Below are positions 1 to 64,000 of a stretch of 64,000 nt of DNA, in pieces. The translations under genes were made by a program, and so were the position numbers. Numbering within the stretch: the stretch's first letter is position 1; each line of letters begins with the position of its first letter. The notes under the pieces were generated by a model that was not told where the DNA came from, made no database searches, and saw only the letters and a list, made by a program, of their open reading frames with translations. This stretch comes from Terriglobia bacterium (GTDB lineage Bacteria > Acidobacteriota > Terriglobia > Terriglobales > Acidobacteriaceae): positions 62,001-126,000 of the forward strand of contig JAIQGE010000011.1 of the NCBI GenBank assembly GCA_020072815.1, given 5' to 3'.

Positions 1-782
1 CAGCTTCGTTCTCGAACGATGGAACCAAGGTGGTGTTTACCGACGAATGGGGCGGCGGCTTGGGGCCGCGGTGCCGTGCCAACGACCCCAACAAGTGGGG
101 CGCGGACGCCCTCTTTACCGTGAAGGACGGCAAGCTGAGTTTTCAGAGCTATTACAAGATGCCGGCTGCGCAGGGTGATACGGAGAACTGCGTGGCGCAC
201 AACGGCTCGCTGGTTCCCGTCCCAGGCCGCGACATTGAAGCGCAGGCCTGGTACCAGGGCGGCATCTCCATCGTGGACTTTACGGACGCAGCACACCCCA
301 TGGAAATTGCCTACTTTGACCGCGGGCCGATCGATGCGAAGGCGCTGGTGCTGGGCGGCGAGTGGTCAGCCTATTGGTACAACGGCCACATTTACGCTTC
401 GGAGATTGCGCGCGGACTGGACGTTTTTGAACTGACGCCAACCAAGTTCTTGACCCAGAACGAAATTGACGCGGCCAAGACCGTCCGGGTCAGTGAGTTG
501 AATGTGCAGAACCAGCAAAAGATCGAGTGGCCGGCAAAATTGGTCGTCGCCAAGGCCTACGTGGACCAATTGTCCCGGTCGCAGGCCCTGCCGCCAGAGA
601 AGATCGCAGCTCTGCACAAAGCAATTCAAAGCGCAGAGAGTTCGCACATGAGCAAGGCTGCGCTGGCGAAGTTAAAGAGCATGGCGCCGTCGTTGACAAA
701 AGACGCCGGTACAGCGAAAAGCCAGGCAGATTCGACACGGCTGCGTGCTTTGGCTGAGATTCTGGAGCATCCATCAACCTAA
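1..782 (+). CDS. LVIVD-repeat-type secreted protein, 3' part
   Basis: The reading frame is open from base 3, so the 5' end lies outside the window; the GTG at 30 is only an internal codon. Visible phrases such as SNDGTKVVFTDEW, GGISIVDFTDAAHP and IYASEIARGLDVFEL are typical of LVIVD-repeat beta-propeller proteins, which are usually exported. The last 80 residues after the propeller are an Ala/Lys/Ser-rich helical tail. A role cannot be assigned from this part. The gene ends about 190 bp before the left attachment site of the integrated element, so it belongs to the original chromosome. Confidence 0.7.
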   Translation, partial: ASFSNDGTKVVFTDEWGGGLGPRCRANDPNKWGADALFTVKDGKLSFQSYYKMPAAQGDTENCVAHNGSLVPVPGRDIEAQAWYQGGISIVDFTDAAHPMEIAYFDRGPIDAKALVLGGEWSAYWYNGHIYASEIARGLDVFELTPTKFLTQNEIDAAKTVRVSELNVQNQQKIEWPAKLVVAKAYVDQLSRSQALPPEKIAALHKAIQSAESSHMSKAALAKLKSMAPSLTKDAGTAKSQADSTRLRALAEILEHPST

Positions 783-861
783 GTTGAGCTGTTCCGGCGG
801 CGTATAGGGCCGCCGGGCGAAATCCAAACCCTGAGCTTGCCGAAGAGGACGCGCTAGATCC

Positions 862-961
862 CGCCGCGAGACCCTTGTGGCCGCCGAGCGGCGTGCCTTA
901 GGCGCAGAAGAAATTGTTCATCGGAGACAAGATCTCAAGCGGTTTGTCGCGAAAGCGACAA
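862..961. repeat. Dispersed ~100-bp repeat, left copy
   Basis: This stretch resembles 10850-10946 over about 97 bp. Both begin with CGCCGCGAG, contain a CGCCGAGCGGC block and GCAGAAG, and end in AAGCGGTTTG followed by a GCGACA motif. The copy has diverged more than the ones at 10.8-10.9 kb. Its place just outside the left attachment site means the same repeat family lies on both sides of the inserted element, probably by chance because the family is dispersed. Confidence 0.6.
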
Positions 962-967
962 AAAGGA

Positions 968-993
968 TGGAGGCGCGGGTCGGAATCGAACCG
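968..993. other. Left attachment site (tRNA-Cys 3' fragment)
   Basis: These 26 bases are identical to 10177-10202, the T-arm, acceptor strand and CCA of tRNA-Cys read on the minus strand. The sequences diverge on both sides (A versus T before the repeat, GCGGCGG versus ACGCAT after it). The fragment is not part of a tRNA here, because the upstream tRNA body is absent. Confidence 0.9.
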
Positions 994-1070
994 GCGGCGG
1001 CCTTTTAGAATCTGTAAGTTGCTGATTATTAACTGTCCTAGATGGCCAACATGTCCACGATGTCCGGATT

Positions 1071-1090
1071 CCTAGCACAAATTAGCACAA
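1071..1090. promoter_or_regulatory. Candidate integrase arm-type site, left
   Basis: CCTAGCACAAATTAGCACAA contains two TAGCACAA units. A close relative in the same orientation, with TAGCACAA followed by TAACACAA, lies at 10089-10110 near the integrase start. Paired short direct repeats inside each end of an element are what is expected for arm-type integrase or excisionase sites. The role is inferred. Confidence 0.45.
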
Positions 1091-1151
1091 TTCTCGGCAA
1101 CGGTTATGACACGGTTGTAGGGCACAAGGTGATGCCCTATCCTTTTGACCC

Positions 1152-1508
1152 ATGAAAGAACCTTTTGCGACGGTTCGTGTCGATCTAATGCGCAAAGCGC
1201 TCACGGCTTTCTATGCGTCCGCACAGAAACAGAAGTACAAACGTGGGTGGTCAACCAAGGCGGGCGAAGCGGCACGCGGCGCGGTGAGCGGGGAATACTG
1301 GCTAACACAATTTGCTTATGAGAAGCGATGCCACGCATTCCGCAACATGATGAAAAACGGCGTGCCAAAACTGCTCCAGAGATGGGTTCTACCCGATGGA
1401 ACGCTCGATGACGTTCTCATTGCGGCTGTGGCAATTGCTCCATTGCGAGGCGACGGAAAATTTCGCATAAAGGAGTTTCTTTCAGCCGTTGCAAAAACCC
1501 CCAATTAG
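1152..1508 (+). CDS. Hypothetical element protein (118 aa)
   Basis: The protein is basic and mostly helical, with many Arg, Lys and Ala residues. It contains phrases such as KYKRGWSTKAGEAARGAVSGEYW and ends in KIKEFLSAVAK-like helical sequence. I recognise no family. The ATG at 1152 has no clear ribosome binding site. It is the first gene inside the left attachment site and is transcribed inward, away from it. Its codon use is less GC-biased than the flanking chromosome, which fits the element. It may be a DNA-binding or regulatory protein, but nothing in the sequence proves this. Confidence 0.5.
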   Translation: MKEPFATVRVDLMRKALTAFYASAQKQKYKRGWSTKAGEAARGAVSGEYWLTQFAYEKRCHAFRNMMKNGVPKLLQRWVLPDGTLDDVLIAAVAIAPLRGDGKFRIKEFLSAVAKTPN

Positions 1509-1749
1509 TAGAGTGTGGCAAATTTGACACATTTCTGAGAATTAATGTTTGTGTAAAGAAATGAGCTACGGAGGGCTATTTAGAAAGCACTGCCAACATT
1601 CAGCCCCCGCCCCCACCTATCCACGCATTCGCTTGCTACACAATGCCCGCGCCATCACGTTTGCGGCCCATCTAGCGAGCCGCGCAAAAGTCACGCTGGA
1701 GTACCAGCGGCGTTTTTTTCCACCTCTTCCCGCCCCGTATTAAACTTGA

Positions 1750-2235
1750 TTGCGAGTGGATATTGCGAACCAAAAGAAAGCCGTGATCCACCTCGCCTTC
1801 GAGGTGTATCACTTCCGTTGCTACCGCCGCTTATACGGCAACAGCCGGTTGACCCCGGTCGCCCGACAAGCAGTTATCTACTCTCTTCTCCTGCACGAGC
1901 GCGTGCTGCTTGGCTTTTTCAGCGAGCCGTTGCCCACCCGGAAAACAGACGATTGTTGGATGGGAGATTTCATAACAGACAACAACATTCGGAAAAAGCT
2001 AACTCCTTCTGCTTCAGCAAAGGCTATGGTCGTTGAACTGCACAAACGCCTCGCCCACTTCACACGAACGCGATGGGAGAGAACACCCGCCCCGACAATG
2101 GGGTTTTACGCAAAATATTTTGATGAGATTGAAAGGCTCATCAATGAGTTCCAGGCGGCGCTCCCTGTCGACATTCGACAGGTCTTCATCAACAAGTTGG
2201 ATTCGTTCGCCAAGAGCGAACCCTGTACGGCATAG
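1750..2235 (+). CDS. Hypothetical element protein (about 160 aa)
   Basis: The open frame begins with TTG at 1750, or GTG at 1756, with no strong ribosome binding site, so the start is uncertain. The protein is rich in aromatic and basic residues near its N-terminus and helical towards its C-terminus (FYAKYFDEIERLINEFQAAL). No family is recognised. It lies alone on the plus strand and converges with the prim-pol gene that ends at 2386. A spurious frame cannot be excluded, but the amphipathic helices look protein-like. Confidence 0.45.
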   Translation: MRVDIANQKKAVIHLAFEVYHFRCYRRLYGNSRLTPVARQAVIYSLLLHERVLLGFFSEPLPTRKTDDCWMGDFITDNNIRKKLTPSASAKAMVVELHKRLAHFTRTRWERTPAPTMGFYAKYFDEIERLINEFQAALPVDIRQVFINKLDSFAKSEPCTA

Positions 2236-2385
2236 CTACCCATAAACCGCCCCTTCCTCGCTGTCCTTTTGTACGCACCACAAAATCACAGAACGAACGG
2301 GAGAGAAGAAAACTTGTTTTCTCTCCCCGTGTGATGTGATGGGTCAGTTTGTACGCTGTACGCTCTCTTATAGTGGCGTACGCGC

Positions 2386-4152
2386 TCACCCGGCCATAAT
2401 AACCGCCTGTCCCGAGTCTGCCTGGAGCCGAGCGCGTGCCTTGGCTATCCAGGTTGTGCCCCGGTTGATATTGAGCGCCGCTAACTGTTCCTGTAGCTTC
2501 CTAACTGGCAGAGCTGGACTCGCCCGGATGACCGCCTCCGCCGCATCGTCCTTGCCGTCCTTGTTCCCCTTGAAGCCTTTGCGCCCTTGGAGCGTGACGG
2601 GGCGAGTCTCGGGGTCACCTACCATGTGCAACCGGCAATCCGGCGTGCATGTGACCTCAAAGTCTTTGGACTCAAAGTCACGTTGTTTCAGGTTGGACAG
2701 GAATGACGCGGACTCATACGGCTTGCTCGGATCTTGAAGCTTGGTGCCCCACGCGCAAGCGAGAAACGCTCCTAAGTCCCCACTACCGCGCATCGCATTC
2801 TCCAGGGTCATCACCTCCCCGGCGTCCTTGGGTGAGTGGTGCAGCATGACAACAGACTCCGCGCCCGCACGTAGTAGCGCGAAGATGCTGTCCGCGAAGG
2901 TCCGGGCATCTTGCGAGCTGCTCTCATCACCCTCAAAAAATCTGACGGCGGTGTCCAGGATGACAACGGAGCCGGGCAACGCTTCCTCTAGCGCCGGGTC
3001 ATTCAGCTTAAGCGTGCCGTCCGCACTGAGTGTGCGATAAAACAGCGTATCGCCCACGTAGTCTATTAGGCCAATCTTCTTGAGCCGGTCCGTAAACGGG
3101 CCAAGCGAAACCTCCGGGCACAAATACAAGACACGCTCCGGCTTCCTTACTACCTCGAAGTGGTCAAAGAGCTTTTCTCCAGATACAAGCGCGTGAGTCA
3201 CGTTAAGGGCTATGAGGCTCTTTCTTTCGCGTACCGGCCCGGCAATCGCGGTCACGCCTTCGCGCTGCAAGAAATCTTTAATCAGGAACGTGATGGGCGG
3301 CGCGTTGAGCGCGTCTTCCTTGCTGTGAAACAGTTCGCGCCAATCCGTGACCTTCTTTTCCTCGGGCCGGCTTCCGCCAATGACCGCGATAGGCTCCGGC
3401 TCGGGCAGGGTAAACTTACAGGCGTTTGTGATGAGCCTCTCTAGCTCTTCATCGTCCAATGGCGGTTGCATCCGCTCGTTAATATTAAGAGCGCGGGTAC
3501 GGATTTCTTCGTCCGTAAGCCCGGCGGCGCGTGCCTTGCCGAGTAGCCTTATCATGTTCTCGTTGCGCCACTCGGTTATAGGCGCATTGTCATCCCGGAC
3601 AGTGTGCTCGTCATCGGGTTTAGCGCGGAGCGCCCGCACCCGAGTAGGGACCGGCGCTATGGGCTTGTCCCACAACACGGCATACGGCTCTCCGCTGTCC
3701 GGGTGAACGCTTCCCGCCGCCATAACGTGCCCCTTGATTCCGCGCACGTCCCCCTTACACCCGCCCAACTCCCACCCGCCCACGGACGGGATAGGCTCGC
3801 CGTAATAGAGCTGGACGGCAAACTCCGGGCGGCGGCCCGTGCGTACCGCGAAAGTTTCCGGGATGTCATGGGCGCTTAGAAACTCGCGGAGGTGCGCTTC
3901 ATCGCGGACGCCGTGGTCAATGTCCAGCACGGTAAGGCCGCTAGGTCCGGGCGCTATCCCTACATTCGCATTCGGGTAGCGCGTCCACCATTCGCGGACC
4001 TTCACCTCATCTTCGGACGCGTTCTTATAGCCTCCGGTCTCCATCGGGACCTTTCCGCGACACGGAAAGACGTGCCAACCGCGAGCGATACACGAGAGGG
4101 CAATTTGTAAAAAACTACTCACGGGCCGCGCGCTCCCAAAGTTCATCGGCAT
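2386..4152 (-). CDS. Prim-pol primase/polymerase with RepA-like helicase domain
   Basis: Residues about 15-175 match a bifunctional primase-polymerase domain: GWHVFPCRGKVPM, then TVLDIDHG with the metal-binding acidic pair, and GIKGHVMAAGSVHPDSGEPY. A primase C-terminal helical region follows. Residues about 270-480 look like a RecA-fold RepA-type helicase, with VVILDTAVRFF as Walker B and VVMLHHSPK after it. The Walker A position reads GPVRERKS, lacking the usual second glycine. Such proteins start replication of plasmids and satellites. The gene overlaps the upstream minus-strand gene by 38 bases, so the two are probably one transcript. Confidence 0.85.
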   Translation of the reverse strand: MPMNFGSARPVSSFLQIALSCIARGWHVFPCRGKVPMETGGYKNASEDEVKVREWWTRYPNANVGIAPGPSGLTVLDIDHGVRDEAHLREFLSAHDIPETFAVRTGRRPEFAVQLYYGEPIPSVGGWELGGCKGDVRGIKGHVMAAGSVHPDSGEPYAVLWDKPIAPVPTRVRALRAKPDDEHTVRDDNAPITEWRNENMIRLLGKARAAGLTDEEIRTRALNINERMQPPLDDEELERLITNACKFTLPEPEPIAVIGGSRPEEKKVTDWRELFHSKEDALNAPPITFLIKDFLQREGVTAIAGPVRERKSLIALNVTHALVSGEKLFDHFEVVRKPERVLYLCPEVSLGPFTDRLKKIGLIDYVGDTLFYRTLSADGTLKLNDPALEEALPGSVVILDTAVRFFEGDESSSQDARTFADSIFALLRAGAESVVMLHHSPKDAGEVMTLENAMRGSGDLGAFLACAWGTKLQDPSKPYESASFLSNLKQRDFESKDFEVTCTPDCRLHMVGDPETRPVTLQGRKGFKGNKDGKDDAAEAVIRASPALPVRKLQEQLAALNINRGTTWIAKARARLQADSGQAVIMAG

Positions 4153-4474
4153 TGCCCAACCACTGACTCACACTCTCCGTACCCCCGCCCGCGCCGTGTG
4201 CCATTTGCCAATGTGTATTACGCGGACCATCACCAAAAAGCGCGGGGTGTGGTGATTCATACATTCTTTGTGCGTCATATAGGTCCTGGTGCTTGGCTAT
4301 CAGCGCCTCAAGATTCCTTTCGCAAACCCGCACGGCTATTTTGTGTGAGCCGTGGCACTCGCTATGACCACAGGGGATTGTGACGAAGAAATCAAAACCT
4401 GTGTGCTGTGATGCGAGCGTCCAATTCCAGCCCGCGAGAGTGAAGAAACGCGCCCATCTTAGTCTTAGCCACAT
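4115..4474 (-). CDS. Hypothetical protein with CGHSEC motif (119 aa)
   Basis: ATG 4474 is preferred over the GTG at 4483 because an AAAGGTG ribosome binding site lies just upstream. The protein has WARFFTLAGWNW near the start, then a VTIPCGHSECHGSH segment and a HWQMAHGAGGG segment. The layout resembles small phage proteins of nuclease-like fold, but the acidic catalytic residues I would expect are not evident. The Cys/His cluster may bind zinc. It overlaps the prim-pol gene and probably shares its transcript. The function is unknown. Confidence 0.6.
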   Translation of the reverse strand: MWLRLRWARFFTLAGWNWTLASQHTGFDFFVTIPCGHSECHGSHKIAVRVCERNLEALIAKHQDLYDAQRMYESPHPALFGDGPRNTHWQMAHGAGGGTESVSQWLGNADELWERAARE

Positions 4475-4525
4475 AGTCAACACCTTTCTGCCGGTTATCT
4501 TGGTGGGATTGCCTTTAAAGCCGGT

Positions 4526-4738
4526 TTAGAAATCCTCCAGGTCTTTGGGCTTTCGCCCTAACACCTCTTCCACTGTAAGGCCGCGCGGTACTCCCGGCAA
4601 TCTCCGCGTAGCTAACGCGGATTCCACCGCCTCTTGCGCCCATGTTTCCGGGCTGAATCCCATTTCTCGGACACCGTGAGAGGCCCGCTCTAATTCCGTG
4701 TACAGCTCATCGGGCAAAGTGATAGTGATTTGCCGCAT
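4526..4738 (-). CDS. Ribbon-helix-helix (CopG/MetJ-type) regulator (70 aa)
   Basis: The protein starts [20 protein letters not shown], a classic DNA-contacting beta strand followed by helix A of a ribbon-helix-helix fold. [18 protein letters not shown] then forms the second helix. The start at 4738 is chosen because AAGGAAGG lies just upstream and the family normally begins at this strand; a longer frame from 4789 exists. Family members bind DNA as dimers and repress their own or neighbouring genes. Here it lies between the capsid gene and the replication genes, so control of the element's lytic or replication genes is plausible. Confidence 0.8.
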
Positions 4739-4909
4739 TAGACCTTCCTTCAAAAATCCCCGGCTCTCATACTCCCTAAAAAGAAACATGGGAGCCGGGT
4801 CCTAGAGGAAAATGTCAGATCACGCCCACGGCTGAGGACCCGAACAAAGGGTTGCGAGGACCGTGAGCGTCCCGCTGACTCGGGGTAAAATCTCCCTCGC
4901 CAAAATCGT

Positions 4910-6181
4910 TTACAGAATGCCAACCACCTCGGCAAAGCTCTGCGGGTGACGGAGCGCAACATCGGCCCTCAAGTCCGCAAGGAATCCGAATTGCAGGTTG
5001 TCACCGATGAATCTTTCCTGCAAAATGCGAATCCGTAAGCGGGTCCGAATGCCGAACATGAGTTGGGTGAAGTCGCCCACAATGGACTCACTCGCAACGC
5101 TTGACGAGCCGTGAGTTTGGTTGACGGGAACGGACGTGGTGGACAGGAATGGGATGTTCTGGAGCAAGTCCGGCTTACGCATCGGCTGTCCCAACGTGTC
5201 TTTGAGTTTCGCCGCCTTGGTGAGTGTCCGGGGTGCCATGATTGCCGCCGTTGGCATCTGTGCGTTAGCCGCAAGCAGCGCTTGGACGGCATCCACGAAC
5301 GGGTCAAAGTTCGTCAAGGCCGCGCCATTGGTCCCCATGTCAACGCTACCCACATTGCTTGTCCCGCTGATCCCGCGAGGTTGCGGTGCGGTGCCGGTGC
5401 CAAAGAGTCCAACACGGTCCAGCTCAACCGCGAAAGCGCCGGCGAAACAGGACAAGATGGCCTCATTGATGTTGACAGAATCGTCAAGCAATTCCTGAGA
5501 CACCTTCACCAATACGGCGAGCGATTGCGGCTTGAATTGCACCCGCTCAAAAGTTGGGTCCGCGAGTGCTACAGCGCCGGCCTCACTCCGCCATGCCGGG
5601 GTTGGGTCCGCTGAAATGCGGGCAATGTTTGTGGTTTCTGATTCGATTGGGACAGTCAACGCACCGGCTTGAATGCAAACCGTTTTGGAACGCATCAAGT
5701 CAATGAGTCCGGGGAGCAAATTGACCGGCACGGTCACATCCCCCGCACCAACGCCGCCCGCCTCTGACAAGGCCGCCTGAATCTCGGGGTTGCCGCTTGG
5801 CGAGACCATGCTTTTAACGAAGTCGCCAAAGCCAAAGCCGAGCGCGGCTCCGGGCGGCACCGCCGATGCAAAGCTCTGGTTATTTTTGAGCACCGGGACC
5901 GCGTGCCCGCGCTCATCACGCCAACACTCAAAAGCCCCGTTGTCATTGTTTGCTGCCCCGCCGCTGAGGACCATCCCTTTCGGGAACTGACGGGCGAGCG
6001 TGTTTTTTGCTTCGATTGGGTCAATCTTCTCATTCAACTTTTTGACTTCCGTCATGTGCTGATCGAAGATGACAGTTTCTTGTGCGGTCATTTCGCGCTT
6101 TGCACCTTCGGCACGCGCAAGGATAGCGTCCGCCGCTTGCAATGCTTGATGCCGCTCTTTTCGCATTTCAAACAAGTTCAT
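4910..6181 (-). CDS. HK97-family phage major capsid protein
   Basis: The protein is 423 residues, the usual size. Residues 1-65 form a charged helical region like the delta/scaffold domain. The HK97 core follows: SKTVCIQAGALTVPIES, WRSEAGAVALADPTFERV, LAVLVKVSQELLDDS, LDRVGLFGTGTAPQPRGI and a C-terminal segment, FLADLRADVALRHPQSFAEV. This protein forms the icosahedral shell. No portal, prohead protease, terminase or head-tail gene lies nearby, so the shell could be finished only with helper-phage parts, or the protein serves another purpose such as an encapsulin-like shell or capsid interference. Confidence 0.93.
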   Translation of the reverse strand: MNLFEMRKERHQALQAADAILARAEGAKREMTAQETVIFDQHMTEVKKLNEKIDPIEAKNTLARQFPKGMVLSGGAANNDNGAFECWRDERGHAVPVLKNNQSFASAVPPGAALGFGFGDFVKSMVSPSGNPEIQAALSEAGGVGAGDVTVPVNLLPGLIDLMRSKTVCIQAGALTVPIESETTNIARISADPTPAWRSEAGAVALADPTFERVQFKPQSLAVLVKVSQELLDDSVNINEAILSCFAGAFAVELDRVGLFGTGTAPQPRGISGTSNVGSVDMGTNGAALTNFDPFVDAVQALLAANAQMPTAAIMAPRTLTKAAKLKDTLGQPMRKPDLLQNIPFLSTTSVPVNQTHGSSSVASESIVGDFTQLMFGIRTRLRIRILQERFIGDNLQFGFLADLRADVALRHPQSFAEVVGIL

Positions 6182-6349
6182 AAAGATCCTTTTCGTTTTT
6201 TGAGATGTTTCGCGTCTCGTTTTCCGGCAATGCGGTTTGCTAACGCGAGTGGCCTGTAGCCTTCCCTACAGGCAGCTCATTTAAACTTGGTGAGGGGCAG
6301 TGTCATGTGTTGTCTGCCCCCATGCCGGGCCGGTGAAGGCCGGGCAAAC

Positions 6350-6544
6350 TCAAAATCTTGGGCGCGTGTCCTCCAGCGAGTAGAGGCGCTCCAGGAACGG
6401 CGCGGAATCGTCGTATGCGTGCACCTCGGGCGTGATGCAATACTCCAGGACAAACCGCGCGAGAATCGGGACGGGGACGCGCGATTTTTTGCCCCGTGCA
6501 ATCCCGGCTAATTCCTTCCGCGCTATTTCATTGTTCAAATACAT
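6350..6544 (-). CDS. Excisionase-like DNA-binding protein (64 aa)
   Basis: The segment YLNNEIARKELAGIARGKKSRVP followed by a short helix resembles the second half of excisionase-type helix-turn-helix domains (MerR-like wHTH), in which a basic turn is followed by R(V/I)P and an ARF helix. The first helix of the domain seems to be missing. The ATG at 6544 has a good AAGGGGGA site upstream. It lies upstream of the capsid gene on the same strand. A recombination directionality factor is the best guess, from similarity of pattern only. Confidence 0.5.
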   Translation of the reverse strand: MYLNNEIARKELAGIARGKKSRVPVPILARFVLEYCITPEVHAYDDSAPFLERLYSLEDTRPRF

Positions 6545-6678
6545 AACTTTTCCCCCTTGGCTCTTCCGCGCTCAAATTGGGCTAGAATAAAAACAGCCCT
6601 AGTGTGATACGTTCGCTCGTGTCCATCTTGGCTACCCGGCGTCGTTGGGCCGCAATCCCTTCGACGCCCTTTTTCGGT

Positions 6679-6864
6679 TTAACTAATTCCGCCCTCTCCG
6701 ATTTCTCTCAACTCGTCATAAATGTTTGGCATACGCTTCCTGACAAACTGAAGCGCCTCTTCGCCCGTAAGCCCGGACTCTTTAGCCTCTTGGTTTGCGC
6801 GTGCCTTCGCTTCCTCACGCCACGTTGCCCTGCATTCTTCCTTTGTAAGTTCGTCTCGGTTCAT
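6679..6864 (-). CDS. Small charged protein (61 aa)
   Basis: MNRDELTKEECRATWREEAK opens a strongly charged, helical protein with GLTGEEALQFVRKRMPNIYDE in its second half. An AGGGGAG site lies just upstream of the ATG, which supports a real gene. I recognise no family. It lies in the same minus-strand block as the capsid and excisionase-like genes and may be a small regulator or scaffold-like factor. Confidence 0.55.
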   Translation of the reverse strand: MNRDELTKEECRATWREEAKARANQEAKESGLTGEEALQFVRKRMPNIYDELREIGEGGIS

Positions 6865-6888
6865 ATCACTCCCCTATTGTCTCGGTTT

Positions 6889-7392
6889 CTAATTCGCTAC
6901 TTTCTTGAATCCGCCTCTAGCTTGCTGATTACGTGCCGCCAACAAGCGCCCCTCGGCCTCGGGTCCGGCCATGAACGGCCACACAAAAGCTACTCGCTTC
7001 TGTTCTGACTTATCCGCGTCTGGATCTTCCTGGATAAACAGCACGCCCAAAAAGAGGGGCTTATCCAGAGCCATAACCCTTTCGACAAAAACGCCGATTT
7101 CCTCTGGTTTAGGTAGCGCGATTGTTTCCGCGAGCACATGCGCCTTGCCTTTCGTCTCCGGCTGACAGAACACAAGACCGGCGGAGGCATGATTCTTGTT
7201 TAGGCCCGCACCTTCCATCTCGTTTCTCAGCCGGTCAAACAGCTCCATAGTCCGCGCCATTGCTTCCATCTTGGACAGCAACCGATTTTGAATAGTGCGC
7301 GGGAGTGCTGATTTAAATTTCCGGCGCACGACCTGAGTCTTCGTCATTGTGGCGTCCAGTGGGTTTGCGGATTTTCTTCTGCTCAGTCTCAT
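6889..7392 (-). CDS. Hypothetical element protein (167 aa)
   Basis: The first 50 residues are very basic (RLSRRKS, VVRRKFKSALPRTI). The rest contains VFCQPETKGKAHVLAETIALPKPEE, FLGVLFIQEDPDADKSEQKRVAFVWPF and a C-terminal basic tail. No family is recognised. I choose ATG 7392 because a TTGACA (7427-7432, minus), an 18-bp spacer and TATGCT (7403-7408) leave only 10 nt before it, suggesting a leaderless message; ATG 7407 and ATG 7349-7347 are alternatives. It would be the first gene of the minus-strand block and lies beside a candidate operator at 7445-7472. Confidence 0.55.
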   Translation of the reverse strand: MRLSRRKSANPLDATMTKTQVVRRKFKSALPRTIQNRLLSKMEAMARTMELFDRLRNEMEGAGLNKNHASAGLVFCQPETKGKAHVLAETIALPKPEEIGVFVERVMALDKPLFLGVLFIQEDPDADKSEQKRVAFVWPFMAGPEAEGRLLAARNQQARGGFKKVAN

Positions 7393-7856
7393 AGGCAAAA
7401 GCAGCATATCCCTAAGCGGCTCCGATTGTCAACTAGTATCGTATTAGTCCTACTTACCTTTAAGTGGAACTACTAAGACATGAGCAATATGGATCACAAG
7501 CGCGCCCGCGTCAACACCTAATTTCCGACACATTCCGGATTTGTGCTAATTCACAAAATGGCGCGGTTGCAAAGCCTTATGACGGCGAGCGTTGCGCGGG
7601 AGTGACGTGGGTTCAATTATTTTTGTTTGTGAGGTTTCCTTGACTCGTTCGCCCCGGCGAGAAGTGCAAACTGGAGATGTGAGTTGTCTAAAATGCCCTT
7701 TTCGACTACAGAAGGGTTGCAATTTTCGGATAGCGGGGAGTACGGTATGCGGCTTAGAGTGCCCCGTCCCCGCCCGGCAAAAAGGGAAAAGCAGGCGTGG
7801 GCGGAACCATCCAAGGCAATAGTCACCACGCTTCCTTCGCGCTCACAATCGAACGA
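7393..7856. other. Control region between divergent element genes
   Basis: No convincing gene lies here. The region holds a minus-strand promoter (TTGACA 7427-7432, TATGCT 7403-7408) and an inverted repeat (7445-7472). It also has a Cys-containing open frame on the plus strand (7592-7822), which I do not accept as a gene. Confidence 0.5.
7445..7472. promoter_or_regulatory. Candidate operator, 12-bp inverted repeat
   Basis: TAGTCCTACTTA and TAAGTGGAACTA are inverted copies with 10 of 12 positions matching and a 4-base spacer. The site lies just upstream of the minus-strand promoter of the gene at 6889-7392, between the two gene blocks of the element. A dimeric repressor such as the ribbon-helix-helix protein could bind here; that link is a guess. 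Confidence 0.45.
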
Positions 7857-8216
7857 ATGAATAAGTCTACAAAGCAATTTAAGCAGTTCTGCCAGTGCGG
7901 GCACCTTCGTGAAGACCATGACCCTAGTTTCCAGAGGTGCGACGGATACGATGAGGGAGAGGTCTTGCCGTCGGTTCCCGAGGGCCAGCCGTACCCGCCA
8001 ATGCCTGATTGTTCGTGCCGAGAGTTTGTCTCAATGCGGTGGACAGTGGCGGAGAACTCGGGAAACGGAATCGTCATAGAGTCACCGAACAGACAGCACC
8101 GAAAACGTGTAGAGCGCCCGGCCAAAATGCCCCGCCAAGAATTCATTGGATGGCTTCAGCCGGAGATGACGCTTTCCGATGCAACCTTGTATGAGATCCT
8201 AAAACCGTGGCTTTAG
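7857..8216 (+). CDS. Hypothetical Cys-rich element protein (119 aa)
   Basis: The N-terminal half contains FCQCGHLREDHDPSFQRCDGYDE and later DCSCREF, a set of Cys and His residues that could bind zinc. The C-terminal half is basic and then helical (PRQEFIGWLQPEMTLSDATLYEILKPWL). An upstream in-frame ATG at 7797 exists, but the Cys-rich domain starts soon after 7857, so I use the shorter form. No clear ribosome binding site is seen. The family is unknown. Confidence 0.5.
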   Translation: MNKSTKQFKQFCQCGHLREDHDPSFQRCDGYDEGEVLPSVPEGQPYPPMPDCSCREFVSMRWTVAENSGNGIVIESPNRQHRKRVERPAKMPRQEFIGWLQPEMTLSDATLYEILKPWL

Positions 8217-8451
8217 ACATTCTCGTCCCGCGTAAGCACCCGTTCCGCGCAGTAGGATGCGATTAGAGCGGCCCGCAATTTTTGGCAGTGGGGTACTAGT
8301 GCCTGTTTTTCCACGTTGCGGAAACAAGCGCGTCAAGCCGGTCTTGCCGTTTCTCGTCAGCGGAAGATTTCTGGAAGTTTTGCCCGAGTGCGGGCGGCGG
8401 TTAAATTCGTTTGGGCATTGAGGCATTGAGGCGGGAGTCCAAGCAGGAGTT

Positions 8452-8934
8452 ATGAGCAAACGGCTTTGCATTTTCGGCACTCACCACGAATTCCAAGTGG
8501 ACTCACCGATGGACGCTAGATTCAATCAGTTTCTCCGTGCACTAATCGCAGATCATAAGGTAGATACCATACTTGAAGAGGCGTCCGGCTTGCCGCCGAA
8601 ATCTTGCGTGGAGTTGCTGGCCGATGGCCTTAGTATTCGTTGGGCGAACATGGATCTTACGGCCGAAGAGCGGAAACTGATACCCGATGCGGCTTTGAAA
8701 AGCGTATATTGCGATACGTTTCAAGATTTATCGTTACACACATTACGCGAGAAGGCGTGGGTAGAGAAAATCATATCGGATACAAAGCTCAATTCAGGCC
8801 TGCTAATCGTGGGCCTTTGCCACGTATTTAGCTTTAGCGAAAAGCTGTTGAAACTCGGCTTTGAAGTGGAGGTTCACGCTTATAGTCCCAATCGCATATT
8901 CAATTGGAGCGGACGCCCCAGAATTTCCGTCTAG
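8452..8934 (+). CDS. Hypothetical protein with GTHHEFQ motif (160 aa)
   Basis: The protein begins with a beta strand ending in FGTHHEFQ and later has TILEEASG, MDLTAEERKLIPDA and LLIVGLCHVFSFSEKLLKLGF. Histidines at strand ends around a helix-rich core recall the TraB/Tiki and ChaN-like folds, but the match is weak and by eye. It ends inside the 3' end of the integrase gene with a 4-base convergent overlap. As cargo next to the integrase it could be a defence or accessory function; nothing shows this directly. Confidence 0.6.
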   Translation: MSKRLCIFGTHHEFQVDSPMDARFNQFLRALIADHKVDTILEEASGLPPKSCVELLADGLSIRWANMDLTAEERKLIPDAALKSVYCDTFQDLSLHTLREKAWVEKIISDTKLNSGLLIVGLCHVFSFSEKLLKLGFEVEVHAYSPNRIFNWSGRPRISV

Positions 8935-10064
8935 GATTTGCTTTTCCACGTGGCGGAGACAAGCGAGTCTAGCCGGTCTTGCCGCCCTTTCACCCATTTT
9001 GCGTAATGGCGCTCGGTGGTCTTGATGCTTTCATGCCCGAGCAACTTAGAGACTTCCTCCAGGGGAACGCCGTTTTGCAGCATGTCCACGGCGAACGTGT
9101 CCCGGAGCCGGTGGCTTACCATGTTTCCCGCCGACGCAATGCCCGCGTCCCGAAACAGCTTGCGAAAGTCATCTTGCCAATGGCTCACCGCCGTCCGCTC
9201 TTCCCCGTTACCCGTCCAGAAAATATAAGTTGTGTTCCCGTTAAGCACTGCAAGCAACTCCCGTGCAACCTCCGGCGGGACTGGTACGGAAACGTGTGTC
9301 CCCGTCTTTTGCCTGGAGGTGACCACCCGGTAAAATTTCTTGTCCTGGATTAGCTCATCCCGGCGGAGAGTACAGGCGTCACGGATGGCAAGGCCGGAAT
9401 TTCTCATCAAGCGGATAAGGGCACGGACGCGCCGCGTCTTGGTGCTATCGGGGAAACTGACCGGCACGGTATCAAGCAACTTTTTGTATTCCTTGTCCGT
9501 GAGCGGGAGGGTAGGGGACTCATCCGCTTTGATTGGCGAGAGGCGGGGCACGCGGTCCAACCATTTTGAGTCAAAGCAGAAGCGGAGGAAATTCTTTAGC
9601 CGGGCCTGGACCATCTGCCGGGTATTGGATGACGGGTACAGCTCTTCCCATTCCGCTTGATAGTCAATGACCAATTCGCGCGTCAGCCCGGAAAGTGTGA
9701 AGACACCCCGGCGCTCCGCGAAGGCCCGGAGCCTGTCCAGCTCGCGGGCGTACTTGTTGAGCACGTCCGGCGTGATGCCTTGGTTTTTCTTGTCGGCTTT
9801 GAATATCTCCACCGCCTCGGCTATCGGCTTGGACCCGTCCGGTGCCGTGGCCGGCGCGCGTCCGGTTAGTTGGTCCTCAAGATCCCGCTTGATCTGTTCG
9901 GCCTCGCCCCAAGAACGGGTGCCGGCCATGCGGCGGTGTTGCTTCCCGCCTTGGCTCCAGCGGAGATGTTTGCGGCACCGGCACCGCTTTTCAAACTCGT
10001 CCCCCACGTACTTACAATCGGCGGCGTGACGGACGAAGATGGTAATTAGTGGTGTGGCGTGCAT
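8931..10064 (-). CDS. Tyrosine-type site-specific integrase
   Basis: The protein is 377 residues. The N-terminal 60 residues include a CKYVGDEF-C-CRCRKHLRW zinc-finger-like segment. A SAM-like core-binding domain follows (VFTLSGLTRELVIDYQAEWEE), then the catalytic domain. The catalytic set is visible: Arg in RNSGLAIRDACTLR, HRLRD in the middle, His in LLGHESIKTTERHY, with the nucleophilic Tyr in HYAKW. It recombines the attachment sites in tRNA-Cys. It is transcribed away from the tRNA, just inside the right attachment site, with candidate arm sites immediately upstream. Confidence 0.95.
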   Translation of the reverse strand: MHATPLITIFVRHAADCKYVGDEFEKRCRCRKHLRWSQGGKQHRRMAGTRSWGEAEQIKRDLEDQLTGRAPATAPDGSKPIAEAVEIFKADKKNQGITPDVLNKYARELDRLRAFAERRGVFTLSGLTRELVIDYQAEWEELYPSSNTRQMVQARLKNFLRFCFDSKWLDRVPRLSPIKADESPTLPLTDKEYKKLLDTVPVSFPDSTKTRRVRALIRLMRNSGLAIRDACTLRRDELIQDKKFYRVVTSRQKTGTHVSVPVPPEVARELLAVLNGNTTYIFWTGNGEERTAVSHWQDDFRKLFRDAGIASAGNMVSHRLRDTFAVDMLQNGVPLEEVSKLLGHESIKTTERHYAKWVKGRQDRLDSLVSATWKSKS

Positions 10065-10088
10065 GGCATCTCCCGCTTTCAGGATGAC

Positions 10089-10110
10089 CCTAGCACAAAA
10101 TTAACACAAA
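10089..10110. promoter_or_regulatory. Candidate integrase arm-type site, right
   Basis: TAGCACAA followed by TAACACAA, flanked by CC, resembles the left site at 1071-1090 in the same orientation. It lies between the integrase start and the attachment site, where arm-type sites and self-regulation are usual. Confidence 0.45.
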
Positions 10111-10176
10111 GGCTAGACTGTTTTGGAGCCGCCCTTTGCTAAACGCGCATTTATTGGGGTTTTACAGCTTTGATTT

Positions 10177-10251
10177 TGGAGGCGCGGGTCGGAATCGAAC
10201 CGACGCATAAAGGTTTTGCAGACCTCTCCCTTACCACTTGGGTACCGCGCC
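10177..10251 (-). tRNA. tRNA-Cys (GCA)
   Basis: Read on the minus strand, GGCGCGG pairs with CCGCGCC in the acceptor stem. The T-arm is GTCGG-TTCGATT-CCGAC, and the anticodon loop reads CTGCAAA with GCA as anticodon. CCA is encoded. Its 3' 26 bases are duplicated at 968-993, so it is the target of the integrated element and has been rebuilt intact by the insertion. Confidence 0.95.
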
Positions 10252-10330
10252 TAATCTACAACCTGCATGGAACAGGCCTGACAGCATAACCCCTCGCAGG
10301 GGCGAGGGGGCAACCAAAAAGTTTAGGTTT

Positions 10331-10405
10331 TGGAGCGGGAGACGGGAGTTGAACCCGCGACTTCGACCTTGGCAAGGTCGCACTCTACCACTGAGTTACT
10401 CCCGC
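10331..10405 (-). tRNA. tRNA-Gly (GCC)
   Basis: On the minus strand the acceptor stem GCGGGAG pairs with CTCCCGC. The anticodon loop TTGCCAA shows GCC, the T-loop is TTCAACT and CCA is encoded. It lies 79 bases upstream of tRNA-Cys in the same direction, so the two may be cotranscribed. Confidence 0.95.
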
Positions 10406-10469
10406 TCAAATGCCAGATGTCATTATATCGTGCAGAAAATGAAGGGGTCAATTCGCACGCAATTTACCA

Positions 10470-10947
10470 CCTTCCGGGGCACTTGGAGCGCAACGACAGT
10501 CCCGATGAACAGCCGCCGCGAGGGACGTGCGTCGCCGAACGGCCCGCCCCTTGAGCAGACTCCATTGAGGCGAATCCGACGGCCGCTAGCGGCTTGGATC
10601 GCAACGACAGTCCCGACGAGCAACTGGCGCGAGTGGCCGGGCAGTCGGCTTCCGAAGCTGATACCGCCGGCGCGAATCTGACGGTAGTCAGCAGTCTGTG
10701 TCGCTGAGACAGTCCCGACGAATTGGAAGGGCTGCCAAGCAAGTTTAACGACGGACGCCCCTGCTTTCCGACAAGAATCCTGCGCAGGAAGTCCATCAAG
10801 CTTACAAGCGGTTTGGAGCGAAGCGACAAAGATCCTCCTGAGCACCCAACGCCGCGAGGCCCGTGTGGCGCCGAGCGGCTTGCATCAGGAGCAGAAGGCA
10901 TGTTGCTCACAGAACGGCTCATAAGCGGTTTGGAGCGAAGCGACATA
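10470..10947. repeat. Tandem array of about five ~110-bp repeats
   Basis: The motif AGCGCAACGACAGTCCCGA or its variants (ATCGCAACGACAGTCCCGA, GAGACAGTCCCGAC, AGCGAAGCGACA) recurs near 10488, 10597, 10700, 10816 and 10932, a spacing of 107-116 bp. Units also share a CGCGAG(G)-rich block and an AGCGGCTTG or AGCGGTTTG block before the motif. The array fills the space between tRNA-Gly and the gene ending at 10951. One open frame runs through it on the minus strand and repeats the phrase SGLSLRSKPL, but I take it as a by-product of the repeat. A further copy lies at 862-961. Confidence 0.75.
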
Positions 10948-10950
10948 AAG

Positions 10951-11340
10951 TTACGAAGCCCTCACTAATTCCGGGCCGGGCAGGACCGCGTCCAATTTCT
11001 CCACGGCTTCTTTGAGGGAGGCGAGCCCTTCGAAGCCTTTGGCGGAAGGTCCTAGCTCGGCCGCCAGCTGATTGGCCAACTTGATCGTAACTCGAATGCG
11101 GTCTTCCACCAGCAGCGCCCGCAAAGCGCGGGAATCGCCTTCCAGCCAGGTCTGGACCTGCCAGCCCGTTTGGCGCACGCGATTGACGGCATCGCGAAAA
11201 TCCGTAAGGACTTGGCGGTCCACCATGCCTGCGCTTAAGAGACTTTCCAGCCGGTTAAGTTCGCCCGTGACCCGGGCCACCTGTCTGGATACCTGATCGC
11301 TAAAGGCCTTGTCGGCCTCTTTAATTCCGTTCTCGTTCAT
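10951..11340 (-). CDS. Conserved helical hypothetical protein (129 aa)
   Basis: The protein is almost wholly helical, with heptad-like stretches (VARVTGELNRLESLLSAG, ALRALLVEDRIRVTIKLANQLAAEL) and a coiled-coil character. It has no signal peptide or membrane segment. I do not recognise a family. It is a single gene on the minus strand, divergent from the thiolase gene, with the repeat array downstream. Confidence 0.6.
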   Translation of the reverse strand: MNENGIKEADKAFSDQVSRQVARVTGELNRLESLLSAGMVDRQVLTDFRDAVNRVRQTGWQVQTWLEGDSRALRALLVEDRIRVTIKLANQLAAELGPSAKGFEGLASLKEAVEKLDAVLPGPELVRAS

Positions 11341-11446
11341 GCCTTACCCCGGAAGTGCACTGTACTTGTAGCGCTACTGTACTACGACTGCCGGCCCGGA
11401 AGAAGTGACGATGGTAACCATTTGGTAGTATTTCCCTGAGGTTCTT

Positions 11447-12613
11447 ATGGTCCGTGAAGCGGTAATCGTTGACGCCGTGCGCACCCCGCTGGGGCGGCGA
11501 GATGGCATGCTAAAAGGCTGGCACCCGGTGGACCTTCTGGCGCACACGCTGAGTGGTTTGGTGCAGCGCAACAAGCTTGATCCCGCACTGGTTGACGATG
11601 TGATCGCCGGCTGCGTGATGCAGGTGGGCGAGCAGGCGGCGAACATCGCGCGCAACGCGGTCCTGGCCGCCGGTTTTCCCGAATCGGTACCCGCCACCAC
11701 GGTGGACCGCCAATGCGGCTCCAGCCAGCAAGCCGTCCACTTCGCGGCGCAAGGAGTCATCGCCGGCAGCTATGACGTGGCCATCGCCTGTGGCGTGGAG
11801 AGTATGACCCGCGTGCCCATGGGATCGTCCGCGGCGTCGGGCCCGGGCAAACCGTTTGGCGATGTTATGCGGCGGCGCTACAACAACGCGCCATTCAACC
11901 AGGGCATCAGCGCGGAGATGATGGCTGAGCGCTGGAAGCTCGACCGCGAGAGTCTGGACCGCTACAGCCTGGAGAGCCATCGGCGAGCAGCCCGCGCCAG
12001 CGACGAAGGGTTTTTCTGTCGCGAGATTCTCCCCACGCCCGTCCAGACTGAAAGTGGCCCCAAGAACGTTACTCGCGACGAAGGCATCCGCGCTGAGGCC
12101 ACGCTGGAAAAGATGGCGACCCTCAAGACCGTCTTCAAACCTGACGGCGTGATCACCGCGGCCAACTCTTCCCAGATCACCGATGGCGCGGCCGCCGTGC
12201 TGGTCATGGAACGCGCTATGGCGGAACGCATGGGCTTGAAGCCGCTGGCCCGCTTTGTGGCCTTTGCTCTGGCGGGCGAAGATCCGGTACTGATGCTTAG
12301 CGCCCCGATTCCCGCTACGCGCCGCATATTGGAGAAGTCAGGCTTGAAGCTGGAAGCCATGGACCGAATTGAAATCAATGAAGCGTTCGCCAGCGTGGTG
12401 CTGGCCTGGCAAAAGGAAACTCAGGCTGACTTATCGCGAGTGAACGCGAACGGCGGCGCCATCGCCCTGGGGCATCCCCTGGGCGCGAGCGGCGCGCGGC
12501 TGATGTCCACGCTGGTCCACGAGTTGGTCCGCAGCGGCGGGCGTTACGGACTCCAGACGATGTGTGAAGGCGGCGGCATGGCCAACGCTACCATCATCGA
12601 AAGGCTGTCTTAA
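11447..12613 (+). CDS. Acetyl-CoA acetyltransferase (thiolase)
   Basis: This 388-residue protein has the thiolase active sites: the nucleophilic Cys in [19 protein letters not shown] (about residue 88), the His in [17 protein letters not shown] and the C-terminal Cys in [12 protein letters not shown]. Thiolases cleave or form acetoacetyl-CoA or longer beta-ketoacyl-CoA. The opening [19 protein letters not shown] is typical of the FadA/AcAT group. The ATG is preceded by GAGG. It stands alone, so whether it serves beta-oxidation or biosynthesis is not shown. Confidence 0.93.
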
Positions 12614-12770
12614 ATGGCTATCCTTGGTGGATGCGGAGAAGGGAAGCAAAGTTGGCGCGAAAAACGTTGGTAACAGGCGTAACCAGGAAGGCACTTTTCT
12701 TGTTTCCGCTGCCGCCGGATGACCTTAATATAAGGACCAGCGTCTAACCGTAAGAAAGCAGATTTTTGCC

Positions 12771-13451
12771 GTGTGGACTGTTGTCAGCGTGAAGCCCGAA
12801 GAAACGCAACTGGTGGCCATGGACCAGCCCTTGCGCAAACGCTGGAGTCTCTCCGTGCTGGGCTCAGCAGCCGCGCACATCGCAGCCCTGTTGGTCCTCT
12901 GCTGGCCGGTTGCGCCGGTCTTCGTCAAGCCTAACGTCATCGCCCGCGGAGAGGGTGGCACGTCCACGCCGGTCTCTATCGCGCTGTACCTGCCGGCGGA
13001 CACGCAAATTGTTTCGCAGTCGCAGCCGCCGCTGCTGTCTCTGCCGGTGATGACCCGGCAACAGCAATTGGCCAAGTTGCGCGCCAAGAAACGAACCAAT
13101 CTTCTGGAAGAACAACGAGCGGCCAACGCGGACGAAGCCGGCTCCAAACAAGGCTCGGAACTGGATGGCCCGGCCTTTGGCGACGAAGTGATTCCTGCCC
13201 TGGTGCAGACATTTCCCGATCCCAAAATCCAGCGCAGTGAAATTCCCAGCGGAGTGCAGGGAGACGTGGTGGTGGAGATCACTATTGATGCCCAGGGCAA
13301 CGTGGTGGAAGAGAGACTGCTGAAGGGAATTGGCTACGGAATTGATGAACGAGTCATTGCCGCCGTGCGCGGCTGGAGATTCCGTCCAGCCACCCGAAAC
13401 GGGGTGCCCATTCCGTCCAAGCATGACGTCCTTTACCACTTCCCCAGTTAA
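12771..13451 (+). CDS. TonB-family energy-transducer-like protein
   Basis: An N-terminal membrane anchor (WSLSVLGSAAAHIAALLVLCWPV) is followed by a charged periplasmic linker. The TonB C-terminal domain is GDVVVEITIDAQGNVVEERLLKG followed by VIAAVRGWRFRPATRNGVP. Such proteins carry proton-motive energy to outer-membrane receptors or act as scaffolds. The frame opens with GTG at 12771, and ATG 12822 is an alternative just before the anchor. No exbB/exbD genes are adjacent. Confidence 0.85.
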   Translation: MWTVVSVKPEETQLVAMDQPLRKRWSLSVLGSAAAHIAALLVLCWPVAPVFVKPNVIARGEGGTSTPVSIALYLPADTQIVSQSQPPLLSLPVMTRQQQLAKLRAKKRTNLLEEQRAANADEAGSKQGSELDGPAFGDEVIPALVQTFPDPKIQRSEIPSGVQGDVVVEITIDAQGNVVEERLLKGIGYGIDERVIAAVRGWRFRPATRNGVPIPSKHDVLYHFPS

Positions 13452-13824
13452 CAAGGTTGAATCAGGCGCGATGAGTAGCTTTGAAACCGCTTCTATCGCC
13501 AGGCGAATAAAAAGCCAAACTCCAATAGGATATTCCACTACTAGGCATAGTTTGCGCGCCTTGCGGCCAATCTAGGTTTGTCTACTGCGCGAACCTCAAG
13601 GCACGGCTAAGCAGCTAGATTAGATCTCTGCACCAGGAAATGACCATCGCTGTGCGATATTGTTCCGCTTCGCGCCTGTTCTCAATTGAACACAGGCACC
13701 CTAGTTAGGATGGGGCGAAGCTTTAACCTCTGTAGCCTTCCGTGCAAGAGCATTCCTGCCCGCTGAATCGGCGATTGCCTTGTGGAAAAGCATCCACGTC
13801 CTGCACTTACAAGAGCTGAAACGT

Positions 13825-13845
13825 CCTAATGTTTCTAACATTAGG
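13825..13845. other. Perfect 9-bp hairpin
   Basis: CCTAATGTT-TCT-AACATTAGG forms a perfect stem with a 3-base loop. No U-run follows on either strand, so it is not a standard terminator; it could be an operator or part of an RNA. Confidence 0.5.
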
Positions 13846-13865
13846 CGTTGGCAGGAGCACAGGAT

Positions 13866-13910
13866 CTATGCATGAAATATGCGGTTAAGGTGCATAGCCG
13901 AGCTTCATGC
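13866..13910. promoter_or_regulatory. Alternative hairpins sharing one arm
   Basis: CTATGCA (13866-13872) pairs with TGCATAG (13891-13897). The overlapping GCATGAA (13870-13876) pairs with TTCATGC (13904-13910). Only one can form at a time, which is the layout of a conformational switch. It lies 255 bp before the gene at 14166. Confidence 0.35.
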
Positions 13911-14165
13911 GCCAGCCCGAAAAGACAGGATGGAACACTTCTTTAGTTCAAACAACCCTATTGGTTAATAAGAATAAAAAAAGCATCTTCCCAACGTAAT
14001 ACTATCTATGTTGCAGGATACATGAGCGTGGACCATGTCCCCGGATAGATATTTGGTAGTGGGCTAGTTTAACCGCGAGGGTAATTAAAGAAAATCACCA
14101 GCAACTTCAATTCATCTTGCCAGGCTGCGCATTCCGCTGATAGCATTGCACGCGGAAGGAGCTAT

Positions 14166-14387
14166 ATGGATACGCAACAGATACTGTCAGAGTTAGAAGC
14201 AGAACGGGACCGTTTGGAGCAAGCAATTACTGCCCTAAAGGGATCCCTGAGTGGCCGTCGCGGAGCGGGACCCGCGGGCCGGGGCAGGCGCGGCCGTCGC
14301 CGCTTGAGTGCAGCAGCAAAACGGCGCATTTCGGAAATGATGAAAAAGCGCTGGGCGGAACGCAAGCGTGCGATGAAAGCAGCGTAA
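14166..14387 (+). CDS. Small basic histone-like protein (73 aa)
   Basis: The first 28 residues form a coiled-coil helix (MDTQQILSELEAERDRLEQA). A Gly/Arg-rich linker (GRRGAGPAGRGRRGRRR) follows, then a Lys/Arg/Ala-rich tail (AKRRISEMMKKRWAERKRAM). A strong GGAAGGAG site precedes the ATG. The layout suggests a nucleic-acid-binding protein of the nucleoid-associated type. A clear terminator follows at 14411-14445, so it is a single-gene unit. Confidence 0.75.
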   Translation: MDTQQILSELEAERDRLEQAITALKGSLSGRRGAGPAGRGRRGRRRLSAAAKRRISEMMKKRWAERKRAMKAA

Positions 14388-14410
14388 AGCAACAGCAAGA
14401 TCAAAGGTAT

Positions 14411-14445
14411 AAAGGGGGCCGCTGAAAGCAGCGGCCCTCTTTATT
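14411..14445 (+). terminator. Intrinsic terminator
   Basis: GGGCCGCTG pairs with CAGCGGCCC around an AAAG loop and is followed by TCTTTATTT. It closes the small gene at 14166-14387. Confidence 0.85.
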
Positions 14446-14504
14446 TCCCGGGGCTGCATTCCTGCCGGGTTTGCGATTCTGCCCAGGTGTGATTGAATAC
14501 CCGC

Positions 14505-15299
14505 ATGGTCCGGTGTCTCTTTCTGCTGTTCACTGCAGCGCTCATCTGCACGGCCGCTCAAGGCCAGGACAACTACGAAATACAAGTCTATGGCGCCGAC
14601 ACGGTTGAGCCCCGTTCCACCATGGTTGAGTTTCACACCAACTTTGCCGCGCAAGGCAGCAAGACGGCCGCAAACGGTGTTGCGCCCACCAACCACGCCA
14701 TTCATGAAACTATTGAAATCACCCAGGGGTTCAATGACTGGTTTGAAACCGGGTTCTACATCTTTACCAGCGCTCGCTCCGGCGACGGCTGGGACTGGGT
14801 GGGCGATCACGTTCGTCCGCGCTTCCGCATCCCCGAGAAATGGAAGTGGCCGGTAGGGCTGAGCCTGTCCAATGAGATCGGCTATCAGCGGCGGAAGTTC
14901 TCGCAAGACACGTGGACGTGGGAGATGCGTCCCATCGTGGACAAGAAGCTGGGACGGTGGTACTTCTCGTTCAATCCCACCTTTGACAAGTCTTTGCACG
15001 GCGACAATTCCGGCAAAGGCTTTGAATTCTCACCCAACGCCAAGGTCTCTTACGATTTCTCCAAGCGCGTGAGCGGCGGCCTGGAATATTACGGCGCCAT
15101 GGGCCCGGTCAGCAGTGTTGATCCGCTGGCGGAACAGCAACAGCAGTTTTTCCCGTCGGTGGACCTCAATGTCTCCCCCGACTGGGAACTCAACTTCGGG
15201 GTGGGCTGGGGCGTGACCCGTTCCACCGATCATCTCATCGTCAAAGCCATCGTCGGACGGCGGTTCAACTGGAAGAAGAAAGCGGATTCTTCGCGATAA
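14505..15299 (+). CDS. Putative outer-membrane beta-barrel protein
   Basis: A signal peptide (MVRCLFLLFTAALICTAAQG, cleavage near QGQD) precedes alternating hydrophobic and polar strands rich in Trp, Tyr and Phe (WFETGFYIFTSARSG, RWYFSFNPTFDKSL, ELNFGVGWGVTRSTDHLIVKAIVGRRFNW). This resembles small porin or transporter-like barrels of acidobacteria. I use ATG 14505; a TTG at 14493 is in frame. No partner gene tells its substrate. Confidence 0.65.
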   Translation: MVRCLFLLFTAALICTAAQGQDNYEIQVYGADTVEPRSTMVEFHTNFAAQGSKTAANGVAPTNHAIHETIEITQGFNDWFETGFYIFTSARSGDGWDWVGDHVRPRFRIPEKWKWPVGLSLSNEIGYQRRKFSQDTWTWEMRPIVDKKLGRWYFSFNPTFDKSLHGDNSGKGFEFSPNAKVSYDFSKRVSGGLEYYGAMGPVSSVDPLAEQQQQFFPSVDLNVSPDWELNFGVGWGVTRSTDHLIVKAIVGRRFNWKKKADSSR

Positions 15300-15351
15300 C
15301 CGGATGCGGCGAACTATAATCTGCGCTGGTTGATATCGAACCGAGGTGCAG

Positions 15352-17019
15352 ATGCTTCGCACAATCCTTCTGCTCTGCCTTGCCTTAGGAATGACTGTGG
15401 ACGTTTACTGCCAGGACCGCGCTTACGGACGCTCCGTTGTGATGACGGACCGGGGCATCGTCGCCACCAGCCATTATCTTGCCTCGCAGGCCGGTGCGCA
15501 GGTGCTGGCGAAAGGCGGTTCGGCCATGGACGCCGCCATCGCCGCCAATGCGCTGCTGGGCGTCACCGAACCGATGATGAACGGAATCGGCGGCGACCTG
15601 TTCCTGATTTACTGGGACGCAAAAGCGGGAAAACTCTACGGGCTGAACGCCAGCGGCTGGGCGCCGGCCAAGCTCACGCCGCAGTACCTGGCGCGCGAAG
15701 GTTTCAAGGCCATGCCGCGCGAAGGAATCCACAGCGTGACCGTTCCGGGCACTGTGGAAGGTTGGAGCCAGGCCCACAAGCGTTTTGGACGCTTGCCCTG
15801 GAAAGACCTTTTCACTGCGGCTATCTATTACGCCGATCATGGCTACGCCGTGCCGGAGATCATCCACGACTATTGGGTTGACGGCGAAGCCAAGATGCAG
15901 AAGACGGAAGAAGCGCGGCGCGTGTTTCTTTCCGGCGGGAAAGCTCCGCAGCTCGGCGCCAGGTTTTCCAATCCTGATCTGGGGAAAGCGCTGCGCTTGA
16001 TCGCCCAGCAGGGTCGCGACGCATTTTACAAAGGCGAGATTGCTAACGCCATCGTCATTACGTCTACTGCGTTTGGCGGGACCATGCGCCTGGAAGACCT
16101 GAGCGAGTTTTCCGCCGAGTGGGTGGAACCTATTTCCATTGATTACCGTGGCTGGACCGTCTACGAACTTCCTCCCAACGGCCAGGGCATGGCCGCGCTG
16201 GAGATGCTGAACATCATGGGCACGTTCGCGCCCGACAGCGCCGGGCCGCAAAGCACAGCGGAGCTCCACAAGAAGATTGAAGCCATGAAGCTGGCCTACG
16301 CGGACCTCTATCGCTACAACGCTGATCCGCGTTTCGCCAAAGTCCCCGTCAAAGGCTTGCTGTCCAAGGAATACGCGGCGCAGCGGGCGTCGCAGATCAA
16401 CCCGGACAACGCCGACTGCAATCCAGGGACGGGAAGTCCCGCCACCAGCGACACCATCTATCTTGCTGCCGTGGACAAAGAAGGCAACATCGCTTCGCTG
16501 ATCCAGAGCAACTATTCGGCGTTTGGTTCCGGCGTGGTGGTAAAGGGAATGGGGTTTGCTCTGCAGAACCGCGGGGCGTTGTTTGTGCTGGACCCCAATC
16601 ATCCCAACGTTCTCCAGCCGCGCAAGCGGCCGTTCCACACCATTATTCCCGCGTTCATGCAGCGCGGCGACGAGCGCATCGGCTTTGGCATCATGGGCGG
16701 CGCCAACCAGCCGCTGGCCCACGCGCAATTTGTTTCCAACTTGGTGGACTACGGCATGAACCTGCAGGGCGCGCTGGAAGCTCCGCGCTTCACGGTGGCC
16801 GGCAACAACGTGACTTGCGACATCGTGATCGAGTCCCGCGTGAAACCCGAGGTGCTCGACGCCCTTCGCGCCAAGGGCCATAACTTGATCGTCCGCAAGG
16901 AATACACTTCGTTGATGGGACGCGGCCAGGCGGTCATGCACAACGCAAAGACCGGGATGAACTCTGCTGGCTCTGATCCTCGTTCTGACGGCGTCGCCGA
17001 GCCTGAGCCGTTGCCTTGA
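15352..17019 (+). CDS. ggt: Gamma-glutamyltransferase
   Basis: A signal peptide (LRTILLLCLALGMTVDVYC) is followed by the Ntn-hydrolase sequence. It has VVMTDRGIVATSHYLASQAGAQVL and GGSAMDAAIAANALLGVTEP near the start. The autocatalytic Thr lies in SDTIYLAAVDKEGN, followed by FGSGVVVKGMGFALQNRG in the small subunit. The enzyme transfers or hydrolyses gamma-glutamyl groups of glutathione-like compounds in the periplasm. ATG 15352 has GAGGTG just upstream; the GTG at 15346 is less likely. A TATAAT box lies at 15315-15320. The gene ends against the convergent hom gene. Confidence 0.93.
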   Translation: MLRTILLLCLALGMTVDVYCQDRAYGRSVVMTDRGIVATSHYLASQAGAQVLAKGGSAMDAAIAANALLGVTEPMMNGIGGDLFLIYWDAKAGKLYGLNASGWAPAKLTPQYLAREGFKAMPREGIHSVTVPGTVEGWSQAHKRFGRLPWKDLFTAAIYYADHGYAVPEIIHDYWVDGEAKMQKTEEARRVFLSGGKAPQLGARFSNPDLGKALRLIAQQGRDAFYKGEIANAIVITSTAFGGTMRLEDLSEFSAEWVEPISIDYRGWTVYELPPNGQGMAALEMLNIMGTFAPDSAGPQSTAELHKKIEAMKLAYADLYRYNADPRFAKVPVKGLLSKEYAAQRASQINPDNADCNPGTGSPATSDTIYLAAVDKEGNIASLIQSNYSAFGSGVVVKGMGFALQNRGALFVLDPNHPNVLQPRKRPFHTIIPAFMQRGDERIGFGIMGGANQPLAHAQFVSNLVDYGMNLQGALEAPRFTVAGNNVTCDIVIESRVKPEVLDALRAKGHNLIVRKEYTSLMGRGQAVMHNAKTGMNSAGSDPRSDGVAEPEPLP

Positions 17020-18390
17020 TCACACGTGTTCTTCAATGGAGGAGATCATCGGCAGCAAGAGCACCGGCTCGCGCATAAACTCAAAACGGTTGATGGCCGC
17101 CACCGCGCGGTTCACCGTGGTTTCGTCCGTCGGTTCCAGCGTGATGACGAACGACAGCCGGTCTTTGCGCATGTGCGGTTCCTGGATGACGGAGTCAATA
17201 TTAATTCCTTGGTCGGCGATGGCCTGGGCTACGCGCGCCAGAATGCCCGGAGCGTCATTCACCGCCAGCCGCAGAAACCAGCGCATGGGATGCAACCGCG
17301 CTGACGGACGCAGCGGCTTGGCGTCGTTGAATCCCAGCAGCGCGCTGGGCGCGGTCTGGCCCTTTGCGATCTGCTGGGCGATTTGCAGCACGTCAGACAG
17401 CACGGCGGTCCCGGTGGCATCGCCGCCTGCGCCGCGCCCGTAGAGCATTTGCGTTCCCACGCGTTCGCCCGCAATGAAGATGGCGTTGTTGGCGCCGTCA
17501 ACTTTGGCCAGCATGGAGTCGCGCGGTTCCAGCCACGGCTGCACGGCGATGTGCAGCCCGTCTTTTGTAAGCTCCGCGGACGCCACCAGGCGGATGGTCG
17601 AATTCAACCGGTGCGCGTAGTGCAAGTCCGTCGCGGTGATCTGCCGGATGCCGGTCACCGGAATCTCCGCGAGATTGATGCTGTGGCCAAAGGCGATGCG
17701 CGCCAGAATCGCGATCTTATCGCGCGCGTCCCAGCCATCAATGTCCAGGCCGGCTTCGGCTTCCGCGTAGCCTGCGGCTTGCGCTTGTTCCAGGGCCGCG
17801 GCAAAATCCATGCCGCGCAGCTCCATCTGCGTCAGGATGTAATTACACGTGCCGTTGACGATGCCGTAGATCGCCGTGATGCGGTCCGCTGCCAGCGCTT
17901 CTGAGACGGCGCGGATGACCGGAACGCCGCCGGCCACGCTGGCTTCAATGCCGATGGGCAAATTCTTCCGCCGCGCCAGCGCAAACAATTCTTCGCCATG
18001 CAGCGCGATCAGCGCTTTGTTCGCGGTGACCACGGCTTTGCCGTTCTCCAACGCCGCCCGCACAACGTCATAGGCCGTGGTGGTTCCGCCCACGGCTTCG
18101 ACGACGATATCAACATCGTCAGCGGTGACCACCTGCCGCCAGTCGGCGACGATGGCCACGCCGTTCGCGCCGGTCTCGGCGCCGCGCGGCGTTTTGCGGC
18201 TGATGCGGGTCACCACCACGGAAACGCCGTTGGTGCGGCGACGAATCTCCTCGGCGTGGCTGGCCAGGATTTCCGCTGTCGCCTTGCCCACCGTGCCGTA
18301 GCCGACAATGCCCACGCGCACTTGCTCTCCGCGCGGCAAGGCTGCGTTGGCCGGCTTGGCTTCCGCTGTTGACGTTTCAGTTCCCCGCAT
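17020..18390 (-). CDS. hom: Homoserine dehydrogenase
   Basis: The NAD(P)-binding start VRVGIVGYGTVGKATAEIL, the GTCNYILTQM signature and the YAEAEAGLDIDGWDARDKIAILARIAFG segment identify the enzyme that reduces aspartate semialdehyde to homoserine. A C-terminal ACT domain (FLRLAVNDAPGILARVAQAIADQGINIDSV) implies allosteric control, usually by threonine. It is the last gene of the thrB-lysC-thrC-hom operon and overlaps the end of thrC by 14 bases. Confidence 0.96.
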   Translation of the reverse strand: MRGTETSTAEAKPANAALPRGEQVRVGIVGYGTVGKATAEILASHAEEIRRRTNGVSVVVTRISRKTPRGAETGANGVAIVADWRQVVTADDVDIVVEAVGGTTTAYDVVRAALENGKAVVTANKALIALHGEELFALARRKNLPIGIEASVAGGVPVIRAVSEALAADRITAIYGIVNGTCNYILTQMELRGMDFAAALEQAQAAGYAEAEAGLDIDGWDARDKIAILARIAFGHSINLAEIPVTGIRQITATDLHYAHRLNSTIRLVASAELTKDGLHIAVQPWLEPRDSMLAKVDGANNAIFIAGERVGTQMLYGRGAGGDATGTAVLSDVLQIAQQIAKGQTAPSALLGFNDAKPLRPSARLHPMRWFLRLAVNDAPGILARVAQAIADQGINIDSVIQEPHMRKDRLSFVITLEPTDETTVNRAVAAINRFEFMREPVLLLPMISSIEEHV

Positions 18391-19699
18391 AGATCTGCTC
18401 CAATGTCCTGATCACCGCAGCCGACGTCGCGTCCATGGGGCCGTAAATGCTCTTCACCCGGTCGCTCAGCATGTACTCCACGTCTTTCAGCATGTGTCCG
18501 GTCAGCACCAGCACGACCGTTTCATTTGGCTTCACAAATCCTGACTTCAGCAGCTTCTTCAACCCGGCCAGCGTCGCGGCCGACGCCGGCTCGCAGCCCA
18601 CGCCTTCCGCGCCCAAGTCGGCTTTGGCTTGCGCGATTTCCTTTTCCGTCACGTCTTCGCACGCGCCGCCGGTGGTCTTGAGCACGGCAACGGCTTTGCG
18701 CCAGGACGCCGGGTTGCCGATGCGGATCGCCGTGGCGCGCGTCTCGGCGTTCACGCGGACCAGCGCCGTGCCGCCGTTTTCGCGCATCGAACGCACCAGC
18801 GGGTTCGCGCCTGCGGCCTGGATGATGGAAATCTTCGGCAACGTGCTGACCAAGCCCAACTGGTGCAGCTCCAGGAAGCCTTTGCCCAGGGCTGAGCTGT
18901 TGGCCAGGTTGCCGCCGGGGACGATCACGTGATCGGGGACCCGCCAATCCAGTTGCTCCATCATTTCAAAGGCCACGGTCTTTTGTCCTTCCAGCCGGTA
19001 CGGGTTCATCGAATTCAAAAGATACGCGGGGAAGTTCGCAACCACGTCATGCAGCACCTTGAGGCAGCCGTCAAAATCTGTGTGCAGTTGCAGCACATGC
19101 GCGCCGTATTCAAGGGCCTGCGCCAGCTTGCCGGAAGTAACCTGGCCCGCGGGCAGCAGCACGATGCTCTTCATCCCTGCCCGCGCCGCGTAGGCCGCAA
19201 CCGACGCCGACGTGTTTCCCGTGGATGCGCAGCACACCACGGAGAAGCCTTCCGCCCGCGCCATGCTGATCGCCGCTGAAATTCCCGTGTCCTTGAATGA
19301 GCCCGTGGGATTCATGCCTTGATGCTTCACCATCAGGTTGGGAAGGTGCAGGTCGCTCGCGCATTTTGTCAGCCGCAGCAGCGGCGTGTTGCCTTCACAC
19401 ATGGTGACAATGTGCCTGCCGTCCACCTGCGGCAGCAGCTCGCGGAAGCGCCAGACGCCGCTGCGGTCTTCAGGAAGCGGGGAGGCGCGGCGCTCACGCC
19501 AGATCTCGCGCAGCCGCAATCCAAACTCGCGTGACGCGCCTTCCCATTCGGGATAGATCACTTCCAGCAGTTCTGAGCATTGGCGGCAGCGGAACATTCG
19601 GTCAGCGCTGGTTTGCACCACGCCGCAATGCACACAGCGCAGAGCGTGCGTTGCAGCTTGCGAATTCACAGCGGCCGGGTTGGCAGCAGAAATATTCAT
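18377..19699 (-). CDS. thrC: Threonine synthase
   Basis: This 440-residue fold-type-II PLP enzyme begins with a zinc ribbon (CVHCGVVQ, CRQCSELLEV). It has EGNTPLLRL, the PLP-lysine segment GMNPTGSFKDTGIS and CASTGNTSASVAAYAARAG. It converts O-phosphohomoserine to threonine. The start at 19699 is chosen for the AGGAG site and the zinc ribbon that follows; the frame is open further upstream. It lies 13 bases after lysC and overlaps hom. A second, different ThrC-like gene lies at 32549. Confidence 0.95.
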   Translation of the reverse strand: MNISAANPAAVNSQAATHALRCVHCGVVQTSADRMFRCRQCSELLEVIYPEWEGASREFGLRLREIWRERRASPLPEDRSGVWRFRELLPQVDGRHIVTMCEGNTPLLRLTKCASDLHLPNLMVKHQGMNPTGSFKDTGISAAISMARAEGFSVVCCASTGNTSASVAAYAARAGMKSIVLLPAGQVTSGKLAQALEYGAHVLQLHTDFDGCLKVLHDVVANFPAYLLNSMNPYRLEGQKTVAFEMMEQLDWRVPDHVIVPGGNLANSSALGKGFLELHQLGLVSTLPKISIIQAAGANPLVRSMRENGGTALVRVNAETRATAIRIGNPASWRKAVAVLKTTGGACEDVTEKEIAQAKADLGAEGVGCEPASAATLAGLKKLLKSGFVKPNETVVLVLTGHMLKDVEYMLSDRVKSIYGPMDATSAAVIRTLEQIYAGN

Positions 19700-19712
19700 C
19701 GGGCTCCTGAAA

Positions 19713-21179
19713 TCATTGTTTTCCCAAGACTGCCGCGTTGGGCCGCAGGCAGACCGGCACGGCGAAGTCCACTTTGGAGCAGAACTCCTCGTGCACCGCG
19801 CGGACCACGTCCGCGGCGGCCGGAGCTCCCACGGCAAAACAAATGCTGAGTTCGCTGGCGCCCTGGGCCACGGCGATCACGCTGACCTCGCGCTTGGCCA
19901 CAGCGGAGAAGACGCGCCCCAAAATTCCGCACGTGCCTTTCATGGATTCGCCCAGCACGGCGACGACCGCCGCGTCAGTGTTGACCTCCACCGGAAGCAG
20001 CACGCCTTGCTCCAGCTCGATGCGGAAGATGGTTTTGATCAGCTTGAGCACGCGCGCGCCGTCTTCCGGACGCAGCACCAGCCCCAGCGCGTGTTCGGGC
20101 GACGACTGCGTGGCAAAAAGCACTTCAATCTGTTCCTGGCCAACCCGCAGGAAGAGGCGTCCCCACAGCTCCACCGGATGCACGTCGCGCCGCGTGACCA
20201 GGGTGATCAGCGTTGCGTTCTTGACGCAGGTCACCGACTTCACCGGTGAAGTCACCGGCGAAACCGTGTTGGTGATCTTGGTGCCCGGCGCCTCCGGGCG
20301 AAAAGAGTTTTTGATCCACACTGGAATGCCCGCGTCGGCGGCGGGGTACGCCGCTTTGGGATGAATGACCTTGGCGCCGTAGTAGGCCAGTTCAATGGCC
20401 TCGGCAAAGCTGATCTCGGGCAATGTAGAGGCGTCCGGGCAGATGCGCGGATCGGCGGTGAGCACGCCGTCAACGTCCGTCCAAATCCAGACTTCGTCGG
20501 CGCCCGCGGCCGCGCCGATGATGGTGGCGGAATAGTCTGAGCCGCCGCGTCCCAGCGTAGTCGTGCGGCCCTCGCGGTTGGCGCCGCTGTATCCGGCAAC
20601 CACCGGTGACGCTCCGCGATCAAGGATCGGCAGCAGTGCGGACTTGCAATTGCTACGCGTGGCTTCCATGTCCGGCGCTGCGTTGCCAAAGTTGCTATCG
20701 GTGGCGATCACGCGCTCCGCCGCAACAAACTCCGCCGGGCTCCCGGTCTGCTGCAAATAGTTGGCTAGGGCCCACGCGGTGATGCGCTCGCCCAGCGCTA
20801 CCAGCGAGTCTGCCGTCTGTGCGGAGATGTCCGTGCGCAAAGCCAGCAGAGCGCGGCTGGAGTTTTGCAACTGCTCAACCACCTGGGCGAGAAACTCAGC
20901 GGCGGCCGGCGCGGAGCCGTTGAACAGGTCCGCGATCAGTTCGCGGTGCACGGCTTCAAATTTCTTCAAGTTGGCATCCGTGGCCGCAGTGTCGCCCTGG
21001 CGGGCGGCGTCAATGGTCTTAAAGATCAGGTCGGTGACGCCGGACATGGCGGAAACCACCACGACGATGCGGTCCTGCTGCGCCGCCTTGCTCACGATCT
21101 GCGCGCACTGGCGGACGCGCGCCGCGTTGCCCACGGACGTGCCGCCAAACTTCATCACGATCAAACGCTTGCTGCTCAT
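19713..21179 (-). CDS. lysC: Aspartate kinase
   Basis: MKFGGTSVGNAARV is the kinase signature at the N-terminus. RTTTLGRGGSDYSATIIGAAAGADEVWIWTDVDGVLTADPR is the substrate and nucleotide region, and two ACT-type repeats follow at the C-terminus (AVLGESMKGTCGILGRVFSAVA). The 488-residue length fits monofunctional kinases. It phosphorylates aspartate, the first step to threonine, methionine and lysine. It overlaps the thrB stop by 4 bases (ATGA) and is followed by thrC. Confidence 0.96.
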   Translation of the reverse strand: MSSKRLIVMKFGGTSVGNAARVRQCAQIVSKAAQQDRIVVVVSAMSGVTDLIFKTIDAARQGDTAATDANLKKFEAVHRELIADLFNGSAPAAAEFLAQVVEQLQNSSRALLALRTDISAQTADSLVALGERITAWALANYLQQTGSPAEFVAAERVIATDSNFGNAAPDMEATRSNCKSALLPILDRGASPVVAGYSGANREGRTTTLGRGGSDYSATIIGAAAGADEVWIWTDVDGVLTADPRICPDASTLPEISFAEAIELAYYGAKVIHPKAAYPAADAGIPVWIKNSFRPEAPGTKITNTVSPVTSPVKSVTCVKNATLITLVTRRDVHPVELWGRLFLRVGQEQIEVLFATQSSPEHALGLVLRPEDGARVLKLIKTIFRIELEQGVLLPVEVNTDAAVVAVLGESMKGTCGILGRVFSAVAKREVSVIAVAQGASELSICFAVGAPAAADVVRAVHEEFCSKVDFAVPVCLRPNAAVLGKQ

Positions 21180-22174
21180 TCCCTGCTCCCTGACTTCTCT
21201 CGCGCAATGCCAGCGGTCTTGCCCACCGGCACCGGCTCGCGCGTGACCCAGGCGCCGTGGTTGTCGGCGGAGGTCGAGCGCGCCTCGGTCTGCATTCCTT
21301 CTTCCGCAAAAAGTTCCTGCAACCCTTCCGCGATTTCATTTTCGTTGCGAGTCACAAAACCAATCACTGATGAACCGGAGCCGCTGATGGCCACGCCCAG
21401 CAGTCCTTCATACCGGAATTGCAAGCATCGCTCAATTCCAGGGACCAGCTTCTGCCGGTAGGGCTGGTGCAGCTTGTCATGAAAGAGTTCCGGGAAGAGA
21501 TCAAAATTTCCGGAGAAGCAGGTCGCGGCCAGCAGAGCAGTGCGCTGCAACGTATGCAGCACATCTTCGCGGACGTACGCCTGCGGCAGCGCCTGGCGCG
21601 CCTCGTGCGTCGGCACGGTTGCCGATGGCGTCACCACCACCAGGCGTATGCTTTCAGGAAAATCAGTCTTCAACGCGACCGCTTTCTCCACGTTGTTTGA
21701 CAAAGCCAGCACCAGGCCGCCATGGTAAGCTGCGGCCGCGTTGTCAATGTGTCCTTCAATCTCGTTCGCCCAGCGCAAGATGTCTTCCGCGGCGGCGTCC
21801 TTGCCGGAGTAACGCGCGCCCAGCAACAGGCCGGCAATCACCGCGGCGGCGCTGCTGCCCAGACCCACGCTGATGGGAATCTCGCTCTCCACCAGTACGT
21901 GTCCGGCGGGAGGCGGCGCGTCCAGCTCGGCCGCGGCAAAGCGCAGCGCATGCAGAATCAAATTGGAGTCGTCAACGGGGAAGCGGTCAGGAGTTTGCCC
22001 GCGATATTTCAAGGTGAGCTGGTCGCCCTGGCCGGGCGCAAACAGGGCGTTTAGGTACAGCTTCAGCGCCAGCCCGCCGCAATCGAAGGCGCACCCCAGG
22101 TTGGCTGACGTCGCCGGTACCACAGCGCGCCAGCCGTAACCACCTTCAGGACCGAGTTGGTTTCTTAAGGTCAT
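21176..22174 (-). CDS. thrB: Homoserine kinase
   Basis: A GHMP-kinase: VVPATSANLGCAFDCGGLALKLYLN near the start, IPISVGLGSSAAAVIAGLLLGA as the ATP-binding loop and LLGVAISGSGSSVIGFV near the end. It phosphorylates homoserine for threonine synthase. I use ATG 22174, where homology begins; the frame runs up to 22261 through repetitive sequence. It is the first structural gene of the operon, behind the Thr leader and attenuator. Confidence 0.94.
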   Translation of the reverse strand: MTLRNQLGPEGGYGWRAVVPATSANLGCAFDCGGLALKLYLNALFAPGQGDQLTLKYRGQTPDRFPVDDSNLILHALRFAAAELDAPPPAGHVLVESEIPISVGLGSSAAAVIAGLLLGARYSGKDAAAEDILRWANEIEGHIDNAAAAYHGGLVLALSNNVEKAVALKTDFPESIRLVVVTPSATVPTHEARQALPQAYVREDVLHTLQRTALLAATCFSGNFDLFPELFHDKLHQPYRQKLVPGIERCLQFRYEGLLGVAISGSGSSVIGFVTRNENEIAEGLQELFAEEGMQTEARSTSADNHGAWVTREPVPVGKTAGIAREKSGSRE

Positions 22175-22380
22175 TTTTCTCGTCTTACTGATTTCCGATC
22201 CTTCTTTCCGGGCTCGCGAATTGCTTTTTCCTTCCGCGTGCTTCCCGATCACGGCGATCACGTGCGATCACGGCGATCTCGGCGATGGGCGCGCTCCGCG
22301 CGGCCCCCTGCTCCCCACTTCATCCCCAAATCTAAAGGACTTACGCCATTCATCCCCGGCGATGATTTTTTGCCTCCCCA

Positions 22381-22420
22381 ATAAAGCGAAAAACCCACTC
22401 GCTCTGGGGGCGAGTGGGTC
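22381..22420 (-). terminator. Attenuator terminator of the threonine operon
   Basis: On the minus strand ACCCACTCGC and GCGAGTGGGT form a 10-bp stem with a 7-base loop, followed by TTTTTCGCTTTATT. It lies 25 bases after the stop of the Thr-rich leader peptide and about 200 bases before thrB. This is the arrangement of transcription attenuation. Confidence 0.88.
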
Positions 22421-22444
22421 AGGAACTTATGATTGCTTCAGTTC

Positions 22445-22549
22445 TTATTTCACCGGCTCGCCAGAATATCGCATGCATGTAGTTGTCCCTGTGCTTGTGC
22501 CTGTTGTGCACGTGGGCATAGCCATCGCGATGTTCTGGGTGCGGTACAT
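22445..22549 (-). CDS. Threonine operon leader peptide
   Basis: The frame from ATG 22549 codes 34 residues, and from ATG 22525 it codes 26. The core reads MAMPTCTTGTSTGTTTCM, with 8 Thr in 14 positions, then RYSGEPVK and stop. ACA codons dominate. The ATG at 22549 lies 8 nt after the TATAGT box, so the message could be leaderless; neither start has a clear ribosome binding site. Stalling at Thr codons when charged tRNA-Thr is scarce would prevent the downstream terminator from forming. The role follows from the classic thr attenuation model; the gene itself is seen directly. Confidence 0.85.
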   Translation of the reverse strand: MYRTQNIAMAMPTCTTGTSTGTTTCMRYSGEPVK

Positions 22550-22557
22550 CAGGCACG

Positions 22558-22587
22558 ACTATAGCGTTGCTGGGCGGTGGGAGTCAA
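22558..22587 (-). promoter_or_regulatory. Promoter of the threonine operon
   Basis: On the minus strand TTGACT (22587-22582) is separated by 18 bases from TATAGT (22563-22558). The expected start of transcription falls at or within a few bases of ATG 22549. Confidence 0.75.
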
Positions 22588-22910
22588 GGGAAAGCTTGAC
22601 GTCGGCGACCCGGCGAATCCGCAGCACCATGGCGCAATCCCTTTTCTTTTCATGATCTTGGATGGCGGCTCCGCGCCTGGCGTGGAGCCTGCCAGGGACG
22701 ACTGCATGCTCGGTTAGCTAGCCGGTTTGCCTGTTCAAATTAAGCATCTTTAATAACATCCGCTCGCTCGTTAGACGGCGGCCGGCATGACGGCCTCGAT
22801 GCCACGCAATTTTTGAACCTCCGCGACCATCTCATTTGGTTAACACTTCTCTCTCGCAGACCGTCTTGTGCCCCAAGAAGTGCAGCCTTCGAAAGGGAAG
22901 TGTGAAGACA
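22588..22910. other. Intergenic region between divergent units
   Basis: About 320 bases separate the thr operon promoter from the secreted protein gene at 22911. I see no gene or clear RNA in it. An in-frame GTG or ATG upstream of 22911 (from 22836) extends the next gene but lacks support. Confidence 0.5.
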
Positions 22911-24107
22911 ATGAAATCCTCTCTACCCGTTTCTTTGCGCATGTCGTCCATTCTTCTTGTTGTGTTGGGTCTGCTGACGTTCGCTGGTTCACACCAGCCG
23001 CCGTTGCGCGCGCAAAGTGCGGCGCCTGACCCCAGTCTTACCGTGCATGAATGGGGTACCTTTACTTCCATCGCGGGCACAGACGGGCAGGCGGTGGAGT
23101 GGCTGCCGCTTACCGGGTCCACTGACCTCCCCGGGTTCGTCGAACACTTTCGCAATACCGGATTCAAGCAGGGACTTTGGGGAACGGTGCGCATGGAAAC
23201 GCCGGTCCTCTATTTCTACACGCCCCGCGATTTGACCGTGTCCGTGCAGGTGGCGTTTGCCAAGGGCCTGATCACGGAGTGGTACCCGCACGCCAGCCAG
23301 GTCAAGCAGGAAGCAGCCATCTATGATGCGTCCCTTCTTCAGAAGCGTGGCGACGGGAGTATCTCCTGGGATTCCGTGAGGCTGCAGCCGGGGAACAACG
23401 TGGTGTTCCCGCGCGAAACCCGCGACAATGGCAATCACTACTACGCGGCGCGCGAGACCGGCGCAACACCGCTGCGCGTGCAGACTCCGGCCGGTGACCA
23501 GCATGAAAAGTTTCTGTTCTATCGCGGTGTCTCGGTTTTTTCTGTACCCGTGGCCGCCACATTCGCCGCCGACGGCAAATTGCTGGTCAAGAACCTGACC
23601 AAAGCGGAGATCCCCGGCGTGATTCTCTTTGAGCGTCGCGGAGAAAAAGTGGGCTACCGTATCAGCGGCAGCTTGCACAATGAGGTCGCGGTGGCCCCGC
23701 CGGAGCTGACCTCAACCGTGGAGTCGCTCTACGGCGACCTGGAAGAAATCCTGGTGGCCCGCGGCCTCTACCGCGACGAGGCCCACGCCATGCTGGAAAC
23801 CTGGCGCAATTCCTGGTTTGAAGAAGGCAGCCGCGTGTTCTACATTGTGCCGCCGGGGTTCGTGGACTCCATTCTCCCTTTGTCCATCCATCCCGCGCCG
23901 GCGCAGACCGTGCGCCTCTTCGTCGGGCGGCTGGAAGTTGTGAGTCCCGCAACCGAAAAAGCCGTGCGTACCGCTCTGGCCAAGCATGATGAGGTGACGC
24001 TGGGAAAGTACAGCCGCTTCCTCGAACCGATCATGGCCATGATCCGGGCCAAGGACAATGCGCAAGCCAGACAACTGGGCATCGCGAACGCCCGCGCGGT
24101 CCGGTAG
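22911..24107 (+). CDS. Conserved secreted protein of unknown function (398 aa)
   Basis: A signal peptide (LRMSSILLVVLGLLTFAGS, cleavage near LRAQS) precedes the conserved opening LTVHEWGTFTSIAGTDGQAVEWLPL. Later come ETPVLYFYTPRDLTVSVQVAF, RETGATPLRV and FEEGSRVFYIVPPGFVDSILPL. I know this type as an uncharacterised exported protein in environmental bacteria. No enzyme motif is evident. The start at 22911 is chosen because the signal peptide follows it directly. It is divergent from the thr operon and precedes the sulfite reductase leader. Confidence 0.7.
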   Translation: MKSSLPVSLRMSSILLVVLGLLTFAGSHQPPLRAQSAAPDPSLTVHEWGTFTSIAGTDGQAVEWLPLTGSTDLPGFVEHFRNTGFKQGLWGTVRMETPVLYFYTPRDLTVSVQVAFAKGLITEWYPHASQVKQEAAIYDASLLQKRGDGSISWDSVRLQPGNNVVFPRETRDNGNHYYAARETGATPLRVQTPAGDQHEKFLFYRGVSVFSVPVAATFAADGKLLVKNLTKAEIPGVILFERRGEKVGYRISGSLHNEVAVAPPELTSTVESLYGDLEEILVARGLYRDEAHAMLETWRNSWFEEGSRVFYIVPPGFVDSILPLSIHPAPAQTVRLFVGRLEVVSPATEKAVRTALAKHDEVTLGKYSRFLEPIMAMIRAKDNAQARQLGIANARAVR

Positions 24108-24148
24108 GAGCCTGTCCCTCAAGATCCAGGAGATGAGAAAGATGAGTC

Positions 24149-24175
24149 TTGACAGTCTCCCCATTCATCTATAAT
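24149..24175 (+). promoter_or_regulatory. Promoter of the sulfite reductase operon
   Basis: TTGACA (24149-24154) and TATAAT (24170-24175) are both perfect consensus hexamers with a 15-base spacer. TAATTT two bases downstream would give 17. The expected start is at about 24182-24184, at the leader ATG. Confidence 0.78.
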
Positions 24176-24183
24176 TTCTACCT

Positions 24184-24267
24184 ATGCGAATTCTTTGCCA
24201 GGAGATGTGTATGTGTTGCCGCTGTCAGGCGACATCCATTTCTCTGGCCAATGAAGCCGCTACCTAA
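24184..24267 (+). CDS. Cys-rich leader peptide of the sir operon
   Basis: A 27-residue frame runs from ATG 24184 to TAA 24267 and contains LCQEMCMCCRCQ, five Cys in twelve residues, then a Cys-free tail ending NEAAT. The ATG lies 8 nt after TATAAT, so translation may be leaderless. An internal ATG behind AGGAGAT could also serve. A terminator follows at 24290. It is best read as a cysteine-sensing leader for sulfite reduction. Confidence 0.82.
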   Translation: MRILCQEMCMCCRCQATSISLANEAAT

Positions 24268-24289
24268 AAAGCAATCATTCAAGTTTAGG

Positions 24290-24331
24290 AAGGGCCTATC
24301 GCCAGAAAAAGCGATGGGCCTTTTGCTTTTT
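24290..24331 (+). terminator. Attenuator terminator of the sir operon
   Basis: AAGGGCCTATCGC pairs with GCGATGGGCCTT, with one bulged G and one G-U pair around an 8-base loop, followed by TTGCTTTTT. It lies between the Cys leader and the reductase gene. Confidence 0.85.
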
Positions 24332-24387
24332 GCGGTGAAGTTGCAAGGCTTAGATCGCAACGCTAGCAGGGCTGGAAAGTGGGAGCC

Positions 24388-26112
24388 ATGGGTACACAGA
24401 TCGCAGCGGTGAACGAGAGCGCAAAAGAAAGCAAGGCGCAGCGCGCCGAGCGTCTCAAGCAGGAGAAGAATCCCTGGGAGTGCCTGGAGGAAATCCGCAG
24501 CTTCGCTCGCGGCGGGTACACGGACATCCCTGAAAGCTGGATCAAGACTTACTTCCGCTGGTGGGGCGTGTACACGCAGGGCGACGGCGCCGGCGTGCTC
24601 GGCGGCGCGGGCGGCGAAGGCAAGGCTCTGCCATATTTCATGCTGCGTATCCGGCTGGGCAGCGGAATCATAAGCGCGCGCCAACTTCGCGCGATTGCAG
24701 GCCTGTCAGAAAAGTACGCGCGCGGTTCCGCTGACATCACCGTCCGCCAGAACATACAGCTCCACTGGATCACCATCCAGGACCTGCCGGACGTCCTGCA
24801 GGGGCTCTTTGAAGCCGGCATCACTTCCTTGGCGACTTGCGGCGACGTCACGCGCAACATTACCGGCTGCCCGCTGGCCGGACTGGACGCGCACGAACTG
24901 TGCGACGCTTCGCCGCTGGTGGCGCAAGCCGAGAAACTGCTCGTCGGCAACGCGGATTACTACAACCTGCCGCGCAAATACAAAATCAGCATCAGCGGCT
25001 GCCGCGACTGGTGCGCCTATCCCGAGATCAACGATCTGGCGTTCACGCCCGCCGTGCGTGAAGTGAACGGCCAGCGCGAAGTGGGATTCTCGGTGCGCGT
25101 TGCCGGCGGACTTTCCACGGACCCGCACCTGGCCGTGCGGTTGAACGCCTTCGTCGCCTGGGACCAGGTGGTTCCCGTCGCCCAGGCGGTAAGCGGGCTT
25201 TTCCGCGACGCCGCGCCGCTGCGCGAGAATCGCGAACGCGCGCGCCTCAAGTTCTTGTTCCTGAATCATGGCTGGACGGCGGAAAGCTTCCTGGCGGAAG
25301 TGGAGCGGCGTCTGGGGTTCAATCTTGCTCCTGCCGTGCCGGAGGAAATTCCCGCGGACATTTTCCGCGACCACGCGGGCGTTCATCCGCAGAAGCAGCC
25401 GGGGTTGTTCTACGTGGGCGCGGCTGTGCTGCGCGGCCGGATTTCGCCGGAACAAATGCGCGCGGCAGCCGCTCTCGCCGAGAAATACGGCACCGGCGAT
25501 CTGCGCACCACCATCACCCAGAACCTGGTGATCGTGAACATCCCCAAAGCGCAGACGGCGGCGGTGGTGGTGGGACTGGAGTCCGCCGGCTTACATGTGA
25601 CGGCGTCGCCCTTCTGGCGCGGCGCGGTGGCGTGCACCGGCACTGAGTTTTGCAAACTGGCCATTACGGAAACCAAGTCTTTCACCCGCTGGCTGGTGGA
25701 AGAGATGGAAGACCGCCTGCCGGTCTTCGACCAGCCGTTAAAGCTCAACGTGACCGGCTGCCCCAACAGTTGCGGGCAGCATCGCATCGCTGACATTGGT
25801 TTGGAGGGCAAGAAACTCAAAGTCAACGGCCGCATGGCCGACGCCTACTATTTCTGCCTGGGCGGGGCGGTGGGCGAGTACGCGGGGTTCGGGCGTCCGG
25901 TGGGCTATCGCTGCCCGGCTGCCGAGGTTCCCGACGCGATTGAACGTCTGCTGCGCGAATATCTGGAGCGCCGCCGTGCGGGCGAAAACCTGCGGCAGTT
26001 TTTCGCGCGCCATTCTGAAGAGCAGCTGCGCACGTTTCTTGCCGGACAGGCGTTGGCCCCGGTGCCGCGCGATCCTGCGCCCGGTCGCGTGCCCCACGGG
26101 GCGGAAGGGTAA
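24388..26112 (+). CDS. Siroheme-dependent sulfite/nitrite reductase
   Basis: This 574-residue protein has the duplicated reductase repeats with the siroheme and 4Fe-4S cysteines in ACTGTEFCKLA and NVTGCPNSCGQ (C-x5-C and C-x3-C). RQNIQLHWI and TQNLVIVNIP are the two arginine-containing repeat segments. It reduces sulfite to sulfide, or nitrite to ammonia, with six electrons from ferredoxin. The two activities cannot be told apart by sequence alone, but the Cys-rich leader favours sulfite. The siroheme genes follow directly. ATG 24388 is preferred over the GTG at 24379. Confidence 0.92.
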   Translation: MGTQIAAVNESAKESKAQRAERLKQEKNPWECLEEIRSFARGGYTDIPESWIKTYFRWWGVYTQGDGAGVLGGAGGEGKALPYFMLRIRLGSGIISARQLRAIAGLSEKYARGSADITVRQNIQLHWITIQDLPDVLQGLFEAGITSLATCGDVTRNITGCPLAGLDAHELCDASPLVAQAEKLLVGNADYYNLPRKYKISISGCRDWCAYPEINDLAFTPAVREVNGQREVGFSVRVAGGLSTDPHLAVRLNAFVAWDQVVPVAQAVSGLFRDAAPLRENRERARLKFLFLNHGWTAESFLAEVERRLGFNLAPAVPEEIPADIFRDHAGVHPQKQPGLFYVGAAVLRGRISPEQMRAAAALAEKYGTGDLRTTITQNLVIVNIPKAQTAAVVVGLESAGLHVTASPFWRGAVACTGTEFCKLAITETKSFTRWLVEEMEDRLPVFDQPLKLNVTGCPNSCGQHRIADIGLEGKKLKVNGRMADAYYFCLGGAVGEYAGFGRPVGYRCPAAEVPDAIERLLREYLERRRAGENLRQFFARHSEEQLRTFLAGQALAPVPRDPAPGRVPHGAEG

Positions 26113-26120
26113 GGCAGACC

Positions 26121-26723
26121 ATGGCTCTCTATCCGATTTTTCTCAAACTCGAAGGGCGCAAAGTACTGATCGTGGGCGGCGGCGCCATCGCTGAAGAAAA
26201 GCTGGAAGGCGTGCTGCGCTCGGCGACGGACGTCACCGTGGTTTCGCCGCGCGTTTCTTCGCGCATACAGCGCTGGGCCCGACAGGGACTGCTCAAACTC
26301 GTAATGCAGGAATACCATCGAGGCATGGCTGCGGACTATTTTCTGGTGATCGCCGCCACGGAAGTGGAAGCCGTGAACCGGGCAGTCTACGAAGACGCGC
26401 AGCAAGCCGGCGCGCTGGGCAACGCCGTGGACGATCCCGCTTACTGCGATTTTTACTCGCCCTCAGTGGTGAGCCGCGGCCCGTTTCAGATTGCCATATC
26501 CACCGGCGGACACAGCCCAGCGCTGGCCCAGCAAGTGCGAAAAAAGCTGGAGCAGCAATACGGCCCGGAGTTCGGGCCCTGGACGGAGTGGCTGGGACGC
26601 ATGCGTTCCACCCTGCGCAGCGTGCTGCCGCCGGGGGAACGCCGCAAGCAATTGCTGCATCTTATAGCGTTGTGCAAACCGAAGTCCGCTTTGCAGCAGG
26701 ACCTGAATTTCGGAGGTGAATAA
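26121..26723 (+). CDS. Precorrin-2 dehydrogenase (CysG N-terminal/Met8-like)
   Basis: The Rossmann start LKLEGRKVLIVGGGAIAEEKLEGVL and the GNAVDDPAYCDFYSPSVVSRGPFQIAISTGGHSPALA segment identify the siroheme-synthesis enzyme that oxidises precorrin-2 to sirohydrochlorin and may insert iron. At 200 residues it is the stand-alone form. It follows the reductase by 8 bases and supplies its cofactor. Confidence 0.93.
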   Translation: MALYPIFLKLEGRKVLIVGGGAIAEEKLEGVLRSATDVTVVSPRVSSRIQRWARQGLLKLVMQEYHRGMAADYFLVIAATEVEAVNRAVYEDAQQAGALGNAVDDPAYCDFYSPSVVSRGPFQIAISTGGHSPALAQQVRKKLEQQYGPEFGPWTEWLGRMRSTLRSVLPPGERRKQLLHLIALCKPKSALQQDLNFGGE

Positions 26724-26724
26724 A

Positions 26725-26895
26725 ATGACCCAACATCAGAAGAACCTGGAAGCCAAGATCAGAGAAGCCCTGAAAGAGCACCAGCATGAAGGGCTGCACA
26801 TGATCGGCGGCGTGGACCAACTGGTGCACCGCCTGGTCAATGCCGTGGAAGATTGGCTGGAAGAAGAGCGCACCACCGGTCGCAAGAGCGCCTAG
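26725..26895 (+). CDS. Small protein of the siroheme operon (56 aa)
   Basis: The gene starts at an ATG directly after the previous stop (the GGAGGTGAATAAA site precedes it). The protein is helical and charged: MTQHQKNLEAKIREALKEHQ, HMIGGVDQLVHRLVNAVEDW, then EEERTTGRK. No family is recognised. Strong ribosome binding site and tight spacing show it is a real operon member. A small accessory or stability factor for the reductase is possible. Confidence 0.75.
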   Translation: MTQHQKNLEAKIREALKEHQHEGLHMIGGVDQLVHRLVNAVEDWLEEERTTGRKSA

Positions 26896-26899
26896 CGCT

Positions 26900-27025
26900 C
26901 AAGCAGGCGCGCGGAGAAAACGCGCGTGGAGAAAACGCGCGGAGAAATTGCGCGCAGCGAAGCGCGCGGAGAAGACCGCGCAGGGAACTGCGCGGAGAAA
27001 GCGCGCGCGGGAAACCGCGCGAAGA
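26900..27025. repeat. GC-palindromic repeat tract
   Basis: The stretch is built from GCGCG-type blocks alternating with GAGAA(A) or GGGAA spacers: GCGCGGAGAAAACGCGCG, then similar units repeating about every 14-20 bases up to the cobA ATG. Adjacent blocks can pair with one another in many ways. It fills the gap between two genes of one operon. Confidence 0.7.
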
Positions 27026-27029
27026 ATAA

Positions 27030-27848
27030 ATGACCGGCAAAGTACATTTCGTCGGCGCCGGGCCCGGCCCGGCTGACCTGCTCACCGGGCGGGCCGTCGC
27101 TGCCCTGCGCGCCGCTGACGTTGTGCTGCATGACGACCTGGTCACCCCCGAGGTGCTCGGCTTGGCGGGGGATTCCGCGCGCATCATCAACGTGGGCAAG
27201 CGCTGTGGCCGCCGGGGCGCGAGCACGACGCAAGACCAGATCAACGCTCTGATGATCTGGCACGCGCGCCGGGGAAAGGCCGTGGTCCGCCTCAAGTCCG
27301 GGGACCCCGCGGTCTTCGGACGCCTGGGCGAAGAACTGGACGCGCTGCGCCGCGCCGGCGTGTCTGTCGAGATTGTTCCCGGCGTAACGGCGGCGTCCGC
27401 TGCGGCCGCAGCTGCGGGCATCACGCTGACGGACCGCAACGCCGCGTCGTCGCTGGTGGTGACCACGGCGCACAACATCCGCGGTGAAAAGCTGCGTGCC
27501 GGCGGGTTCGATCCTGCACGGACCACCTTCGCCGTGTACATGCCGGGCCCGGATTACAACAAGACCGCCCGCGAGCTAATGGAGGCCGGCGTGGACGCCA
27601 ACACCCCGTGCCTGCTGCTCTCCAGCGCAGGTCGCGCGGGCGAGCAAAAATGCTTCATGGTTTTGTTGGACCTGCCTTTTGCAACCGGCGTGGCGGCGCC
27701 GGCAGTGTTGATTGTGGGCGAAGTGGCACGACGCGTTTCCGATGAAACGGGCCAAGAGGCTGCTGATCTCTTCGGCGTTGCATCAACGATTTTCAACAAG
27801 CGCCGGGACCCCGCGATCCATCGCACCCTGGTTCCATTGCAGTCGTAG
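27030..27848 (+). CDS. cobA: Uroporphyrinogen-III C-methyltransferase
   Basis: VHFVGAGPGPADLLTGRAVAALRAADVVLHDDL is the SAM-binding signature. VRLKSGDPAVFGRLGEELDALRRAGV and VVPGVTAASAAAAAAGITLTDR-like segments follow. The enzyme makes precorrin-2, the precursor used by the dehydrogenase encoded just upstream. At 272 residues it is the SUMT-type single domain. It is the last gene of the reductase/siroheme operon. Confidence 0.95.
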   Translation: MTGKVHFVGAGPGPADLLTGRAVAALRAADVVLHDDLVTPEVLGLAGDSARIINVGKRCGRRGASTTQDQINALMIWHARRGKAVVRLKSGDPAVFGRLGEELDALRRAGVSVEIVPGVTAASAAAAAAGITLTDRNAASSLVVTTAHNIRGEKLRAGGFDPARTTFAVYMPGPDYNKTARELMEAGVDANTPCLLLSSAGRAGEQKCFMVLLDLPFATGVAAPAVLIVGEVARRVSDETGQEAADLFGVASTIFNKRRDPAIHRTLVPLQS

Positions 27849-27863
27849 CCGCGACCGCTGCCC

Positions 27864-28787
27864 TTATTCGATATCGGCTACCTTGCCTTTTATGAAAATG
27901 ATTTTCAGTTTTGGCTGGCTGTAGTTGTAAATCAGCTTCAAGTTTGCGCCCTTTGCCTGGGATGTCGGCTTTCCGCAAGCGGCTTCTACTTGGTCAACGG
28001 TCTGCCCAACCTCAGGGTTGCAGGCCGACGCCGGATCATCCGGTTGCTGGTCCTGGCCGCCACCTTGCTGGGCCTGCCCGCCGCCGTTGCCCTGTCCGCC
28101 GCCGCCGTTGCCCTGGTTGTCGTTACCTTGTTGCCCTTGGTTGTTTCCGCCGTCGCCTTGTTGGTCCCCGCCACCCTGTTTGAACACCGTGGCGATGGTA
28201 TCTTCCACCTGGGACACGTTCTCCGGCTTGAGGTCCTTGAAGTGGAAGACAATTTCGCCTTTGTACGGATTCTGCTGGTCGCCGGCCTGCTTGCAGGTGA
28301 TGATGGAGAACTTGACCTCGCCCTTGCCCTCGTCCACTTCCAGCTTGACGGGGTAGACGGTGTCTCCGGTGGTCACCACATCCATCGGTTGTTGCGCGGC
28401 TTGATCGCCGACTTTCGAGCTGCCCGCCCCGATCACTCCTCCAACTTTGGGGACGTGTGACAACCACCCGCCCGCTTTGGCGATTTTTTCGCCATTGCAC
28501 GCGGTGCTGGGCGTCTTGAGCTTGCCGTCCGTGTAGTGGTTGGTGCACTTGGCAATCGTGGTGCCGGTCGAGCTGACGGGAAGAATGCGCATGCCGCCCA
28601 CATTGCTTTGCGCCACCAGAGCGCTGTCTGGGTTGCCGACATGGCAGCCGTCTGTGCCCCGGGCATACTTATACACTGCCTCCAGTTGGTCCTTCACCGT
28701 CTGCGCTTGAAGCTTGGAAACGGTGATGGCCAGGGCGAAGATCAGGGTGAGTGTGCAAATGCAGCGGAAGAGATTCTTGCTCATCAT
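27864..28787 (-). CDS. Secreted low-complexity protein, paralog 1
   Basis: A signal peptide (FRCICTLTLIFALAITVSKLQAQ) is followed by a domain with paired Cys (DGCHVGNP, AKCTNHY, TACNGE). A Gly/Asn/Gln-rich linker (residues about 215-255) comes next, and then a C-terminal domain SACNPEVGQTVDQVEAACGKP ending in KLKIIFIKGKVADIE. The same overall design occurs in the next gene, 29142-29963, so the two are paralogs. The C-terminal part looks like a small SmpA/OmlA-like or BamE-like fold (GQT-V, CG-P pattern), which is a guess. Function unknown. Confidence 0.75.
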   Translation of the reverse strand: MMSKNLFRCICTLTLIFALAITVSKLQAQTVKDQLEAVYKYARGTDGCHVGNPDSALVAQSNVGGMRILPVSSTGTTIAKCTNHYTDGKLKTPSTACNGEKIAKAGGWLSHVPKVGGVIGAGSSKVGDQAAQQPMDVVTTGDTVYPVKLEVDEGKGEVKFSIITCKQAGDQQNPYKGEIVFHFKDLKPENVSQVEDTIATVFKQGGGDQQGDGGNNQGQQGNDNQGNGGGGQGNGGGQAQQGGGQDQQPDDPASACNPEVGQTVDQVEAACGKPTSQAKGANLKLIYNYSQPKLKIIFIKGKVADIE

Positions 28788-29141
28788 CAGGCTACTCCTT
28801 TTGCGGGCTTAAGGTTGCCGTCGGAAGTTTTGTTTCGCGCGCCGCAATGGTTGCGGTCGCCAGTCTTGATTCATTTTCGTTGGTTCATTCGGAACTGCCA
28901 CCTCCCCGACGCGAACAGAGCCAAAGCAGCGATTTGTACGCAGCGGACGCCGGCCCTTTGGTTCATCGGGCACCTATAGATCACAAGAGTTGCCGTCGAG
29001 TTATTTTGGGGTCCCCAAATCAGCGGGTTCGTTTCGCCGCCGTACTGCTGCGGGTTCGCGGCCCGGACCGCACAACCCTCCGCCAGTTCCTGATTCACAG
29101 CCACCCGCGCAGCCAGCCGCCCGGCCAACTGCGAGGCCACT
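28788..29141. other. Intergenic region between two paralogs
   Basis: These 354 bases separate the two related minus-strand genes. I see no supported gene, RNA or terminator. Confidence 0.5.
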
Positions 29142-29963
29142 CTATTCGATGTCCGCAACCTTGCCGTTCACGATGGTGATCTTGAGTTTCGGCTGGTTGT
29201 AAAAATAAAGCAGCTTGGTGGCCCCTCTAGACTGGGTCGCTGGCGGTCCACAAGCCGCTACCACCTGCTCCACGGTTTGTCCGACTTCAACGTTGCAGGT
29301 GGAAGCCGGCGTCTGATTGTCAGGCGGCTGCTGATCTTCGCCTTGCGGCGGATTGTTGCCTGGCTGTCCCCCGGTCGCGTTGCCGTCCTGCCCTTGTTGT
29401 TGCTCCGGCTGCTGGCTGGCGGTGTCCGGCGCGAAGACTTCGGCAATCTTGTCTTCCACCTGGGGCACGCCGGTGCTTTTCAGCGTGTCCTTGGGGAACT
29501 CAATCACCACTTGTCCCACGTAAATAGCTGCCTGGCCGGGATCTCCGGCGCAATAGGCAAACCCCACCTTGACCTCGTCCTTGTTTACTTCAATCTTGGT
29601 GGGATACACCTTGTCACCTTTTTCCAGCGTGACCTGGGCCTGTTTGGTGGCGGCGAGGTAGTAACTGCATTTGAAGCCGGTCCTGGTGATGGCGCCGTTT
29701 CTGTAGTGGGCCGCGCACAGCGTGGACGACGAAGGCTGGGGCAGCGCGCCGATGCCGGCCTTCTGCAGCGTCATCCCCGTCTCAGGGTTGGTCACCGTGC
29801 AGCCGCCCCGGGAGGTGAATTTGCCGGCCGGATATTGCGCTTGCAGTTGTTCCAGCAGCGAAGGCGAGGCCGCCGCGTCCTGGGCGTGAAGCGGAGTGAT
29901 GGCCATCGCCCCAACCAGCGTCAGGGCGATGGCTTTAATGCAGCGAAAAAAGTTCTTGGTCAT
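29142..29963 (-). CDS. Secreted low-complexity protein, paralog 2
   Basis: The start MTKNFFRCIKAIALTLVGAMAITPLHAQ is a signal peptide; the frame opens earlier at 30011 but without support. Domains match paralog 1: an N-terminal Cys-containing part (GGCTVTNPETGMTL, STLCAAHYRNG), a Gln/Gly/Asn-rich linker, and a C-terminal domain STCNVEVGQTVEQVVAACGPP ending KITIVNGKVADIE. It follows the Asn-rich protein gene closely, so both probably share a transcript. Function unknown. Confidence 0.75.
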   Translation of the reverse strand: MTKNFFRCIKAIALTLVGAMAITPLHAQDAAASPSLLEQLQAQYPAGKFTSRGGCTVTNPETGMTLQKAGIGALPQPSSSTLCAAHYRNGAITRTGFKCSYYLAATKQAQVTLEKGDKVYPTKIEVNKDEVKVGFAYCAGDPGQAAIYVGQVVIEFPKDTLKSTGVPQVEDKIAEVFAPDTASQQPEQQQGQDGNATGGQPGNNPPQGEDQQPPDNQTPASTCNVEVGQTVEQVVAACGPPATQSRGATKLLYFYNQPKLKITIVNGKVADIE

Positions 29964-30011
29964 CGGTGTTGTTTTGTTCTCTATGGGCCCGTTATTGCCC
30001 GGCGTTTTCAA

Positions 30012-31769
30012 TTACCCCGGTCCAGGCTTGCCTTTGATTACTTCCTGCTCTTCCGAGTCGGCGTCCTTTTGCACGTTTTCCAAATCGGCTTCAGCTGCCG
30101 CGTCCGCTGCGGGAGCCGGCACCTCGCCTCCGATGGTCCCGGTGTCCGGCGCCTTGGGCAGACCGTTCTTGCCGGAATTGTCGGCCAGCGTTTTCAGACC
30201 GGTATCCAGCTTCTGCCGGAACTGATTGTGCATTTCCTGCAGTTCGCCCACTTCCACCGCCGAATTCGTGCTTGTGGGGCAATCGCCTTTTTTGCTGCTG
30301 ACTACACTTACGCCGACTTTATTGTCGCCGTCGGGGTCAGTCCCGGTGCGCAGCAGGACGTCGCCGGCGGTAACCGCGCATTCGTCGCCGCTATCGGTCA
30401 CCAGGTCAAGGTTGGTGGACACGATGAACACTTTCTGGTTGGGATCAAGCGCGGCCGGGACTTCCTGCGGCTGATCGTTCCCTCCGCCTCCCTGAGGCGC
30501 CGACTGTGCTTGGGCCGACGCTGCGGCTTGCGGTTGCTGTGCCGCTGCGCGCTCCGCGTCAAGCTGGCGTTTCACCTCGTCGGCGATCATCTGCTTGACT
30601 TCCGGAGTAAGGGCGACCTGGCCGCCACCGCCACCGCCGCCACCATCGTCCGAACCCGCGGCCGCTTGTGCACCAGCAGCTGCTTCAGCGCGCGCTTCAT
30701 ACGCTGCCTTCAGATTCTCGGCCAGCAGAAAGTCGGTCAGCCAGAGTGACGCGCTGGCGTAAACCGGATAGGGAGTGAAGTAATAGCCGTAATATCCGTA
30801 CCACGGGCTTCCGCCCCATCCCCAGCCGTAGTACACCGGTGAGTACCAGGGGTTGTAGGCCCATCCATAAAATGCGGGACGATAGTAGAACGCCGGAGCG
30901 TAGCCGTAGTAGGGGTGACCGTGCCAGTAGTACGAGCGGTAGGCGTAGGCATAACGCCGTCCGCCATAGACGTAGGTGCGTTGGACATAAACGCGTCCGC
31001 CGCGCCGCAGATAGGCGCGCTCAGAGTAGCCCCGGCCTCGCCCGTAGCCGACTACGCGGCGACCATTGTGGTTGGCCTCAAAGCGCCTGCCGCCACGCAC
31101 ATCGCGACGGACCACCATCCCATTGCGTCCGTGGATTTCGCGTACGCGTCCACCACGGTCCGTGCCCACGCGCCGGCCGCTGACTTCGTGGAAATTGCGG
31201 ACTGGCTCGTGCCGAACATTGGCGCCCACGCGATTGTTGTTGCCCACGCGATTGTTGTTGCCAACACGATTGTTATTGCCAACGCGATTGTTGGTGTTGC
31301 CGACGCGATTATTGGTGTTGCCGACGCGATTATTGGTGTTGCCGACGCGATTATTGGTGTTGCCAACGCGATTATTGGTGTTGCCCACGCGATTGTTGGT
31401 GTTGCCAACGCGATTGTTGACGGTATTGCCGCGGCCGTTGTTCGCGGTGTTCTTGCCTTTACCGATATTCGCGTTGCCAGTTCCCGGTCGTCCTGAGTTG
31501 ACGCTGCCGCCACTCGGTCTGCCAACGGAACCGCCGCTTGGTCTGCCAACGTTGCCACTCGGCCGGCCGGTGTTGGCTGGCCTGCCCGCATTGCTGGGGC
31601 GGGACGTGCTGGGATGCGATTGCGCCGCTGGTCTGCTGGGGGCCCTGGGTGCAGGCGCCGAAGGTTTGTGCTTGTCATCGCCCCACGATGGGGACGAGAC
31701 CGCAACCAAAAGTAGAAGGACGCTAAGACAAATCTGCCAACCACCAAAAATTCTCTGCTTCAATTGCAT
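30012..31769 (-). CDS. Secreted protein with NNRVGNT repeats (585 aa)
   Basis: A signal peptide (ICLSVLLLLVAVSSPSWG) precedes a Ser/Pro/Gly-rich stretch and a tandem repeat of NNRVGNT (about six units) and NNRVGN (three units). A His/Arg-rich part follows, then a Tyr/Trp/Gly-rich region (YGWGWGGSPWYGYYGYYF), a helix, and a C-terminal domain that includes VALTPEVKQMIADEVKRQLDAE and NQKVFIVSTNLDLVTDSGDECAVTAGDVLLRT. The last part looks like a small folded domain. A surface or envelope role is likely from composition only. It is upstream of and close to the paralog at 29142. Confidence 0.75.
   Translation of the reverse strand: MQLKQRIFGGWQICLSVLLLLVAVSSPSWGDDKHKPSAPAPRAPSRPAAQSHPSTSRPSNAGRPANTGRPSGNVGRPSGGSVGRPSGGSVNSGRPGTGNANIGKGKNTANNGRGNTVNNRVGNTNNRVGNTNNRVGNTNNRVGNTNNRVGNTNNRVGNTNNRVGNNNRVGNNNRVGNNNRVGANVRHEPVRNFHEVSGRRVGTDRGGRVREIHGRNGMVVRRDVRGGRRFEANHNGRRVVGYGRGRGYSERAYLRRGGRVYVQRTYVYGGRRYAYAYRSYYWHGHPYYGYAPAFYYRPAFYGWAYNPWYSPVYYGWGWGGSPWYGYYGYYFTPYPVYASASLWLTDFLLAENLKAAYEARAEAAAGAQAAAGSDDGGGGGGGGQVALTPEVKQMIADEVKRQLDAERAAAQQPQAAASAQAQSAPQGGGGNDQPQEVPAALDPNQKVFIVSTNLDLVTDSGDECAVTAGDVLLRTGTDPDGDNKVGVSVVSSKKGDCPTSTNSAVEVGELQEMHNQFRQKLDTGLKTLADNSGKNGLPKAPDTGTIGGEVPAPAADAAAEADLENVQKDADSEEQEVIKGKPGPG
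31225..31430. repeat. In-frame 21-bp/18-bp tandem repeats
   Basis: The DNA repeats ACGCGATTGTTGGTGTTGCC-like units of 21 bases and then 18-base units, coding NNRVGNT and NNRVGN. Near-identity at the DNA level points to recent expansion by slippage inside the gene at 30012-31769. Confidence 0.85.
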
Positions 31770-32279
31770 GCGGGCCTCCTGGGCTGCATCCGGAATTTGA
31801 CGTATTTAGGATATACCGATTGCGTAATTTGCTCTCCAAACTAAAGTTTGCATTGACAAGACATACCGCGACCGCCATCAGCGCGCACGCGGAAAAATCT
31901 TGCGCACCAGCGGCTCTGGGGGTGGACTTGTCTTTTGGCGTGATTACACGCTAACGGGGCCCAGGATTTTACGCGTGCTTTGAGGAGATTGGGCAGCATC
32001 CATGAATGCCCATCCGCAAACTTGCGTCGCGGCAAGCTTGCGCATCCGATGAAACACACGGAATCCATTACCTGAGATGAACGGAAGCCAGGCAGGCGGG
32101 GACAAACAACTCCCAGCCTTCCACAATATGCGCAAAGTATCCTACATGTTACAACTGTTTGTAAATAAAGATTTGATAAGTTTGCTGCAAGATTCTGCTG
32201 CGAATCCCGCGAAAACCGGCTGTTCCGGACGTCCGGCGCGCCTGTCGCCTTAGAATCGGGAACTAAGGTGCCTCTAAAA
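31770..32279. other. 510-bp intergenic region
   Basis: No gene is supported in this stretch between two minus-strand units. Open frames on the minus strand (31841-32135) have atypical composition and no ribosome binding sites. It must hold the promoter of the NNRVGNT protein gene. Confidence 0.5.
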
Positions 32280-32552
32280 TCAGCCGCCGGCGATGGATGG
32301 CACCAGGGTCACTTCGTCGCCATCGGCGAACTTGTAGTCTTTGGCCAGGAAGCGGATGTCTTCATCGTTCACGTAAATGTTCAGGAAGCGCCGGACTTGG
32401 CCCTGTTCGTCCCGCAGGTGAGGCTTAAGCTCCGGGAAGCGCTGGCCCAGGGCATCGAGCAATTCGCTGAGGTTGGCGGCGTTGGCCGCAAAGTGGTCGA
32501 GTCCCTCGGTGTGGCGACGAAAGGCCGATGGGATGGAAACGGTCACGCTCAT
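32280..32552 (-). CDS. MoaD/ThiS-like sulfur-carrier protein
   Basis: This 90-residue ubiquitin-like protein starts MSVTVSIPSAFRRHTEGL, contains the NIYVNDEDIRFL strand and GDEVTLVPSIAGG, and ends in the Gly-Gly tail needed for adenylation and thiocarboxylate formation. Relatives act in molybdopterin, thiamine or cysteine (CysO) synthesis. It overlaps the upstream threonine-synthase-like gene by 4 bases, so the two are coupled. That pairing and the Met/Cys leader suggest sulfur delivery to an amino acid synthase, as CysO does for CysM. Confidence 0.88.
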   Translation of the reverse strand: MSVTVSIPSAFRRHTEGLDHFAANAANLSELLDALGQRFPELKPHLRDEQGQVRRFLNIYVNDEDIRFLAKDYKFADGDEVTLVPSIAGG

Positions 32553-33913
32553 CGCCCACCTCCCGCGGCCGCCACGTCGGGGTCCCCAACACGAGTTCCG
32601 CGTGACGGGACGTTGACGCCCGCCAGCTTCTGCTCCAGGTATTCTTCAAACGCCGCCAGCTTGGGTGCGATCGGCTCGGAGGCTTCGTAGCGCCCGGCCA
32701 GAGCATCGGTGGTCTTGAGGCCGTTGCCGGTGATGCATAGGACGGTGGTTTCCTCCGGCTTGATGCGCCCTTGCGCGTAGAGCTTGCGCGCCGATGCCAC
32801 GGTGACTCCGCCTGCTGTCTCGGTGAATATGCCTTCGCTTTCGGCAAGCAGCGCGATGCCGTCCACAATCTCCGCGTCGCTCGCGTCTTCCGCCCAGCCG
32901 CCGCTGCCGGCGATGGTGCGCGCCGCGTAGAATCCGTCCGCCGGGTTGCCGATGGCCAGCGAGCGCGCGATGGTCGCCGGCTTCTGCGGCGTGATCTCAT
33001 GGCTGCCAGCTTTCACCGCGGTGCTGATGGGGCTGCATCCCGTGGCTTGCGCGCCAAAAAACTTCACGTTCTTCGGCTCTACCAGGCCAAGTTCAATGAG
33101 TTCCTTGAAAGCCTTATGGATTTTGGTGATCAACGACCCGCCGGCCATGGGCACGACCACGTTGTCCGGCAGCCGCCAGCCCAGTTGCTCGGCGATTTCA
33201 TAGCCCACGGTCTTCGATCCTTCCGCGTAGTACGGACGCAGGTTCACGTTGACGAAGCCCCAGCGGTGCTTGTCGGCAATCTGCGAGCACAGGCGGTTCA
33301 CGTGATCGTAGTTCCCGGCAATGCGCACGATCTGCGCGCCGTAAACTTCCGTTCCCAGGATTTTTGCCGGCTCCAGGTCGGCGGGAATAAACACGCAGGC
33401 CTTGAACCCGCCGCGGGCGGCTTGCGCGGCAACAGCGTTGGCCAGGTTGCCGGTGGAAGAGCAACTCACGATCTCGAATCCGAAATGGCGGGCCTGGGTG
33501 AGCGCCACGGCGACTACGCGGTCCTTGAAGCTGAGAGTAGGGAAGCAGGACGCGTCATTCTTGAGGTAGAGAGACTTGCTGCGCAGGCTTGTGCCGGAAG
33601 ATGCTGCGCTGGGGAACGCGTCGCCCAGGTTGGCAGCCTTGACCAGAGGCGTAAAGCCGACGGGAAGCGACGCGTCGTACTGCTCCGGCAGCGGCAGCAG
33701 TTCTTTGTAGCGCCACAGGGTGGTGGCGCGCCGGGCAATCACGTCGCGGCTGATCTCTTTCTTGATCGCCGCCAGGTCGTAGACCACCTCCAGCGGGGCG
33801 AAACATTTCTGGCAGAAGGAAATCGGCTGGTTGCCCCACAGGGTGTGGCATTCGCGACATCGCAGTTCGTAGCGTTGTCCGCCTGTTTGCGGTTCGTGAC
33901 GTTGGGTGCTCAT
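32549..33913 (-). CDS. Threonine-synthase-like PLP enzyme
   Basis: The 454-residue protein begins with a zinc ribbon (RCRECHTLWG, CQKCFAPLEVVYDL). It then has GFTPLVKAANLGDAF, LKNDASCFPTLSFKDRVVAVALTQA with the PLP lysine, CSSTGNLANAVAAQAARGG and VPMAGGSLITKIHKAFKEL. It differs from the operon thrC at 18377 in the active-site loop. It is coupled to a sulfur-carrier gene and sits behind a Met/Cys-rich leader, so it may use the thiocarboxylate as sulfur donor to make cysteine or homocysteine. An insertion with SSGTSLRSKSL lies before the LKND motif. Plain threonine synthase activity remains possible. Confidence 0.88.
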   Translation of the reverse strand: MSTQRHEPQTGGQRYELRCRECHTLWGNQPISFCQKCFAPLEVVYDLAAIKKEISRDVIARRATTLWRYKELLPLPEQYDASLPVGFTPLVKAANLGDAFPSAASSGTSLRSKSLYLKNDASCFPTLSFKDRVVAVALTQARHFGFEIVSCSSTGNLANAVAAQAARGGFKACVFIPADLEPAKILGTEVYGAQIVRIAGNYDHVNRLCSQIADKHRWGFVNVNLRPYYAEGSKTVGYEIAEQLGWRLPDNVVVPMAGGSLITKIHKAFKELIELGLVEPKNVKFFGAQATGCSPISTAVKAGSHEITPQKPATIARSLAIGNPADGFYAARTIAGSGGWAEDASDAEIVDGIALLAESEGIFTETAGGVTVASARKLYAQGRIKPEETTVLCITGNGLKTTDALAGRYEASEPIAPKLAAFEEYLEQKLAGVNVPSRGTRVGDPDVAAAGGGR

Positions 33914-33961
33914 AGTTGCTCTTCTCTCAATCTTGCCGCCCAGGGCTCTTGTCTGCGGGCC

Positions 33962-34001
33962 CTAAAAAGCACAAAACCCGCTTGCCCTGAGGCAGCGGGT
34001 T
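33962..34001 (-). terminator. Attenuator terminator before the ThrC-like gene
   Basis: On the minus strand AACCCGC pairs with GCGGGTT, extended by GCC/GGC around a CTGA loop with one bulge, followed by TTTTGTGCTTTTTAG. It lies 27 bases after the leader stop. Confidence 0.85.
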
Positions 34002-34027
34002 CAAAAATTGCTGAATGAAGCTTTGCT

Positions 34028-34111
34028 TTATGAACCTTTCTGCCTTGGTGTGGACACACGCATAGCCATGGTGTGACAGCACATGGCCATGTTGGCGACA
34101 GGTTGGAACAT
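34028..34111 (-). CDS. Met/Cys-rich leader peptide
   Basis: ATG 34111 opens a 27-residue frame that reads MFQPVANMAMCCHTMAMRV and then STPRQKGS: five Met and two adjacent Cys in the first 17 residues. The ATG lies 9 nt after TATAGT, so the message may be leaderless. A terminator follows. Such composition fits sensing of methionine and/or cysteine supply, before the ThrC-like/sulfur-carrier operon. Confidence 0.78.
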   Translation of the reverse strand: MFQPVANMAMCCHTMAMRVSTPRQKGS

Positions 34112-34120
34112 CAGGTCACT

Positions 34121-34150
34121 ACTATATATAAGGAGAGCGGGAGGAGGCAA
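34121..34150 (-). promoter_or_regulatory. Promoter of the ThrC-like/sulfur-carrier operon
   Basis: On the minus strand TTGCCT (34150-34145), an 18-base spacer and TATAGT (34126-34121). The start of transcription is expected within two or three bases of the leader ATG. Confidence 0.7.
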
Positions 34151-34296
34151 GGGGAATTGCCAAAATCGCCGGGATTGCCAAAATTGATAATTGCAAGAAG
34201 TCTCGTGCGCTGATCAGCGTCTATCCGCGTGAATCCGCGGCAGGCTCTCGCTTTTCCGATCACCCGATCACCAGATCGCCGGATCACCCGATCCGC

Positions 34297-35157
34297 CTAG
34301 CTGGTCATCAACTCCCTCGCTCTGATCGTCGTTTTGATCACGGCGTTCATCAGCGTGACGCGCAGTCCGCCTTTTTCCAGTTCGATCAAGCCTTCAATGG
34401 TGCATCCGGCGGGAGTGGTGACTGCGTCCTTGAGCAGCGCCGGATGGTGCCCGGTTTCCAGCGCCAGTTTGGCGGAACCAAACAGCGTCTGCGCAGCCAG
34501 CATGGTCGCCAGCTCGCGTGGCAGGCCCACGCTCACGCCGGCTTCCGCGAGCGACTCCAGAATCACAAACGTGAATGCCGGGCCGCTGGCGGAGAGCGCC
34601 GTGATGGCGTCAAAATGTTTTTCGTCCACGATCACCGCGCGGCCCACGCTTTCAAACAGGCGCTTGGCGTTTTCCAGGTGGTCTTTGCGGACGGACTTCC
34701 CTGCGCACAGGGCCGTCATGGCCGCTCCCACCATGGCCGGCGTGTTGGGCATGGCGCGGATCACGTGCGCGTCTTTTCCCACCTTCTGCTCAATGAAGCC
34801 CGTGGTGGTGGACGCGGCAATGGAGATGAGGAGCGTGTCCGGGCCCAGCACCGGCATGATCTCTTCCAGCAACTGCGCCAAGGCCTGGGGCTTCACCGCC
34901 AGCACGATGGTGGGCGCGCCCTGCGCGGCTGCACGGTTGTCCGTGGTCACGGAAACGCCGCCCAGTTCGCGCGAGAGTTCCCGGCGATGCTCTTCATGCT
35001 GCACCGTGGCCACGGCTTCGCCCTTGGTGATCAGGCCGTGCTGCAGAAATCCCTGGAGCAGGATGGTGCCCATCTTGCCGCAGCCCAGCACAGCGATCTT
35101 CTTTTTTGCAGCCGTGGCGGCAGTCTGGGTCTGGGTCTTGGTTGCCGATGAAGTCAT
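34297..35157 (-). CDS. proC: Pyrroline-5-carboxylate reductase
   Basis: KIAVLGCGKMGTILLQGFLQHGL is the NADP-binding start. DTLLISIAASTTTGFIEQ, VIRAMPNTPAMVGAAMTALCAG and the C-terminal signature LLKDAVTTPAGCTIEGLIELEKGGLR complete the family pattern. The enzyme makes proline from pyrroline-5-carboxylate. At 286 residues the length is normal, with a short Thr/Ala-rich N-terminal extension. It is a single gene downstream of the selenoprotein pair on the same strand. Confidence 0.95.
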   Translation of the reverse strand: MTSSATKTQTQTAATAAKKKIAVLGCGKMGTILLQGFLQHGLITKGEAVATVQHEEHRRELSRELGGVSVTTDNRAAAQGAPTIVLAVKPQALAQLLEEIMPVLGPDTLLISIAASTTTGFIEQKVGKDAHVIRAMPNTPAMVGAAMTALCAGKSVRKDHLENAKRLFESVGRAVIVDEKHFDAITALSASGPAFTFVILESLAEAGVSVGLPRELATMLAAQTLFGSAKLALETGHHPALLKDAVTTPAGCTIEGLIELEKGGLRVTLMNAVIKTTIRARELMTS

Positions 35158-35255
35158 CTGTGTTGGTTTCCTTTCGCGTAGCGCTCACAAAATAGCCCAG
35201 TTGGGCGCGCAGGGGCAAGCGCGGAACATCGGCCATAACTGGCTTCAGTCAATGG

Positions 35256-35786
35256 TCACTTAGGTGCGACGGTAAGCCGCTTCACGATCTCGCCAATCAC
35301 CGCGTCCGCGCGCGCGGCGATTTGCTGCGGCGTCTGGTCCTGGATGGGATGCTGGACGTAAACCGCGTCTAACCCCGGACGTCCCAGCGCGCCGGCCTGA
35401 ATCCGCGCCGGCGACATGAACTCCGTGGTGGCCACGGCCACCGCGGGCACTCCCAGATTTTCCAGCCTTACGGTATCGTGCAAACTGCACGTGGTGCACG
35501 ACCCTCAATCGGCCAGGCCTTCCACCACCGCGTCCATGGCGCGCAGTTGTTCGATGATCTGCGCCGGAGCGTTCTTGGTGTAGGTGGGCTTTTTCAGGCG
35601 TACGATTTCCGCAGCTTCGTAACGCGAGCGCAGCAGTTCTTCCAGGCGGTCAAGGAACAGGCTTCCGCCCGGCTTGCTGATGTCCAGCAGTCCGATCTTT
35701 TTGCCTTTGAGCGAAGCCAGGCGCGGCGGCGGCGCGGCCGCGGTGGCCACGTTTTCATTTCCCGGATGAACAATGGTTATGGGCAT
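35256..35786 (-). CDS. UGSC-family selenoprotein (in-frame TGA as Sec)
   Basis: The reading frame from ATG 35786 runs through a TGA at 35507-35505 (residue 94) and on in the same frame to a true stop at 35256, 176 residues in all. Around the TGA the protein reads VVEGLAD-U-GSCTTCSLHDTVRLE, the motif that gives the UGSC selenoprotein family its name. The N-terminal half has GLLDISKPGG and FLDRLEELL; the C-terminal half has AVAVATTEF and VQHPIQDQTPQQI. ATG 35786 is preferred because AGAGG lies 9 nt upstream; ATG 35792 is the alternative. A thioredoxin-type fusion is encoded 12 bases upstream. The biochemical role is unknown, probably redox. Confidence 0.88.
35475..35502 (-). promoter_or_regulatory. 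Candidate bacterial SECIS hairpin
   Basis: Two bases after the UGA, GUCGUGC can pair with GCACGAU (7 pairs including one G-U) around a 14-base loop. Bacterial SECIS elements sit directly after the UGA within the coding sequence and need an apical stem-loop read by SelB. Position fits; specificity cannot be judged by eye. Confidence 0.5.
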
Positions 35787-35798
35787 TAGCATCAACCT

Positions 35799-37415
35799 CT
35801 ACTTGGGTGGAATCGGATACGTGACCAACTGGCTTCCCGTGGGTCCGGTGGTCCAACTGCCCAGCACGGCGGAAAATTTTCCCGCCGTCCCGCCGGACAC
35901 CACAATGTGAATGGACTCCGGAGCGCGAAACTTCTGGTAGCACGGTTCGCCCTGCACCATGATCTCACGATAGTGCGCAACCAACTGCGTGCCTTCGCCG
36001 TGGTCCGGCGTGGCGTAGTAGCGTTTGGGAATTCCGGTGTTCTCAAAAAGAAATTGGCGGACTTGATTCTTGGTGAAGCCGTCGCGGAACAGAGTCTTTG
36101 CATGTTCCGGACACAGTACCACCACAGCTTCATGGTTCATGCAGGCGCGGTAGCTCCACACCGTGGCCAGCGCCTGGCAGATCGCGAACAGCACCACGCT
36201 GCCTTTTTGCGCCGTGTGCTCGCTCACGCCGCGGGGAGGCTCAGCGGCGAACAGGCTCAACGCGCTCTGGGTACGCTCGAAGCCGCGGTCCACGTGGAAG
36301 GGTTCCCAGGGATTTTCTTCTTCATTTTCCGCGATGCACGATGAAAACTTTCCCGGGTTGCCCAGCGCGGACATGTCAATCCCGTCCGGGCGCGCGCCGC
36401 CGATATTCAGCAGAATCAGTTGCAGAGCGCGGCCCAGCGTGCTGTTGGCGCGGGCCACGTTGCTGAAGACGTTTTGCCTGGACCAGAAACCCAGTTCCTG
36501 CCGCACCGGGCCGTTGATGACGATGAGCGGCGCGGCAAAATGCGTAGTGGCCTGCACGCCGTGGGCGTTGAAGTTTTCGTCGCACACGGCGCGGACCAGG
36601 GGCAGCAGGACGCGCATCAGCTCCGGACGGCATCCGGCCATCACCGCGTTGGCGGCAATTTTTTCGACCGTGGCTTCGCCGTACACGGGAGGCACGCGGG
36701 CGACCACGCTCTCCGCCGCCAGCCCGGACGCCTGCACCAGGGCAGCGACTTTGGCTTCCGTCGGCGGGACCACGGGCAGCGCGTCGCCGAATTTCTGAAA
36801 GCAGTATTCGTAGGGATCGTCGGTGTCGGCCAAGCTGATTCGGCTGGCTGGCTCGCCGATCCGACGCAAGAGCGGGGCCGCAGTTGCGCCGGTGACTTCC
36901 GGCGTTCCGCCCACTGGCTCCGCCGGTTCGTCCGCCGCTGGTTCGCCGCCACCTGGTTCCCCGCCTGGTTCAAGGTGCCGCGAACCGCATCCCGGCTTCC
37001 AGGCGGGCACGCCGTCATCCATGGGGGCAATGGATTTTTGGCCCAGGGACGCCGCCAGGGCATTCAGACCCGCTTTGTCCAGGCCCACCAGAGTGCTCTG
37101 CACGTTGCCGTTTTCGTCCAGCAGAAACATGGTCGGCACGGACTGAGGATCATAGGCCCGCGTTAGTTTCAGGCCGCGGTCCACGGTCACCGGGTAGCTG
37201 ATATTTAGTTGTTCCGTGAAGGCCCGCGTGCGTGTCTCATCATCTTGAGAGAGGCCAAGCACCTGTACCGGGCCGGACGCCAGGGAATTCAGGTAAGGCA
37301 GCGCGAGCTGGCAGGTGGGGCAGTCGGTCTCAAAAAACACCAGCAGGGCCTTTTTGCCGGGCTGGTATCCGGGCAGGGATAGCAGGTTGGGGCGCTCGTC
37401 CATCACTCTGACCAT
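35799..37415 (-). CDS. Thioredoxin-like domain fused to UGSC-associated domain
   Basis: Residues 1-130 form a TlpA/AhpC-type thioredoxin fold with the FFETDCPTCQLALPYL redox site (CxxC). A Pro/Gly/Glu-rich linker follows. Residues about 205-538 form a large domain with FGDALPVVPPTEAKV, GCRPELMRVLLPLV, NSTLGRALQLILLNIGG, ENEEENPWEPFH and VVSGGTAGKFSAVLGSW. No signal peptide is seen. The gene lies directly upstream of the selenoprotein gene, with 12 bases between them, so the two are surely one operon. A joint thiol/selenol redox reaction is a fair inference. Confidence 0.72.
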   Translation of the reverse strand: MVRVMDERPNLLSLPGYQPGKKALLVFFETDCPTCQLALPYLNSLASGPVQVLGLSQDDETRTRAFTEQLNISYPVTVDRGLKLTRAYDPQSVPTMFLLDENGNVQSTLVGLDKAGLNALAASLGQKSIAPMDDGVPAWKPGCGSRHLEPGGEPGGGEPAADEPAEPVGGTPEVTGATAAPLLRRIGEPASRISLADTDDPYEYCFQKFGDALPVVPPTEAKVAALVQASGLAAESVVARVPPVYGEATVEKIAANAVMAGCRPELMRVLLPLVRAVCDENFNAHGVQATTHFAAPLIVINGPVRQELGFWSRQNVFSNVARANSTLGRALQLILLNIGGARPDGIDMSALGNPGKFSSCIAENEEENPWEPFHVDRGFERTQSALSLFAAEPPRGVSEHTAQKGSVVLFAICQALATVWSYRACMNHEAVVVLCPEHAKTLFRDGFTKNQVRQFLFENTGIPKRYYATPDHGEGTQLVAHYREIMVQGEPCYQKFRAPESIHIVVSGGTAGKFSAVLGSWTTGPTGSQLVTYPIPPK

Positions 37416-37743
37416 CGCTATGAAAGGTTAACAGAAGCGGGCAGGAGGTATGCGCGCTCCCTGGCAGGTACCGGCCATTGTCATTGAGCAATGGCAAGCT
37501 GCGATTTGCCGGTTGCAAGTAGATGAAGGGAAGAGCTTTATGCGCGTAAGCCGTCCACGGACGGCCGCTCCAGGATTGCACTCGGAAAGCCTGGGCAAGC
37601 GAGTTTTTGTATATTTTTGGGACATTGCCGAACCACTTGTTAGAGTAGGAACATCTATATCTTTTCAAGGAAAGCACAGTCCCCCTAGGGCGGCCACCCA
37701 AAAATTTACAAATAGATTTAGTAGCGGGCGATAGGAGTTTCCC
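37416..37743. other. Intergenic region between divergent genes
   Basis: These 328 bases separate the thioredoxin fusion (minus) and the lipoprotein gene (plus). No gene is supported. A TAGGAG ribosome binding site lies before ATG 37744. Confidence 0.5.
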
Positions 37744-39093
37744 ATGGTTAGTCGAGCAGGCCAACGCCAGCTTGCGCGGAAGAGGTTCGCGTTCATTGTT
37801 GTCATTGTCATCTTACTAGCTGCTTTTGCCATGGCTGGATGCGGTGGAGGTGGCGCCACCGGCGGTGGAAATACGCCCACGCCAACCCCTACTCCAACTC
37901 CGCCCACGCCAACCCCCACGCCATTGCCCGCCGGCACCATTGAACTAAAAGTCCTGGACACCACGGTTTCTCCGGGCGGCATTTATCAATACCAGTTGGG
38001 CACCACTGAACCCAAGCCCATCGGGCATGGCAGCACGCGTCCGCAGGTGCCTACCGGACCGGTAGGGCCGGTGCGCGGCACGGCCATCAATGATCCCAGC
38101 GGAGTGGCCGCGGGCATCGCGGTGATCAACAGCTCCGGCATCTCCGTTCAACTGGTGGGAGCAAACCTGAATTCCACTTTGGGCACTAACATCGCCTATC
38201 CGCTGCTGACCATCTCCATGCCGGTGCTGAATACCGCCACGCCGGGGAGCACCTTTGTCACCAGCTTTGACGTTGCGAACTCTTCCTTCTTTGACGCCAG
38301 CAATGCGGCCTACACCACCATTCTTCAGCCGGCCAACGGCTCGCTGACCATTGATCAGGCCGGGCGGCCCTACGTGAGTGACCTGGTTCCTTCAGGCGGT
38401 CTGTTGCCTGACCGCACGGTGGTCAAGATTTTTGGCGCCAACTTTACCGCCAACACCCGCGTGGCGATTGAAGACACCACCATCTTCCCCGCTGACACAA
38501 CTCTGATCAGTTCATCGGAAATTGACGTGAAGATCTGCAACGGCACCATCCCGCCGGCTGCGACGTCCTGCCCCGGCGGCGGCCCGGCGCTGCAGTTGGA
38601 CGGCGAGCGCGTGCGCGTGCGCGACACCAGCTTCACGCCAACCAGCCAGATTGATTACTACACCTATTTGCGTTCGGACGACGTGGCCGGAACCAGCTCG
38701 AACACGCTGGTCACCCAGGTCCATCCTATGTACTCCCGCGTGACGTACACCACGGCCACCATACCGCTGGTGAACACGGGAACGCAGTTTACCGGGATGT
38801 CACTGCAGAACACGGCGGCCACCGATGCCACCATCAAGATTGAGCTGCTGAACTCGAGCAACGCCTCGCTGGCGCCGCCGGCAACGTTCTCGTTCATCTT
38901 GCCCGGCCTGTCCGGCGCAGCAACCGCGGGAAAGAGGATTACCCGCGACGTGATTGCGGACTGGTTCGGCGGCTCGGTACCCGCTGGCGCTGCCAACGTG
39001 AGGATGACTGTGAGTCCGGGCCCGGCGATCCAGGCCCTGGGAATGCTGGGCAACACCAGCACCGGAGTGGTCACGCCGGTGATTCCGCAGTAA
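37744..39093 (+). CDS. Secreted lipoprotein with Thr-Pro linker (449 aa)
   Basis: The N-terminal hydrophobic segment ends in a lipobox, FAMAGCGGG, for lipid attachment. A Gly-rich and then (T-P)n linker follows (residues about 45-65). The rest consists of beta-rich repeats, with GVAAGIAVINSSGISVQLVGANLNS, TVVKIFGANFTANTRVAIEDT (IPT/TIG-like) and TGMSLQNTAATDATIKIELLNSSNASLAPP. An outer-membrane or surface adhesion role is plausible. It is convergent with leuD, with a long inverted repeat between them. Confidence 0.75.
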   Translation: MVSRAGQRQLARKRFAFIVVIVILLAAFAMAGCGGGGATGGGNTPTPTPTPTPPTPTPTPLPAGTIELKVLDTTVSPGGIYQYQLGTTEPKPIGHGSTRPQVPTGPVGPVRGTAINDPSGVAAGIAVINSSGISVQLVGANLNSTLGTNIAYPLLTISMPVLNTATPGSTFVTSFDVANSSFFDASNAAYTTILQPANGSLTIDQAGRPYVSDLVPSGGLLPDRTVVKIFGANFTANTRVAIEDTTIFPADTTLISSSEIDVKICNGTIPPAATSCPGGGPALQLDGERVRVRDTSFTPTSQIDYYTYLRSDDVAGTSSNTLVTQVHPMYSRVTYTTATIPLVNTGTQFTGMSLQNTAATDATIKIELLNSSNASLAPPATFSFILPGLSGAATAGKRITRDVIADWFGGSVPAGAANVRMTVSPGPAIQALGMLGNTSTGVVTPVIPQ

Positions 39094-39104
39094 CAAAACC
39101 TTTA

Positions 39105-39186
39105 AACCACAAAGGACACGAAGGAACACGAAGGTGGCCTTAATTTGACGCAACCACCTTCGTGAACCTTTGTGTCCTTTGTGGTT
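39105..39186. terminator. Long imperfect inverted repeat, likely bidirectional terminator
   Basis: AACCACAAAGGACACGAAGG at 39105 and its near-complement ending GTGTCCTTTGTGGTT at 39186 form a stem of about 33 bp around a 16-base centre. It lies between two convergent genes, where a bidirectional terminator is expected. The sequence also resembles dispersed intergenic palindromes seen in many GC-rich genomes. Confidence 0.65.
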
Positions 39187-39192
39187 AGGTCC

Positions 39193-39783
39193 CTAGGTTT
39201 GTGAGCGGCGCCGTTCATACGCCGAGATTTCGGCTTCATGCTTCAGCGTCATGCCGATTTCATCCATGCCTTCCAGCAGGCACATGCGGCGGAAGGGTTC
39301 CACGGTAAATTTGGCGAGAAAGCCGTCAGTCGTGGATACTTCGCATCGTTCCAGATCAACTTTCACCATGAGCCGGTCGGCGGACGCGCGGACCATGAGC
39401 GATGCGATCTCATCAGGCTTCAGGGCCACGGCCAGCACGCCGTTTTTGGCGCAGTTGTTGGCGAAGATGTCAGCAAACGACGGTGCGATCACCGCGCGGA
39501 AGCCGTAGTCGCGCAGCGCCCACACCGCGTGCTCGCGCGACGATCCGCAGCCAAAGTTCTTCCCGGCAAGAAGAATGCTCGCGCCCGCGTACTGCAGGGC
39601 GTTGAGCGGGAACGCCGGGTTGGGTTTGCCTGCGGCATCAAAGCGCCAGTCATAGAAAAGGCATTCTCCGTAGCCGGTGCGCCCCGTGCGTTTGAGAAAC
39701 TGCTTGGGGATGATCTGGTCGGTGTCCACGTTCTCGCGTTCCAGCGGCGCGGCCAGCCCGGTATTTATGGTGAAGCTTTGCAT
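39193..39783 (-). CDS. leuD: 3-isopropylmalate dehydratase small subunit
   Basis: The 196-residue protein has ENVDTDQIIPKQFLKR near the start and GKNFGCGSSREHAVWALRDYGFRAVIAPSFADIFANNC, the substrate-contacting loop of the swivelling domain. It forms the isomerase with the LeuC protein and converts 2- to 3-isopropylmalate. It lies 161 bases downstream of leuC on the same strand. Confidence 0.96.
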   Translation of the reverse strand: MQSFTINTGLAAPLERENVDTDQIIPKQFLKRTGRTGYGECLFYDWRFDAAGKPNPAFPLNALQYAGASILLAGKNFGCGSSREHAVWALRDYGFRAVIAPSFADIFANNCAKNGVLAVALKPDEIASLMVRASADRLMVKVDLERCEVSTTDGFLAKFTVEPFRRMCLLEGMDEIGMTLKHEAEISAYERRRSQT

Positions 39784-39944
39784 TTCCGTTTTCGCTCCAA
39801 TCCTAATAGAGAGCGTTCAGGGGACCCAACAGCCACCCACGCCAAACACTCGTCATCCCGACGGCCGTTTATCGAACGCGCGATTTCTTCAGCGCGTGAG
39901 TAGGCCGGAGGGACCTTGCGTTTTGATTTTGCTCAGGGCAGCCT

Positions 39945-41354
39945 CTACGCCTTGTATCGCCAGTTCCTGATGTCCACAAAATGTCCCGCAACAGCGGCCG
40001 CGGCGGCCATCGCGGGACTGACCAAGTGGGTGCGACCACCGGCGCCCTGGCGTCCTTCAAAATTGCGGTTGCTGGTGGAAGCGCAACGCTCCCCCGGCTG
40101 CAAGCGGTCAGCATTCATACCCAGGCACATGGAGCACCCTGCTTCGCGCCACTCAAAGCCCGCGTCGCGAAAGATCGTGTGCAAACCCTCCAACTCCGCG
40201 GCGCGTTTGACTTGCTGCGAGCCGGGCACCACCATGGCCTGGATCCCTTGAAAAACTTTGTAGCCCTTGATGACTCTGGCCGCGGCGCGAATGTCTTCCA
40301 GACGCGCGTTGGTGCACGAGCCGATGAATACGCGGTCCACGGGGATTTCTTGAATGCGCGTTCCCGGACGCAGGTCCATGTATTCGAGAGCGCGCAGCAT
40401 GCCGTTGCGCTCGGAATCGTTGGCGGCGCGGTCCGGGTCGGGGACTTCACCGGTGACCGGCGCGGCCATGCCGGGATTGGTCCCCCAGGTGACGAACGGT
40501 GCAATGCGCGCGGCGTTGATTTCCACGGTGGCGTCAAACGTTGCTCCGGGATCAGTCTTCAGCGTTGCCCAATCGGCTTGAGCTTGCTGGAAATCTTTGG
40601 GGGCGAAGCGGCGTCCGCGGAGATAGTCAAACGTGGTCTGGTCGGGCGCGATCATCCCGGCGCGCGCTCCGGCTTCAATGCTCATGTTGCAGATGGTCAT
40701 GCGGGCTTCCATGGACAGCCCGCGGACGGCTTCGCCCGCGTATTCGATCACGTGGCCGGCGCCGCCGTCGGTGCCAATTTGCGCGATGAGCGCCAGGATC
40801 AAGTCTTTTGACGTGACCCCGGGTCCAACCCTGCCCGCGAAATTCACCAGCATGGTCTTCGGTTTCTTCTGCACCAGGCATTGCGTGGCCATCACGTGCT
40901 CGACTTCCGACGTGCCGATGCCGAAGGCCAGTGCGCCGAATGCGCCGTGCGTGCTGGTGTGGCTGTCACCGCAGACAATGGTCATCCCCGGCTGGGTCAG
41001 TCCCAGTTCCGGACCGATCACGTGGACAATGCCTTGCTCCGGCGCTTCCAGATCAAACAGCGGCACGCCGAACTCGCGGCAGTTCTGCCGCAGCGCTTCC
41101 ACCTGCGTGCGCGCCAGCGGATCTTCAATCACCATGCGGTTGCCGGTAGTGGGGATGTTGTGGTCCACGGTGGCAAAGGTGAGGTCGGGGCGGCGCAGCT
41201 TGCGTCCAGCGACGCGCAGGCCTTCAAACGCTTGCGGCGAGGTGACTTCATGGACCAGATGCAAGTCTATATAAAGGATGGTGGAGCCTTCCGGCCCGGC
41301 GCAGACGGTGTGGCGGTCCCAGATTTTTTCGAACAGCGTGCGAGCCGGCATCAA
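39945..41354 (-). CDS. leuC: 3-isopropylmalate dehydratase large subunit
   Basis: The 469-residue aconitase-family protein shows the 4Fe-4S cysteines in [12 protein letters not shown] and [44 protein letters not shown]-type sequence is present in the first half, and [28 protein letters not shown] near the end. It is the catalytic subunit of leucine synthesis with LeuD. It follows leuB by 9 bases. Confidence 0.97.
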
Positions 41355-41363
41355 AGTCCTCGA

Positions 41364-42518
41364 TCAAACCGCATGATAGGCGAAGCGCCGGTCCAGCCGG
41401 GCGGCAAAGGCGCGCTCCACCAGTTTGCCCATCTCACTGGTGCTGACCAAATGCTGCTGGCGCTGTTCCGATAGTCCTGGCGCGGATTCCTGCGGTGGGG
41501 CTTGTTGCGGCACAACCAGATCGGCGGTGCGATGTCCCGCTTGCAGCACGTGGCCAATGGCTTCTTCCAGGTCGGCGGCTTCCTGGGCCATGCCGGCGGA
41601 GTGGCGCAGCAACATGGCTGCGGAAGCAATCGCGCCCAGCGGGTTGGCGATGCCTTTTCCGGCGATGTCCGGCGCCGAGCCGTGCACCGGCTCGTATAAG
41701 TTGACTTCGCCGCCGATGGTCGCCGACCCCAGCATGCCCAGCGAACCGGTGATGGCCGCGGCTTCGTCGGAAAGAATGTCGCCAAAAAGATTTTCAGTCA
41801 AAATCACGTCAAAACGAGTCGGCGTGGTGATCAGGTGCATGGCGCAGGCGTCCACGTACATGTGGTCCAGCTGGACGTCAGGATAGTCGCGGGCCACGCC
41901 GATGACGGTGCGCCGCCACAGCTGCGAAGTTTCCAGCACGTTGGCTTTGTCCACGGACGTAACTTTCTTGCGCCGCGTGCGCGACTGCTCAAACGCCACG
42001 CGGGCCACGCGCTCAATTTCTTCCACGGAATAGCGCATGGTGTTGTGCGCCGAGTTGCCGTCAGCCGCAAAGCCGCGGGGATGGGCAAAATAAATTCCGC
42101 CCAGCAGTTCGCGGACAATGAGCACGTCCGCGCCCTTCACCCGCGAGGCGCGTAGCGGCGAGCAGTCGGCAATGGCCGGATAAGAAACCGCGGGACGCAG
42201 GTTGGCGAATCCGCCCAGCGCAGTGCGCAGGCGCAGCAGCCCGGCTTCAGGACGCTGCTCGCTGGAAAGATGATCAAACTCCGGCGTGCCCACGGCGCCC
42301 AGGAAGACAGCGTCGCTCAGCAGGCAGGATTGCAGAGTGGCGTCGGGCAAGGGCGTCTGGTGGGCGCGAATGGCCGCGCCGCCGACGGGCTTTTCGTCGA
42401 ACTGAAAGTCGCAATCGTAATAGTGAGTCAGCGTCTTCAGCGCGCGCACTGCTTCACGGCAAACTTCCGGGCCAACACCGTCGCCCGGAAGCATTGTGAT
42501 CTTGATCTTGATACGCAT
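41364..42518 (-). CDS. leuB: 3-isopropylmalate dehydrogenase
   Basis: [20 protein letters not shown] near the start, [27 protein letters not shown] and [24 protein letters not shown] identify the NAD-dependent dehydrogenase of leucine synthesis. At 384 residues it is about 25 longer than usual; the extra sits near the C-terminus as a Gln/Pro/Ser-rich stretch. It follows leuA by 28 bases. Confidence 0.96.
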
Positions 42519-42546
42519 GGCCCTGTAATACCTGATTCTCGGAAGA

Positions 42547-43734
42547 TTAGTTGGCCGCTGGTTGAAGAACTGAGGCCGGCCGTGGCGCCGCCGGCAGCAA
42601 GGAAATCAAGTCCTGGTCATAGATGTTCTTTTTGCTCTCCGCCAGCTTCATGAAGCGCATGTACACCGAATCCAGATCATGCTGCGCCACGGGGTGGCCC
42701 AACTCAGCCAGGCGCTTGCCCAGCGCGTGCCGCCCGGAGTGCTTGCCCAGGACCAGGTTGTTGCCGGGAACGCCCACGGACTCCGGCGTCATGATCTCAT
42801 AACACAGCGGATTGCTGATCACGCCGTGCTGGTGAATGCCGGCTTCATGGGCGAAGGCATTGCGCCCGACGATGGCCTTGTTGGGCTGCGGCTCAAAGCC
42901 GATCAGTTCGGCCAACAGCCGGCTGGTGGAGTAGATCTCGCGCGTGTTGATGCCGGTCTCATACGGCAACTGCTCCTGGCGGACGTTCAACGCCATGACA
43001 ATTTCTTCCAGCGACGCGTTGCCCGCGCGCTCGCCGATCCCGTTGATGGTGCATTCCACCTGGCGGGCGCCGGCCTGGATGGCGGCCAGCGTGTTCGCGA
43101 CAGCGAGGCCGAGGTCATTGTGGCAATGCGCGGAGATAGTTACTCTCTGGATTCCGTGTACGGTTTCGCGGATGGTTTCAATGAGGCGTCCGAATTCCTG
43201 CGGCAGCGTGTAACCTACCGTGTCCGGAATGTTGATTACGGTGGCGCCGGCGTCCACCGCGGCCTGCACGAAGCGGCAGAGGAAGTCCACGTCGGAGCGC
43301 GAAGCGTCTTCAGGAGAGAACTCCACGTCATCGCACAGCGACCGCGCGTAAGCCACTGCTTTGTAAACCTGATCGAGCGCCTGCTCGCGGGTGATCCGCA
43401 ACTTGCATTGCAAATGCAGATCAGAGCTGGCCAGGAATACGTGAATGCGCGGGCGGCGGGCGTGCTCCAGCGCGGCCCAGGCGCGGCGGATGTCCGGCTC
43501 CGCGGCGCGGGCCAGCCCGGCGATGATCGGCTGGCGAAGCTGCGAGGAGATCATGCGGACCGCGTGAAAATCGTCGTCAGAGGCGATGGGAAAGCCGGCT
43601 TCAATCACGTCCACGCCCAGCCCTTCCAGCTGGCACGCCATGCGCAGCTTTTCCCGGATGCCCATGCTGCAACCCGGCGCCTGCTCACCATCGCGCAACG
43701 TGGTGTCAAAGATCGAGATACGAGACCGCTGCAT
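42547..43734 (-). CDS. leuA: 2-isopropylmalate synthase, short form
   Basis: [16 protein letters not shown] is the metal-binding signature. [13 protein letters not shown] and [24 protein letters not shown] form the catalytic barrel, and [11 protein letters not shown] is the second conserved block. The enzyme condenses acetyl-CoA with 2-ketoisovalerate. At 395 residues it lacks the C-terminal LeuA dimer domain of about 120 residues that binds leucine. Its product may therefore escape feedback inhibition, unless it is a homocitrate- or methylthioalkylmalate-like variant. It is the first gene of the leu operon, divergent from a LysR gene. Confidence 0.9.
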
Positions 43735-43810
43735 AGCAAAGCCCTCCCCTGGTTGGAACTAGCCATGGTCAAGCCCCGGTCTACAATAAGTCAAATTTAT
43801 ATTTGTTGCA

Positions 43811-43839
43811 CTTAGCATAAGAAATGCTTATGTTATAAG
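43811..43839. promoter_or_regulatory. Candidate LysR operator in the leuA-lysR intergenic region
   Basis: CATAAG-AAATG-CTTATG (43816-43832) and the overlapping CTTAT-GTT-ATAAG (43827-43839) are perfect inverted repeats sharing one arm. They lie in the 158-bp space between the divergent leuA and LysR genes, the usual place for LysR-type binding sites. Confidence 0.6.
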
Positions 43840-43892
43840 CCGCGCCTTGGGGACACGAAAGCTGGCCGGCGCCAATATCAGGGAACACAATC

Positions 43893-44810
43893 ATGGATTT
43901 CTTTCAACTGGAAACGTTTCTTGCGGTAGCGCAGACGGGCAGCTTCTCCGGCGCGGCCAAAGTGGTCCACCGCACCCAGCCCGCAGTGAGCCAGGTGGTG
44001 CGCAAGTTGGAAGAGGAGATCGGCGAAGCGCTGTTTGACCGGTCTTTGGGGGGCGGCACGGTCACCGACGCTGGCCGCGTGCTGCAGGAGTACGCGCAGA
44101 AAATGCTCAACCTGCGGCGCGAAGCGCGGGCGTCACTGGAAGAGCTGCGCCAGTTTCAGCGCGGCATGCTGACCATCGCCGCCAACGAATTTACGTCACT
44201 ATACCTGCTGCGCGTGCTGGAGGAATACCGGCGGTTTTGTCCCATGATCAAAGTTGCGGTGCAGCGGTCACTGGCAAGCTCCATCGCCGCGCAAGTGGCC
44301 GACCACACGGTGGAACTGGGCGTGCTTTCGTTTCGTCCCGACGACGGCAACCTGCAATCGGTGGTGGTGTTCCGCGACGAACTGGTCTTCGTGGTGCCGC
44401 CCAAACATCCGTTGGCCAAGGCCAGGAGCGTGAGCATACGGCAGTTGGGAGCGGAGTCGTTCGTGGCGCACGCCGTGGTGTCGCCCTACCGGTTGAAGGT
44501 GCTGGAGGCGTTCGCGCGCCACAAAACCCCGCTCAACATGGACGTGGAAATGCCAACGCTCGAAGCCATCAAGCGCTTTGTGGCCGCGGGCAACGGCGTG
44601 GCCTTGGTGCCGCGAATCGCGGTGGAACCGGAGCTGGCGCGCGGTGACCTGATCGCTGTTCCGGTGAAGGAACTGAAGCTGGAGCGCAAACTGCGGATCA
44701 TCTATCGCAAAGGCGGACAACTCTCGCACGCCGCGCGGGCGTTCTTGCAGGTGGCGGAATCGGTGAGCACGAATGCCGGAGGGAGTTATTTGTTTCAGCA
44801 GGAAAAATGA
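43893..44810 (+). CDS. LysR-family transcriptional regulator
   Basis: The N-terminal winged helix reads MDFFQLETFLAVAQTGSFSGAAKVVHRTQPAVSQVVRKLEEEIGEALFDR, a textbook LysR DNA-binding domain. A periplasmic-binding-like sensor domain fills the remaining 210 residues (LTIAANEFTSLYLLRVLEEYRRF, ELGVLSFRPDD). It is divergent from the leu operon across inverted repeats, so control of leucine synthesis with a pathway intermediate as co-inducer is likely, but not proven. Confidence 0.93.
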   Translation: MDFFQLETFLAVAQTGSFSGAAKVVHRTQPAVSQVVRKLEEEIGEALFDRSLGGGTVTDAGRVLQEYAQKMLNLRREARASLEELRQFQRGMLTIAANEFTSLYLLRVLEEYRRFCPMIKVAVQRSLASSIAAQVADHTVELGVLSFRPDDGNLQSVVVFRDELVFVVPPKHPLAKARSVSIRQLGAESFVAHAVVSPYRLKVLEAFARHKTPLNMDVEMPTLEAIKRFVAAGNGVALVPRIAVEPELARGDLIAVPVKELKLERKLRIIYRKGGQLSHAARAFLQVAESVSTNAGGSYLFQQEK

Positions 44811-44829
44811 AAAGCAGCGGTTGGTCTTT

Positions 44830-44964
44830 TCTGAAATCCCGAGCGAAGCGAGGGATACCTATCGATTCCAGTGCTCCCGAGGGCCTGCCTTTGTGTTCCT
44901 GAAACGATATTGAGTTCATAGGGATCCCTCGGCCGATTCCCTTCGGCGGCCTCGGGATTTCAGA
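44830..44964. repeat. Nested inverted-repeat element (MITE-like)
   Basis: TCTGAAATCCCGAG (44830-44843) and CTCGGGATTTCAGA (44951-44964) are perfect inverted copies. Just inside, CGAGGGATACCTAT and ATAGGGATCCCTCG match at 13 of 14. The 135-bp unit has no gene, starts 20 bases after the LysR stop and ends 16 bases before the transposon's target duplication. It could be a small non-autonomous element or a terminator. Confidence 0.65.
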
Positions 44965-45025
44965 AGACTGCTAATTGCCATTTGCTAACGGAAGTATGTA
45001 CTTAACGCAAGGGTGAAAATACCAG

Positions 45026-45048
45026 ATCGTTTGCGTCATGCAAACGAT
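45026..45048. promoter_or_regulatory. Perfect 9-bp inverted repeat, candidate operator
   Basis: ATCGTTTGC-GTCAT-GCAAACGAT lies immediately upstream of TTGCTT (45050-45055), an 18-base spacer and TACAAT (45074-45079), which form the promoter of the winged-helix gene. Self-control by that protein is possible. Confidence 0.6.
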
Positions 45049-45089
45049 GTTGCTTGCAAATCCTCAATTCAGGTACAATTGTCGGCAGC

Positions 45090-45464
45090 ATGGCAAAAGA
45101 AGCCGAAATAACGCAGGCCGACATCCCGCGACTAAAGGCAGCGATCAAGCGCGACCTGGAAGCTGCACAAAATAACCTGGAAGCGATACAGCGCGAGTGG
45201 GAAGCACTTACGCTCATTGAGGCTCGGTTGCGGAGGTTGAGCGCACCTGAGTCGAAATATAATCGGCTGCGGGACTTAACTCTAGAAATTCTTCGGAAAG
45301 CGGGATGTCCCTTAAGTCCGGCAGAAATCGTGGAACGTGCGAAGCAACACGGATGGACGTTTAAATCTGACCGGAATGGATGGAGCAGTGTAAACAGTGT
45401 GCTCTCGCGCAGGAAAGGAAAAGATGTACGCAAGCTGCCTGACGGCACGTGGACTATCAAGTAG
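45090..45464 (+). CDS. Transposon-borne winged-helix (HARE-HTH-like) protein (124 aa)
   Basis: Residues 1-55 form a charged coiled coil (LKAAIKRDLEAAQNNLEAIQREWEALTLIEARLRRL). The second half looks like a HARE-type winged helix: LTLEILRKAGCPLSPAEIVERAKQHGW, SSVNSVLSRRKGKDVRKLPDGTWTIK. ATG 45090 lies 10 nt after TACAAT, so the message is nearly leaderless; the frame opens earlier at 45054 without support. It may regulate the transposon or its tRNA. It is transcribed toward the tRNA and transposase. Confidence 0.7.
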   Translation: MAKEAEITQADIPRLKAAIKRDLEAAQNNLEAIQREWEALTLIEARLRRLSAPESKYNRLRDLTLEILRKAGCPLSPAEIVERAKQHGWTFKSDRNGWSSVNSVLSRRKGKDVRKLPDGTWTIK

Positions 45465-45493
45465 TGGACTATGGCCCTGAGGCCATTAATAGT

Positions 45494-45582
45494 GCGGGTG
45501 TGGCGAAATTGGTAAACGCAGTAGCCTTGGAAGCTACTGGCGAGAAATCGCCATGAGGGTTCGAGGCCCTCCACCCGCACCA
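45494..45582 (+). tRNA. tRNA with leucine-type body and UGG anticodon
   Basis: Acceptor stem GCGGGTG pairs with CACCCGC, with A73 and encoded CCA. The D-arm is GCG-AAATTGGTAAA-CGC, the T-arm GAGGG-TTCGAGG-CCCTC, and a long variable arm GGCGA-GAAA-TCGCC makes it class II, as in tRNA-Leu. The anticodon stem GTAGC-GCTAC encloses CTTGGAA, so bases 34-36 are TGG (45528-45530), which reads proline CCN codons. Base pair G1-C72 is unlike bacterial tRNA-Pro (C1-G72). It lies inside the transposon. It could be charged with leucine and read proline codons; that is inference. Confidence 0.88.
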
Positions 45583-45599
45583 CAATTCTAAGCGTAGGG

Positions 45600-45630
45600 C
45601 ATTCGTGTACGAATGTCAAGGGTAATTTTT
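45600..45630 (+). terminator. Possible terminator after the tRNA
   Basis: CATTCG-TGTA-CGAATG is a 6-bp hairpin (45600-45615) followed within 10 bases by a T-run (TAATTTTTT). It would end the tRNA transcript before the transposase promoter. Confidence 0.5.
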
Positions 45631-45633
45631 TAC

Positions 45634-45661
45634 TTGACACAAGGCTTGCGCTAAGTATAAA
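45634..45661 (+). promoter_or_regulatory. Transposase promoter
   Basis: TTGACA (45634-45639), a 16-base spacer and TATAAA (45656-45661). The transposase ATG lies 9 nt further on, so the message may lack a 5' untranslated region. Confidence 0.72.
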
Positions 45662-45670
45662 ATTAGTCCC

Positions 45671-46624
45671 ATGAAAGACAAAAAGCACAGCCTCACAAGC
45701 TCCCCGATAATCAAAGAGATACCAGCAGCTTGCAGCAACGAGCTTGCAGCCGTGGAATTTCTTGAGCAGCAACGTTGGGGAAATTCGCCGTGCTGCATTC
45801 GCTGTGGGAGTGTGAACGTGTACAAGATGGTGGATGCCAAGACAAACGAACGCAACAATCGTTTCTTGTGGCGTTGCCATGACTGCAAAGAGCAGTACAC
45901 AGTCCGCATCGGGACAGTTTATGAGGAATCCCGAATTCCCCTTCGCCACTGGTGCTATGCGTTTTGGAGAGCCGCCACATCCAAAAAGGGTGTCTCTGCT
46001 CTGGAAATCAAACGGCAATGCCAGATCAGTTACAAGTCTGCCCTGTTCCTTATGAATCGAATCCGCTTCGCGATGGCCCCAGACGCCAACGCGCCTAAAC
46101 TGACCGGCATTGTCGAATGCGACGAAACTTATATCGGCCCCCGTCGGCCCCGTCACAAAGGAACCAGCAGACGCGGACGCGGCACCAGCAAGACTCCGGT
46201 TTTCGTGGCCGTGGAACGGGATGGACAGCTTCGCCGTCGCGTCATCGCAGACGTGACGATGGCAACGATAGGAAACGCAATTCGTGAGGAAGTTGACAGG
46301 CGCGCCCACTTGATGACGGACGAATTTACGGCTTATACCCGCGTCGGCCCAGAGTACGCGAAGCACAGCACTGTGTGTCATTCCACCAAGGAATATGCGC
46401 GGGGAGACGTTCACACGAACACGGCAGAAAGCAGCCATGCTCTTGTGAAACGCGGAATTGTGGGCATTTACCATAATGTCAGCCGCGAATATCTGCATCG
46501 TTATCTTTGGCAGTACGATTTCCTTTGGAACAATCGAAAGTTGAACGATGGAGAGCGCACCGTTCTTGCAATTCAGTCAGCAGAAGGCAAACGCCTCATG
46601 TATGCTGAACCAGCAAAGGCATAG
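45671..46624 (+). CDS. IS1595-family transposase
   Basis: The 317-residue protein has an N-terminal zinc ribbon (CCIRCGSVNVY, CHDCKEQYT), then the DDE-type catalytic domain: ECDETYIG, the TDEFTAY segment and NTAESSHALVKRGIVG, which supplies the last acidic/Asn position. A His-rich C-terminal helix (YHNVSREYLHRYLWQYDFLWNNR) is typical. It moves the element by cut-and-paste with 8-bp target duplication, as seen. It looks intact. Confidence 0.95.
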   Translation: MKDKKHSLTSSPIIKEIPAACSNELAAVEFLEQQRWGNSPCCIRCGSVNVYKMVDAKTNERNNRFLWRCHDCKEQYTVRIGTVYEESRIPLRHWCYAFWRAATSKKGVSALEIKRQCQISYKSALFLMNRIRFAMAPDANAPKLTGIVECDETYIGPRRPRHKGTSRRGRGTSKTPVFVAVERDGQLRRRVIADVTMATIGNAIREEVDRRAHLMTDEFTAYTRVGPEYAKHSTVCHSTKEYARGDVHTNTAESSHALVKRGIVGIYHNVSREYLHRYLWQYDFLWNNRKLNDGERTVLAIQSAEGKRLMYAEPAKA

Positions 46625-46630
46625 TCTCCC

Positions 46631-46783
46631 ATGCCCAAAACAGCCAAGCGCAAAAAGCCCAAGAAACAACGGGCCACTCCCGGCCCCAAGCCAGACACGC
46701 TCAAAATTGAGGGCGACTGGCGAGATGCGGTAAAGCAATCCCTGACGAAAAAGAAGCCGCCCGAAGGTTGGCCAAAAGGATGA
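46631..46783 (+). CDS. Small basic passenger protein of the transposon (50 aa)
   Basis: The protein begins MPKTAKRKKPKKQRATPGPKP and ends KKKPPEGWPKG. It lies 6 bases after the transposase and 4 before the next gene. Such small basic proteins often accompany IS1595-type transposases in environmental genomes, from general recollection. The Lys/Arg-rich start suggests nucleic acid binding. Confidence 0.7.
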   Translation: MPKTAKRKKPKKQRATPGPKPDTLKIEGDWRDAVKQSLTKKKPPEGWPKG

Positions 46784-46787
46784 ATAC

Positions 46788-47189
46788 ATGACTGAGCAAC
46801 GACGGAGATTGCGGTGTTTTGGCTGCTCGCAGCCGATTGAGCTTCCACATCAAAGCCCACAACAAAAGGCAACCGACGCATGGCCGATAACAATCGTCTG
46901 CCGTAACTGTGGGCGGCTGGCATCTTATTCGATACAGGACATCCTCTATGAAGAAATCCCTATTCCCGCCCAAAGCCTCCAAATCGATGTTCTATGGTGC
47001 GTAACGTTTCAATGTGCTTATCAAAACTGTTCTGCACCAAAGCGGAACGTATATACGAACTGTGGACAATCTCAGATAGATGACGCACCGAATTTTGTCC
47101 TAGGTTCAATAGAAGCTGTCTGCTGCGACAAAGGCCACCCATTCAAGATTGGCAATTTGGATTCCGTTCATCACGTCACCAACATTTGA
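46788..47189 (+). CDS. Transposon passenger zinc-ribbon protein (133 aa)
   Basis: Cys pairs LRCFGCSQP, VCRNCGRL, FQCAYQNCSAPK and AVCCDKGH suggest two zinc-binding sites. No family is recognised. It is the last gene before the right end of the element and shares the transposase transcript. Confidence 0.65.
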   Translation: MTEQRRRLRCFGCSQPIELPHQSPQQKATDAWPITIVCRNCGRLASYSIQDILYEEIPIPAQSLQIDVLWCVTFQCAYQNCSAPKRNVYTNCGQSQIDDAPNFVLGSIEAVCCDKGHPFKIGNLDSVHHVTNI

Positions 47190-47266
47190 GCGCGGTTGGG
47201 AGCCGCGATATCCCGCCGCGTCCCGCGATTGCGTAAAATACATACTTCCGTTTGCTAATTGCTTCT

Positions 47267-48439
47267 TCAGTACTTCGGCACCTTCGGGTCTACCCTGTCC
47301 GCCCAGGCCAGGATTCCACCCGCCAGGTTCTTCGCTTTGGTGAAACCGGCCTGGCGCAAAAAAGCCACGGCGCGCGCGCTGCGGACGCCGGAACGGCAAT
47401 GGACCACCATCTCCTTGGCCGGATCTAGTTCGCTGACGCGCTTGGACAGATCGTTGAGCGGGATGAGGTGGCCGTTGAGGTTGCAGATCTGGTATTCGTG
47501 GGCCTCGCGCACGTCCAGGATGAAGATGTCGTCCTTGGCGTCAAGCCGCTGCTTCAGTTCTTCCACACTGATTTCAGGTATGCCGGTCTGGTTCACAGGT
47601 GTCTCCTGTCCGCGCAATCCGCAGAATTCTTCGTAATCAATAAGTTTAGTGACGGTGGGGTGGTCGCCGCAAACCACACAGTCAGGATTTTTGCGCAGCT
47701 TGAGTTCGCGGAACTTCATGCCGAGGGCGTCCACCAGCAGCAGGCGTCCGATCAGCGGCTGCCCGCTGCCCAGAATGAGTTTGATGACTTCCGTGGCCTG
47801 GATCAAGCCGACCAGTCCGGGCAAAATGCCGAGCACTCCGCCTTCCGCGCAGGAAGGGACCAGCCCGGGCGGAGGCGGCTCGGGATAAAGGCAGCGGTAG
47901 CAGGGCCCGTCTTTGGCGGCGAACACGCTGGCCTGGCCCTCAAAGCGGAAAATGGAGCCGTACACGTTGGGCTTGCCGGTGAAGACGCAAGCGTCATTGA
48001 CCAGGAAGCGCGTGGGGAAGTTGTCCGTGCCGTCCACAATGATGTCAAAGCCGGCGAAGATCTCCAGCGCGTTGTCGCTGGTGAGCTTGGCGTTAAACGT
48101 CTGCACGTTGACGAAAGGATTGATGGCCGCAATCTTTTCCCGCGCTGACTCCAGCTTGGGACGCCCCACGTCACTGGTGAAGTGGATCACCTGGCGCTGC
48201 AGGTTGGTGAAATCCACGACGTCGAAGTCCACCAGCCCCAGCGTGCCCACGCCGGCGGCGGAAAGATACAGAGCCAGCGGCGAGCCCAGCCCTCCGGTGC
48301 CGATGCAGAGCACGCGCGCAGCCTTGAGCTTTTGCTGGCCCTCCATGCCCACTTCCGGCATGATCAGGTGCCGGGAGTAACGCAGGACCTCCTGGTTGTT
48401 CAATGCGGGAAGGGATTCAGGCGCCAAAGTGGTGGCCAT
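47267..48439 (-). CDS. moeB: MoeB/ThiF-type adenylyltransferase with rhodanese domain
   Basis: Residues about 1-250 form the E1-like domain: EVLRYSRHLIMPEVGMEGQQKLKAARVLCIGTGGLGSPLALYLSAAGVG, DNFPTRFLVNDAC and zinc cysteines CYRCLYP and CVVCGDHP. Residues about 285-385 are a rhodanese with the active Cys in VVHCRSGVRSARAV. It adenylates the Gly-Gly tail of a MoaD/ThiS-like protein and can pass on persulfide sulfur. The likely partner is the sulfur carrier at 32280. Its short Cys-containing leader and a hairpin over its ribosome binding site lie upstream. The transposon inserted just after its stop. Confidence 0.92.
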   Translation of the reverse strand: MATTLAPESLPALNNQEVLRYSRHLIMPEVGMEGQQKLKAARVLCIGTGGLGSPLALYLSAAGVGTLGLVDFDVVDFTNLQRQVIHFTSDVGRPKLESAREKIAAINPFVNVQTFNAKLTSDNALEIFAGFDIIVDGTDNFPTRFLVNDACVFTGKPNVYGSIFRFEGQASVFAAKDGPCYRCLYPEPPPPGLVPSCAEGGVLGILPGLVGLIQATEVIKLILGSGQPLIGRLLLVDALGMKFRELKLRKNPDCVVCGDHPTVTKLIDYEEFCGLRGQETPVNQTGIPEISVEELKQRLDAKDDIFILDVREAHEYQICNLNGHLIPLNDLSKRVSELDPAKEMVVHCRSGVRSARAVAFLRQAGFTKAKNLAGGILAWADRVDPKVPKY

Positions 48440-48443
48440 ACAG

Positions 48444-48480
48444 ATTTCCTTTCATTGCTCAAGGAGCTTAGCTTGGAAAT
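48444..48480 (-). promoter_or_regulatory. Hairpin masking the moeB ribosome binding site
   Basis: On the minus strand ATTTCC (48480-48475) is complementary to GGAAAT (48449-48444), which contains the GGA of the AAGGAAA ribosome binding site. The Cys-containing leader lies just upstream, so ribosome position could free or mask the site. The stem is only 6 bp. Confidence 0.4.
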
Positions 48481-48510
48481 GGTCCTCAGGGAAAGCGCAG
48501 ACGCGCGGGG

Positions 48511-48549
48511 CTAGCGAGGCAGGCGGCACATTCGACAAAACCAAAGCAT
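48511..48549 (-). CDS. Short Cys-containing leader peptide before moeB
   Basis: ATG 48549 lies 6 nt after TATAAT (48561-48556, minus) and opens MLWFCRMCRLPR, a 12-residue frame ending at TAG. Its CRMCR core resembles the CCRC core of the leader before sulfite reductase. No terminator follows, but a hairpin over the moeB ribosome binding site does. The peptide is short, so chance is not excluded. Confidence 0.5.
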   Translation of the reverse strand: MLWFCRMCRLPR

Positions 48550-48564
48550 GACAACATTATAACG

Positions 48565-49023
48565 TTACAGAGCTATTTTGAGCGGCTGCTGGTTGGCGAC
48601 AATCTCAATTTCTTCCGGCTGCAGCTCCTTACGCTCCTCCTGGCCCAGCAACTCGAAAGACTGTGTGGCGCGAGAGCTCCCGCGCTCCACGCTGGTGATC
48701 ACGTAAGAGCAATTGAACCAGTAAGCTTCCTCCAGGTCGGTGGGCGAGGGGTGGGGCGGATGGTCAGGATGCGAGTGATAAAAGCCGATGATGTCTTCGC
48801 CGCGGCTCTTGGCCAGCTTTTGGGCGTTAATAACTTGCTGCGGCTTGATGCTGTAGCGGTTCGCGGGCGAGTCCGACCGCGCGTTTTCGCAGGTGACGGT
48901 CATGGTCACCAGGCGATGGCCTTCCAGAAAGTTGCCCAGTAGGATGCCGCAACATTCGTTGGGATAGCTGCGTTCGGCTTCCCAGCGGATCAAATCGTAG
49001 TCCGCCTTGCTGATCTTCAGCAT
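48565..49023 (-). CDS. JAMM/Mov34 (M67) metallopeptidase, Mec-like
   Basis: The 152-residue MPN+ protein shows the catalytic Glu in NECCGILLG and the zinc signature GFYHSHPDHPPHPSPTD. Bacterial members, such as Mec+ of Mycobacterium, cut a new cysteine off the CysO sulfur-carrier C-terminus. ATG 49023 has AGGAG upstream; the frame opens earlier without support. It lies upstream of moeB on the same strand, with a separate leader promoter between them. Confidence 0.9.
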   Translation of the reverse strand: MLKISKADYDLIRWEAERSYPNECCGILLGNFLEGHRLVTMTVTCENARSDSPANRYSIKPQQVINAQKLAKSRGEDIIGFYHSHPDHPPHPSPTDLEEAYWFNCSYVITSVERGSSRATQSFELLGQEERKELQPEEIEIVANQQPLKIAL

Positions 49024-49188
49024 AAGGGTCTCCTGGCAAGTGGCGCGGATTTTCCACAAGCTTGCCGGCCAGGACAAGCCCCGTCACAAAATCAAAGCGG
49101 AGCGACGAACTGCTCCAGACGAAGGGCACTCATCTTAGACGATTCGCCCAGGGATTGCATCATTGTTGCAGCAATTTTTGTTGGAAAA

Positions 49189-49557
49189 TTGGTGATTTCA
49201 GCCGTCTTACTCTTCCTTCCGGCAAAATTTGCACCTTTCAATGTGCAGTTGCATGCGTTTCTCCAGTTTTTGGAAGCTACAAGCGAATCGCCCCTGGGCG
49301 CGCAACGGATCGACGTTCTGTCGCTCTTCCTGAGAAGGAGCATGCTGGTGGCGGTCGATAGACTGCTTGGCGGCGCTGCCGGAACCAGGACAGTGTCCAG
49401 TTCCATCCGCAGCTTGCTGTTCCAGTTGGGAGCTTTCGATCTTCGACCTGTAGTGGCAGTGTGCCTGGGATTGCTGATGGTCACCGCAGTAGCAGCCTTC
49501 TTGTCCGCGAGACGCGCCACCAAAGTGGATCCCCTGGTGGCGCTGCGCTACGAATGA
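49189..49557 (+). pseudogene. Remnant of a MacB/FtsX-like ABC permease
   Basis: Only the C-terminal transmembrane end remains: VSSSIRSLLFQLGAFDLRPVVAVCLGLLMVTAVAAFLSARRATKVDPLVALRYE, the signature ending of acidobacterial ADOP/MacB permeases. The first 60 residues do not match and no start is convincing. The rest of the usual 800-residue gene is absent. Confidence 0.7.
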
Positions 49558-49851
49558 AGGATGCAATTTCCGACGCTTTTTGCCCAATCACTTGCTTGCC
49601 GAAGTTTGCCTGAAAGCGCGTCCCAATGGGAGAATAAGCCTGTGCTTTTGAGCGGCTGGGAGGCTCGGTTTATTTAGTGTCCTGACCCGGCCCAAGGGCA
49701 TCAAAGTAATAGTAAGACTGCGGGCTTCAACAACCCCGCAGATCGGGCGCCTGAGTGCAAAACGGCGCAGTGGATCTGCTGGAGCCTGCGGATGCTTTCA
49801 ACATCCCCGTTCCGGGGCGTCAAGCTCCTGGGACTGAAGGCGGAAAAGAAA
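49558..49851. other. Intergenic region before nadA
   Basis: Almost 300 bases without a supported gene separate the permease remnant from nadA. No terminator or leader is evident. Confidence 0.45.
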
Positions 49852-50985
49852 ATGACGACCTTTGTTGCTCCATTGTCCGAGCGGGCGGAAATCTGTTCCC
49901 TCGACAACTATCTCGTACTCCCCGACCAAAGCATGGACGCGCGCATCGCTGCGGCCAAGGCCGCGCTGGGCGAGCGCGTGGTTGTTCTCGGTCACCACTA
50001 CCAGCGCGATGAAGTGATCCGCTTTGCCGATTTTCGCGGCGACTCCTACAAGCTCTCCCAGGAGGCTGCGCGCACCCAGGCAGAATACGTTGTCTTCTGC
50101 GGCGTGCACTTTATGGCGGAAAGCGCGGACGTGCTCGGCCACGGCGGCCAGCAGGTGATTCTGCCGGACATGAATGCCGGGTGTTCCATGGCCGACATGG
50201 CGGAGATTGGCCAGGTAGAAGCCGCCTGGAAACAGCTGGTCAAACAGGGCCTCACCGACGAACTGGGCCACGGCATTACGCCGCTTACGTACATGAACTC
50301 CACGGCGGCGATCAAGGCATTTTGCGGCGAGCGCGGCGGGCTGGTGTGCACGTCGTCGAATGCCGGTGCGGCGTTCCAGTGGGCGTTTGCCCGCAACGAG
50401 AAGATCTTCTTCCTGCCTGACCAGCATCTGGGCCGCAACACCGCCTACGCCATGGGAATCCCCCTGGAAGATTGCGTGGTGTGGGACCCGTTCAAAGTCC
50501 TGGGCGGGCTTACGCCGCAGCAACTGCGCGCGGCGAAAGTAATTCTGTGGAAGGGCCATTGCTCCGTCCACCAGCGCTTTTTGCCCGAACACGTGGACAA
50601 GGTCCGCGCAAAGCATCCCGACATCAAGGTCATCGTGCATCCGGAGTGCCGCTGGGAAGTTTGCCAAAAGGCTGACGGCGTGGGCTCCACCGAGGGGCTG
50701 ATCAAGATGATCAAAGAGTCCCCGGCGGGCAGCAAGTTTGCCGTGGGCACGGAGATCCATCTGGTCAACCGCGCGAGCAAAGAGTTTGCCAAGGACAACA
50801 AGATGGTCATCACCTTGGATGATTCCGGTTGCCTGTGCACGACAATGTTCCGAATTTCACCGCAGCATCTGTGCTGGTCGCTGGAGAACCTGGTGGACGG
50901 CCAGGTGGTGAACCGCATACAAGTGGCCGACGACGTGAAGCACTGGGCGCGGGTAGCGCTGGATAGGATGCTGGAAGTGAAGTAA
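49852..50985 (+). CDS. nadA: Quinolinate synthase
   Basis: VVVLGHHYQRDEVIRFADFRGDSYKLSQEAA, VVFCGVHFMAESADVL, VILPDMNAGCSMADMAE and the later Cys residues (HPECRWEVC) are the family marks; the three conserved cysteines hold a 4Fe-4S cluster. It condenses iminoaspartate with DHAP in NAD synthesis. The start ATG 49852 (MTTFVAPLSERAE) is chosen over the longer frame from 49792. No nadB or nadC is adjacent. Confidence 0.94.
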   Translation: MTTFVAPLSERAEICSLDNYLVLPDQSMDARIAAAKAALGERVVVLGHHYQRDEVIRFADFRGDSYKLSQEAARTQAEYVVFCGVHFMAESADVLGHGGQQVILPDMNAGCSMADMAEIGQVEAAWKQLVKQGLTDELGHGITPLTYMNSTAAIKAFCGERGGLVCTSSNAGAAFQWAFARNEKIFFLPDQHLGRNTAYAMGIPLEDCVVWDPFKVLGGLTPQQLRAAKVILWKGHCSVHQRFLPEHVDKVRAKHPDIKVIVHPECRWEVCQKADGVGSTEGLIKMIKESPAGSKFAVGTEIHLVNRASKEFAKDNKMVITLDDSGCLCTTMFRISPQHLCWSLENLVDGQVVNRIQVADDVKHWARVALDRMLEVK

Positions 50986-51029
50986 AGACCGTTCACCGCA
51001 AAGGACGCAAAGGGCGCAAAGAGAAATAA

Positions 51030-51476
51030 ATGGACAAACCCAAAACATTCACGCTGGAAGAAGCCCAGACGCTGGTGCCCGTGCTCAAGTCGTTGCTCAA
51101 GACGGCCATGGAGGGCAAGCGGACTATTGAGCAGGTGGAGCGCGAGTCGCTGGAACTGCATCGCCGCATCATAGAGAGCGGCGGGTTCCACGTGGACATC
51201 GTGAAGCGGGCGCGGCGGGTTGCGGTGCGCGACAAAGCCCTGCAAGAGACCAAAGACGCTCTGGCGGAGATTGATTCCATCGGCGTGCAGGTCAAGGACA
51301 TTGATATCGGCCTGCTGGATTTTCCCTGCGTGGTGGAGGGCGAGATCGTCCTGCTGTGCTGGAAGTACGGCGAAGACGAGATCGAATACTGGCACGGCGT
51401 GGAAGAAGGCTTCCGCGGACGCAAGCTGATTGATGAGCGGATCAGGAGCGGGAAGAAGAAAGAAAAGCCGAACTAG
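51030..51476 (+). CDS. DUF2203 domain protein (148 aa)
   Basis: KPKTFTLEEAQTLVPVLKSLLK and GVQVKDIDIGLLDFPCVVEGEIVLLCWKYGEDEIEYWHGVEEGFRGRKLID match the DUF2203 family, known in bacteria without a defined role. The first part is a helical coiled coil. It follows nadA by 44 bases and may share its transcript. Confidence 0.85.
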   Translation: MDKPKTFTLEEAQTLVPVLKSLLKTAMEGKRTIEQVERESLELHRRIIESGGFHVDIVKRARRVAVRDKALQETKDALAEIDSIGVQVKDIDIGLLDFPCVVEGEIVLLCWKYGEDEIEYWHGVEEGFRGRKLIDERIRSGKKKEKPN

Positions 51477-51685
51477 CAGAAGATTGCCAGAATCGCCGAA
51501 AATGCCAAAATTGCCAGGATTGAACGAACGTTGCTGAGTCCTAAGGAGCGCGGGAAGATGCGGTCATCGCCCAACAGGCTCGGCGTCCACCTGTCCTGAT
51601 TATGGGACGCGCATGTCCAGCCGGACAATTCCGCGTCATCTGTTTCCGGGGCGCAAGGGCTGCTATATTTGTGTTCAGGATTCCA

Positions 51686-52798
51686 ATGAAATTCCAGAGT
51701 ATAAGGCGAGTCGCCAGGCGCGCGCGCATGGCTGTCTGCGCGGTTGCCGCGCTGGCGAGCGTGCTCAGTTTGCCGGGATGCGGGGGCGGCACGTCGGGCA
51801 AGACGGAGTATCTCTACGTCGCCGTGCCGGAGGCGTCACTGCGCGACCACGTTTCCACCATCTACAACAAGACCGGACTGGCGCACAACGGTGAGCGGTT
51901 GCTAGTGCTGGAGCGGATGCAGAACCGGCGCTTTGTTCGCGTGCGCACGCCGCGCGGAGAAGAAGGCTGGGTGCAAGAGCGCCTTCTGGCCGACCAGCAG
52001 ACTTTCGACCAGTTCCAGCGGCTGGCCGAGCAGTACAAGACGTCGCTGCCGCAGGGCACGGCGACGGTGGAGTTGCAGGTGAAAGTCCACGTGCTGCCGG
52101 GGAGGAAAGCCGGCTACCTTTATTTGCTGAACGAGAAGCAGAAAGTGGAGTTGCTGGAACGGCGCGCGGCCGCGCGCAACGCCACCGCGGCACAGATGGA
52201 GAAACAGCAGAAAGACAAAGACAAGGACGCCGATGCGGACAGCGATGACGAAAAGGACAGCAGCACGCCTGACGTGGTGATGGAAGATTGGTGGCTGGTC
52301 CGCGACACGCAAAAACGCGTGGGTTGGGTGCTGGGACGCACGCTGTACCTGGACATCCCAATTGAGATTGCGCAGTACGCGGAAGGCAGCCGCGTGATCG
52401 GCGCGTTCCCGCTGGATGAAGTCCAGGACGGCGACAAGAAGGTCCCCGAGTACCTGGCGCTGCTGACCGAGAATAAGGACGGACTGGCGGCGGACTTCAC
52501 CCAGGTCCGGGTGTACACCTGGAACACACGCAAACATCGCTACGAGACGGCGTACCGCGAAAAGAACTTGTCCGGTTCGCTCCCGGTGGAGATGGGGCGC
52601 CAGGATTTTGGCGGCAAAGAAGGCACGCTGCGGACCTTTACCCTGCGCCTGAAAGACGATGACGGCAAAGCCCGCCAGCAGCTGTACAAGTTCAACCCGC
52701 CGATGGTGCGCAAAGCCTATGCGCCGGGCGAAGAGCCTCCGGCCAAGCCCAAGAAGAAGCGCGGGGAGAGTACGTCGCGGGGCCATCGCCAGGGGTAA
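51686..52798 (+). CDS. SH3-like domain lipoprotein (370 aa)
   Basis: MAVCAVAALASVLSLPGCGGG is a lipoprotein signal with lipobox. The mature part begins with an SH3-like fold (LYVAVPEASLRDHVS, TGLAHNGERLLVLERMQNRRFVRVRTPRGEEGWVQERLL). A charged Lys/Asp-rich linker (KQQKDKDKDADADSDDEKD) and a second beta-rich domain follow. It probably binds envelope components. ATG 51686 is chosen because the signal follows; the frame opens at 51602. Confidence 0.75.
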   Translation: MKFQSIRRVARRARMAVCAVAALASVLSLPGCGGGTSGKTEYLYVAVPEASLRDHVSTIYNKTGLAHNGERLLVLERMQNRRFVRVRTPRGEEGWVQERLLADQQTFDQFQRLAEQYKTSLPQGTATVELQVKVHVLPGRKAGYLYLLNEKQKVELLERRAAARNATAAQMEKQQKDKDKDADADSDDEKDSSTPDVVMEDWWLVRDTQKRVGWVLGRTLYLDIPIEIAQYAEGSRVIGAFPLDEVQDGDKKVPEYLALLTENKDGLAADFTQVRVYTWNTRKHRYETAYREKNLSGSLPVEMGRQDFGGKEGTLRTFTLRLKDDDGKARQQLYKFNPPMVRKAYAPGEEPPAKPKKKRGESTSRGHRQG

Positions 52799-52907
52799 GG
52801 CGGTCTCGGCAGGCCAGTTTTTTGGCCGCAATCCATCCATTTTATTCAGAACATTCCTGTTAACCTCAGGTTCGCCCCATTCGTTCTAGTGCTGGAGGTC
52901 GAACATT

Positions 52908-53345
52908 ATGGATGCATTCGTGAGCAGCCAATTGAAAGAATGGGCCCTATTGCTGACGTTCATTGCCATGTGGGTTTGGATCGCCTACATTGTCACCACG
53001 GGCTTGCGACGCAGGCAGCAAACGTCCATGCAGAAGGCGTTGCTGGAAAAGTTTGCGTCGGCGCATGACTTTGCCGAGTTCATGCAGTCGCCGGCGGGGC
53101 AGAAATATGTGATGAGCTTTACTGATGCCGTCACCAGTCCGCGGCAGGCGATCTTGAAAACCGTGCAGATCGGGATGGTGCTGGCGTTTGCCGGTGTGGG
53201 ATTGCTGGGGGCCGCCCTGCGCAATCGGCTCTGGTTTGTGGACATTCTCGGGATGCTTTCCATTTGCATGGGCGCGGGCTTTCTGGTTTCGGCTGTCGTC
53301 TCGTACTTTATCGCGAGAAAAATGGATGCGGGAGTGAAGGAGTGA
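52908..53345 (+). CDS. Small membrane protein (145 aa)
   Basis: Three hydrophobic segments are visible: WALLLTFIAMWVWIAYIVTTG, VQIGMVLAFAGVGLLGAALR and ILGMLSICMGAGFLVSAVVSYFIA. A conserved-looking loop LEKFASAHDFAEFMQSPAGQKYVMSFTD sits between the first two. No family is recognised. It precedes the sigma factor gene closely, so it may belong to the same unit. Confidence 0.7.
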   Translation: MDAFVSSQLKEWALLLTFIAMWVWIAYIVTTGLRRRQQTSMQKALLEKFASAHDFAEFMQSPAGQKYVMSFTDAVTSPRQAILKTVQIGMVLAFAGVGLLGAALRNRLWFVDILGMLSICMGAGFLVSAVVSYFIARKMDAGVKE

Positions 53346-53382
53346 GGGCTTGGTTGCCATAACCGGAGAACGGCAAATCCTG

Positions 53383-53916
53383 ATGGCCATGACCAAAACA
53401 CGCAGCGATGCCGCGCGCGAGGAGCAGGCGGCGCAGGCGGAATTTGAGATCTTCTATCTGCGGACGGCGCGGACGCTGCATGGCTACCTGTGCCGGCTGA
53501 GCCGCGATCCGGCCACGGCGGATGAAGTCCTGCAGGACGCTTACATCCGCATGATCGCAGTACCCTCCATGGACGAAGCCGGCCGCAAGGCCTACCTTTA
53601 CACCACGGCCACCAACATCCTGCGCGACCGCTGGCGGCGGCAGAAGCGCGAACGCGAATGGACTGAACAGAGCAGCGTGACGGAAGAAACCCACCAGAAT
53701 TTCAACCTTCCCGTGGACATGGCGGCGGTGTTCGACCAACTGGGCGCGCAGGAACGCGCCGTGCTGTGGCTGGCCCACGTGGAAGAGATGAGCCACAAGG
53801 AAATCAGCGCTATTCTAGGCGTGAAAGAGCAGAGCGTCCGGGTGATGGTATTCCGCGCGCGAGAGAAAGCGAAAGACTTGCTGGAAAAAGCAGGGTTCAG
53901 AGGGTCCCATGAGTAA
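53383..53916 (+). CDS. ECF-type RNA polymerase sigma factor
   Basis: Sigma region 2 reads FEIFYLRTARTLHGYLCRLSRDPATADEVLQDAYIRM and KAYLYTTATNILRDRWRRQ, region 4 reads LGAQERAVLWLAHVEEMSHKEISAILGVKEQSVRVMVFRAREK. The group is ECF type (no region 1.1 or 3). The start is uncertain: ATG 53383 and 53389 are in frame, TTG 53350 is earlier. The next gene overlaps its end by 8 bases and encodes a membrane protein that may act as its anti-sigma. Confidence 0.9.
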   Translation: MAMTKTRSDAAREEQAAQAEFEIFYLRTARTLHGYLCRLSRDPATADEVLQDAYIRMIAVPSMDEAGRKAYLYTTATNILRDRWRRQKREREWTEQSSVTEETHQNFNLPVDMAAVFDQLGAQERAVLWLAHVEEMSHKEISAILGVKEQSVRVMVFRAREKAKDLLEKAGFRGSHE

Positions 53917-54256
53917 TGATTTTCAATTTGATGCTCTGATCAAGAAGATGGCCGACGATCATCGGCCGCAACTGCCCAGCCCGGGACTGATCTGGTGGCG
54001 GGCGCAAGTCCTCAAAAAACTGGAAGCAAAAGAGCGGGTTGAACGTCCCATGGCGATCATGCGGATGGTGGTGTCCGCGGTGGGCGCCGCGTTGTTACTG
54101 GGATTGGTGGCCGTGAATTGGCTGACGTTTCATGCCGGAACTCAGCAGAGCAATCTCATCCTGCTGCTGGCCGTGGCGGTTGCTGCCGCAGCCGCGATTA
54201 TCTTTGCCACCAGTTTGCGGACATTCAAGGTGCGAGATTCCAGCTTCCACCAATAG
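53909..54256 (+). CDS. Two-helix membrane protein, possible anti-sigma (115 aa)
   Basis: Residues 1-45 are soluble and helical (DFQFDALIKKMADDHRPQLPSPGLIWWRAQVLKKLEAKERV). Two membrane segments follow (VVSAVGAALLLGLVAVNWL, NLILLLAVAVAAAAAIIFATS). Overlap with the sigma gene indicates coupling, and the soluble head could bind the sigma factor. No known anti-sigma motif (HxxxCxxC) is seen. Confidence 0.65.
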   Translation: MSNDFQFDALIKKMADDHRPQLPSPGLIWWRAQVLKKLEAKERVERPMAIMRMVVSAVGAALLLGLVAVNWLTFHAGTQQSNLILLLAVAVAAAAAIIFATSLRTFKVRDSSFHQ

Positions 54257-54293
54257 CGAAGCTCTGGTAGTATGCCGTCGCTCGGAGGAACGC

Positions 54294-54521
54294 ATGGAAG
54301 ATCTTGGAATTGTCCTGTCGCTGGCGATGCTGGTTGTGAGCATCATCCTGATCATCGCGCAGCTGCGGCTTTTCAGCATTGACCGCACGCTGAAAAGCAT
54401 TCTTGCCGTCTTGTCCCAGCAAAACCCACAATCGTCGCAGGCGCCGCCGGATGCCCAAGACATCGAGGCCCAGCGCGCCAAAATCGCCGAGGTCCAGAAA
54501 AACTGGCCGGGATACAAGTGA
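54294..54521 (+). CDS. Small single-pass membrane protein (75 aa)
   Basis: A strong CGGAGGAAC site precedes the ATG. One transmembrane helix (DLGIVLSLAMLVVSIILIIAQ) is followed by a cytoplasmic or periplasmic tail with Gln/Pro-rich sequence and KIAEVQKNWPGYK. No family is recognised. It lies 37 bases after the putative anti-sigma gene. Confidence 0.6.
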   Translation: MEDLGIVLSLAMLVVSIILIIAQLRLFSIDRTLKSILAVLSQQNPQSSQAPPDAQDIEAQRAKIAEVQKNWPGYK

Positions 54522-54543
54522 GCAGCGGCGATAGGATGCCGCG

Positions 54544-55710
54544 CTAGGAATAGAATTCAGCGATGGATTCCACCACGTGGCGCTGTTCCGCCTCTTCCAG
54601 TTCGGGGAACATGGGCAGCGCCAGGACTTCAGCGGCGGCCAGCTCGGCTTCCGGCAGATCGCCTTTCGCGTTGCCCAGGTAGCTGAAGCACTTTTGCAGG
54701 TGCAGGGGCACGGGATAGTAAATCTCTGAGCCAACGCCGCGGTCTTTGAGGAAGTCTCGCAGCTTGTCGCGCTGCTGCACGCGAACCACGTATTGATGGT
54801 AGATGTGGTGAGCTTCCTTGCGGGTCTTGAGCAATGTCACGGGGGCGGGCGAGTTGGCTCCGGTCCGGGTGAGTCCAGCGGCGGCGAATAGCTGATCGTA
54901 AATCTTTGCCCGCTGGCGGCGAGCATCATTCCAGCGCGGCAGATAGCGCATCTTCACCCGCAGCACCGCGGCTTGGATGGAATCCATGCGGCTGTTGGCG
55001 CCGATTTCATCGTGGTAATAGCGCTGCTTGGCGCCGTGATTGCGCAACGAGCGCACGTGTTCGGCGAGTACAGGGTCGCTGGTGGTGAGGACGCCGGCAT
55101 CGCCAAAAGCGCTTAAGTTCTTGGTGGGATAAAAACTGAACGCTGCGGCATCGCCCAGCGCGCCGGCGGGTTTTCCGTTCCACGATGCTCCCACGGCCTG
55201 CGCGGCATCCTCAATTACGCGAAGCTTGAATTCAGCTGCGAGTCGCCCGAGGGCATCCATGTCCGCACACTGGCCGTAAAGATGCACGGGCATGATGGCA
55301 TGGCGGCGCGGCGCGGAGCTTCGCAGGGCCTGGGCAACTTTGGCGGGATCAATATTCAGTGTTTCCCGATCAACGTCCACGAACACCGGACGGGCGCCGG
55401 CGCGGAGGATGGAACTGGCGGTGGCAAAGAAACTAAAAGGCGTGGTGATGACCGAATCGCCGTTGGTGACGCCGGCGGCGGCCATCGCCAGCCAGAGGGC
55501 GTCCGTGCCGGAGGCGCAGGCCACGGATTCGGTGGTCCCGCAGAGGGCGGCAAACTCCCGCTCAAAGGCCGTAACTTCATCACCCAGAATGTACTTCTGC
55601 GAGTCGCAGACCCGGGTGACCGCCGCCAGGACTTCTTCGCGCAGGCCGGCATATTGGCGCGCCAAGTCCAGCATAGGCACTTCCAGCGACTTTTGGCTCG
55701 CGGTTTTCAC
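54544..55710 (-). CDS. DegT/DnrJ/EryC1/StrS-family aminotransferase
   Basis: VPMLDLARQYAGLREEVLAAV, ILGDEVTAFEREFAALCG, CASGTDALWLAMAAAGV, VIEDAAQAVGA and the PLP-lysine motif SFYPTKNLSAFGDAG identify the family. Members make amino sugars for surface polysaccharides or antibiotics. The length of 388 is normal. No sugar-nucleotide genes lie nearby, so the substrate is unknown. Confidence 0.93.
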   Translation of the reverse strand: MKTASQKSLEVPMLDLARQYAGLREEVLAAVTRVCDSQKYILGDEVTAFEREFAALCGTTESVACASGTDALWLAMAAAGVTNGDSVITTPFSFFATASSILRAGARPVFVDVDRETLNIDPAKVAQALRSSAPRRHAIMPVHLYGQCADMDALGRLAAEFKLRVIEDAAQAVGASWNGKPAGALGDAAAFSFYPTKNLSAFGDAGVLTTSDPVLAEHVRSLRNHGAKQRYYHDEIGANSRMDSIQAAVLRVKMRYLPRWNDARRQRAKIYDQLFAAAGLTRTGANSPAPVTLLKTRKEAHHIYHQYVVRVQQRDKLRDFLKDRGVGSEIYYPVPLHLQKCFSYLGNAKGDLPEAELAAAEVLALPMFPELEEAEQRHVVESIAEFYS

Positions 55711-55757
55711 AAGGGTATGAAGTGGATTTTAGCATCCCAAATGGGGCTAAGGTACTT

Positions 55758-55786
55758 TTGCCGATAGACCCATGAAAAGCTACAAT
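55758..55786 (+). promoter_or_regulatory. hfq promoter
   Basis: TTGCCG (55758-55763), a 17-base spacer and TACAAT (55781-55786). The message would carry about 75 untranslated bases, with AGGAGAAAG before the hfq ATG. Confidence 0.65.
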
Positions 55787-55866
55787 GTATCCAGCCGTAA
55801 GATGTAAGGTAAGAAAGCTGTTTCCCTTGAGTTCCAGGTAGAACTTAACAGGAGAAAGATCGGCAA

Positions 55867-56151
55867 ATGGAAACCAAGCCGGCACAAAACATACAGGACT
55901 CCTTTTTGAACACTGCGCGAAAGGACAAGACGCAGGTCACCATCTACCTTTTGAGCGGAGTCAAGCTGACGGGCCGCATACGGTCGTTCGACAAGTACTC
56001 GGTCGTCCTGGAAACCAACAATCAGGAGCAGCTCATCTTCAAACATGCCATCTCCACGGTGGTCATGTCCAAGGGAAGCCACCATGATGTCCGCGGGGGA
56101 CATCATGCGGGAGCTGAAGCCGAGCACGCACCGGCCAAAGTAGAGGGCTAA
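55867..56151 (+). CDS. hfq: RNA chaperone Hfq
   Basis: [61 protein letters not shown] carries the Sm1 and Sm2 motifs of Hfq, including the distal and proximal RNA-binding residues. The C-terminal tail is His/Gly/Ala-rich. Hfq forms a hexamer and matches small RNAs to messages. It lies 42 bases before hflX, the classic hfq-hflX pair. Confidence 0.97.
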
Positions 56152-56193
56152 TCTATTCCTGGGCCGCGTTCCCGCTTTCGTAAACCGGCGGGT

Positions 56194-57579
56194 ATGTCCA
56201 CCGGTCGCGACCGGCCGGAGCGAGCATTCCTGGTGGCGGTGGAGTTTCGCCACCGTTCGCGCACGGACCGCGACGTGGAGCTGCCGCCCAGCGCCGTGCT
56301 GGCCCGCGATGCCGCGCGCCACACGGAAACCCAGCAGCCGGACGCGGGACCTTCTCCGCGGCTGCGTCCTGGCCTAGAAGAATCTCTGGCGGAGTTCCGC
56401 GAACTGGCAACTTCTGCCGGCGCGGAGATTGTGGGCGAGTTCATACAGCGCCGCGACCGGCCTGATCCCGCCACGCTGATGGGCATCGGCAAATTACAGG
56501 AGATTGCCGGAGCCGTAGCGTCAGCGCAAGCCGACCTGGTGCTGATTGACCACGATCTCTCGCCTTCCCAGCAACGCAATATTGAAAACGAAGTGAATGC
56601 GCGGGTGATTGACCGCACCCAGCTTATCCTGGACATTTTTGCCCGCCACGCTCGCAGTCGTGAAGGCCAGTTGCAAGTGGAACTGGCGCAGCTGGAGTAC
56701 ATGTTGCCCCGGCTGGCCGGGCGCGGCATTGAGATGTCACAACTGGGCGGCGGCATCGGCACGCGCGGTCCGGGTGAAACGCAACTGGAGACCGACCGCC
56801 GCAAGATTTACCGGCGCATTCGCCACATCAAGCAGCAGGTGGAAGAAGTGCGGCGGGTGCGGGCGCAACAGCGGCAGCGCCGGGAATCCGTCCCGCTGCC
56901 CACGGTGGCGCTGGTCGGCTACACCAATGCCGGCAAGTCAACGCTGTTCAACGCGCTGACGGATGCCGGCGTGGTTGCTTCGTCGCGCATGTTTGCCACG
57001 CTGGACCCGACCATCCGCGGGATTACGCTTCCCAGCAAGCGCCGCGTGCTGCTGTCAGACACGGTAGGTTTTATCCGCAGCCTGCCGACCACGCTGGTGA
57101 CCGCCTTCCGCGCCACGCTGGAAGAAGTGCAGCGCGCCGCGCTGCTGCTGCACGTTTGCGACGTGACCAGCCCGGTGGCGCAGGAGCAGCAACAGCAGGT
57201 GGAGAAAGTGCTGAAGGACCTGGAAGTCCAGAACACGCCGCAGATCCGCGTGATGAACAAGATTGACTTGCTGCCGGAAGCACAGCGGCGGTCGCTGGCC
57301 AGTACGCCTTCCACGGTGTACATTTCGTCGGCCCAGCGCCTGGGTTTGGACGATCTCCAAGCGGCGATTGACCAGCGGATCAGCATTGACGCTTTGCGCC
57401 ACCTGCGCCTGCGTATCCCGCAGAGCGAAGGCAAGCTGCTGGCGCAGATTGAGGCCCGCGCGCACGTGGTGAAGCGGGCTTACCGCGATGCGACAGTGCA
57501 ACTGGAAGTGGACGCGCCGGAATCGCTGGCACGCGCGCTGGATGCGTATGTGGTCAAGCCGCGGGCTAAGAAGAAATAA
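56194..57579 (+). CDS. hflX: GTPase HflX
   Basis: The N-terminal HflX domain (FRELATSAGAEIVGEFIQRRDRPDPATLMGIGKLQEIAGAV) is followed by GGGIGTRGPGETQLETDRR. The G domain has VALVGYTNAGKSTLFNALT (P-loop), DTVGFIRSLP (G3) and NKIDL (G4). It binds ribosomes and rescues stalled or heat-damaged ones. ATG 56194 has a poor ribosome binding site. The 461-residue length is usual. Confidence 0.96.
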   Translation: MSTGRDRPERAFLVAVEFRHRSRTDRDVELPPSAVLARDAARHTETQQPDAGPSPRLRPGLEESLAEFRELATSAGAEIVGEFIQRRDRPDPATLMGIGKLQEIAGAVASAQADLVLIDHDLSPSQQRNIENEVNARVIDRTQLILDIFARHARSREGQLQVELAQLEYMLPRLAGRGIEMSQLGGGIGTRGPGETQLETDRRKIYRRIRHIKQQVEEVRRVRAQQRQRRESVPLPTVALVGYTNAGKSTLFNALTDAGVVASSRMFATLDPTIRGITLPSKRRVLLSDTVGFIRSLPTTLVTAFRATLEEVQRAALLLHVCDVTSPVAQEQQQQVEKVLKDLEVQNTPQIRVMNKIDLLPEAQRRSLASTPSTVYISSAQRLGLDDLQAAIDQRISIDALRHLRLRIPQSEGKLLAQIEARAHVVKRAYRDATVQLEVDAPESLARALDAYVVKPRAKKK

Positions 57580-57598
57580 CCGCGACCCATTTGACCAT

Positions 57599-59353
57599 CT
57601 AATGAGGTTGAGTTCCGGACGTAGACTCCACCGGGACGACGACTCCGGCATTGGCTGTGCCGATGGCGCCCGTATGTTCGTCGCGCACCGCCAGCCGCAG
57701 CGGGTACGAGCCGGCCGCGAGATCGAAAGTAACGCGGCAAGGGACGTACGTCTTCATCACGTGGTCGTAGTCAGCGTGCTTCAAGCCGGAGGTGATGGTG
57801 AAACTCTCCGTCCGCACGGCTTCGCCTTTTTCGGAATAGACCTGCACCACGCAGCTCAAATCGGCATGGTAGAGATCGTCTTCCGTCCGGTCGAAGGATA
57901 CCGAGTGGGGATCAATCACAAAGGTTACCCGGACTTTGTTTTGCGTCCGGGCGGACGGCGGCTCCACCTGGGCCTGGAACAGCAGCGTTGTGGAAGCGGG
58001 CGTCTGCGGGTCCACGGCTTTGCCCAGCTCAATGGCGCGCTGCCGCGGAGATTCAGCCTGATACGCCGCGAGGCTGGCGGCATAGTAACCCAGCCGGTAG
58101 CGAAGCTTGACGCCGTGGCGGACGGTCTTCACCTGGATCTTGCGGAACTTGCCGTCCCAGTTCTTGTTATCAGGATAGTAGCCGAGCGTGTAGTAGGTGG
58201 AGCCGTCTTCCATGCTGGCCAGGATGACTTTGCCGAAGTCCGTAGTGTTGTAGTAAGCGCGCCCGCCGGTCTCGTCGGCCAGTTCGTCCATGGTGGCGCG
58301 GGCGTTGCTCAGTCTGTCAGAGAGTTTGTCAGCGTTTTGCAGAGTCAGCTTGCGGCCGTATTCGTCATGACCGTCATTACCGATCTGGAACAGATCAGAG
58401 TTCATGGGGATGCCGTGGAGGTCAACCGGATACATGGCAATTTGCGCGCTCATCAGGCGATCAGCGATGCGGGCGATTTGCAGGCTGTAGTTGTCCGCCG
58501 CGTCGCGATTTTGAAACTTGAGGTCGCTGACCAATGAGGTCAAGGGAAAGGCTTCAGAAATCCAAATTACGTTCTTGCGTCCCGGATAGGCGGCCAGGGC
58601 CTGGGCCAGGGCTTCCAGCGCGTCCAGCGCGTCCAGCGTGAACAGCACGCGATTGTTGGTTTGCGCGCTCTGCGTGCGCGCGTCAAATTGAATAATGCGC
58701 TCCAGCATGGCCTCCGGAATGTGCTGGGCCAGTTGCCAGGGAATGAGCGAAGGCGTGGCGTCACTCATGGGGTTGGGCATCAGGGGAGAGTTCTTGCTGT
58801 TCAGATTGCCGACCACGCGGCGCAATACTTCGGGATCGCTGGTGAAATCCTGAATCAGTTGCAATTTTGCGCCAAGCAGGAAAATGGCCACGGGCCGGCC
58901 CTGCGGGAGTTGGTCCACGATCTTGAGCAGCCGAAGCCGGGCGTCTGTCTGGTTCAAGTTGGGCGTGTTCAGCCAATCCAAAAGAATCACGTTGAGCGCG
59001 CCCGTGGTCTTGTACGCGGGGATGTTGGTAAAAACATTTTCCGGAAGTTTGGCGGCCGCCGCTACAGCTTTTGCGGGCTCTAAGGTGGCGCTGGCCGGCG
59101 GCTGAAAGCTGAACACTTTGATCTGCTGCGGCTTGCCGTCTTCGAAGAGAGTGAAGTCGTCTTTGTTCAGGTCGGCGATGGGCTTGCCTTTTGCGTCGGT
59201 GGAGATCACGTCCACTACGACCAGGCGGGTGGTGGCGCGTATTTTGGTAAGCGGCTCTTTCGCGGGAGGGCGGTCCGTTGTTTGGGCGGAGGCCGCCGTC
59301 GCGGGAAGCAAAGCCATCACTGCAATCCAGATGGAGCGGAAAAAGCGTTGCAT
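57599..59353 (-). CDS. VWFA-related secreted protein (584 aa)
   Basis: A signal peptide (FFRSIWIAVMALLPATAASA) precedes LVVVDVISTDAKGKPIADLNKDDFTLFEDGKPQQI, the entry to the VWFA-related domain of acidobacteria, followed by LNVILLDWLNT with a MIDAS-like DxxNT pattern and KNVIWISEAFPL. The C-terminal half is beta-rich (VKLRYRLGYYAASLAAYQAESPRQRAIE). Such proteins are numerous in this phylum, and their roles are mostly unknown. It is convergent with hflX. Confidence 0.88.
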   Translation of the reverse strand: MQRFFRSIWIAVMALLPATAASAQTTDRPPAKEPLTKIRATTRLVVVDVISTDAKGKPIADLNKDDFTLFEDGKPQQIKVFSFQPPASATLEPAKAVAAAAKLPENVFTNIPAYKTTGALNVILLDWLNTPNLNQTDARLRLLKIVDQLPQGRPVAIFLLGAKLQLIQDFTSDPEVLRRVVGNLNSKNSPLMPNPMSDATPSLIPWQLAQHIPEAMLERIIQFDARTQSAQTNNRVLFTLDALDALEALAQALAAYPGRKNVIWISEAFPLTSLVSDLKFQNRDAADNYSLQIARIADRLMSAQIAMYPVDLHGIPMNSDLFQIGNDGHDEYGRKLTLQNADKLSDRLSNARATMDELADETGGRAYYNTTDFGKVILASMEDGSTYYTLGYYPDNKNWDGKFRKIQVKTVRHGVKLRYRLGYYAASLAAYQAESPRQRAIELGKAVDPQTPASTTLLFQAQVEPPSARTQNKVRVTFVIDPHSVSFDRTEDDLYHADLSCVVQVYSEKGEAVRTESFTITSGLKHADYDHVMKTYVPCRVTFDLAAGSYPLRLAVRDEHTGAIGTANAGVVVPVESTSGTQPH

Positions 59354-59656
59354 GGAGCGGTCTCCTCACTGGGATCTACAGACTTCGCTCACGGGGCAAA
59401 CGTTAGTTTAGACGCAGGAAGTGAGGCTTTGATTCGCGAAGGGAAAATTTAAATGGGCCTGAGACCAAGAAGCGGTGACGGTTTCCTTGGCCACAAGCCC
59501 ATTCGATCCTGAATCGGATCGGAGGTGATAATTCCATTCTAGGCCAGTTCCAAGGGGTGTCAAGTGTTTCTCGAGGGTCTTTTTTACTTAGAGCCAGGTC
59601 TGTGATTGGGGGCGCACGAGGGCGTAAATATCCCACAAAACAGGTGTGACGATGGG
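59354..59656. other. Intergenic region
   Basis: These 303 bases lie upstream of the VWFA gene and downstream of the TauE-like gene. I see no gene or clear terminator. Confidence 0.45.
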
Positions 59657-60031
59657 CTATTTGGCAGCCAACACCAGGTGCAGGCCGACGATCACTATAA
59701 GGACGCCAAATGCCCGGCGCACAACGACTTCGGGGAGGTGCTGGGCCCAGTGGCCGCCGAAATAGCCGCCCACGGCAAAGCCTAGGGCAATGAGCAGGGC
59801 CGCGGGCACGTCTACGTTGCCGGCCTTGTAATACTCCCAAAAAGCGAGCGCGCCGATGGGCGCCAGCAGGGCCCCCAGCGACGTCCCCTGGGCCTTGTGC
59901 TGGCTCATGCGGAAGACATACACCAAAGCGGGAACAATGAGAACTCCGCCGCCGATGCCCACCACGCCGGAGAGCAGGCCGACCAGCAGCCCAAGCAGCA
60001 AGTAAGAAAAGATCATCATGAAGAAAATCAT
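59657..60031 (-). CDS. TauE/SafE-family permease, half-size
   Basis: The 124-residue protein has four hydrophobic segments: FSYLLLGLLVGLLSGVVGIGGGVLIVPALVYVF with the family's GxGGG motif, TSLGALLAPIGALAFWEYYKA, ALLIALGFAVGGYFGGHWA and the final VRRAFGVLIVIVGLHLVL. This is one of the two repeats of the usual 250-residue family, which carries sulfite or organosulfonates, so it probably acts as a dimer. Position far from the sulfur genes leaves its substrate open. ATG 60031 is chosen at the membrane domain; the frame opens at 60232. Confidence 0.85.
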   Translation of the reverse strand: MIFFMMIFSYLLLGLLVGLLSGVVGIGGGVLIVPALVYVFRMSQHKAQGTSLGALLAPIGALAFWEYYKAGNVDVPAALLIALGFAVGGYFGGHWAQHLPEVVVRRAFGVLIVIVGLHLVLAAK

Positions 60032-60252
60032 AAGACGGCGGTGAGGTTGAGCAAAGTGAAAATCCGTGTGGCGGGACGCCAGAATCGCCGAGCGAAGGGC
60101 AAAAATAATTTCCTTGCGCGGACGCGACAAGAGAGTGGGCGAAAAGCGCGTCGGCGCGTTGACACTGCCGCAAAGCGGATGATAACTTAGATAGTTTGAA
60201 GGTCGTTGCCGATCCGCTCTGTTCACGAACAACCTAACAAGAATCTAAGGGA

Positions 60253-60720
60253 ATGGAAGACACACTCAAGCAAGTAGGCGAATTACTGCTTTCCTCCATC
60301 CCCACCATCATTTGTCTGCTGGTGGTGTGGACGGCGTACCGCTTTCTGGTGTTTCCGCGTCTGGAGCAGGTGCTGTCTGAGCGCCATGCCAAGACGGAAG
60401 GGGCCGTCCAGCAGGCGCAGGCGGACATTGCCCAGGCGGAGGCGCGCGTCGCCGACTACGAACGCAAAGTGCGGGAAGCGCGGGCGCAGATCTTCGCCAC
60501 ACAGGAGCAGTATCGCAATCGCGTGCTGGAACAGCGCAACAACGCGCTGGCCCAGGCGCGCCAGCAGGCGGAGCAGACGGTGAAGTCGGCGCGGGCGGTG
60601 CTGGAGCAGGAAGTCGCCGCCGCCAAGGCCACTTTGCAGACGCAAGCTGATTCCATTGCTGATGAGATCATCCGCAGCATCCTGAAGCCGGGCGCTGCCG
60701 CCGCCGCAGGAGGACGCTGA
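60253..60720 (+). CDS. atpF': ATP synthase subunit b'
   Basis: An N-terminal membrane helix (LLSSIPTIICLLVVWTAYRFLVFPRL) is followed by a long coiled coil (residues 35-150). Size of 155 residues and the next gene being a second b-type subunit mark the b/b' heterodimer found in some bacteria. It forms the peripheral stalk. AAGGGA precedes the ATG. One base separates it from the next gene. Confidence 0.9.
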   Translation: MEDTLKQVGELLLSSIPTIICLLVVWTAYRFLVFPRLEQVLSERHAKTEGAVQQAQADIAQAEARVADYERKVREARAQIFATQEQYRNRVLEQRNNALAQARQQAEQTVKSARAVLEQEVAAAKATLQTQADSIADEIIRSILKPGAAAAAGGR

Positions 60721-60721
60721 T

Positions 60722-61465
60722 ATGAACCTCCGCGTTCGCCGAATCGCGCTGCTGGCTGTCGCTTTCGCGGCACTTTCTTTCGCTGTGGTGGCCAGCCGAG
60801 TCCAAGCTCAGGAAACCGCCAAGCCTGCCGCCAGCGAGCAGAAAAGCACGCCTTCCCAGGAAATCAAGGAAGCTGCGAGCAAAGTCGAAAGCACAGAAGC
60901 CGGCGCAGAAAAGAAAGAAAAGGCCGAAGAAAACGAAGGCAAATCGTCAGCCGCGGTGCAAGGCCTGGCGAAACTAACCGGCATGACCGTGGACCACGCG
61001 TACTGGTTCAGCGTGGGTTTGAACTTCGCCATTGTGGTGTTCATTCTGGCTTACTTTGCCAAGAAGAAATTGCCGGGGGTCTTTAAGGGCCGCACGGAAT
61101 CCATTCAAAAAGGGATGGAAGAGGCAAAGAAGTCCAGTGACGAAGCGCGCCGCCGATTGACCGAGGTGGAAGAGCGGCTTTCGCGCCTGGACGTGGACAT
61201 AGCGCAGATGCGCAGCGAGGCTGAGGAAACCGGACGCGCGGAAGAAAAACGCATCCTCAGCGAAGGCGAAGCCGAGCGCAAGAGGATTGTGGAAGCCGCG
61301 CAGCAGGACATTACCGCGGCCGCGGGCAGCGCGCGCCGCGAACTCAAGGCCTACGCTACCGAGTTGGCGGTGGACCTGGCGGCCAAAAAGATCCGCGTGG
61401 AAAAAAGCACTGACCAGGAACTGGTGCGCGAGTTTACCGCCAATCTGGGAAAGGACGGCAACTAG
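60722..61465 (+). CDS. atpF: ATP synthase subunit b, with N-terminal extension
   Basis: The b-subunit part (HAYWFSVGLNFAIVVFILAYFAKKKLPGVFKGRTESIQKGMEEAKK and a long helix) starts near residue 93. Before it, 90 residues hold a signal-peptide-like start (IALLAVAFAALSFAVVASRVQAQ) and a Glu/Lys/Ala-rich linker. The extension would place the N-terminus in the periplasm with a cleaved signal. It forms the second stalk with b'. The 247-residue length is about 80 above normal. Confidence 0.88.
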   Translation: MNLRVRRIALLAVAFAALSFAVVASRVQAQETAKPAASEQKSTPSQEIKEAASKVESTEAGAEKKEKAEENEGKSSAAVQGLAKLTGMTVDHAYWFSVGLNFAIVVFILAYFAKKKLPGVFKGRTESIQKGMEEAKKSSDEARRRLTEVEERLSRLDVDIAQMRSEAEETGRAEEKRILSEGEAERKRIVEAAQQDITAAAGSARRELKAYATELAVDLAAKKIRVEKSTDQELVREFTANLGKDGN

Positions 61466-62005
61466 ATGGCAGTGGTCACGGGCCGGTACGCGCGCGCGTT
61501 TGCGGAAGTGATAGCCGCGCACCAGGGCGATGCGGGAAAAGCCGTGGAAGAACTGGAGCAGATGGCTTCGCTGGTGGACGGCAGCCACGAGCTGCGCAAC
61601 GTATTTCAGAATCCCGCCGTCGCACAGAAACAAAAGATCAGCCTGCTGGACGAGATCATCGAAAAGATGGGCGGCTCCAGGCTGTTGCGCAATTTTCTGG
61701 CGGTGCTGATTGACCAGCATCGCATCGGGCAGATTGCGGAAATCGCCCGCCAGTTCAAGCAGGACTTGGACGCGCGGATGGGAATCGCCGAAGCAAAAGT
61801 GAGTTCAGCGCGCGAGTTGACCGCGGCGGAGAAGAAGAGCCTGGAAAAGGAGCTGGCCGCGACCACGGGAAAGACCATCCGGGCAACGTACGCGGAAGAC
61901 GCCACGCTCTTGGGAGGCGCGATCGTGCGCGTGGGCAGCACCATCTATGACGGATCAGTGCGCGGGCGGCTGGAGAAGATGAAGGAACAGATTAGTGGGG
62001 CGTAG
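61466..62005 (+). CDS. atpH: ATP synthase delta subunit
   Basis: MAVVTGRYARAFAEVIAAHQGDAGKAVEELEQM, FQNPAVAQKQKISLLDEIIEKMG, LLRNFLAVLIDQHRIGQIAEIARQF and the C-terminal LLGGAIVRVGSTIYDGSVRGRLEKMKEQI are family marks. It connects the stalk to the alpha/beta head. It starts directly after the b stop. Confidence 0.94.
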   Translation: MAVVTGRYARAFAEVIAAHQGDAGKAVEELEQMASLVDGSHELRNVFQNPAVAQKQKISLLDEIIEKMGGSRLLRNFLAVLIDQHRIGQIAEIARQFKQDLDARMGIAEAKVSSARELTAAEKKSLEKELAATTGKTIRATYAEDATLLGGAIVRVGSTIYDGSVRGRLEKMKEQISGA

Positions 62006-62020
62006 GGGGAGAAAAGGAGA

Positions 62021-62053
62021 TTTGAAATTTCAAGTTTCAAATTTGAAATTTCA
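62021..62053. repeat. AT-rich palindromic repeat between atpH and atpA
   Basis: TTGAAATTTCAA (62022-62033) and TTTCAAATTTGAAA (62035-62048) are perfect palindromes in tandem. The tract is sharply AT-rich inside a GC-rich operon. It could be a processing or pausing site, or a small dispersed repeat. Confidence 0.6.
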
Positions 62054-62067
62054 GATTCCCAGTCTAA

Positions 62068-63609
<1,542 letters not shown>

Positions 63610-63612
63610 TTC

Positions 63613-64000
63613 ATGGCGAACCTGTTAGACATCCGGCGGCGAATCCGCAGCGTGCGCAACACGCGGCAGATCACCAAGGCCATGCAGATGGTTTCGGCGG
63701 CGAAACTGCGTAGAGCCCAGGAACGCGCGCTGGCGGCGCGTCCGTACGCCCGGATGCTGGTGAACGTGCTGAAGTCGCTGGTGACGCGCGCGGAACTGTA
63801 CGATCCGGATACCGGCGAGCCGCGCCATCCGCTGCTGATGCGGCGCCCGGAAAAGACGGTGTTGCTGCTGGTGGTCTCCGGCGAAAAAGGACTGGCCGGA
63901 GCGTTCAACGCCAACATCTTGAAGACCGCCGCGCGCTTCATCGAGTCCAAGCGCGACAAGAACATTGATATCGTGACGATGGGGCGTAAGTCGCGCGACT
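63613..64000 (+). CDS. atpG: ATP synthase gamma subunit, 5' part
   Basis: MANLLDIRRRIRSVRNTRQITKAMQMVSAAKLRRAQERALAARPYA is the conserved N-terminal helix of the rotor shaft. The gene runs off the window end after 129 residues, so the C-terminal signature is not seen. It follows atpA by 3 bases. Confidence 0.93.
   Translation, partial: MANLLDIRRRIRSVRNTRQITKAMQMVSAAKLRRAQERALAARPYARMLVNVLKSLVTRAELYDPDTGEPRHPLLMRRPEKTVLLLVVSGEKGLAGAFNANILKTAARFIESKRDKNIDIVTMGRKSRD

Follow-up and report, generated by a model that had tools for sequence, protein, structure and literature searches.

The DNA analysed here, a stretch of 64,000 nucleotides from a Terriglobia bacterium (the window), harbors an IS1595-family transposon whose cargo is a tRNA. 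This tRNA is genuine and intact, has a long variable arm and a leucine-type body, and carries the proline anticodon UGG. In the transposases of elements that carry such a tRNA, the proline codons at four alignment columns are nearly always CCA. On balance we think that the host would charge this tRNA with leucine and that the tRNA would read CCA in the transposase of its own element, as leucine or as a mixture of leucine and proline.

The hybrid tRNA and its host genome

ARAGORN predicts a tRNA of 89 nt with the anticodon TGG (Table 1), and the Rfam model RF00005 matches the same positions with 59.8 bits (gathering threshold 29) without marking a single non-standard pair. The acceptor stem has 7 bp (GCGGGTG/CACCCGC, with G1–C72), the D-arm is the leucine D-arm GCGAAATTGGTAAACGC, the anticodon loop of 7 bases (CTTGGAA) sits on a 5-bp stem, the variable arm of 17 nt forms a stem of its own, and the 3′ end has A73 followed by an encoded CCA. 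Leucine tRNAs are identified by A73, the leucine D-arm and the long variable arm, and all three are present here. A first-pass annotation made from the letters alone had named these features, the G1–C72 pair and the UGG anticodon within this loop. They are all found in the predicted structure, and the stems pair in the exact read.

The isotype was judged by global alignment to the tRNAs of the same genome. The leucine tRNAs score 23–35.5 (identity 62–71%), the normal serine tRNAs 5.5–15.5 (57–61%), the proline tRNAs 9–14 (57–62%) and the odd serine-like tRNAs at most 19; the identity ranges of leucine and the other isotypes meet at the low end, whereas the scores stay separate. This agrees with the earlier claim of a leucine body with a proline anticodon. 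The nearest relative in the genome is tRNA-Leu(UAG) with 71% identity.

The host genome (5.29 Mb, 100% complete, 49 tRNA matches) contains no second copy of the hybrid tRNA. As its normal proline tRNAs (UGG, CGG, GGG) and leucine tRNAs (UAA, UAG, CAA, CAG, GAG) are all in place, the hybrid tRNA is surplus. No close copy was found in eight genomes of the same genus, two of them less than 90% complete, and in 40 relative genomes the four matches are all ordinary leucine tRNAs (GAG or UAG). The same genome has further unusual tRNAs. At C1:473429–473635 (L043) a tandem pair of odd serine-like tRNAs (GCT and CGA) exists beyond the normal serine set, and no transposase is evident by eye among the listed open reading frames. 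At C1:109974–110057 (L048) a degenerate tRNA-Ser(UGA) has the 3′ end of the genome's tRNA-Leu(CAG) and looks like a recombinant remnant.

The transposon

The element spans positions 44989–47250 of the window (2.26 kb) and encloses the tRNA and the transposase (Table 1). The first-pass annotation had spoken of an element without giving its identity; it is the IS1595-family transposon described here. The encoded transposase has an ISXO2-like DDE transposase domain and a zinc ribbon (PF12762, PF12760), and the 34-nt arms of the terminal inverted repeats are 85% complementary. IS1595-family elements duplicate 8 bp of their target, which is the length of the duplicated TTTGCTAA. In a genome of the same genus (G002, locus L302) the two flanking genes are adjacent and the insertion site contains TTTGCTAA once; in the six other genomes in which the thiF-like gene was found, no lysR-like gene was seen next to it, so that they are uninformative on the empty site. 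As repeats and duplication enclose the element and an empty site exists in G002, the tRNA came in within the transposon.

Table 1. Features of the transposon and its borders in the window
Feature	Position	Strand	Basis or remark
Left target-site duplication TTTGCTAA	44981..44988	.	identical 8 bp flank the element; one copy in empty site L302
Left terminal inverted repeat CGGAAGTATGTACTTAACGCAA	44989..45010	+	repeat search
Small ORF	45090..45464	+	starts with ATG, frame open from TTG 45054; like a winged helix (HARE-HTH) in its C-terminal part
Leucine-type tRNA, anticodon UGG	45494..45582	+	ARAGORN and Rfam; anticodon 45528–45530, CCA 45580–45582
Sigma-70-like promoter match TTGACA-18-TAAAAT	45634..45663	+	ahead of transposase; consensus match only
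IS1595-family transposase, 317 aa	45671..46624	+	PF12762 E=5.4e-35, PF12760 E=4.4e-10
CCA codon, aa 18	45722..45724	+	CCA-only column; within predicted helix
CCA codon, aa 137	46079..46081	+	CCA-only column
CCA codon, aa 227	46349..46351	+	outside the four CCA-only columns
CCA codon, aa 314	46610..46612	+	CCA-only column
Cysteine-rich ORF, 133 aa	46788..47189	+	within element; no Pfam match
Right terminal inverted repeat	47229..47250	-	repeat search
Right target-site duplication TTTGCTAA	47251..47258	.	copy of left 8 bp

Between the end of the tRNA and the transposase gene lie 88 bp with the promoter match, one of three such matches in the element where 2.0 are expected. The product of the small ORF upstream of the tRNA matches PF05066 with E=2.3e-4 and 21.9 bits, under the Pfam cut-off of 25.9, and its N-terminal part appears coiled-coil-like by eye. 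The transposase is 72% identical to that of locus L105, from an Acidobacteriaceae MAG. Outside the element, at 49723–49841, the window has two tandem matches to the nadA riboswitch, the second of which overlaps the start of an ORF (49792–50985); this riboswitch is linked to Acidobacteria and, together with the L105 match, makes an acidobacterial host probable.

Recurrence of leucine-type UGG tRNAs

A collection of 84,980 species was searched with a pattern combining the leucine D-arm with the anticodon NGG (T33, G35 and G36 fixed, position 34 free). It yielded 88 stretches, 33 of which were accepted as leucine-type UGG tRNAs; in this set L089 runs into the end of its contig, the variable region of L111 and L113 is short (6–7 nt), and L115 and L125 are one tRNA of a single MAG counted twice. 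The accepted loci come, many of them from MAGs, from Alpha-, Beta-, Gamma- and Deltaproteobacteria, Planctomycetes, Chloroflexi, Verrucomicrobia, Gemmatimonadales, Acidobacteria and Prevotella.

The remaining 55 stretches were rejected by eye as apparent group I intron-split tRNA-Leu genes, repeats of the 5′ half of clostridial tRNA-Leu, matches with the loop TTAGGGA, and truncated or unpaired copies. Near-misses were L082 (CGG), whose T-loop does not have TT, and L110 (GGG), whose anticodon stem failed the filter. The clostridial half-repeats (L106, L099, L091, L096 and others) share a short tail, for example GCAGCGTTACTACAGTG. The TTAGGGA loops (anticodon AGG; L055, L080, L086 and L092) follow leucine-like D-arms and go with poor acceptor pairing; three are from flavobacteria and one is from a Limnohabitans MAG.

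In total 45 distinct leucine-type UGG tRNAs were compared. Their stems vary in sequence and yet pair, so that they are not chance matches; since the parser required most stem pairs, the evidence lies in the pair types and not in the percentage paired. The recurrence also refutes the idea that the window tRNA is a tRNA-Leu(UAG) altered by a sequencing error or by decay. A single base change would turn UAG into UGG, but the best identity within the genome is only 71% and the identical anticodon is found in unrelated genomes, so that we regard this explanation as practically eliminated.

The sequence around the accepted tRNAs, examined over pieces of at most 8 kb, holds an IS1595 transposase or its remnant in 20 of 33 cases; for the rejected stretches, one of which (217 bp) is too short to search, the count is 0 of 55. 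We had considered a site-specific integrase beside the tRNA; the recurring neighbor of about 320 aa is the transposase instead. Small ORFs lie upstream of the tRNA at other loci too, and those of L066, L114, L118 and L060 are homologous. In the first three of these the pair of ORF and tRNA stands without a visible IS1595 transposase, and ORF and tRNA may travel as a unit. By eye these ORFs resemble a winged helix; that of L066 has no Pfam match.

It could be argued that the tRNA plays no part in translation and is a leftover or serves as a signal for processing or transcription. The CCA end is encoded in only 14 of the 45 copies and no IS1595 transposase is seen in 13 of the 33 accepted loci, which would fit such a role. 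Against it, position 34 is T in 33/33 accepted loci although the pattern left it free, the stems are varied but paired, and codons are placed as described below. We therefore consider this explanation very unlikely.

Element ends and other tRNA-bearing transposons

At 17 of the 39 loci examined, tRNA and transposase lie between convincing inverted repeats flanked by a duplication that matches in at least 7 of its 8 bases. Six of these loci came from a first examination, which set aside weaker pairs at other loci as chance, and 11 from a second, which set aside the L215 pair. With the thresholds of the second search a pair appeared in 5 of 300 chimeric controls; the weakest pairs kept are those of L211 (17/22) and L217 (16/22). 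A leucine-type UGG tRNA is present at 14 of the 17 loci, and the other three carry UGG on a serine-like body (L148), UAU (L176) and GGA (L217). L176, from a relative, is an IS1595 element (L176:1739–4525) whose UAU tRNA, which resembles the 8/4 allo-tRNAs, lies within perfect 22-base repeats next to a second short tRNA (UGC).

Further long-armed tRNAs near IS1595 transposases, with ends not found, have the anticodons UGC (L144, L145), UGU (L260), AGG (L215), CGC (L198) and UAU (L219). As ordinary tRNAs also adjoin IS1595 transposases, for example tRNA-Ser(GGA) in L154 and phage-like arrays in L202, nearness to a transposase alone is no proof. A second transposon in the window's own genome (L189:2655–4660 on G000:C4) has an IS1-like transposase (PF03400, 4.1e-5), inverted repeats of 17 bp that look identical, and the 8-bp duplication CGTTATCT. 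It contains a leucine-like tRNA (L189:4118–4207) with the anticodon UUA, which reads the stop codon UAA; the transposase has no in-frame TAA as a target and stops with TGA.

Placement of CCA codons in the transposases

The transposases of 24 UGG carriers were aligned with 122 others, some of which were later found to bear a tRNA; columns are numbered by the residues of the window transposase. In the carriers the proline codons are CCA in 10/10 cases at column 18, 7/7 at 137, 13/14 at 139 and 17/17 at 314. CCA is nearly absent at columns 37 (0/11), 40 (0/18), 43 (1/16), 90 (0/18), 160 (0/13) and 176 (0/15), the six other columns with at least 11 prolines in carriers, where it amounts to 1/91 in the carriers and 47/389 in the others. 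At columns 193 and 143 the carriers have 2/10 and 3/5.

The four columns were first noticed in 18 carriers, before the viral_contigs loci entered, and here 32 of the 33 proline codons are CCA. Among nine later carriers from another collection the count is 17/18; the alignment behind the final column map already included six of these nine. All loci were labelled by ARAGORN before the final CCA counts. Of the proline codons at the same columns, 9/35 are CCA in 110 transposases near which a tRNA was not found, which does not mean that it is absent, as the sequence around many of these loci extends for only some 1.5 kb or breaks off at the end of a contig. The corresponding counts are 3/8 in nine carriers of other tRNAs and 2/20 in 51 transposases added later, none with a UGG tRNA. 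Outside the four columns CCA accounts for 22/170 proline codons in the discovery carriers, 13/74 in the later carriers, 113/937 without tRNA and 14/70 in carriers of other tRNAs. As the carriers resemble the non-carriers here, the avoidance of CCA is limited to the conserved columns.

When codons were shuffled within sequences, the placement of CCA in the 24 carriers (z=23.8) was reached by 0/500 shuffles, and that in the 122 others (z=1.0) by 33/200. In the carriers CCG, which mirrors CCA, has z=7.6, and the highest value for a codon that does not encode proline is 4.8; in the non-carriers codons other than CCA rise to 6.1. Visual inspection singled out nine loci with CCA at the four columns. 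Three of them had a UGG tRNA missed by the parser, two have incomplete flanks and four have no tRNA found (L173, L216, L218, L224); rescanning the other 113 loci gave one further UGG tRNA (L228). In L166 CCA is at column 139 and no tRNA was found. The transposases are 38–72% and 45–54% identical to the first alignment row in two sets, with four carrier pairs above 70%, and in a FastTree tree, several nodes of which have low support, carriers are interleaved with non-carriers.

Could the tRNA act on the whole proteome? It would then insert leucine at proline codons generally, as a stress adaptation or a cost imposed by the element, with no dedicated circuit, and the transposase would merely keep CCA from sites where proline matters. 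The surplus tRNA beside a complete proline set and the scarcity of CCA at conserved proline columns are compatible with this, and tRNA-ProX of Streptomyces provides a precedent (PMC10365949; PMC11415595). Avoidance alone, however, cannot give 49/51 CCA at four columns when about 12% is expected from the other columns, and we consider proteome-wide mistranslation unlikely.

In 26/34 elements the private codons favour, as expected, positions at which their standard residue is less conserved (combined p=4e-6; p=0.91 for CCA in non-carriers). Tested singly, five of the 34 reach p<0.05 (L176, L085, L197, L079, L139). For L176 the placement of ATA has p=0.0004, and ATA is weakly placed in non-carriers also (combined p=0.001); isoleucine is the commonest residue in none of its five AUA columns. 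In L215, with the anticodon AGG, the only two CCT among 15 proline codons are at 139 and 314. This locus carries little weight, as its anticodon stem is poor, its ends were not found, and a different IS1595 group, which has no such tRNA, usually encodes proline at 314 by CCT as well (10/11, later set). In that group (L314, L328, L341, L345–L347, L350, L352 and others) the third base of the codon equivalent to 314 is T in nearly all cases (ACT, CCT, ATT) irrespective of the residue, possibly reflecting a constraint on the DNA. With L287 as sole query no match beyond itself was obtained.

What residue CCA stands for

Outside the UGG carriers the residue at column 314 is leucine in 32 cases, threonine in 15, proline in 13 and serine in 10. 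Two close relatives have leucine codons there, CTT in L149 and CTG in L199. Residue 18 lies within a predicted helix (mean pLDDT 81, nine sequences), an unusual place for proline. Several close relatives that lack the tRNA encode proline at column 139, by CCG, CCT or CCC. In the residue-conservation profile CCA of the carriers fits proline best (81.1 bits over 81 codons, against –39.8 for leucine), in an alignment that treated CCA as proline and is biased toward it; this fit is weaker than that of CCC or CCG. We dropped a complete reassignment of CCA to leucine, as the tRNA-free relatives have proline at 139 and the profile favours proline.

Proline tRNA synthetase recognizes G35, G36 and A73 and may accept them on a leucine-type body. 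The hybrid tRNA could then be charged with proline and serve as an extra reader of the CCA codons of its element without any recoding. Residue conservation at the CCA sites, which favours proline over leucine, and A73 in 42/45 tRNAs are in line with proline charging. On the other hand, the UGC, UGU, UAU and CGC tRNAs near IS1595 transposases share by eye the leucine- or serine-like body and not the anticodon, and CCA is scarce at conserved prolines. Charging with proline thus seems to us unlikely. Judged by the codon patterns, CCA is treated as a special codon in the UGG carriers and would most likely be read in part as leucine, at sites that tolerate or use leucine.

Proposed mechanism

Starting from the observed tRNA, element, family and codon placement, we infer the charging, the decoding and a control by the ratio of leucine to proline. 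The hybrid tRNA keeps the parts recognized by leucyl-tRNA synthetase, so that a bacterial host would charge it with leucine, and its anticodon would pair with CCA, where it would compete with the host tRNA-Pro(UGG). The transposase gene appears to have CCA at a few fixed sites and to keep it out of conserved prolines. In a cell that bears the element, the transposase would then be made in a leucine form or as a leucine/proline mixture at these sites, and the ratio might control transposition in either direction. The earlier suggestion of a mistranslating or suppressor tRNA stands as an inference in this form, but the likely target is the transposon's own transposase and not the proteome at large.

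Comparison with known systems

The IS1595 family includes members with passenger genes. The window element resembles them in its transposase domains, inverted repeats and 8-bp duplication, and differs in that the passenger is a hybrid tRNA. Among the papers listed by searches of a literature collection with few subscription papers, none, judged by its title and the beginning of its abstract, reports an insertion sequence that has a hybrid tRNA as passenger and codons to match it.

One paper (PMC7609411) describes allo-tRNAs, serine tRNAs of 8/4 and 9/3 structure from Acidobacteria and other bacteria, among them a UAU pseudogene that overlaps a transposon-related ORF, and hypothesizes a link to transposable elements. 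An anticodon-blind body with a foreign anticodon is common to both kinds. The window tRNA, in contrast, has normal 7/5 arms and a leucine body, and element ends and codon placement are described here for tRNAs of its type; the 8/4 UAU tRNA inside the IS1595 ends of L176 bridges both kinds. The tRNA-ProX of Streptomyces and Kitasatospora (PMC10365949; PMC11415595) has a proline body, an alanine, asparagine or threonine anticodon and a partner synthetase, ProRSx. It is likewise a natural hybrid capable of mistranslation, whereas the window tRNA combines a leucine body with a proline anticodon and resides on a transposon; no synthetase, ProRSx included, was detected among the nine ORFs scanned from 41364 to 48439. 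Phage suppressor tRNAs recode phage genes (PMC10879173), and there too a mobile element supplies a tRNA that fits its own codons. They act on stop codons, while the present case concerns a sense codon in an insertion sequence.

Implications

As a tentative generalization, possible rather than probable in our view, such IS1595 transposons could carry a private tRNA with an anticodon-blind leucine or serine body as the key to a lock formed by the matching codon of the transposase, whose activity would depend on the element's tRNA and on how this is balanced against the host tRNA. Other elements may, on thin evidence, match their anticodons with other private codons (AUA, GCA, ACA). If this is true, several CCA sites could let the transposase respond steeply to the copy number of the element or to proline starvation. 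The enigmatic hybrid tRNAs would gain a home and a use, an insertion sequence would be seen to take a private decoding rule from one phylum to another, and there would be a directly testable example of a mobile element that recodes a sense codon.
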